NCBI GenBank assembly: GCA_015061565.1
Contig: SUWI01000025.1
Location: 1 to 33,914, forward strand
DNA length: 33,914 nt
Source: Lentisphaerota bacterium
Lineage (GTDB): Bacteria > Verrucomicrobiota > Lentisphaeria > Victivallales > UBA1829
Direction of reading: 5' to 3'
Part shown: piece by piece, positions 1 through 33,914 of the stretch
Layout of the letters: every line of letters starts with the position of its first letter
Numbering within the stretch: position 1 is the first letter of the stretch
Made by a program: the position numbers and the translations under genes
The notes under the pieces: generated by a model
Databases searched by the model: none
What the model saw: the letters and a program-made list of their open reading frames with translations, nothing else
Told to the model about the DNA's origin: nothing

Positions 1-632
1 CCGTCTGCCGCCAGAATATTGCCGCGACCCTTATGCAGACGCAAGGAGAAATTGGCTGCCGTGTTATATAAGACGCTCATGAGAGTCAAGGTCGCAGTGT
101 TATTACCGACTACTCTTGAGTTATCGCCCAGATAAAGGTAACTGGATGGGAATTTCAGCTGTTTGGCGTTCAAGAAGGTATCTGTATTGCCTTTGTCATT
201 CTTGACCGCAACACGAAGATACGTGGGCATATTTCTGCCGGTATGACGCAGCCCGTATGCAAAATATTCTTTCGACTGATTGATCATTTCTGGTTCCAGT
301 GCGGGACAAAAACACCAGGGAGTATATCGCCCCTTGGTCAATGGTAGATAACACCCTTCCAGTGGGAAAGCCCAGAAACTGGCCGAGTTTTTGTCCAGAA
401 AGATGAGTCCGTTGTTATCATTGCTGTACATGGCGTGAATCAGTCCGATCTGTTTGATGTTGCCGGCGCACTGTATAGCTTTTGCCTTGACCTTGGCTGC
501 ATTGAGTGCAGGCAGCAGCAGACCCGCCAGAATGGCAATGATCGCAACGACTACCAGGAGTTCGATAAGCGTGAAACTGCGTTTCCGTTTCAATGATGAA
601 TGAGGGGAGATGAGAGATGAAATACGGTTCAT
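1..632 (-). CDS. Prepilin-type N-terminal cleavage/methylation, H-X9-DG pseudopilin-like protein (3' end outside window)
   Basis: Not in the ORF track because it runs off the edge. Minus translation from ATG at 632-630: [46 protein letters not shown]...; ends at the window edge in [13 protein letters not shown], matching H-x9-DG. Confidence 0.9.
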
Positions 633-648
633 GGTCTGTTTCCTTTCC

Positions 649-1833
649 TTATTTTTTATGTTGTCCGTTCTCGAAATATTCGATCAGTTCCCGGCGGAGC
701 GGGGGAATGTCTTTCGGCATACTGCCGCTGCGCATGGATTCATGTCCCATCACCCCGGCGGCTACGGCATTGCGCGCCGCGACCGGGGAAACTGCAGGAA
801 TCCGGTCTTCCAGCAGGAAGTCGAAAAAGGCATTCAGAATGACCTTGTCCGAGCCGCCGTGCGTGCCTTGCACATCTTTCAGATGGTAGACGATATCCGG
901 CTTGTTCCGCAGTCCGCGCTGCGTCCACACATGGATTTCGCGGTTGCCGGAATAATCGCCGATATTTTCCACTCTGCCGCGGGTGCCGATGAACGTGTAA
1001 TTGCGCTCGGCGTCCGGGGCATACATGCACTGTTCATACGACGCCTGCACTCCGTTGGAAAGCTGCATCAGCAGCATGGAATGGTCTTCCACATCCATCA
1101 CCGGACTGAGTCCCTTGAGTTCCAGCGGCGGCCAGCAGGCATCCGTGAATGAGACTTGACGGTCGGGTTTTTCATCGGCTTTCCGGCGGCCGGTCGTGCG
1201 GTTGTAGACCGAAAGGCGTCCCATGGCCGTGACCCGTTCGGTATAGCCTCCGGCGAGCCAGTGGATGATGTCGATGTCATGCGCACCTTTCTGGAGCAGC
1301 AGTCCGGTGCAGTTCTTCTGTTCGGAACACCAGTGACGGAAATAACAGCTGCCGTAACTGATGAAATGGCGGCACCAGACGGTTTGGATTTCGCCAATGA
1401 TCCCGGAGTCGATGATCTCCTTCATTTTGAGCACGAAATCCATGTAGCGCATGTTGTGTCCGACCATGAGTTTGCTGCCGGTTTGGTATGCGGTTTCGAG
1501 AATATGGTCACAGCCTTCGATGGTGATCGCCATGGGTTTTTCGAGATAGACGGACTTGCCGGCTTCGAGCGCGGCGACCGCCATCTCTTCATGGTATTGA
1601 TCGCGGACGGCGATGAAAACCGCCTGAACTCCGGGATCTTCGATCAGGTCTTTATAATTGGAATAAACTTTAACTTCGGCAAATTCCGGATAGGTCTTCC
1701 GGAACACCTCGACCATTTCCGGATCATGGTCGCAGACCGCGGTCAATTCGCCTTTCTCCCGGGGAAAACCGGCAAAAATGAAATTTGCCCTGAGCTGAGG
1801 GTTGACGCCGATCACACCGAATTTGATTTTCAT
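649..1833 (-). CDS. Gfo/Idh/MocA family oxidoreductase
   Basis: N-terminal Rossmann-like start ([13 protein letters not shown]), YLEKPMA motif typical of the family, 394 aa. Confidence 0.9.
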
Positions 1834-1976
1834 GATGCAGGATCCTTTTTCTGGTTTTCATGAAAATATTATAATCCGGTTTGTGGAAAATGAAATGGTT
1901 AAAAATGATTATTTATTTAACAATACCGATTATTGCGAAAAGGAATGCCGGTGCAGGGCAGGGGAAACCGTTTTTT

Positions 1977-2885
1977 TCAAGTTGTCTTCGGTCCGTTGGT
2001 CTGTCTGCGGAATTCGGACGGGGAGAGGCCGGTATCGCGTTTGAAGGTTCGGCTGAAACTGAAAATATCGGAATAACCGCATTTGACCGCCACCTCGCGG
2101 ATCGGCAGGTCGGTATGCTGGATCAGTTCGCAGGCATGGTGAAAGCGGAGCTGATGGAGAAATTTTCCAAGCGAAATGCCGTCAAGCTGACGCCGGATCT
2201 TCAGTCGGAGATGTGATTCGGAAAGATGGAGCATTTCGGCCAGATTTTTGATGCTGAGCGGACGGTCGAAATTTTCCCGGACCAGCTTGAAAAGTTCGTC
2301 CATAAACGGGCTGTCGAACGGCACGATGGGTGCGGCTATTTTGGATTGCCGGAGTTTTCTGCTCAGGAAAAGACGCAGGGCACTGACCGCATCCTCGGGC
2401 TGATAGCCGGGATGTTTCTGGTAAGCGCAGACGATGGTTTTCAGCAGGGGAAAATCTTCGCTGCCGATCGGGAAGGGCCGGTTCATCAGCGGCAGCAGCG
2501 ACTGGCGCCCGTTGCCGCGGTCATTGAAACTGATGGTCAGAAAAAAACGTTCCGGACGGGGCCGGCTCAAATCGTAATAATGGATCTGAAAAGGGAAGAT
2601 GACAATGCCGCTCCCGGGCGGGATCTGGAACCGCAAGTCGTCCAGTCTCTGAAAGGTGGTGGTCCCGAGATTGCATTTGATCTGATACCGCTGATGATAG
2701 CATTTGTCGGATGCCTGCATTTTCCTGGCCGGCGAAAAAAACACGATGATATTGTCCGGTTCGATGCGGCAGGGGTCTTCGAGCCCGCAGGAATAATAAC
2801 TGGCGGGCGGCGTGTCGAAATCCACCCCGCTTTCCGTGAGTTCCTGCAGCAGCGTTTTCTTCGGCATTTTGCTTCCCCCGGTCAA
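1977..2885 (-). CDS. AraC family transcriptional regulator
   Basis: C-terminal double HTH: SIKNLAEMLHLSESHLRLKIRR...IREVAVKCGYSDIFSFSRTFKRDTGLSPSEFRRQ. Confidence 0.93.
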   Translation of the reverse strand: MTGGSKMPKKTLLQELTESGVDFDTPPASYYSCGLEDPCRIEPDNIIVFFSPARKMQASDKCYHQRYQIKCNLGTTTFQRLDDLRFQIPPGSGIVIFPFQIHYYDLSRPRPERFFLTISFNDRGNGRQSLLPLMNRPFPIGSEDFPLLKTIVCAYQKHPGYQPEDAVSALRLFLSRKLRQSKIAAPIVPFDSPFMDELFKLVRENFDRPLSIKNLAEMLHLSESHLRLKIRRQLDGISLGKFLHQLRFHHACELIQHTDLPIREVAVKCGYSDIFSFSRTFKRDTGLSPSEFRRQTNGPKTT

Positions 2886-2889
2886 AAGT

Positions 2890-4578
2890 TTATTCCGCGC
2901 AGGAATCCAGTTTTTTCAGAATGGCGTCATGGAGATTTTCCAGATAGGCAGGATCGAGCGGGAAATGCCCCATTTTGAGCTCGTGATCAAGACCTTTATG
3001 GATCAGCTTGACCACCGCTTTACGGCCGATTTTCGTTTCCAGCAGCTGCAGCAGCCTCAGATCCTGCATCGCTTCCATGAAACTCTCATAATGGATCGCG
3101 TCCGCGGGATGTCCGTCCGGTTCGGGATAGACGTTGTAAATATGTCCGCCGGTGAAACAGCCGCCGGCCGTGGTCTCCTTCCACGGATCCAGCTGCGTCC
3201 GGCGTGAATACTGCGTGAACCAGAAATTGTGTCCCCAATGCAGGAAGCCGTCCATTTCGTAAAGATAAAGCAGGACGCCGAGGATGCGGTAACGGCAGAG
3301 CGGAGCACCGTAAGAACGGGCCGGATAGCCCGGATTCGCACCGGCGAAATAACACCATTTCTGCGGCAGTTTTTCATTGGCGAAATCGTCCAGATGCGGG
3401 AAAAACGGCACCGGGCGTTTCACCAGTCCTTCCTGGAAATACTTCACCGAGGAAAGTGCATCGATTACCGGAAATTCGTCGTTGTTCACATATTGGTTCA
3501 GAAACGCAGTGGAACGGCGGTAATTTTCCAGCTTTTTTTTCGGCGGCTCATCCGAAAAATGGAAGAAGCACTTGCCGGCCAGTTTTTCCGTCCGCAGAAA
3601 ACGGAGCAGCTGCGGCATCAGCTGGGCGAGGAAATCCCGATATTCCGGAGAAACCGCCGCCACCTGCCAGCCGAATTTTCTGATCTTGCGGCCGTTGACT
3701 TCGACGATGATCTTCGGCGTGAATTCCGCGCCCCACTGGGTGAAAAAGTGCGACATCTCGAAGTATTCGATCCCGCATTTCCGGCCCAGATCGATCCATT
3801 GTTTCAGCCTCGAAAAGTCGAAATGATATTTGCCTTTTTCATAACGGATCTCCAGCAGCTGCGCGGTCGGCCGTTCACCGCCGATCCGCGTGTCCAGCGG
3901 CACGGTCCACAGCGGCGTCAGCAGCATGTTCCGTCCGTGAGCCGCGTAGTCGCGCAGATAATTTTCCAGGATGGTCCAGAATTTCCTGCTCCAGATGCGG
4001 ACATGATAATATTCCGCGAGACAGTCGGTGTAAAACCAGTTGGTCAGGATGAATTTCTGTTTCGGCAGAACCGCGGCATGCACCCGGATCCGGACCCGGA
4101 TCTCCGCCTCGAATCCACCGGGCATTTTCCAGGGTTCGTCCGGATACTGATATTTGGAAACCATGACTTTCAGATCATAATTTCCGGGCTTCATTTTTTC
4201 ATCCAGGCGGACTGAAAACCAGACTGCGCGCGTAATATTCGGGGCCAGCCGCAGCGGTTCCCGGATATTGCGCAGCGGATCGGGATAAAGACCTGGTTCC
4301 GAGCGTATGATCCCCGGATCGTTGGGATCGCCGGGCTGTTCGCACGGCACCAGACAAACTTCCCGCATCCGGATATTATTCAGTCCGGATTCCGTCCGGA
4401 ATTTCAGATAGATCCCCGTCGGACTCCGGAAAGCGATCTGGAAAGCGACCGTTTCGCCCCTCGCTCCGGCGAAGACCGGAATTTTACCCGCCGTTCCACA
4501 TTCGATCTCCGAATCCGGAAACACTTTTTCCAGACTCGGCAATATTTGCCATTTCACGTTCAATTCCGGTTCGCTCAT
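2890..4578 (-). CDS. DUF4091-like / putative glycoside hydrolase
   Basis: 562-aa ORF; C-terminal GHIYNVYPEPDGHPADAIHYESFMEAMQDLRLLQLLE resembles DUF4091-type proteins. Confidence 0.75.
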   Translation of the reverse strand: MSEPELNVKWQILPSLEKVFPDSEIECGTAGKIPVFAGARGETVAFQIAFRSPTGIYLKFRTESGLNNIRMREVCLVPCEQPGDPNDPGIIRSEPGLYPDPLRNIREPLRLAPNITRAVWFSVRLDEKMKPGNYDLKVMVSKYQYPDEPWKMPGGFEAEIRVRIRVHAAVLPKQKFILTNWFYTDCLAEYYHVRIWSRKFWTILENYLRDYAAHGRNMLLTPLWTVPLDTRIGGERPTAQLLEIRYEKGKYHFDFSRLKQWIDLGRKCGIEYFEMSHFFTQWGAEFTPKIIVEVNGRKIRKFGWQVAAVSPEYRDFLAQLMPQLLRFLRTEKLAGKCFFHFSDEPPKKKLENYRRSTAFLNQYVNNDEFPVIDALSSVKYFQEGLVKRPVPFFPHLDDFANEKLPQKWCYFAGANPGYPARSYGAPLCRYRILGVLLYLYEMDGFLHWGHNFWFTQYSRRTQLDPWKETTAGGCFTGGHIYNVYPEPDGHPADAIHYESFMEAMQDLRLLQLLETKIGRKAVVKLIHKGLDHELKMGHFPLDPAYLENLHDAILKKLDSCAE

Positions 4579-4580
4579 GA

Positions 4581-5987
4581 CTATTCTCCCTGCTTGGTTG
4601 AAAAGTGCGGTCTGCGGGCGGTCTCAGCGAGGAATTCGCCCCATCGCGCATTGGTTTCCAGCATCGATTCGAAACGCTCCTGCTTGAATTCTTCGAGCTG
4701 GTCGGCGGGGAAATACCGGCCCAGCGTCTCATCCAGCCAGGCGGAAAGTTTTTCCGTGCGTTCGCGGGTGATGCGGACGCCGTCCGTCCAGTTGCTCAAC
4801 GCGGCATCGTTGACCATGCCGGCCCGGTATTTCGCCAGCGATGCATTATTGTTGCTGAAACACATGTCGACATACGCGTATAGGTCGTCGATCTCGTTGA
4901 AAGCATGCCAGATCTCCAGCACATCGTTGTTGCGCGGCGCTTTGCCCAGCCAGCGTTCGAGCTCGGTTTTGACCATCGCCGGTTCGATCCCGAAATTCCC
5001 GGCCAGCAGATCCAGGTTCAGTTCGGGCAGACCGAAAAACTTCTCCGCGAATTTCCGGTTGAAGCCCGCGCGGTCGGCGATCCTGCCGCGCTGCAGTGAT
5101 TCCGCCAGATAGCCCGCCATATACATGGACTGAGGCAGCGTGGTGTTGATCGGATACAAGCTCTGGATCCGTCCCCAGATCGTCCCGATATGCCCTTCCG
5201 CGGGATATTTCGCCTGGATGTCCGCCCAGTCGTCCACATTGTTCTGCATTTTCTGCTGACGGCCCATGCCGCGGTAGACATCCGTATTGGTCTGGAGCCT
5301 CGACGCGCCCCAGTAGCGGATGCCGTTTTCCGCATAACGCCGGATGATCGATTCATCCATCGTCCGGTATTGCCAGACGCACGGAATGACCTTCTGCAGC
5401 AGATCGCCGGATTCGGTCAGGTCGTGGTTGCGGAACATGTCATCCCACGCCAGCACTTTCTTTCCTTTTTCCAGCAGAAAATCCGTGCATTCGCGGACGC
5501 GGTTCAAATAGAGCGCAAAGGCGTTTTTGCCGGCGCATTTCGGACACGGATTTTTACTTTTGACCTCGTCCGCGCCGATATGGAAATATTCGCAGTCGGG
5601 AAAGATTTCGAGGATTTCCTGCGCCATGGTCTTCCAGACCTGCAGCGTTTCCGGATCGGACAGACACCATTGATACGTGTTGCCGTTTTCGCTCCATTTC
5701 CGGTAGGCGGGCTCCTTAAGGAAATAGTCGAGATGTCCGGCGCACTGGAGCAGGGGAATGACCCCGATCCCCAGCGTGCGGCATTTTTCCGCGACGCGGC
5801 GGAATTCCGCTTTGGTGTAGGCGGATTTTCTGGCGAAACCCGGATAGGCTTCGAACGGGAAACGGTCCTCGAATTCGATCAGCACATGCGTATATCCCAT
5901 CGCAGCCAGCTGTTCGAGTTCCGTCAGCAGATATTCCGCCTTCGGAAACATGGATTTCATATCCAGATGGATGCATTGCACTTTCAT
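4581..5987 (-). CDS. GH20-like beta-N-acetylhexosaminidase family protein
   Basis: YFHIGADEV matches the catalytic Asp-Glu region of GH20; TIM-barrel-like sequence; no obvious signal peptide. Confidence 0.8.
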   Translation of the reverse strand: MKVQCIHLDMKSMFPKAEYLLTELEQLAAMGYTHVLIEFEDRFPFEAYPGFARKSAYTKAEFRRVAEKCRTLGIGVIPLLQCAGHLDYFLKEPAYRKWSENGNTYQWCLSDPETLQVWKTMAQEILEIFPDCEYFHIGADEVKSKNPCPKCAGKNAFALYLNRVRECTDFLLEKGKKVLAWDDMFRNHDLTESGDLLQKVIPCVWQYRTMDESIIRRYAENGIRYWGASRLQTNTDVYRGMGRQQKMQNNVDDWADIQAKYPAEGHIGTIWGRIQSLYPINTTLPQSMYMAGYLAESLQRGRIADRAGFNRKFAEKFFGLPELNLDLLAGNFGIEPAMVKTELERWLGKAPRNNDVLEIWHAFNEIDDLYAYVDMCFSNNNASLAKYRAGMVNDAALSNWTDGVRITRERTEKLSAWLDETLGRYFPADQLEEFKQERFESMLETNARWGEFLAETARRPHFSTKQGE

Positions 5988-6031
5988 TTCAGTTCTGCTT
6001 TCCCTTTCAGGATGGTTTCAGTTCATGGTTG

Positions 6032-6835
6032 TCACGGTTCGAAAATCGGCTTGAAGATCCGCCGGTAACTGTCTTCCACCGAGCGGATGCGCTTTTCCGG
6101 CGAGATCGGGAACCGGTTGATCTCGTAGTTGAACGGACCCTGATAATCCGCGGCGATCAGAGCGCGGGCGAATCCCGGCCAGTCCACTTTGCCTTCGCCC
6201 GGCACGATGTGCATTTCATCCTCGCCGAGATAATCCGCGATATGGGTCGTGATCAGCCGTTTGCCGAACTGTGCGACCGACGGGATCAGTTTTTCGATCC
6301 CCCAGGTGAAATGATTGGTGTCCAGACAGACCCCGAACGTGTCGGAATGGTCTTTGAGGATGCTCATCAGTTCTTCGACTTTATTGCCGATGCAGTGGCG
6401 CGGCAGCAGTTCCACCGCGAGCCGCTGGCCGCGGGCGGTCAGCTCCTTTTCCAGTTCGTCGAGGGAACGCCGCGCCTGATCGACCCGTTTACCCCGTTCA
6501 TCATCGGCGATCGGGCCGTATGAGGCGTGGATCACGATGATCCCGCAGTTGAAAACGGCAGCGTGATCCAGCAGATTGACCGTGTTGGCGACCGCCTCCT
6601 GCCGGATGGATTCGTCCAGCCTCGAAATATCGAACCCCAGACCGTAGGGGATGTGATAGCTGGCGGCCTTTTTACCGGTGTCCCGGAGCATTGCGTTGAA
6701 CTCGTTCTGCATGGTCTTCCGGAAAAACACCTTCGGACTGAGCTCGAAAGTCTGGATCGTGCTCGCCCCCAGGGCGTCGATCGCTTCCTGGTAGAGAATG
6801 TCGAAAAAACCGCTGACCGAAGCTCCAAGTTTCAT
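6032..6835 (-). CDS. Sugar phosphate isomerase/epimerase (xylose isomerase-like TIM barrel)
   Basis: GVCLDTNHFTWG...ITTHIADYLGEDEMHIVPGEGKVDWPGFARAL is typical of the family. Confidence 0.88.
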   Translation of the reverse strand: MKLGASVSGFFDILYQEAIDALGASTIQTFELSPKVFFRKTMQNEFNAMLRDTGKKAASYHIPYGLGFDISRLDESIRQEAVANTVNLLDHAAVFNCGIIVIHASYGPIADDERGKRVDQARRSLDELEKELTARGQRLAVELLPRHCIGNKVEELMSILKDHSDTFGVCLDTNHFTWGIEKLIPSVAQFGKRLITTHIADYLGEDEMHIVPGEGKVDWPGFARALIAADYQGPFNYEINRFPISPEKRIRSVEDSYRRIFKPIFEP

Positions 6836-6844
6836 TGCTTCACC

Positions 6845-9061
6845 TCATTTCGCCTGCTGTTCGGGTTCGAACGCAATGACGCGTTCCACAAAGATCCCGT
6901 TGGGTTTCGTCGAGCCGTCCACGTAGGCCGGTCCGGTCAGTTTCAGGGAGATCCACACTTCCTTCACGGGCCAGACGATGCCGGAAACGGCTTTGGAAAG
7001 ATGGATGTCGATCCCGTCCCAGGTGCCGGGGCCGCAGTGGACCCGCACATCGGGAGCCATGGTCGTGGCGCCGATCCGGTACCAGTGGTATTTTTCATCT
7101 TTCGGTATTTTCGCTTTCGGAAGCATGAAGGTCACATCGCTGAAATCCTTGCGGTGGTAGGCATGGACCAGGATCGCGGCGAACGGCGCCTTGTGCGTGT
7201 ATTTGCGGTCGCGGCGGAGCTCGAAAGCGGAGCCGGACGCGGCATCGGGATCCGAGACCCGGCAGCGGGTCGCGCCTCCCCACGGATGGAAATCCGGCCA
7301 GTGCAGATCGCTCAATCCTTTCTTGTCTTTGAACTGTTCCGGGATCGGGAACGGCATCCGTTCGAACATGTCGCAGTCGTTGGCCAGTCCGGTCAGGAAA
7401 CCCTTCAGTCCTCTTTTCTTCCAGCCGGAATCCGAGGTGGTGGAATAAAGTTCGGTCAGCGTTTCCCGGTAGCGGCGGATCGTCTTCTGCTTGTCTTTGA
7501 CCCGGATCTTATCCTGATTGAGCAGCTGGGTCTGATCGACGGGCACGCGTTCCCAGCGCACATGCAGGTTGGACCGCTTGTCGTTCGCGGTCAGTTTTTC
7601 CGCCTCGTCCAGCCAGGCGTTGACCTGATCGAAAAATGCCTGATCGAGATATTGGTTGGAAAATTTGGCGTTTTTGGAAATGTCTCCGAGTCCGAGGATC
7701 TTTTTTTCCAGGAATTCCAGATATTTTTTCATCACCGGAGCGGCCTTGCCGAAATAGCCGTTGAAGAACGTGTCGGTGAGTTTTTCCACATCGGCATCCG
7801 GATCGACCATCAGGTGCATTCCCAGATAGAACTGGAAGGTATAGAAACTGCGGTGGTAAGGCATTTCGTTTTCGCCGTAATAAAACATCACATTGTAATC
7901 GCGGCAGAACCGGAGTTCGCGCTGCATGCTGCTGCGCGGGATCACGTAAGGTGTCACCACCGTGCCGGTGTAGACTTTCCAGTAGCCCCACAGCGCGAAT
8001 TTCTGCGCCATGGCATGCCATTTCTTGAAATTTTCCGCCGCCGGAGTACCCGGCCGCAGCGGATTCAGCAGCGTGGAATTGCAGAACCGGATGATGACGT
8101 TCGGATTCACTTTCACTTTTTCCGGCGCGGCGAGCGTCTGGCTGTAGGCGAAAGTCTGGATCAGCACATCGGGATATTTCTTCCCGACGATCTCCGCCAC
8201 CTGGTTGACGAATTCATTGTTCAGGTCGGAACAGGAACCGTTTTTACCTCTTTTCCGCGTGCATTCCGGACAATGGCAGAACGCATCGTCGCCGTCGTTC
8301 TGGCTGAGGTCGTAGATGATCCTCCATTTTTCCGGCGGCACATTTTTCCGGTCTTTTTCAATGTATTCGCACATCTGCGCGGCGATCCGTTTGACCGCTT
8401 CCGGTGAGCTCGAGCAGTAAGTGCTCTCCCACACGGCGCCGCTGGCCCTGCGGGCGAACGGCGCGTTTTTGTCCTTCCACGGCTTGACATACGCGGCCGC
8501 GGTATGGGAGCCGTGCGGCGAACCGTGATGCAGCCACAGTTCGGGGTAACGCGTGCGGATGCTGCTTTTCAGATGCAGCAGGATCTGCTGATGATAGATA
8601 CGCGGCTGGGCCATGTCCAGCGCTCGGCGGAAGATCGCGGGCGTGAAGGTCTCTTTGATCTGCGGCAGTTTCCAGTCCGGATTGGACGGAACGATCTCGG
8701 TGTCCGGCGCCAGGAAAGCGCAGCCCATGTATTTTTCCAGAAACTCATAGACGCCCCACACGGTGCCGCGAATGTCTCCGGTGATTACCAGTTCATTACC
8801 ATTGCTTTCGATGAACCACTGTTCGGTTTTCCCTTGTTTCGGGGTGAACCATTTGGCGTCTCTGGCCGCTTTGCCGATATAGACGGTCAGCGGGTTCTTC
8901 TTGTCATAGATGCTTTTGCCGGTGATTTTTTTGTAATAGACGGCGAATTCGCTGCCGGCATGCTTTTCAGCATCGGAAGCGTCGGGTGCGAATTTGACTG
9001 TTCCCGCGGAAACTGCCAGTGAGAGCAGTCCGCAGCCGAACAGCAGAGAGATTTTTTTCAT
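6845..9061 (-). CDS. DUF4838-like secreted protein (alpha-glucuronidase N-terminal-like region)
   Basis: Signal peptide MKKISLLFGCGLLSLAVSAG; GTVWGVYEFLEKYMGCAFLAPDTE and CHCPECTRKRG resemble DUF4838 proteins. Confidence 0.8.
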   Translation of the reverse strand: MKKISLLFGCGLLSLAVSAGTVKFAPDASDAEKHAGSEFAVYYKKITGKSIYDKKNPLTVYIGKAARDAKWFTPKQGKTEQWFIESNGNELVITGDIRGTVWGVYEFLEKYMGCAFLAPDTEIVPSNPDWKLPQIKETFTPAIFRRALDMAQPRIYHQQILLHLKSSIRTRYPELWLHHGSPHGSHTAAAYVKPWKDKNAPFARRASGAVWESTYCSSSPEAVKRIAAQMCEYIEKDRKNVPPEKWRIIYDLSQNDGDDAFCHCPECTRKRGKNGSCSDLNNEFVNQVAEIVGKKYPDVLIQTFAYSQTLAAPEKVKVNPNVIIRFCNSTLLNPLRPGTPAAENFKKWHAMAQKFALWGYWKVYTGTVVTPYVIPRSSMQRELRFCRDYNVMFYYGENEMPYHRSFYTFQFYLGMHLMVDPDADVEKLTDTFFNGYFGKAAPVMKKYLEFLEKKILGLGDISKNAKFSNQYLDQAFFDQVNAWLDEAEKLTANDKRSNLHVRWERVPVDQTQLLNQDKIRVKDKQKTIRRYRETLTELYSTTSDSGWKKRGLKGFLTGLANDCDMFERMPFPIPEQFKDKKGLSDLHWPDFHPWGGATRCRVSDPDAASGSAFELRRDRKYTHKAPFAAILVHAYHRKDFSDVTFMLPKAKIPKDEKYHWYRIGATTMAPDVRVHCGPGTWDGIDIHLSKAVSGIVWPVKEVWISLKLTGPAYVDGSTKPNGIFVERVIAFEPEQQAK

Positions 9062-9136
9062 GATTGCCTCATCTTTCGTTGATTGGTTGCGAGACTGCCG
9101 GATACCGGTTCCGATGGAACGCGCCCACTGGATACG

Positions 9137-9973
9137 TTATTTTGGAAAACGGTTCCTGATCTCGATGGCGTTGCCGCGGAAGAATTTTTCCTGTTCTTCG
9201 GGCCGGCCCCAGCGGTAATAGAGGCCGCCGACGAATTCGAAATAGGATTCCCAGAATTTCGCCAGGCGAAGCGCCCGCGCATTGCAGCTTTCATCACCGT
9301 AAAATTCATCCGTGGCGAAATGCAGTTTCTCGTTGAAATACCGGTCGGTGCCGTCGTGCGCGCGGCGGTCCAGTATTTCGTTGAGTTTCGGCACGGAACG
9401 CAGGTACCCGCTGATGTCGCCGGTGATGTTCCGGTAATAATAGAGGTTGTGCTCCATTTCCTCCATCCACGGCCAGCCCTGATGTCCGCCGATGATCTGC
9501 AGATCGGGGAAAGCTTCGGCGATCGCCGCCAGCTGGATCGGACGCATGTTTTCCGGTCCGAAAGCGTGCGTGTATTTGCCGTCGTAAGGTTTCGCCTGGG
9601 CGATCAGTCCTGTATGGAAGAGCATGGCCATGTTCAGCTCCTGCGCCCGTTCATACAGCGGATAATACGCCGGATCGGAATACGGCTTGAACTGTTTGTA
9701 TGGCTTCAGACCGACGAAACCGAGGTCGCGCAGCCGGTCGATGTCGTCCGGGACCGCATGGTCGAGGTCGAGAAAACCGAACGCGAGGAAGAACCCGTTG
9801 TAGCGTTTGACCGTATCGAGCACTTCCTGCTGCGTGGCGAACCGGATACTGCCGAGCGCGCCGACTCCGGAGAGATCCATGAGCCAGATCTGTTCGAAAA
9901 CGCCGGATTCGACAATGCCGTCGATCCCTTTGGCGTCATGGCACAGATGGGCGTGCGCATCAATGAATTTCAT
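9137..9973 (-). CDS. Amidohydrolase family protein
   Basis: MKFIDAHAHLCHD metal-binding start; QIIGGHQGWPW motif. Confidence 0.88.
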   Translation of the reverse strand: MKFIDAHAHLCHDAKGIDGIVESGVFEQIWLMDLSGVGALGSIRFATQQEVLDTVKRYNGFFLAFGFLDLDHAVPDDIDRLRDLGFVGLKPYKQFKPYSDPAYYPLYERAQELNMAMLFHTGLIAQAKPYDGKYTHAFGPENMRPIQLAAIAEAFPDLQIIGGHQGWPWMEEMEHNLYYYRNITGDISGYLRSVPKLNEILDRRAHDGTDRYFNEKLHFATDEFYGDESCNARALRLAKFWESYFEFVGGLYYRWGRPEEQEKFFRGNAIEIRNRFPK

Positions 9974-9986
9974 TTCCGGCTCCCGG

Positions 9987-10841
9987 TCAGATATTGTATT
10001 TCGGCCGGGCGCAGCTGGCGTAATCGGAAACGATCAGCAGGTTCTTGTGGTTGCGGGCGTGGGTCACCGGATAATCGTCGCCGGGCTGACCGAGCGCGGC
10101 GATGCGCAGGATGGTGTTCGCCCACAGGAAAGTCGGGGTTTCGTTGCGGGTCATCAGCAGCATGCGGCGCGCTTCGAGGCACTGTTTCATGCCCATGGTG
10201 ATGGCGCGGCGCGGGAAGTTTTCCAGATTGCCGCCGACGCCGCTGTGACGCGTGGCGTCGATCGTGCGCGTGAATTCGTTGATTTCCAGAATGCGCGGAT
10301 TGGAATCCTTCACGCCCGGTCCGGGCTCGTTGAACGCCACATGGCCGTGGATGCCGATCCCGCCGTAGCACACTTCGATGCCGCCCGCGTCTTCGATCAT
10401 TTTCGGCAGATCTTTGATGTTTTCCGGGGTCGGGAAGATGATCTGCTCCTTCGGCATCATCAGTTCCGGACGGATCCGGTTGAAGAGCAGGGGCCCGATC
10501 TGTCCGCGGAAGCTCAGCGGACTGGTCATCGGGATCAGTTCGTCTTTTTCATCGTCCACATATTCGTCCATGAAGAAGAACCGGACGTTTTTCAGATTGA
10601 GGCTGCGGTAGTTGATCTTCTCGGCCATGAGGCGGTAGGGCTGGGTCGGACCGACCGGCATGATGAACGACACGATATGGTCGCCCGCGGCGGCTTTGGC
10701 GAATTCGTTGACCATTTCCTCGGCCAGGAAGTCATAGACTTCATCCAGGGTCGGGAACAGTTTCAGCTGGCCGTGGGCTTCCTTGAGCACTTCTTCGGTG
10801 GTGAGGCTGAGGATGCGGCGGACTTCTTCGGAACGTTTCAT
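9987..10841 (-). CDS. Glucosamine-6-phosphate deaminase-like (NagB/6-phosphogluconolactonase family)
   Basis: FFFMDEYV and GGIGIHGHVAFNEPG align to NagB active-site segments; GGAG ribosome-binding site upstream. Confidence 0.85.
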   Translation of the reverse strand: MKRSEEVRRILSLTTEEVLKEAHGQLKLFPTLDEVYDFLAEEMVNEFAKAAAGDHIVSFIMPVGPTQPYRLMAEKINYRSLNLKNVRFFFMDEYVDDEKDELIPMTSPLSFRGQIGPLLFNRIRPELMMPKEQIIFPTPENIKDLPKMIEDAGGIEVCYGGIGIHGHVAFNEPGPGVKDSNPRILEINEFTRTIDATRHSGVGGNLENFPRRAITMGMKQCLEARRMLLMTRNETPTFLWANTILRIAALGQPGDDYPVTHARNHKNLLIVSDYASCARPKYNI

Positions 10842-10966
10842 TTTCTTATCATCTCCTGTATTTTTGGTTGGATTTTTGCTTGCAATATTAAGATATCATG
10901 CTAATATTACATTTCAAATAGTAAAAACGATGTATTTTTTGCAATTTTGAAACAGGAGAAACCGGC
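10842..10966. promoter_or_regulatory. Divergent intergenic region with candidate operator AATATTA-N11-TAATATT
   Basis: Perfect inverted repeat at 10884-10890 and 10902-10908 between divergent AraC and NagB-like genes. Confidence 0.5.
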
Positions 10967-11791
10967 ATGGGAAAGATCAAGATCATCAGCCGTCCGGATC
11001 CTGGCCGGCTGCCCGAGTTCCGGCTGCCGCTGCATGTCCGTTCCGCCGGTGCGAACGAAAGCATGCACGACTGGGGCGAATATTATCCGGCGGCGGATAA
11101 ACCGTTCGTGCAGATTTTCTGGACCGAAGAGGGCGCCGGCGAGATCACGCTCGGCTCCCGGAAGATCATCGTGCGTGCCGGCGATTTCTTTTACCATCTG
11201 CCGGGCGATGTGCACCGTCACCGCACGGTCGGCAAGGTCTGGAATTACCGCTGGTTCACAATGGACGGACCGCTGGCGGAGCCGTTCATGCGGGCCTACG
11301 GTTTCGAACAGGAAGCGCAGTATGCGGGGATCTGTCCGGTGACGCTTTTCCTGGAACTGGAAAACCTGCTGAAATCGCATACTCCCTATGCGCAGCGTCA
11401 TGCCCTCTCGGTGGCGACCGAGATCCTGGCGCTGGCGGGCCGTCCCGAACCCAGTCCCCAGGCTGATCCCGTGCAGTATTTTTTCCGGAAGGCGGAAGAG
11501 CGGCTTGCCGATCCGGATTTCACGGCAGAATCCATTGCTTCCGAGCTCGGAATCCACCGGACTACCTTCACCCGGCAGTTCAAGGCTGCGACCGACGGCA
11601 TGACGCCCCGCCGCTGGCTGATGGAGATCCGTTATGAAAAAGCCGTCCGCCTCCTGACCGAAACCAATCTGCAGCTCAAAGAGATCGCCCAGGAATGCGG
11701 TCTGTCCAATGCCGCTTATCTCTGCCGGGTGATCCGGCAGCGGACCGGCAAGACCCCGGAAAAATTCCGGCTGACCGCAGTGCGTGCCTGA
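10967..11791 (+). CDS. AraC family transcriptional regulator, divergent
   Basis: AraC cupin-like N-terminus and C-terminal HTH (LKEIAQECGLSNAAYLCRVIRQRTGKTPEKFR); CAGGAGA ribosome-binding site. Confidence 0.93.
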   Translation: MGKIKIISRPDPGRLPEFRLPLHVRSAGANESMHDWGEYYPAADKPFVQIFWTEEGAGEITLGSRKIIVRAGDFFYHLPGDVHRHRTVGKVWNYRWFTMDGPLAEPFMRAYGFEQEAQYAGICPVTLFLELENLLKSHTPYAQRHALSVATEILALAGRPEPSPQADPVQYFFRKAEERLADPDFTAESIASELGIHRTTFTRQFKAATDGMTPRRWLMEIRYEKAVRLLTETNLQLKEIAQECGLSNAAYLCRVIRQRTGKTPEKFRLTAVRA

Positions 11792-11815
11792 CTCGAATGC
11801 CCAGTCATCCGGAAA

Positions 11816-11908
11816 TCATTTCATCCAAAAATACCAGAGCAGGAATTCAACTGCCGCCGTAACGACAATGCATGCTGCAAGGAAGATGGTGTGCATTTTG
11901 CTTTTCAT
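11816..11908 (-). CDS. Candidate 30-aa single-TM microprotein
   Basis: Minus translation MKSKMHTIFLAACIVVTAAVEFLLWYFWMK*, directly downstream of the FMN-binding gene; purine-rich upstream sequence. Confidence 0.35.
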   Translation of the reverse strand: MKSKMHTIFLAACIVVTAAVEFLLWYFWMK

Positions 11909-11964
11909 ATTTTCTTTTTTCTTTTTTCTTCCTGCTCTCTTCTGCCTGCGGCAACGGATTCAAC

Positions 11965-12456
11965 TTATTTCTGCATCCGCAGGATCGTGTCCACTTCCGA
12001 TCTGACGGCATTGCTGGAATACGTGGCGCGGGTGACCGCATCGACTTTCAGCTTTGCCGCTTCGGACGGTTTTTTCCCGTTCCATCGCTTCAGAAAACCG
12101 GCATTGCGGAGCCGATCCAGAAAACGGGGCGTCTCATTGTTTTCACCGATGACCACGCCCAGGATCTTATTGTCCGGGGAGACCACCACGGCCGTGTTCA
12201 CCACGCCGTTATAGCCCTCTACCCGTTCGCGCTTGCCGGCGGGCGGGAGCAGCAGATAGCCGATCACCTGATTTTTGGCATCGAGCAGCTGCACTTTCCG
12301 CGCTGTCATTGCTCCGTATGCTGCCGCATTCGGCAGGATCGCCTGAATGTCATCGGTATACTGCCGGCATTCCGCCGGCGCCGGTTCTGCCGCTTTCAGT
12401 GATTCCGAAAAGCAGATTGCCGCAACGGCCAGACCCAGCATGAATAATTTCTTCAT
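11965..12456 (-). CDS. FMN-binding domain protein, secreted (cassette B)
   Basis: Signal peptide; GYNGVVNTAVVVSPDNKILGVVIGENNETPRFLDRL and terminal DAVTRATYSSNAV, matching the ApbE motif Dxx[ST]gAT with R for G. Confidence 0.8.
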   Translation of the reverse strand: MKKLFMLGLAVAAICFSESLKAAEPAPAECRQYTDDIQAILPNAAAYGAMTARKVQLLDAKNQVIGYLLLPPAGKRERVEGYNGVVNTAVVVSPDNKILGVVIGENNETPRFLDRLRNAGFLKRWNGKKPSEAAKLKVDAVTRATYSSNAVRSEVDTILRMQK

Positions 12457-12465
12457 CCGGTTTCC

Positions 12466-12930
12466 TCACTTGTTTTTGAAGCGTTTATCTTCGGTTTCGA
12501 GGATGTTGCCGATCCTGAAACCGTTTTTGATTCCCAGCAGACTGAAACAATAGACTTTATTGCGTTTCTCGCTTTTTACATAAATGTCAACATTGTTCTC
12601 CCTGTTAATTCGCTTTCTGGCGGCCCCGACCACGACGGCGGGGCAGAAATCCGGCTGTTTGAAAAGCCCTTTGGCAAAGCGGCCGACAAATGTGGCTCTC
12701 CGCATGTTGGCCATTTCCTTGTAAATTCCTGCCATATTGTTTTTTTCGATCAGGCCGAGGATATGGCTGATATATTTTTGTTCCGCTGCTCCGACCTCAA
12801 TTTCATCATCGGCCGTGAATTTTTCCAGCGGATCACGGGATGCATGGACGAACAATGCCGCCGCTGCGGCAAGCACGACCGCCAGAATCCCCAGCTGGAT
12901 TTTGAATCTTTTCGTCATGCCGGTGATCAT
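12466..12930 (-). CDS. Small TM-anchored protein, paralog of 14535-14996 (cassette B)
   Basis: N-terminal TM; C-terminal [41 protein letters not shown] shared with 14535-14996; 4-nt overlap with the upstream pseudopilin. Confidence 0.8.
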
Positions 12931-13748
12931 TGTGCCCCCTTTGCCTGGTATTCGGGCGACATTTCCCCGGTTATGCTGTCACCCTGCTGATACGCATACC
13001 TGATGTCTTCCAAAGACAACACATACGGATCCGCATAATTACTGAAATATCCCACATTGCGGTTGATCAGACTGACCGGCCTTACGGATCCGGCATGTCC
13101 ATCGACATAGGCGATATTGGCCAGTCCCGAATGGCGGAAGTGGGTATGTCCGAATGAAGAATGTTCCGGATAAATAAACCCTTTGATATTGTAGGCTGAA
13201 TTGCCGGAATCCACTTCGGCGGTATCCTCGAACAGGACTTTTGTTCCGGGATTCAGCACCTGGCCCACTTTGATCCATGAAAGATTGCGGAAACGTTCAT
13301 TGAATCCAAGGCCTCCGCCTTTGCAGGGAAAGGTTTCGTCCGTTTTGGCTCCTGCGGGGACGCTGTTCACCCTTTCGATCACGTCATTGGCGATTACCGG
13401 ACAGACTTTCAGCCTGATATTGTTGTTGAAGTATCCGGCAATGCAGCCTTGCTCGCGGATATCCCGCGGCAGCATTGCATTGCTCATCACATTGGAAAGT
13501 CCCAGCACGCCTCCGCCGCAGCATCTGCCGTCGCCGCCTGTGGCGGTTCCCGGATACCAGTCATTGTTGTCGGCGGTATATTGAAACAATGCTTTCGATA
13601 TCTGCGTCAACTGGCTGACGCAGGAAATCTGCATCGCTTTCTGCCGGGCCGTGTTCAATGCCGGCATCAGCATTCCTGCCAGAATTGCAATGATGGCTAT
13701 AACGACCAGCAATTCGATCAATGAGAACCTTAAAAACCTTTGTTCCAT
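12927..13748 (-). CDS. H-X9-DG pseudopilin-like protein (cassette B)
   Basis: [49 protein letters not shown] extends to 13811, but the Met at 13748 fits a short prepilin leader. Confidence 0.88.
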
Positions 13749-13817
13749 TTTCTGTAAATCCGATTTCGTTTTGCGTCTTTTGCCCTTTTCAGAAAAACCT
13801 TGCAACAGCAAAGTTCC

Positions 13818-14525
13818 TTATGGTTTCCTGGATGATGAACCCAGCTCGGCGATTTGATATTTCCCGTTGGAATTTTTCATCAGCACGAAGGCATAGGACA
13901 TTTTCCGCGTTTCGCTGTAAACATGAACCATCAGATTGTCTTTGTGCGAACTTTTGACCAGGCGGTTACACCCAAGCGGTTTCAAACTGCCGATATCCGG
14001 TTTCTGCTTGAGAACCTCCAGGATCCGGTCCATTTCTGTCTGGTCCCGGACATAGAGGTATGATGCAACGGTTTTCAAATCATTTTTCGCAGCAGCCTCG
14101 ACGAAATGATTGACGATCTCCATAGCCGTCTCGGTGGTTTTTTTCCCGTTCCATCGCTTCAGAAAGCCGGCATTGCGGAGCCGATCCAGAAAACGGGGCG
14201 TCTCATTGTTCTCACCGAGGACCACGCCCAGGATCTTATTGTCCGGGGAGACCACCACGGCCGCATTCACCACGCCGTTATAGCCCTCCACCCGTTCTCG
14301 TTTTCCGGCCGGCGGGAGCAGCAGATAACCGATCACCTGATTTTTGGCATCGAGCAGCTGCACTTTCCGCGCCGTCATCGAGCCGTAAGCGGCCGCATTC
14401 GGCAGAATCGCCTGAATGTCGTCGGTATACTGCCGGCATTCCGACGGCGCCGGTTCCGCCGCCGTCAGGAAGCCGCAGAACCAGACGCTTGTTGCGGTCA
14501 ACGCGGCTGTCAAGATTTTTCTTAT
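13818..14525 (-). CDS. Chimeric FMN_bind-like N-terminus joined to an NTF2-like-type C-terminus (cassette A)
   Basis: Near-identical to 11965-12456 through FLKRWNGKK, then unrelated to it. ORF track starts at TTG 14513; the expected start at 14523-14525 is ATA. Confidence 0.65.
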   Translation of the reverse strand: MRKILTAALTATSVWFCGFLTAAEPAPSECRQYTDDIQAILPNAAAYGSMTARKVQLLDAKNQVIGYLLLPPAGKRERVEGYNGVVNAAVVVSPDNKILGVVLGENNETPRFLDRLRNAGFLKRWNGKKTTETAMEIVNHFVEAAAKNDLKTVASYLYVRDQTEMDRILEVLKQKPDIGSLKPLGCNRLVKSSHKDNLMVHVYSETRKMSYAFVLMKNSNGKYQIAELGSSSRKP

Positions 14526-14534
14526 GCGTTTTCC

Positions 14535-14996
14535 TCACTTGTTTTTGAAGCGATTGTCTTCAGATTCAAGAATATTGCGGATTTTGAAGCCGTCCTTGAC
14601 GCCCAGCAGACTGAAGCAATAGACTTTTTTGCGTTTTTCGCTTTTTACCTGGATGTCAATATTGTTCCGGTCGCGGGAAATGCGTTTTCTGGTCGCTCCG
14701 ACGACTTTTGCCGGGCAGAAATCCTGCTCTTTGAAAAGTCCTTGCATGAAAAGATCAGAAAATACTGCCGCGTCCATGTTGATGACTTCCTTGTAGAGTC
14801 CGCGCATATCGTTTTTTTCGATCAGGACGAGAACATGATCCATATATTTTTGTTCCGCAGGTCCGGTCTGAACCACGTCCGCGGCCTTGAATTCCGCTAG
14901 CGGATCGCGTGTAACGTGGATGAACAATGCTGTCGCAGCAACCGCCAGCAGGACCAGGACCGCCAACAAAATCTTGGTTTTCCGAGTCATTGCCAT
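14535..14996 (-). CDS. Small TM-anchored protein (cassette A)
   Basis: Paralog of 12466-12930, ending [30 protein letters not shown]. Confidence 0.8.
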   Translation of the reverse strand: MAMTRKTKILLAVLVLLAVAATALFIHVTRDPLAEFKAADVVQTGPAEQKYMDHVLVLIEKNDMRGLYKEVINMDAAVFSDLFMQGLFKEQDFCPAKVVGATRKRISRDRNNIDIQVKSEKRKKVYCFSLLGVKDGFKIRNILESEDNRFKNK

Positions 14997-14998
14997 GA

Positions 14999-15814
14999 TT
15001 ATTGCGCTCCCATGGCCTGATATTCAGGCGAGAACAAAGAAGCTTTGGCCGTCCCCATATAATATTTCAAGTCGGCAAGCGTCAGCACATACGGATCATA
15101 ATACGGACTGAAATAGCCTATGTCACGATCGGCCAGACTGGTCGGTCTGACGGTGCCGACATGGCCATCGACATAAGCAACATTGGCATTCCCCGCATGG
15201 CGGAAATGAGTCCTTCCAAACGAAGTCCGTTCATAGTAGATATACCCTCTGATGATATACGAAGTATCCCCGGAATAAGCCACGGCGCAATCCTCAAACA
15301 AGACCTTGCTGCCGGGAGTCATGACCTCGCCGTTCTTAATGGACGGGAGGTTGCCGAAATCGGCATTGTAGCCGAGTCCGCCCCCTTTGCAGGGAAAATT
15401 CCGGTCCGTTTTCGCGCCGACGGCTGCGGTGTTGACCCGTTCAATCACGTCATTGGCAATCACCGGACAGACTTTCAGCCGGACGTTGTTGTTGAAGTAA
15501 TCGGCCAGACAGCCGGGTTCGCGGATATCACGCGGCTGACCGGCGCCGCCCATTACGTTGGATTTGCCCAGCACGCCGCCGCCGCAGCAGCGTCCGTCGC
15601 CGCCCGTGGCCGCTCCCGGATACCAGTCTTTGTAATCCACGGTGTACTGAATCACCGCTTTGGATATCTGGGTCAGCTGATTGACGCAGGAAATCTGCAT
15701 TGCCTTCTGTCGTGCCACATTCAGCGCCGGCATCAGCATTCCGGCCAAAATCGCAATGATCGCTATAACGACCAGCAGTTCTATAAGTGTAAATAATTTA
15801 AACCTCTGTTTCAT
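14999..15814 (-). CDS. H-X9-DG pseudopilin-like protein (cassette A)
   Basis: [37 protein letters not shown]. Met at 15814 preferred over 15865 for a short leader. Confidence 0.88.
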
Positions 15815-15928
15815 ATTCTTCAACCCTGAATTCCTTTCTTTCACCCTGTTCCTTGCCTGGCGCAAACCGGATCACCCCGAATGATCCGGAAAGATCCGGT
15901 TCAATGCGCACCGTCTGGGTCTTTCCGA

Positions 15929-16609
15929 TTACTTCTTGATCGGTTCGGCTTTGGGAGCTGCCGCCGGAGCTTTCTTGTTGTCGCAGCAGTCCATCATGCC
16001 GCCTTTGGCTCCGTGTTCGCATCCGCCCATCTTGCCTTTGGCTCCATGGTCGCATCCGCCCATCTTGCCGCCTTTGGCACCGTGGTCGCAACCGCCCATT
16101 TTGCCGCCTTTGGCACCGTGGTCACAGCCGCCCATCTTGCCGCCTTTGGCACCGTGTTCGCAGCCGCCCATCTTGCCGCCTTTGCCGCCGTGGCTGCATC
16201 CACCCATCTTGGCAACTTTCGCACTGCCGTCCTTGTTGACCAGAATGATGATCGTCACATCATCAACCTGGATCTTGATCGGTTTAGCCATAGGCTTCAT
16301 ACCCATTCTGCCATGCATCATGCCGCCTTTGCCGCCGTGTTCACAGCCGCCCATCTTGCCTTTGGCGCCGTGGCTGCATCCACCCATCTTGCCTTTGGCG
16401 CCGTGGCTGCATCCACCCATCTTGCCTTTGGCGCCGTGGCTGCAACCGCCTTTCATACCGGCTTTGGCAGGGGCGCTTTTCATCGCCATCGGTTTGACTG
16501 CAGCCTCATCATCTTTTTTCGAATCTGCAACGGTGGCTCCGCAAGCAATCAGTCCGATAGTGGCGACAGCTGCGGTGGTGAGGATGATCATTTTCTTCTG
16601 GAATTTCAT
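15929..16609 (-). CDS. Lipoprotein with Cys-His-Gly repeats, putative metal binding
   Basis: AAGGAG ribosome-binding site before ATG 16609; MKFQKKMIILTTAAVATIGLIACGAT lipobox; ten GGC[SED]HG units. Confidence 0.85.
   Translation of the reverse strand: MKFQKKMIILTTAAVATIGLIACGATVADSKKDDEAAVKPMAMKSAPAKAGMKGGCSHGAKGKMGGCSHGAKGKMGGCSHGAKGKMGGCEHGGKGGMMHGRMGMKPMAKPIKIQVDDVTIIILVNKDGSAKVAKMGGCSHGGKGGKMGGCEHGAKGGKMGGCDHGAKGGKMGGCDHGAKGGKMGGCDHGAKGKMGGCEHGAKGGMMDCCDNKKAPAAAPKAEPIKK
16012..16465 (-). repeat. In-frame 33/36-bp tandem repeat array encoding GGCxHG(A/G)KG(G)KM, in two blocks (4 and 6 units)
   Basis: Repeated catcttgccgcctttggcaccgtggtcgcaaccgcc-type units, interrupted by the MKPMAKPIKIQVDDVTIIILVNKDGSAKVAKM linker. 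Confidence 0.9.
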
Positions 16610-16809
16610 TTTTTTTCTCCTTGGGTCTGGTTTGTGACTGATTATAAATTTCAGGCCGGAAGCAAAACCTTTTTTGCACGTCAGCATGATATACCCTTTC
16701 TGTTAATGCTTTGAGCGTCTTATCGACGACCTGAAACTGGGCTTATGCTCCCCAAGAGCGGAAAATAAAAAAACTTCCGGCGCACCCGGATAGTTGAAAT
16801 GAATTTCGG

Positions 16810-17022
16810 TTATTGCGCTCCTCCTTCTTTTTCTTCCATGTCAACAATGAAACGGTGACTGCGGCTGCATTGGATCGTGACTTCTTTCTGGCCGCGCTTC
16901 AGGATCTTGGTGTTCACTTCCAGATGTCCCGAACCGTTGTGGCTCAAAAGATTTTCAAAAGACGCCAGCAATTTCGCCTTGGCCTTTTCTTTGTCATCTT
17001 CATGCTGCAATGTCGTATTCAT
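16810..17022 (-). CDS. Conserved 70-aa protein, copy 1
   Basis: MNTTLQHEDDKEKAKAKLLASFENLLSHNGSGHLEVNTKILKRGQKEVTIQCSRSHRFIVDMEEKEGGAQ; near-identical second copy at 25120-25341. Confidence 0.85.
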   Translation of the reverse strand: MNTTLQHEDDKEKAKAKLLASFENLLSHNGSGHLEVNTKILKRGQKEVTIQCSRSHRFIVDMEEKEGGAQ

Positions 17023-17117
17023 TTTTTCATTCGTTTTTTTAGAAATTAGTTTTATCTAATTTAAAATTCTCAAAAAAAGAAAACCCGTTTCCGAACTCGC
17101 GGATTTCCTTGTCCGGT

Positions 17118-17146
17118 AATGTATACCACGTAAAATGAAATGTCAA
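17118..17146 (-). promoter_or_regulatory. Sigma70-like promoter TTGACA-N17-TACATT
   Basis: Minus strand: TTGACA (17146-17141), 17-nt spacer, TACATT (17123-17118); upstream of the 70-aa gene. Confidence 0.7.
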
Positions 17147-17304
17147 GTTAGTTTTAGCAAATTTTTTTGAAATTTTTTTCGGCAGGTATGGCGTCAGACC
17201 GTTTCCCCTCGTAACAGCGGGTCGCGCATGTGGGCGCGCGATCTCCGTATTCTCTGTCTTCTCCGTCTTCTCCGTATCAGTTCGCGGAAATCCGTGCCCG
17301 CCGC

Positions 17305-18035
17305 TTATTTGGCGGCGGTGGATTTGATCAGGATCTCTTTTTGCCAGCGTTTGCCGGCTGCATCCAGATAGAGCAGATAGAAACAGCCCTTTTCATCCAG
17401 CACGGCGGTCACCTTGATCTTCGGGAAAGCGAAAACCGCTTTCGGATCGCCGGTCGTGCGCGGACGTCCTTCTTCCGGATCGACTCCGGACTGTTCTTTC
17501 AGGGTGGAGAGCGCGATCCGGGAGATCCGGCCCTTGCGGCTCATGACCGCGCCGAAGAAGTGTTCCGGATCGTCCGGCTGGGGCACCAGCAGGCCGAAGG
17601 AATTTTCGCCGAATTCCTGATGCCAGCTGCTGCGGAAGGCCATCGCGCGGCGCTGCAGACGGCTTTCCGGAGCGGCGATCACCGTGTTGCCGGCGATCAG
17701 CAGATCGGCCGTGGTGAATCCCTCCGGCAGCGGTGTGCTTTCGATGGGCCGGAGATGGGGATCTGATTTCCGGAACAGGTCCACGGTCTTATCTCCCGAT
17801 ACGGCAAACTGTGAGCCGTCACGCGAAAAGGCCAGCACCGGCGAATGATTGGATGTCACCCATTCAAAACCTGTCTGACTGCCGTCTTTGAGCAGAGATG
17901 AAAAAACCTTGACCCGGTTGCTTTTTTCGGATTCGCGCGCAAAGACGGCATGGATCCAGCCGTCCGGATCGATATAAACTCTCCGGACGTCGGGCAGCGG
18001 CAGGACCTGTTTCTCCCGGCCGTTCCGGGAACTCA
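17305..18035 (-). pseudogene. 5'-truncated copy of the lipoprotein gene at 25618-27039
   Basis: Frame is open and homologous from RNGREKQVLPLP to the C-terminus, with no N-terminal half or signal peptide; the ORF track calls only 17305-17859 from a GTG. Confidence 0.75.
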
Positions 18036-21000
18036 GAGGGTATTCTTCTTCCGCCGGCTGCCCAGGAGGATCGCCATGGCCGCCAGGATCACGATCCCGA
18101 GAATAAATATCAATGCCGAACGGGTATTGCTCCGGTCAACGGGTTTCTTTTTGACTTCCTGCTCCTTCAGTTTTATTCCGCTCACCTTGTTCTCCGGGGC
18201 AGACCGGACCGCGGAAATTGCCTGATCGTAACTCTTCCGGTTTTCCGGATTCCGGATTTGAGTCCCGATGAAATTCCGAAGCGGGGCATTGTCGCAGACA
18301 AACCCGGAGCAGCCGGCGCCGTGATCCCGGATGAGTTCGGCATGAAGTTCGGCAAGCTGCCGGATCGTTTTCGCGTCCGCTTTCCAGAAGCCCTTGCGGA
18401 TCGTTTCCAGCATCACGGCGGTGATCTCCTCCAATGCATAAGGATTCTTTTTGTTGAAGAACTCCCGCATTCCCAGCTGATGTTTGTCGTCCACCAGGAC
18501 CTGCTTGTAATCCTCCCAGAGATGATCTTTGAGCATGTCGGGGCGAAGCGCTTCCCACGCGAAGGAATTGCGCACCGTTTTGGCGAAATTGTTGGCGGAA
18601 GTCTGCCCTTCCTTCATCATTTCCTTCAGGAATTTCGGATTCAGGATGGTGGAACGGGCTTCAACCATGGCGGCTTCGCTCAGATCCTGGATCTTGGCCC
18701 GTCCGGAATAACGCAGATCGTTGAAATAGGCATCCGCCTCCTTCCCGTTTACGGTTTTCACCGCAATGCTCAGTCCGCCCATGAACTGATAAATGTCGTC
18801 GATGGAAAGCGGACCGGACGTGCTGGAGGAACGGGACTGGACAATGGCATCGGTATTGGCCAGGGCGGCGCGGAAAGCTGCGGGCGAATGCTCGTTCCAG
18901 TATTTTTCCGTGTAAATCGTTCCCATGTTTTTGAAATAGCGTTCGGCAATCTCCGAACGGTCGTTCCAGCGTCCGGAATCCTCGACCTGAGCCCGGACGC
19001 CCGTTCCGAACCCGTTGTTGATGCTGCCGAAGATCCGGACATCGGCAAATTCCCTGGCCTGCTGCGGGGAAAGCCCTTCGCGGATCATGCGTTTCTGCGC
19101 ATCCAGGGAATTCGCTTTCACATAATTGGGGGAGTTTTCCGTCTCCGCCGCAGCGGAGGCCATCCGGACGGCACGGTCGATCAGGATCATCCGTCCGGCG
19201 GCAATGCCGCGGAACACACCGGAGGTCTGGACCGCCACATCGATGCGGGGACGGCCCAGTTTTTCCGCGGGGATCAGCCGTACGGCTTTGACCCGGCCGC
19301 GGCTGTCCCAGACCGGTTCCACACCAAGCAGGAAAAAGATTTCCGCCAAGGTGGTTCCCTGCGTCCGGACAAATTCGCCGCCCCAGAGGGAAAATGCCAC
19401 TTTGCGCGGATATTTTCCGGTGGCCTGCCGTTTGGCTTCGATCAGAGCCTCGCCCAACCGCTTGCCGACGGCGAAAGATTCCCGGGTCGGAGTGCGTTCG
19501 GGATCGATGCCGTACATGTTCCGGCCCGTCGGCACCGTATCGGGATTCAGGATCGGACTGCCCCCCATTCCGGGCGGGATATAGCCGCCCCGGAACGCAT
19601 TGACGATGGAATCCAGTTCCGCCGGTGTGGAGGCCCGTAGTGCATCCCGTGCGGCAAAGGCGCCGGGGGCCTGTGAACGGGCCGGATCGCCTTTGGCCAA
19701 CGCATCGGCGATCTGCTTCCGGACCGGGTCCAGATAGTTTCTGCTGAAGAAATGAAGATCGTCCCGCTGGGCTTCGGTCACTTTTCCCGCGGCCAGATCG
19801 GAATCGAAACGCCGGACCGCCATATCATCGACCGTCATCAGCAGTGCGGTTTCGTCCGTGGATCCTTTCGAATACGGACGGCCGAGAACATAGAGTCCGC
19901 GGGCGACTTTCTGCTCGGAGATTTCGTGCAAATGATTATGGATCCGCTCCCTTCCGGCTTCGGTCAGGGGCAGTTTCAGTTTAAGGTCCTCAATGAGATT
20001 GAGTTTCTTTGCCAGTATTTCCACGCTGCGGCGGTATTCCGCGCCGAGTTCGGGGTTGTCCGCCGTTTCCAACGAGTGGAGACATTCGTCCAGCCTCGCC
20101 AGATCGCCGGAAAGTCCCGCGCTCATGAACGGTGCGGTCAGATGGTCGATCATGGTGGCATAACTGCGCCGTTTGGCGGCAAACGCCTCCCCGATGTTGT
20201 TGACCACATACAGATAAAAATGCGGCACGGGACCGACCAGCGCTTCCGGCCAGTCGTCCTCCAGCAGACCGACCATCCTCGTCGGCGTGAATTCCAGACT
20301 GCCGTGGGTGCCGAAGTGCATCATGGCATCGGCCCGGAACACATACCGCGTCCACAGATACGCGGCCGCATAGGGATACGGCGGCGCCTTTTTGGTGCCG
20401 TGCACGATTTTGGACGCATCATCACCCACCCCGGAAAGCGGCTGGGGCAAAAGGACGACCTTGCCGAGTTTCAGCCGGCCTACGACCAGTCCCGGCTTGC
20501 CGTCCCGGACCGCTGCCATATATTTGCCGGGAACCGGGCCATATTGTTTGTCCTGATCCCGGATCAGACTTTCCGGGAAAGCGGCCTTCCGGTATTTCTG
20601 AAAATCTTCCGCCGACAGAAATTCCGTTTCCTTCCGGGCGGCGAATTTGCTGATCTCCCCTTCCGCGTATGATCCGAAATTGGCCGCTTCCCGCTGAATG
20701 GATTCGATCAGTTTCACCGGATCATCCGGCAACTCGCCGGTGTCGTAGCCTTCCGCTTTCAGTCTGCGGAGCAGGTTCAGCAGCGAATCGGCCACTTCCA
20801 TGCCGCTGGCATGCAGTGCATTCCGGCCGGGTTCCTTGTAAAAGAAGATCGCTATGCGTTTGTCAAAATTCTTTTTCCGTTTCAGTTTCAGATGATTGAC
20901 CGCCAGCTGCGCGAATTTTTCCATGCGGTCCGGAAGGGTATACAGATCCTCGATCCCCCGTTTATCCCGCTGAAGCGCGGTCAGCACCCACGGGGTGGTT

Positions 21001-21083
21001 CCGCCATCCACTTCCGGAATGACCACGCTCTGGGTAAGCATTCCGCCGATCATTCCCCGCTGGTCCGCAGTGTAAACATCCAT
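18033..21083 (-). CDS. CobN-like metal chelatase, C-terminal major part, with C-terminal TM
   Basis: MMHFGTHGSLEFTPTRMVGLLEDDWPEALVG...NNIGEAFAAKRRSYATMIDHLTAPFMSAGL is CobN-like; C-terminal ALIFILGIVILAAMAILLGSRRKK. Confidence 0.88.
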   Translation of the reverse strand: MDVYTADQRGMIGGMLTQSVVIPEVDGGTTPWVLTALQRDKRGIEDLYTLPDRMEKFAQLAVNHLKLKRKKNFDKRIAIFFYKEPGRNALHASGMEVADSLLNLLRRLKAEGYDTGELPDDPVKLIESIQREAANFGSYAEGEISKFAARKETEFLSAEDFQKYRKAAFPESLIRDQDKQYGPVPGKYMAAVRDGKPGLVVGRLKLGKVVLLPQPLSGVGDDASKIVHGTKKAPPYPYAAAYLWTRYVFRADAMMHFGTHGSLEFTPTRMVGLLEDDWPEALVGPVPHFYLYVVNNIGEAFAAKRRSYATMIDHLTAPFMSAGLSGDLARLDECLHSLETADNPELGAEYRRSVEILAKKLNLIEDLKLKLPLTEAGRERIHNHLHEISEQKVARGLYVLGRPYSKGSTDETALLMTVDDMAVRRFDSDLAAGKVTEAQRDDLHFFSRNYLDPVRKQIADALAKGDPARSQAPGAFAARDALRASTPAELDSIVNAFRGGYIPPGMGGSPILNPDTVPTGRNMYGIDPERTPTRESFAVGKRLGEALIEAKRQATGKYPRKVAFSLWGGEFVRTQGTTLAEIFFLLGVEPVWDSRGRVKAVRLIPAEKLGRPRIDVAVQTSGVFRGIAAGRMILIDRAVRMASAAAETENSPNYVKANSLDAQKRMIREGLSPQQAREFADVRIFGSINNGFGTGVRAQVEDSGRWNDRSEIAERYFKNMGTIYTEKYWNEHSPAAFRAALANTDAIVQSRSSSTSGPLSIDDIYQFMGGLSIAVKTVNGKEADAYFNDLRYSGRAKIQDLSEAAMVEARSTILNPKFLKEMMKEGQTSANNFAKTVRNSFAWEALRPDMLKDHLWEDYKQVLVDDKHQLGMREFFNKKNPYALEEITAVMLETIRKGFWKADAKTIRQLAELHAELIRDHGAGCSGFVCDNAPLRNFIGTQIRNPENRKSYDQAISAVRSAPENKVSGIKLKEQEVKKKPVDRSNTRSALIFILGIVILAAMAILLGSRRKKNTL

Positions 21084-21097
21084 GGTCTTGTAAACTT

Positions 21098-21961
21098 TTA
21101 CCGGACAAGCAGCGGGATATTACGGTTTTTCAGGAAATCCAAAGTTTCAGTTCCGTTTTCATCCCCCAGCCGTCCGTGCGGAAAGAAAACAGCCAGATCC
21201 GGTGAGATCTCCTTCAGGAAAGCCAGCCGTCTGGCGCCGCCCGAGATCCCGACCACGTTGAGCCCGTGCGATTCCAGCGACCGGATGATGCCGGTCAGAT
21301 ATCCCGGTTCTCCGCGAGCGGATCCGCCGTCGCCGGGGACGATCAGCGCCACGGTCGGTGCTCCCGCCTTGTAACAGCCGCTTTTCTTGTAATATGCCAG
21401 ATAATCCTGATATTTCTGGAACAGCGCTTCCGGTTTCGTATGGAACAAGGCATCGGCGGGGAGAATCCTGGGCGCTTCCGGTTTGGATGCAAAAAGGCGT
21501 TTCCCGTCGATCTCATACCGCAGATAACTCCAGAGCCGGCGATAGTTTTCCCGGCTGCTGTTGGCAAAGTATCCGGCAATTTTCCGTTTATGCTCCGGAC
21601 TGACCGTGCCGAACTGACTTTCCACCCGGCTGTCCTGATGCACATACAAATGGATCCCGCGTCTTTTCAGTTCTGCAACGGCCGCTTTCTGTTTTTCGCT
21701 GACCGTCATCCCCATTCCCTGAAAAAGTACAATGTCATACTTCCGCAGCGTTTCGCCGATCCGATCATCCCATTCAACCCGGTCGACCCGGACAAACCGG
21801 TCCTGGACGGTGTCGAACATCGGCGCGGTCTTGTATCCGGAGAAGTTCACCAGCGCGATCTTCGTCGGTTTGGCTTTCAGCCAGAGGAAATATCCTTCAG
21901 CCGCCGCCAGCAGAAACAGGATCAGGACGATCCAGACTCTTTTCTTACCGATTTTCTTCAT
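21098..21961 (-). CDS. CobN-like chelatase, N-terminal part, with N-terminal TM
   Basis: Begins MKKIGKKRVWIVLILFLLAAAEGYFLW; ends IPLLVR* where the homologous reading continues in the other frame as PVKVYKTMDVY. Confidence 0.8.
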   Translation of the reverse strand: MKKIGKKRVWIVLILFLLAAAEGYFLWLKAKPTKIALVNFSGYKTAPMFDTVQDRFVRVDRVEWDDRIGETLRKYDIVLFQGMGMTVSEKQKAAVAELKRRGIHLYVHQDSRVESQFGTVSPEHKRKIAGYFANSSRENYRRLWSYLRYEIDGKRLFASKPEAPRILPADALFHTKPEALFQKYQDYLAYYKKSGCYKAGAPTVALIVPGDGGSARGEPGYLTGIIRSLESHGLNVVGISGGARRLAFLKEISPDLAVFFPHGRLGDENGTETLDFLKNRNIPLLVR

Positions 21962-22299
21962 TTATTGCTCCCTTCCGGCACATAGATGATCTCCCCGTTT
22001 TCCAGCCGGTAGGCGATGCCGACCCTTTCGCCTTTTCCGCTCCCGCTGGTTTTTTCGCTTTTGTAACGGGTGATTTTGTTTTCCTTTTTCACGATGATCT
22101 CCATATCCGGTTTCCCGGCATTTTTGACGTAAGTGACATCTTTTGCAGTCAGGAATTCCGTCATCCGGGAATGGATCACAAACGCAACCATCAGCGCCAC
22201 CGCAAACACCATTGCCGCATCGAACAGATTGACCAGATTCGCCATCGGGTCGGCCTCGTCCGGGGTCCGGAAACTCCCGTAACGTCCGCGCCGGCTCAT
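21958..22299 (-). CDS. DUF2149-like (ExbD-like) membrane protein
   Basis: MSRRGRYGSFRTPDEADPMANLVNLFDAAMVFAVALMVAFV; start at 22299 rather than the extended ORF start at 22413. Confidence 0.8.
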   Translation of the reverse strand: MSRRGRYGSFRTPDEADPMANLVNLFDAAMVFAVALMVAFVIHSRMTEFLTAKDVTYVKNAGKPDMEIIVKKENKITRYKSEKTSGSGKGERVGIAYRLENGEIIYVPEGSNK

Positions 22300-22886
22300 G
22301 ATTTTTTCCCTTTCAGCTGACGGTCCAGCACGTAATAAAGATTGGAGATCTCTTCCGAGTACCAGTGTTTTTTGACCGACGACACCAGCAGGGCGATCCC
22401 GGCGGAAACGCATCCGACCACGGTCGTGGCAAACGCGATCTGCATGTTGTATGCCATGTTTGCTATGTTGCCGGAGGCCAGACCCGCCAGTGCCGGACCC
22501 ATCGGGATCAGCGTGCCCATCAGACCCAGCATCGGCGCGGTCTTCGCCAGAAAACGCGAACGGTCCAGACTGCGTTCATATTCCTGCTGATATTCCGAAA
22601 TCCGTTTTTCGCATTCGAGTTCATCCCAGTGCAGTTCGATCAATTCCGCCACCTGTTCGGCAAAGATCCCCTGATCCTTCAGCTCATCGGCGCGGAGTTC
22701 TTCCCCCGCACGAATTTTCCCGAGCAGAACATTGCGCCGGCGCCTCTCCTGCAGCAGAGTCAGATACGTTGTGCAGAATCCCCCCAGCGAAATCAATGCG
22801 GCGGTCAGCGCCGCCAGCAGCAGCACGATCACCGGCAGCAGCAGACTGTTCGAGATCCAGTTCAGAATTTGAGTCACCATGAACAT
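22296..22886 (-). CDS. MotA/TolQ/ExbB proton channel family protein
   Basis: KTAPMLGLMGTLIPMGPALAGLASGNIANMAYNMQIAFATTVVGCVSAGIALLVS is characteristic. Confidence 0.9.
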   Translation of the reverse strand: MFMVTQILNWISNSLLLPVIVLLLAALTAALISLGGFCTTYLTLLQERRRRNVLLGKIRAGEELRADELKDQGIFAEQVAELIELHWDELECEKRISEYQQEYERSLDRSRFLAKTAPMLGLMGTLIPMGPALAGLASGNIANMAYNMQIAFATTVVGCVSAGIALLVSSVKKHWYSEEISNLYYVLDRQLKGKKS

Positions 22887-23599
22887 TTTTTCTTCCTCCG
22901 ATTTTTATATGATTCATGAATTTTCCATCCGATCCCGCCCAGGATCACCGGCAAAGCCAGAGCCGCCAGCGCCAGCAGACTGTCCGCCGGGAACCCTTCA
23001 TTTTCCCCCGGCATCAGCCGCGCGTTCGCCGCCACCGGCAGGAATATGGCAGGCAGCAGCAGAAAATATTCCGCATGAAGCACCAGCAGGATCCGTTCCT
23101 CAAGGTTCGCGCGCAGCAGGCGGAACAATTCCGGGATCAGGACCGAGAGCAGCGGGACCCCGACGGCGAGCAGCCAGGTCAGGGTGCGGAATTGAATGCC
23201 CGGCAGGACATTGAAAAGATACATCTGCAGATACAGCACTCCCGCCGGCAGCAGCAGGGACGGCAGAAACACCAGATATTTCAAATATCTCAAACCTCTG
23301 CGGAATCCCTGTTCCGGCAGATCGCTTCTTCCGGTATCATCCAGCAGGGAAAAACCCGCCGCAAGCGTGAAAAGTTCCTGGATCACCACCAGGGCACACC
23401 AATTTTCCAGGATCTCCGCGTTGAAAAGCGCCGCATTGAGTGCCTGCATGCTGGTCCCTGCGATCCGTTCTTCAAAAAGGAACGGCAATCCTGCCAGACA
23501 AACAGCCTGCAGGATCTCCCATCTCCGCGGCAGCAGAGAGAATTTGCTGAAACTCTGCAGGGCCGCCAGCAGCAGAACGGTTGTGATGAATACGATCAT
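22874..23599 (-). CDS. Multi-TM protein, DUF2162-like
   Basis: Several hydrophobic segments; placement with ExbB, DUF2149 and CobN supports the call. Confidence 0.6.
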   Translation of the reverse strand: MIVFITTVLLLAALQSFSKFSLLPRRWEILQAVCLAGLPFLFEERIAGTSMQALNAALFNAEILENWCALVVIQELFTLAAGFSLLDDTGRSDLPEQGFRRGLRYLKYLVFLPSLLLPAGVLYLQMYLFNVLPGIQFRTLTWLLAVGVPLLSVLIPELFRLLRANLEERILLVLHAEYFLLLPAIFLPVAANARLMPGENEGFPADSLLALAALALPVILGGIGWKIHESYKNRRKKKCSW

Positions 23600-23681
23600 T
23601 CTTCCTTCACCCGGTCCATTTACGGAATCAGAGGGGGCTTTCCCGAAAAATATGCACCGATCCCGAAATCATTCTCCATCC

Positions 23682-24104
23682 CTATTTTGCATACACATAC
23701 AACCCGCGGAACAGAAAACGATTTCCGCTTTCCTGAACCACCAGATGGATGCGTTTTCCGGATTTCCCTTGGAAATAAACATTTTTGACAGCTCGGTCCA
23801 GTTTGTTTTCAGAACATTGCAGCAGCGGACAGTCTGAAAGCTTCAGTTCTCCGAGAAGCTTGTAATTTTCCTCCAGATCTTCGGAAAGCAGAGTTTTGCA
23901 CATTTTGGCAAACTCACGGTCTTTCTTCTGTCTGGCAAACTCGTTCAGCTGCAAGGCAAAAGCTTTCAGCTTGCCGGATTGTTCCTTTGAAACATCTATG
24001 GTTTGAGCGACATCCGGTATTTTTTCGCGACTGCACCAGGCATACACTCCGACCGCAACAGCAAACAGAATCAGCAAGACGATCATCTTTGCTTTTGATT
24101 TCAT
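23682..24104 (-). CDS. Small TM-anchored protein downstream of a pseudopilin
   Basis: N-terminal MKSKAKMIVLLILFAVAVGVYAW; same position and layout as 12466 and 14535. Confidence 0.7.
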   Translation of the reverse strand: MKSKAKMIVLLILFAVAVGVYAWCSREKIPDVAQTIDVSKEQSGKLKAFALQLNEFARQKKDREFAKMCKTLLSEDLEENYKLLGELKLSDCPLLQCSENKLDRAVKNVYFQGKSGKRIHLVVQESGNRFLFRGLYVYAK

Positions 24105-24165
24105 TGTAACCTCTTTTCTCTTTCAGACGGCAGAAATTGCCGTCTGTTTTTTGATTATTACTGCG

Positions 24166-24996
24166 TCAGTTTTGTCCCGGATAATTTTCCCGGTCGCGCC
24201 GTCCGTCAGTCCGGTAAAAATCCTCGGTCGAAGTCCCGTAATAGCCGATCAGGTAGGCTTTCCCCGCCTCGTTGTCCGCTATTTCCGCGCGTCTGGCGCT
24301 CTCAGATGACACATGCCCGTCAACAAACGCGATCGAGGCGAATGATTTGTGCCGTCCGAAATGAATGGAGCCGCCGGAAGTGCCGAATTTACTTGAGTAA
24401 AGCAGCCACGGGGATGTCAGCGTCGGATAATCCATCACGGGTCCTCCTGTGCCATGACCGGTTTCGGTTTTGGCGGAATCGGCCAGCATAACGACATTTG
24501 CAGTATCCTTCACCGCCGAACAGCGGATCGCAACACCTGGCTTCGTGGAAGTTCCATAGGATCCCAGCCAGTGTTCATTGTACCCGTATCCGCATCCCGC
24601 ATTCACCTTGGTAAAATCGCCAAGATTCATGTTTTTAATGGCTTCGGGACACATGAACACCTTTGCGCTCCGGTTGACATAGGTCAATAACGGAGCCCGA
24701 TCGTCTGTGAAGTCATAGGTTCCGGCAGCATAGTCCTTCACGGCAAACCAGTAGATTCTGGTATTGTCATCGCCCGGCCATTTGAATCCACCCATCATAC
24801 CCTGCGTGTAATAATCATTATTGTTGGATGCGTATAGAGTTTCGGCAGTATGCAATTGTTTGAGCTGACTGATGCAGGTCGATTTGCGCGCACTCGCTTT
24901 CGCATTGTTCAAAGCCGGCAGGAGCATTCCCGCCAGGATGGCGATGATCGCAATAACGACCAGGAGTTCTATCAAAGTAAAATTTTTGCAGTGCAT
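24166..24996 (-). CDS. H-X9-DG pseudopilin-like protein
   Basis: [50 protein letters not shown]. Start 24996 preferred over 25101. Confidence 0.88.
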
Positions 24997-25119
24997 AATA
25001 TACCCTTTCTGTTGGCTGCTTTGAGCGTCGTTTCCGATGACCTGAAAATACGGGTTTATGCTCCCCTGCGAGCAGAAAAATAAAAAAACCTTCCGGCGCA
25101 CCCGGATAGAGAAAAATGA

Positions 25120-25341
25120 TTATTTGTCTGCGCCCTCTCCTCCTTTTTTCTCTTCCATATCGACAACAAAACGATGACTGCGGCTGCATTGGATCGTGAC
25201 TTCTTTCTGGCCGCGCTTCAGGATCTTGGTGTTCACTTCCAGATGTCCCGAACCGTTATGGCTCAAAAGATTTTCAAAAGACGCCAGCAATCTTTCCCTG
25301 GCCTTCTCTTTGTCATCTTCATGCTGCAATGTCGTATTCAT
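25120..25341 (-). CDS. Conserved 70-aa-type protein, copy 2
   Basis: MNTTLQHEDDKEKARERLLASFENLLSHNGSGHLEVNTKILKRGQKEVTIQCSRSHRFVVDMEEKKGGEGADK. The upstream ATG at 25374 is absent from copy 1, so MNTTLQ is the likely start. Confidence 0.85.
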   Translation of the reverse strand: MNTTLQHEDDKEKARERLLASFENLLSHNGSGHLEVNTKILKRGQKEVTIQCSRSHRFVVDMEEKKGGEGADK

Positions 25342-25436
25342 TTTTTCATTCGTTTTTTTAGAAATTAGTTTCATCTAATTTAAAATTCTCAAAAAAAGAA
25401 AACCCGTTTCCGAACTCGCGGATTTCCTTGTCCGGT

Positions 25437-25465
25437 AATGTATATCACGTAAAATGAAATGTCAA
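25437..25465 (-). promoter_or_regulatory. Sigma70-like promoter TTGACA-N17-TACATT (copy 2)
   Basis: Minus strand TTGACA (25465-25460), 17-nt spacer, TACATT (25442-25437). Confidence 0.7.
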
Positions 25466-25617
25466 GTTAGTTTCAGCAAATTTTTTGAAAATTTTTTTCG
25501 ACGAGTATGGCGTCAGACCGTTTCCCCTCGTAACATCGGGTCGCGCATGTGGGCGCGCGATCTCCGTATTCTCTGTCTTCTCCGTATCAGTTCGCGGAAA
25601 TCCGTTCCCGCAACTTA

Positions 25618-27039
25618 TTATTTGGCGGCGGTGGATTTGATCAGGATCTCTTTTTGCCAGCGTTTGCCGGCGGCATCGAGATAGAGCAGATAGAAACAGC
25701 CCTTTTCATCCAGCACGGCGGTCACCTTGATCTTCGGGAAAGCGAAAACCGCTTTCGGATCGCCGGTCGTGCGCGGACGTCCTTCTTCCGGATCGACCCC
25801 GGACTGTTCTTTCAGTGTGGAGAGTGCGATCCGTGAGATGCGGCCCTTGCGGCTCATGACCGCACCGAAGAAATGCGCCGGATCGTCCGGCTGGGGCACC
25901 AGCAGGCCGAAGGAATTTTCGCCGAATTCCTGATGCCAGCTGCTGCGGAAGGCGATCGCGCGGCGCTGCAGACGGCTTTCCGGCGCGGCGATCACCGTGT
26001 CGCCGGCGATCAGCAGATCGGCCGTGACGAATCCGTCCGGCAGCGGCGTGCTTTCGATGAGCCGGCAATCCGATTTCCGGTAGAGTTCCACCGCCTGGTC
26101 GCCCGCCGCTGCATACTGCGAGCCGTCATGCGAAAAGGCGATCACCGGCGAATGATTGGATGTCACCCATTCAAAACCTGTTTGACTGCCGTCCTTGATC
26201 AGGGATGAAAAAACTTTGACCCGGTTGCTTTTTTCGGATTCGCGCGCAAAGACGGCAAAGATCCAGCCGGCCGGATCGATATAAACTCTCCGGATGCCCG
26301 GCAGCGGCAGGACCTGTTTCTCCCGGCCGTTGCGCGGATCCAGCAGAATGATCTCGTCGGCACTCTTGAACGCTTCCTGCCTGCGGGCCGCCAGCACCAG
26401 CGTATGATCGGGCGCGGCCGCGATGAAACGGACGTCTTTTTTCCACAGATGATGGACCGCCGTGATGGTCCAGGAACAGGTATCCAGGAAGACCAGCCGG
26501 GTGCCGAACGGACCCTGCGGTTCGCCCAGCGTCTCGGCGATGACGATCATGGTGCGGTCGGGGCTGATCGCAACAGCGGGGAGCCGGACGCCCGAGGCTA
26601 TTTCGCTGTGCCATTGCGGCGACCAGCGGATGATTTTGCCGCTGTTGAGCGGTTCCAGCAGTGCCGCAAACGAGCCTGCCGGCCGTTTGGTGCGGAACGA
26701 GTCGCGCCGGAGCTGTTCCTTTTTGGAAATTTTCTCCTGCTGCACAGCGGCGCCCGGATCGTCTTTTTTCAGGATGCTGACATTTTCCTGAGCGTCACGG
26801 ACTTCGGTTTTTTTCTTTGCCTGTTCGGTATTGGAATAACGGACCTTGAACGAGCCTTCCTCGGAATCGGCGAAGGTTTTGACGGCCGTTTTTTTCTTTT
26901 CGGGGGCAGGGGCGGCGGCTTTTTTCTTTTCCGGTTCCGGATTTTTCTTCGGTTCCGGCTCATTGTCGCCGCACCCCGTGAGGCTAAGGAGAGCCGCCAG
27001 ACCAATTCCTGTTATCAGCCGATTGCAGAATCTTTTCAT
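25618..27039 (-). CDS. Lipoprotein with Lys/Glu/Pro-rich linker and propeller-like C-terminal region
   Basis: Lipobox LSLTGCGD; EPEPKKNPEPEKKKAAAPAPEKKK linker; repeated VIAFSHDGSQ-like strands. Confidence 0.75.
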   Translation of the reverse strand: MKRFCNRLITGIGLAALLSLTGCGDNEPEPKKNPEPEKKKAAAPAPEKKKTAVKTFADSEEGSFKVRYSNTEQAKKKTEVRDAQENVSILKKDDPGAAVQQEKISKKEQLRRDSFRTKRPAGSFAALLEPLNSGKIIRWSPQWHSEIASGVRLPAVAISPDRTMIVIAETLGEPQGPFGTRLVFLDTCSWTITAVHHLWKKDVRFIAAAPDHTLVLAARRQEAFKSADEIILLDPRNGREKQVLPLPGIRRVYIDPAGWIFAVFARESEKSNRVKVFSSLIKDGSQTGFEWVTSNHSPVIAFSHDGSQYAAAGDQAVELYRKSDCRLIESTPLPDGFVTADLLIAGDTVIAAPESRLQRRAIAFRSSWHQEFGENSFGLLVPQPDDPAHFFGAVMSRKGRISRIALSTLKEQSGVDPEEGRPRTTGDPKAVFAFPKIKVTAVLDEKGCFYLLYLDAAGKRWQKEILIKSTAAK

Positions 27040-27087
27040 GATGCGGACCCTCCGGAGCAGCGCCGCGGCAGACCGCGGCAGAGATGT

Positions 27088-27363
27088 TTATTTCTGATCA
27101 AGCCAGGCGGTGATGACCTTGACGGAATCGGCGCCGGTTTCCATGCCTTCGAAGGCTTCCCCGATGAGCCGATTCAGCTCGCCTTCCGCCAGCTTGTGTC
27201 CCATGAATTCGCCCACGACCTTTTCCAGTTCCTCTTTGCTGAAACTGTATTCGGCGACCAGCGTTTCGATCTCCGCCGCCGAGGCGACTTTCGCCAGCTT
27301 GCCGCGGAATTCCTCATCGCTCATCAGACGCACTACAAAGGCCCTTGCACTTTCTACTGACAT
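27088..27363 (-). CDS. Nif11-like domain small protein
   Basis: MSVESARAFVVRLMSDEEFRGKLAKVASAAEIETLVAEYSFSKEELEKVVGEFM matches the Nif11/TIGR03798-type pattern; AAGGA 9-10 nt before the Met at 27363. Confidence 0.75.
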   Translation of the reverse strand: MSVESARAFVVRLMSDEEFRGKLAKVASAAEIETLVAEYSFSKEELEKVVGEFMGHKLAEGELNRLIGEAFEGMETGADSVKVITAWLDQK

Positions 27364-27412
27364 TTTCTTCATTCCTTCCATTGGTTCGGGTTGTGATAAG
27401 TCAATATACCAT

Positions 27413-28393
27413 TTAATTTTCAAAAAGCAATGCCGCCAAGTCCTCCGGACGCACAATTCCGACCGGTTTTTTGCTGCGGTCCAGCACGGCAAAGAACGGG
27501 ATCCGGCGGAAACGCATCCGTTCCAGCAGTTCCCCCAGCCTCAGATTGTCTTCGATGAAATACAGACGCACCGCGCAGGAGGAAACCGGCATCCTGTCCC
27601 ATTTCCGTTCGTCCACCGAATAGATCACATCGTAGACGCTGTAAACGCCGATCCATTCGCCGTCGCGGTCGTGGATCGGCACTTTGGTGAGATTGTGTTC
27701 CTGACAGAACTGGAAGGCTTTCCGGATCGTCATCCCGGCCGGCACCGAGAGCACTTTCTCCCTCGGCACCAGGATCTGCCGGATCAGCATGCCCGGCACA
27801 TCCATCGCCCGGTCCAGAATCGAGGCCGTGGCCTCGTCCACCGATCCGCTCAGACGGCTTTCCCGGAGATACAGCCGGAAATCTTCGCGCATCGTCACGT
27901 TCGGTTCCTTCTGTTCGTCTTTGGCATGACGGGCGATCAGCTTGCTCAAAGCGCCCGTAAAGGCGGAAAAGATTTGGACCGGCAGCCAGAGCAGCAGATA
28001 AAACATGTAAAAGACCGGCACGAACCGGGCGCAGCGCGAGGTTGCGGACTCCCGGAACCAGTTTTTCGGCACGATCTCGAAACAGAGCATCAGGATGCTC
28101 AGGAGAACTCCGGCAAGCGTCAGCGCCGTGCTTCCCGTCAGATTCAGGGTGCGGAACAGCTGTTTCGCCATCAGCGAGGCCATTACCACGCTGATGTTGA
28201 CCCCGATCAGCGCGGTCGCGATCATGATCCCCGGCCGGTGCAGAAAATACACCAGCAGCGCGGCCCTCCGGCTGCCTTCACGCGCCGCATGTTCCGCCCG
28301 CGGACGCAGCACCGAGATCATTCCCGTTTCCATGCCCGAGAAAAATCCCTGGCAGACCACGAACAGCAAAGTCAGGAACAGATAGGTGATCAT
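27413..28393 (-). CDS. CNNM/DUF21-CBS domain protein (HlyC/CorC family)
   Basis: N-terminal multi-TM, then CBS-like MDVPGMLIRQILVPREKVLSVPAGMTIRKAFQFCQEHNLTKVPIHD. Confidence 0.85.
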   Translation of the reverse strand: MITYLFLTLLFVVCQGFFSGMETGMISVLRPRAEHAAREGSRRAALLVYFLHRPGIMIATALIGVNISVVMASLMAKQLFRTLNLTGSTALTLAGVLLSILMLCFEIVPKNWFRESATSRCARFVPVFYMFYLLLWLPVQIFSAFTGALSKLIARHAKDEQKEPNVTMREDFRLYLRESRLSGSVDEATASILDRAMDVPGMLIRQILVPREKVLSVPAGMTIRKAFQFCQEHNLTKVPIHDRDGEWIGVYSVYDVIYSVDERKWDRMPVSSCAVRLYFIEDNLRLGELLERMRFRRIPFFAVLDRSKKPVGIVRPEDLAALLFEN

Positions 28394-29703
28394 ACCACGG
28401 ACCCTCCCTCGATGTCGGCTCCGAGCGCATCGCCCGGCTCGAGCGTGACCAGCATCCGTGAGATCCGGTTGCCGCTCACCGCATGGGCATACATCGTCAC
28501 ATGGTCGAAGGAAACGCTGTCGCCCTGCTGCGGGATCGAACCCTGCAGCTCGCAGAAGATCCCGTTAAGTGTGGACGCCGAGAACCGTTCGGGGGCGATC
28601 TTCAAAGACAGCGTCGATTTCAGGAATTCCAGCGTGGCCATGCCGTCGAACATCCATTGGTTCGGCCCGACTTTGACCACGTCGAATTCGGTCTGTTCGT
28701 CCAGTTCCACCGAACGGCCGGCAAGCTCGGAAAAAATGTCCTCCTGCGTGATCAGTCCGGAAACCGCACCGTATTCATCCGCTGCCAGCGCCGCATAGGC
28801 CCGCGCTTTTTTCAGCGTCCGCAGTGCTTTTTCCAGCGTGGACGCTTCCGGGATGAACAGAGCATGGTCCTGCACACAGGCCGAATGCAGCCAGTTTTTC
28901 CGCGCTTCCTCCGGCAGGGAGAAAAACAGCCGCGCCGACAGGATCGCATCCGCATTGTCCAGCCGCTCGTCCCGGCTGACCGGCAAATAGGGCATCGCGT
29001 GTTTCCGGATGATGTTCCGGATCGTTTCCGGCGTGTCTTCCGGCGTGAGGTAATACAGCTCGGAACGGGTCCGCATCACGCTTTCCACGGTCTTCCGCCG
29101 CAATGCGATAGTCTCTTTCATCAGCTTCCCTTCCTCCGCCGTGAAACTGCCCCGTTCCACGCCGTTCTCGATGAACGAAAGATATTCCTCCGGTTTCAGG
29201 CCGACGTTTCTGACATGGCCGAGCAGATCCAGGATGCCGTTGCAGGCGTGTTCCACCAGCGCGGTCAGCGGCGTGAGGATCCGGTAGGCGTAATAGACCG
29301 GCCGGGCCGCGGTCTCCGCCCATTTATCGCTGAACACATAGGCGATGGTCATCGGGGTGACTTCCCCCAGCAGGAGCAGGATCACGATCCCGCTGAAAGC
29401 CGAGGCTGCCAGCGTGGCCGCCGGCGAAAGATGCAGTTTCTCCAAAAGCGTCTCGTCCAGCATCGAGACCATGCTGTTGACGAACATATTGCAGAAGATG
29501 ATGGTGATCAGCGTCCGCGACTGCGAATCCATCAGTTTCCAGATCAGGCGCCGGACCGGGACCGGGGATTCCTTGTAGGACAGCACTTTCGGCCGGCTCA
29601 GCGAGAACAGCGCCATTTCCGCGCTTGAGCAGAACGCGCTCACGCCGATCAGCAGTATCATTACTGCCAGCTGCAATATCATCGTTATAGAATCCGAACC
29701 CAT
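28390..29703 (-). CDS. CNNM/DUF21-CBS domain protein with CorC-type C-terminus
   Basis: FCSSAEMALFSLSRPK DUF21 motif; CBS pair; 4-nt overlap with 27413-28393. Confidence 0.87.
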   Translation of the reverse strand: MGSDSITMILQLAVMILLIGVSAFCSSAEMALFSLSRPKVLSYKESPVPVRRLIWKLMDSQSRTLITIIFCNMFVNSMVSMLDETLLEKLHLSPAATLAASAFSGIVILLLLGEVTPMTIAYVFSDKWAETAARPVYYAYRILTPLTALVEHACNGILDLLGHVRNVGLKPEEYLSFIENGVERGSFTAEEGKLMKETIALRRKTVESVMRTRSELYYLTPEDTPETIRNIIRKHAMPYLPVSRDERLDNADAILSARLFFSLPEEARKNWLHSACVQDHALFIPEASTLEKALRTLKKARAYAALAADEYGAVSGLITQEDIFSELAGRSVELDEQTEFDVVKVGPNQWMFDGMATLEFLKSTLSLKIAPERFSASTLNGIFCELQGSIPQQGDSVSFDHVTMYAHAVSGNRISRMLVTLEPGDALGADIEGGSVV

Positions 29704-29787
29704 TTCGTATGCTGTCTCAATCGTCCTTTATGGACTGATAATGTAACACAAATCCGCCTTCATACAAATGCAGGAAAGTTTTTTTTC

Positions 29788-29830
29788 AAAAAAAACACGG
29801 CACCGGACTCCTCTCCGGAGCCCGGTGCCG
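29788..29830 (-). terminator. Rho-independent terminator
   Basis: Perfect 9-bp arms CGGCACCGG (29798-29806) and CCGGTGCCG (29822-29830), with CTCC/GGAG pairing inside; T-tract on the minus strand, downstream of the isomerase-like gene. Confidence 0.88.
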
Positions 29831-29850
29831 CAGGATATGCTTTCCGATTT

Positions 29851-31224
29851 TCAGCGGATGACTTTGATTCCGTTGATCTTCGCGTAATTTTCTATCAGTT
29901 CCACATTGTCGCCGTAAGTGACGATGTAATGCTGACCCATCACGTTTTTCAGGAAACCTTCCGATTCGCCGCTTTCGAAGAATACTTCGATGCTCGGCAG
30001 CTGCGGAGCAGGCGGCGCCCAGCCCGCTTCTTCCCAGGTCTCCGGCGTTTTGGCTTCGCCGCGCACCGCGTGCAGCACCAGATCTCCGTTCACCTGCGCC
30101 AGACGCACGATCGTGACCGGACCGGTTTTGACCTTGGAAACGTTCAGCAGTCCTTCGCCGAAGGAACCGAACGCGTTGGGCATGACGGTGATGCCGCCGT
30201 CGGTGACCGAGGCAGGCACGTAATCGGGCACGCCCATCAGCGCGCTCTTTTCGGTGAATTCATAGAATTCCATGTAGGCCGGGGAAACGCCGGTCAGATA
30301 CTTCATGATCAGCTCGGTGACTGCGCCGTAGGAATCGTTTTCCGGCACGGACGGGATGTCGAGGTTGTCATGCAGCAGCGTCAGCGCGCCCGCGGGGGCG
30401 AATTTCATCAGTTTCTTGACGCCGTCCACATCGCAGAACGAGAAGGCGTCGTAACCGCGTTCCTGGATCTTTTTCTGGAAGGCGAGAGAAAGGCGGACGG
30501 AATTTTCCACGGTGCCCGGTTTCGGGTCGCGGATGAATTTCCAGTTCTTGCGGATCTGTTCGGCTCCGGCGGCGATTTCTTTCTCGGTGATGCCCTGGAT
30601 CAGTTCCTGGATCTCCATCAGATCGAAATGTTCGATCTCGGCGCCGACCTTGCGCTTGAGCAGATTGCCGTCATACAGGGTGCCGAAGAGGCGCATGTCG
30701 CGGTAGCCGCTCATGCCGATCAGCACATGGTGCATTCTGGCGGTGGCGGAAGCGGCGCGCACGAAAGCGGCGGCTTCGTCATAACGCGGGGCGGCGTCTT
30801 TTTTGTTCACCAGATACTTGAAGTTGTAACCCATTTCCTGCATGGGAGCACGGAGTGCAGTGGTTCCCGCCTGGTCGGCCGTGGTGACGAAATGTCCGTT
30901 CGCGCGCCAGCCGCTCAACCCCCACAGAAGAATCGGTTTATGCTTGAAGGGTTCGATCACCTTGATGACCGCCCAGGTCGGGATCCAGCCTGCAATGCAG
31001 ACAACGAGAGAATCGAAATCGCCTTTGGAGAGTTCTTCCACGGCGCGCTGCGCCTGTTTGCCTTCCGGGTCGTCGCTGACCGGGGCGGTTTCGGTGAGTT
31101 CGATACCGCGTTTCCTGAGTTCGTCGGCGGCGGTTTTGCAGCGGCCGTCGATGAATTCTCGCGGGGTGTTGACTTCGCCGAATCCTACGAATCCGGCCCG
31201 GATCTTCCATTCTTTACGGATCAT
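29851..31224 (-). CDS. L-fucose/L-arabinose isomerase-like family protein
   Basis: 457 aa; VGFGEVNTPRE, PILLWGLSGW and FCDVDGVKKLM resemble this family. Confidence 0.75.
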   Translation of the reverse strand: MIRKEWKIRAGFVGFGEVNTPREFIDGRCKTAADELRKRGIELTETAPVSDDPEGKQAQRAVEELSKGDFDSLVVCIAGWIPTWAVIKVIEPFKHKPILLWGLSGWRANGHFVTTADQAGTTALRAPMQEMGYNFKYLVNKKDAAPRYDEAAAFVRAASATARMHHVLIGMSGYRDMRLFGTLYDGNLLKRKVGAEIEHFDLMEIQELIQGITEKEIAAGAEQIRKNWKFIRDPKPGTVENSVRLSLAFQKKIQERGYDAFSFCDVDGVKKLMKFAPAGALTLLHDNLDIPSVPENDSYGAVTELIMKYLTGVSPAYMEFYEFTEKSALMGVPDYVPASVTDGGITVMPNAFGSFGEGLLNVSKVKTGPVTIVRLAQVNGDLVLHAVRGEAKTPETWEEAGWAPPAPQLPSIEVFFESGESEGFLKNVMGQHYIVTYGDNVELIENYAKINGIKVIR

Positions 31225-32705
31225 GATTTTCCTCCGAAGGTTGGCATCAGAAGCTGATTGAGTTTCTGATATTGTTCAAACGATTTCTGATAAATTGCGA
31301 TATTTTCTTTCGAGGACGGTTCCACGCGGAACGCGACCTTGACCATATGGGCGGCGGCCGCCGCGCAGTCGGTGAAATCGCCGCAGGCCGCCGCGCCCAG
31401 CATGGCCGCGCCCAGCGAAGTGGCTTCCTGACATTCGGTCACGGTGACCGGCAGGTTCAGCACATCGGCCTTGATCTGGAGCCACAGTTTGCTGCGGGAA
31501 GCGCCGCCGAGCGAGCGGATCTCCGAGATTTCCGCACCCATTGCCCGCAGCGCTTCCACGTTGTCGCGCAGCAGATACGCCACCGATTCCATGATGGCGC
31601 GCGCCCAGTGTCCGCGTTTGTGCGCCAGCGTAATGCCCCAGGCCGTGCCGCGCGCATTCGGATTGCAGTCCGGAGAGACCGCACCCGCACAATGCGGCAG
31701 CAGGATCAGTCCTTCGCTGCCCGCCTTGACCGCCGCGGCCGCAGCATCGAATTCCTTATAGCTCATGCCGCCGGCAAATTCATCGCGGAAATGTTTCAGC
31801 AGCATCCCCGCGGTCGGCGCCCACGGCAGCAGCACATACGAACCCGGAATGAAGCCCAGATAAGTGCTCAGCCGTTTCTGCTCGTCGTAGACCAGCGAGG
31901 GGAAGGCGGCGCAGAGCGCCAGCGTGCAGCCGGTGGTTTCCGAGATCATGCCTTTGCCCGCGCATCCGCTGCCGAGATTGCCGCAGACATGGTCGATCGG
32001 CGCGGCCGCCGCGAGCGTGCCCGGCGCGACCGGAGAATCGTTGGCAATGCATTCGCCGATGACTTCGCCGGAATCTTTCAGCTCCGGCAGCTGGTCTTCG
32101 CTCAATCCGAGCTCTTTCAGCATGGCCGCGTCATATTTCCCGGTCCGGATATCATAATACAGTGCGGACGGCATCAGGCCGCGGCAGGTCGCGTATTTCC
32201 CCGTCAGCTTATGGATGATGTAATCTTCCACCATCAGGTATTTGGCAGTCTTGGCAAAGACTTCCGGTTCGTGCCGTTTCAGCCACAGGATCTTGGCCGC
32301 CGGCCAGCAGGGGAGCATCTCGGTCTGCCCGGACATCCGGAACAGTGCTTCATTGGTGAATTTCTTTTCCAGTTCGGCGGCTTCGTCGTGCGCCCGGTTG
32401 TCCAGCCACACGATGGCCTTGCGCACGGGCTTGCCCGCCGCATCAGTGAAAATCAGGGTTTCCGCCTGACCCGTGACCGCGATCGAATGGATCTGCTCCG
32501 GCCGGATCTTCGCCTCGGCGACTGCTTCAGCGATCGCTTTTTTCGCCGAGATCCAGTATTGTTCGGTTTCCAGTTCCACGATATCGGGCGCAGGGGTTTC
32601 GAGCGTGTATTCCGCCAGTCCGCTGCCCGCCATGATGCCGTCCGGGGAGAAGACCGCAGCCTTCACTCCGGTGGTGCCCATATCCAGTCCGAGGTAGTAT
32701 TTCAT
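31221..32705 (-). CDS. FGGY family carbohydrate kinase (xylulokinase-like)
   Basis: MKYYLGLDMGTTGVKAAVF start; RSLGGASRSKLWLQIKADVLNLPVTVTECQEATSLGAAMLGA. The longer ORF to 33149 overlaps GH28 and is not supported. Confidence 0.92.
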   Translation of the reverse strand: MKYYLGLDMGTTGVKAAVFSPDGIMAGSGLAEYTLETPAPDIVELETEQYWISAKKAIAEAVAEAKIRPEQIHSIAVTGQAETLIFTDAAGKPVRKAIVWLDNRAHDEAAELEKKFTNEALFRMSGQTEMLPCWPAAKILWLKRHEPEVFAKTAKYLMVEDYIIHKLTGKYATCRGLMPSALYYDIRTGKYDAAMLKELGLSEDQLPELKDSGEVIGECIANDSPVAPGTLAAAAPIDHVCGNLGSGCAGKGMISETTGCTLALCAAFPSLVYDEQKRLSTYLGFIPGSYVLLPWAPTAGMLLKHFRDEFAGGMSYKEFDAAAAAVKAGSEGLILLPHCAGAVSPDCNPNARGTAWGITLAHKRGHWARAIMESVAYLLRDNVEALRAMGAEISEIRSLGGASRSKLWLQIKADVLNLPVTVTECQEATSLGAAMLGAAACGDFTDCAAAAAHMVKVAFRVEPSSKENIAIYQKSFEQYQKLNQLLMPTFGGKS

Positions 32706-33844
32706 TTTTCTTTCCCTTCTGAAAAAAGTTCGATCTGATTCAGGTCCAGTTGCCGGACATATTCGCTCCGGACCGCCTGGCTGCCCGGCGTTTCCAGCGT
32801 GATCTCGCTGAACCGGATTTTTTCGATCATCGTTTCCGGATTGCCCTGCAGCAGGATCGGCTGTTTCGACTTGATCCGGAAATTGGAAAAGGTCATATTT
32901 CCGATGTATTTCAGCTTGACGCCGTTCTCCGCATAGATCCGGACCGGAAAGCGGTCCGTCTCGATGACGAAATTGGTGAAGACGAGTTCGCGCAGATCCA
33001 TGAATCCGGTATCGTTCCACTTTTTGCTGAGATAGCGGACCGGATTGTCGATGTTGATGCCGTTGCCGCGTCCCTTGAACGTAATGTTGCTGAAGGTGCA
33101 GCGGCGGATGGTGTCGTCGCTGGGACAGCCGATCCGGATCCCCTGGCACCAGCTGTCCAGCACGCAGTTGGTGATCGTGACATCCTCGCAGACCGCATGG
33201 TCATCGGGGAATTTGCGAACCGCACGGACAATGAGGCAGTCGTCGCCCGTCCGGAAGAAACTGTCGCTGACAGAGACCCGCTTGCAGCTGATGATGTCCA
33301 AACCGTCGTTGTTGATCATCTGCTGGCAGCCGGTGACCCGGATGCGGTGCACATGCACGTCTTCACAGTTCAGCAGATAGAAGGTCCAGCCGGGGGAATC
33401 CGTAAAGGAGACATCCTCGAGCTTGACATTGCGGCAGTCGAAGAACTGGACCATGCGTGGCCGGGGATGCGGCGGCTTGGCGAAAACCGTTCCCGCGGGG
33501 ACGTTCGTGTCATAGAACTTCGGACCCTGTCCGTCGATCTCGCCCTGTCCGGTGACCGCGATATTTTCGGCATGGAGGGCGGCCAGCAGGACTTTGCGGC
33601 TGCCTTCCGGCGCAATATTGACCAGTTGCGGATCGCTGATGTCGTCATACTTGTCCGGCGTGTCGAAGCCCTGGATCTTCGATCCGGCGGGGATATGCAG
33701 TTCCACATTACTTTTCAGATAAATCGTGCCGGAGGGATAAATTCCGGGTTCCAGAACGACCCTGCCGCCGCCGGCCGCGTATGCCTCGTCGATCGCCGCC
33801 TGAATGGCCGTTCCGGTTTTCGCTGTCGGGATAAAGTTGCCCAT
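32702..33844 (-). CDS. GH28-like polygalacturonase family protein
   Basis: NNDGLDIISCKRVSVSDSFFRTGDDCLIVRAV; right-handed beta-helix-type repeats. Confidence 0.88.
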   Translation of the reverse strand: MGNFIPTAKTGTAIQAAIDEAYAAGGGRVVLEPGIYPSGTIYLKSNVELHIPAGSKIQGFDTPDKYDDISDPQLVNIAPEGSRKVLLAALHAENIAVTGQGEIDGQGPKFYDTNVPAGTVFAKPPHPRPRMVQFFDCRNVKLEDVSFTDSPGWTFYLLNCEDVHVHRIRVTGCQQMINNDGLDIISCKRVSVSDSFFRTGDDCLIVRAVRKFPDDHAVCEDVTITNCVLDSWCQGIRIGCPSDDTIRRCTFSNITFKGRGNGINIDNPVRYLSKKWNDTGFMDLRELVFTNFVIETDRFPVRIYAENGVKLKYIGNMTFSNFRIKSKQPILLQGNPETMIEKIRFSEITLETPGSQAVRSEYVRQLDLNQIELFSEGKEK

Positions 33845-33859
33845 GATCGTTCTCCGAGT

Positions 33860-33914
33860 TCAGTCAAACAGCTTGTTGATCTCGGTCACGGTGATGTCCG
33901 CGAGCATGTAGCCG
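33860..33914 (-). CDS. C-terminal end of an upstream gene (5' part outside window)
   Basis: Minus translation GYMLADITVTEINKLFD* up to the window edge. Confidence 0.5.
   Translation of the reverse strand, partial: GYMLADITVTEINKLFD

Follow-up and report, generated by a model that had tools for sequence, protein, structure and literature searches.

The hmuYRSTUV locus of Bacteroides and Porphyromonas resembles the locus analyzed here in an HmuS-type protein, in ExbB-like and DUF2149 genes, and in the presence of a lipoprotein. The DtxR/IdeR regulon, described mostly in Actinobacteria, has the published consensus operator TTAGGTTAGCCTAACCTAA (PMC7762939), and the likeness to this regulon concerns the consensus operator, the regulator family, and feoAB as a member. 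Extracytosolic flavinylated electron-transfer systems with FMN_bind proteins and ApbE (PMC8238504) have a counterpart here in a secreted FMN_bind protein and in ApbE, which was present in all genomes tested; the text of this survey makes no mention of Lentisphaeria, pilin, or CobN. Bufferins and oxazolins, Cys-rich RiPPs modified by MNIO, are likewise secreted, Cys-rich, and of low complexity, and the DUF1559 pseudopilins of the PVC superphylum, with hundreds of candidates in many genomes, share the prepilin N-terminus.

The window, which is the whole stretch of 33,914 nt that was analyzed, is one complete contig from a gut-type Lentisphaeria bacterium, whose genome (G000) has an assembly of 5.45 Mb that is 85.6% complete. 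It encodes a repeat protein that is most likely part of an iron-capture route without an earlier description. The repeat gene is followed by two tandem sets of a pseudopilin, an accessory protein, and an FMN_bind protein, which came from a tandem duplication (12056-13771 versus 14125-15837, 75% DNA identity):

15929..16609, minus strand: GGCxHG repeat lipoprotein of 226 aa with signal peptide and lipobox, 4-unit block, beta linker, and 6-unit block
14999..15814, minus strand: DUF1559-type pseudopilin of the cassette subfamily, with the subfamily motif
14535..14996, minus strand: accessory protein with an N-terminal transmembrane helix and an alpha/four-stranded beta domain
13818..14522, minus strand: FMN_bind/accessory chimera without flavinylation motif, an in-frame fusion
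12927..13748, minus strand: second pseudopilin copy, 71% identical to the first
12466..12930, minus strand: second accessory copy
11965..12456, minus strand: secreted FMN_bind (PF04205) flavoprotein with a DAVTRATYSS motif (E = 7.6e-13)

The repeat gene starts with an ATG at 16609, preceded by 8 bases by the ribosome-binding site AAGGAG. As the original prediction had claimed, its product, now assigned to the minus-strand ORF of 226 aa, contains exactly ten GGC[S/E/D]HG units, four (residues 54, 65, 76, and 87) and then six (residues 136, 148, 160, 172, 184, and 195) around the linker PIKIQVDDVTIIILVNKDGSAKV. Both blocks indeed terminate with GGCEHGxKGGMM, and the signal peptide finishes with GLIAC-G, a lipobox by the criterion for bacterial lipoproteins. 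Residue shuffling of the protein yielded a maximum of 1 such unit in 20,000 trials. Within the GGCxHG core, residue variation was confined to x (S, E, or D), and the codons for G, G, C, H, and G differed between the ten units only synonymously (GGC/GGT/GGA, TGC/TGT, and CAC/CAT), which points to selection on the level of the predicted protein, with a contribution from recent unit duplication. The plus strand over the repeats also holds long open frames (15881..16714), which were attributed to the composition of the repeats and dismissed; because of the lipobox, the ribosome-binding site, and the relatives, the gene was assigned to the minus strand.

In the AlphaFold2 model, both repeat blocks lack structure, with pLDDT values mostly of 34-43, and the linker forms three strands (residues 111-134, pLDDT about 82). 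The Cys residues in both blocks are single and 11 to 12 residues apart. Pfam and NCBIfam gave no match to the protein, and neither an HmuY domain (Pfam) nor DUF2282 or another known RiPP precursor domain (Pfam and NCBIfam) was present. A literature search, narrow in its wording, returned nothing on an iron-regulated Cys/His-rich repeat lipoprotein.

Upstream of the repeat gene, the order on the minus strand is pseudopilin, accessory protein, membrane protein, ExbB-like protein, DUF2149 protein, HmuS, a truncated lipoprotein copy, s70, leader RNA, and repeat gene, with these components of an hmu-type operon:

23682..25101, minus strand: accessory protein and pseudopilin, head of the operon
21958..23599, minus strand: DUF2149 protein, MotA/TolQ/ExbB-like protein, and membrane protein in the HmuT position
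18033..21961, minus strand: gene for an HmuS-type heme de-chelatase, in two ORFs (21961..21098 and 21083..18033)

The split of this gene into two ORFs is due to a frame change near position 21090 (21100-21083), which is either a sequencing error or a real lesion; single-ORF relatives exist at the loci L082/L135. The HmuS-type protein matched HmuS (PDB 9d26) with 866 bits (E = 4.7e-259), compared to 378 bits for ChlH and 360 bits for CobN. An identity of this neighbor as CobN or Mg-chelatase was rejected on these scores, so that the supposed CobN-like metal or tetrapyrrole locus is instead an hmu-type heme-iron operon. No gene for HmuY or HmuR was found in the scanned parts of the window.

Many hmu-type operons of the order are headed by a pseudopilin, often together with the accessory protein; this arrangement is found in the window (25101..18033) and at L059, L060, L063, L064, L138, L143, L169-L171, and L222. 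At L082/L135 (CASFTV010000012.1), a long FMN_bind protein is encoded directly upstream of the single-ORF HmuS-type protein.

The region between the HmuS gene and the repeat gene has a second copy at the hmu operon, and the following elements were assigned across the two copies:

16671..18027: segmental duplication of 1.36 kb, 90.5% identical to 24983-26334
17118..17146, minus strand: sigma-70-like promoter TTGACA-N17-TACATT upstream of s70, a consensus match only
17046..17059, minus strand: predicted DtxR/IdeR-type operator TTAGATAAAACTAA upstream of s70, one of three in the genome
16813..17022, minus strand: s70, a conserved cytoplasmic protein of 70 aa, marker of iron operons in the order
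16690..16795, minus strand: candidate structured leader RNA of about 106 nt between s70 and the repeat gene
25365..25378, minus strand: predicted DtxR/IdeR-type operator TTAGATGAAACTAA upstream of the hmu operon
25138..25341, minus strand: second copy of s70, upstream of the hmu operon
24999..25111, minus strand: second copy of the leader RNA, after s70 of the hmu operon

The duplicated segment brings the hmu operator, promoter, s70, and leader RNA directly before the repeat gene. As read from the two copies, the control region of the repeat gene arose when the hmu promoter region was duplicated; this is a clear example of a duplicated segment that moves a control region and sets a gene behind the hmu switch. 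The s70 protein, with the core KILKRGQKE, is encoded at 20 loci in 19 of the 138 genomes of the order, and at most of these loci the neighbors are feoAB, hmu operons, an FMN_bind/ApbE cluster, or a gene for a Fur-like protein or flavodoxin. Five of the 20 loci are located elsewhere (pseudopilin clusters in G136, G022, G020, and G007, and one locus in G036), and s70 was rejected as an exclusive iron marker.

The candidate leader RNA is composed of two nearly invariant hairpins plus a helix in which CCC pairs with GGG in the ribosome-binding site further downstream. It occurred at 11 s70 loci in ten genomes (two copies in the window and one each at L049, L056, L085, L138, and L167-L171) and nowhere else in the 1.06 Mb searched. 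Two-sided changes affected 4 pairs, a value reached by 3 of 500 shuffles. The gene behind the element is the repeat gene in the window and a pseudopilin or FMN_bind gene at the other loci. In the window, the start codon of the element (16687) shares the reading frame of the repeat ORF, and use of this alternative upstream ATG would add 26 residues. Covariance models of Rfam gave no match at E ≤ 1 and none at the gathering score; an assignment to a known riboswitch was rejected on this basis, and the element is possibly a new riboswitch or a protein-binding leader. A terminator-like hairpin (16790-16776) also sits between s70 and the repeat gene, and because this hairpin and the leader RNA lie in between, read-through from s70 into the repeat gene is assumed.

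The palindrome TTAGN6CTAA represents the first 14 bases of the DtxR/IdeR consensus. Only three such sites are present in the 5.45-Mb genome, at the repeat cassette, the hmu operon, and feoAB, compared to 104 sites for the reversed control pattern. In 908 kb of fetched loci, 76 sites were counted versus 0 to 12 for seven control palindromes, and the same half-sites at a spacing of 5 or 7 gave 0 matches. Each of the ten cassettes found in the order has a site no more than 450 nt ahead of its Cys-rich gene, with a chance expectation of about 0.008 in total for 500 nt at each of the ten. The sole site of G097 and both sites of G112 are at the cassette; in other genomes, further sites are at feoAB, hmu, FMN_bind, ApbE, and flavodoxin genes, and G119, in which no cassette was found, contains none. 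Victivallis vadensis, a cultured relative, has the long FMN_bind and pseudopilin branch with the operator in common (L046/L083). An hmu operon with this operator was seen in only three of the ten cassette genomes (G000, G062, and G131). A gene for a DtxR-family protein (PF02742) was detected in 13 of 14 genomes tested, including G000 (contig C50, 44933-45109; homologue at L214, 1805..1119). Assignment of the repeat cassette to a DtxR/IdeR-type iron regulon is strongly supported by this predicted operator, and the DtxR-family repressor should be the protein that binds there.

Relatives of the repeat protein were difficult to find by its own sequence, one being the GGCDHGKM repeat protein of G116. 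A direct homology search matched in just 1 of the 137 other genomes of the order, a search of a general collection of genome contigs gave no match, and a strict DNA pattern of the repeats matched solely in the genome of the window. The probe that worked was the neighboring pseudopilin. A search for GGCxHG relatives and their neighbors, as advised at the outset, led in this way to a cassette common to 11 genomes, in which a Cys-rich secreted protein is followed by a dedicated DUF1559 pseudopilin and a small membrane-anchored protein, with an FMN-binding flavoprotein usually next after these three core genes. The relatives in the collection are mostly Lentisphaeria MAGs, several of gut origin.

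The ten genomes ranked highest by similarity of their pseudopilins to that of the window (G000, G121, G062, G131, G030, G083, G112, G084, G097, and G116) all contain a small secreted Cys-rich and Lys-rich ORF directly upstream of the pseudopilin gene; the filter used for these ORFs caught eight of the ten, the other two were spotted by eye, and the same filter found none at the lower-ranked pseudopilin loci that were fetched. The repeats differ: GGCxHG in G000 and G116 (as GGCDHGKM in the latter), KHxCKKGKxxxCDHKAG in G112, ICxKTGKxCT in G083, G084, G097, and G131, KKEGHSC in G030, KAGKCAKKAAxSSCDG in G121, and KNLCDKKTDCGKG in G062, with no His in the mature parts of the latter two. Kept across the family are the richness in Cys, Lys, and the gene position; His, the lipobox (absent, for instance, from G191, G121, and G083), and the repeat spacing are not. 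The regular Cys-His geometry on which the original prediction had built is consequently not conserved, and non-conserved Cys or His positions, which it had named as evidence against its proposal, speak against a specific Cys-His site and leave general metal binding by a Cys-rich protein standing.

As an out-of-sample test, a pseudopilin profile was used to search 390 genomes of the phylum. One new strong locus beyond the order was obtained, in G191 from another family of the same class. Upstream of its TGGWCC pseudopilin, with an operator 414 nt upstream (the remaining G191 sites examined seem to be due to chance), a secreted protein of 199 residues is encoded, as predicted, with GGCGGHG repeats in two blocks around a beta-type linker. 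By its translated sequence, this protein has the same two-block plan as that of the window.

The pseudopilins of the cassette form a distinct DUF1559 subfamily with the motif TGGWCCNxGTWxGKNVNQRRVDLRT in many members and a CC motif also in several. Their location beside the repeat gene had been seen correctly; rather than mere neighbors, they are the most conserved partner of the Cys-rich protein. For the accessory protein, a good structural model was obtained, with no significant match in the PDB. FMN_bind adjoins eight of the ten cassettes of the order and is missing beside the cassette in G030 and G191. Most FMN_bind relatives have TGAT or SGAT in the flavinylation motif Dxx(S/T)GAT; one copy in the window has DAVTRAT, with R for the usual G, and in the other copy the motif is absent. 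All 11 of the genomes examined for ApbE encode it; its gene adjoins the cassette in G083 and has its own operator in G084, and in G097 the cassette is immediately followed by feoA and feoB. The surroundings of the window cassette yielded no membrane electron donor. At L085/L142 (G034), s70 and the leader RNA are followed by genes for FMN_bind, pseudopilin, ApbE, a second FMN_bind protein, and a NapH-like polyferredoxin, possibly a complete electron path of the same regulon.

Taken together, the repeat lipoprotein is probably an extracytoplasmic binder of iron (or heme) in an acquisition cassette that is induced by iron starvation and uses flavin-based reductive uptake. Metal or heme binding at the surface or in the periplasm, as originally proposed, would fit a context with a heme de-chelatase as neighbor and an iron-type regulon; composition and context suggest iron or heme as the ligand of the Cys-rich protein. 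At a low cytoplasmic Fe(II) concentration, the DtxR-family repressor would leave the TTAGN6CTAA operator, so that s70, the Cys/His-rich protein, pseudopilin, accessory protein, and FMN flavoprotein would be produced alongside FeoAB and HmuS. On the cell surface or within the periplasm, iron or heme could be soaked up by the unstructured arms, whose Cys, His, Met, and Lys residues would form a multivalent thiolate/imidazole sponge, and the flavoprotein may hold the iron, and thiols, in the reduced state. Fe(II) would be delivered to FeoB directly or once HmuS has stripped it from heme. More tentatively, the flavoprotein might reduce iron or thiols, and the pseudopilin would probably aid in placement or export of the Cys-rich protein.

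How far heme alone could account for the locus depends on the relatives. The lipoprotein could replace HmuY as a hemophore-like protein that binds heme by Cys, His, and Met and hands it over to the adjacent HmuS. The repeat gene is indeed located directly downstream of the HmuS-type operon under a duplicate of its control region, HmuY of Bacteroides is also a lipoprotein (PMC12583661), and the scanned parts of the window yielded neither HmuY nor HmuR. A defined heme site is nevertheless unlikely to be general because some relatives contain no His and have an altered Cys spacing, and a heme-only role does not generalize because just three of the ten cassette genomes possess an hmu operon with the operator. 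Since the relatives often do without such an operon, two of them without His, and no HmuY domain was recognized, a strictly heme-specific role is less likely; overall, we consider it unlikely. Cys and not His is common to the family, which would also agree with a Cys-rich protein whose thiols partner with the covalent flavoprotein; it could relay electrons or form disulfide-crosslinked surface material organized by the pseudopilin, with induction when cytochromes and Fe-S proteins are short of iron. Of the extra cassette members, FMN_bind is the most frequent, several of the pseudopilins carry the CC motif, and flavodoxin and ApbE belong to the same regulon. This redox function is improbable, since the regulon is dominated by iron uptake genes, FMN_bind is missing beside two cassettes, and the window blocks carry isolated Cys residues.

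As a low-complexity secreted protein rich in Cys, His, and Met, in a style like the EGKCG-type precursors (PMC12452194), the lipoprotein could alternatively bind Cu or Zn in the manner of metallothioneins or bufferins, with iron regulation guarding exposed iron uptake proteins against mismetallation. The parallel to copper-binding bufferins had been drawn at the outset; since neither G000, 85.6% complete, nor the nine other cassette genomes searched yielded an MNIO (PF05114), a copper RiPP of the bufferin type is unlikely, and with an operator and co-regulated genes of the iron type and no adjacent copper genes, we regard a Cu or Zn protein as very improbable. The units are partly recent duplicates, and the repeat sequence varies among genomes, as it would in a non-functional low-complexity expansion that rides on a selected pseudopilin operon. 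Conservation of the Cys-rich protein in all ten cassettes of the order and in G191, with the same two-block plan in another family, and solely synonymous changes at the C, H, and core G residues make this explanation extremely improbable. The preferred reading, an iron (or heme) binder in an iron-starvation cassette, would place a previously unclassified Cys-rich repeat family and one DUF1559 subfamily under a testable condition, namely a shortage of iron in anaerobic bacteria of the gut. If it is true, iron scavenging based on HmuS and FeoB gains a secreted Cys-rich protein, a pseudopilin, and a flavoprotein, and secreted Cys-rich proteins of such a type need not be MNIO-modified copper peptides. 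It is conceivable, if rather doubtful at present, that these cassettes constitute a new kind of iron capture in Lentisphaeria, in which fast-evolving, disordered Cys-rich "iron sponges" conserve composition and not sequence, each with its own pseudopilin, usually a covalent-flavin reductase, and a DtxR-type switch; the lineage of the window would add a leader RNA that sequesters the ribosome-binding site and is common to heme and ferrous-iron operons.

Iron acquisition is a known class of function, and within the libraries searched, no described system corresponded to a DtxR-type operator ahead of genes for a disordered Cys-rich protein, its dedicated pseudopilin, and a flavoprotein. In contrast to hmuYRSTUV, the operon in the window is headed by a pseudopilin and an accessory protein, with no HmuY or HmuR found there, and the repeat lipoprotein has no domain in common with HmuY. 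The DtxR/IdeR regulon would extend to Lentisphaeria, as deduced here from sequence. Unlike the bufferins and oxazolins, the Cys-rich proteins occur in ten cassette genomes in which no MNIO was found, and the window protein does not match DUF2282. The flavinylated electron-transfer system is here coupled to a pseudopilin and a Cys-rich protein, and what distinguishes the cassette subfamily from other DUF1559 pseudopilins is its tie to Cys-rich proteins.
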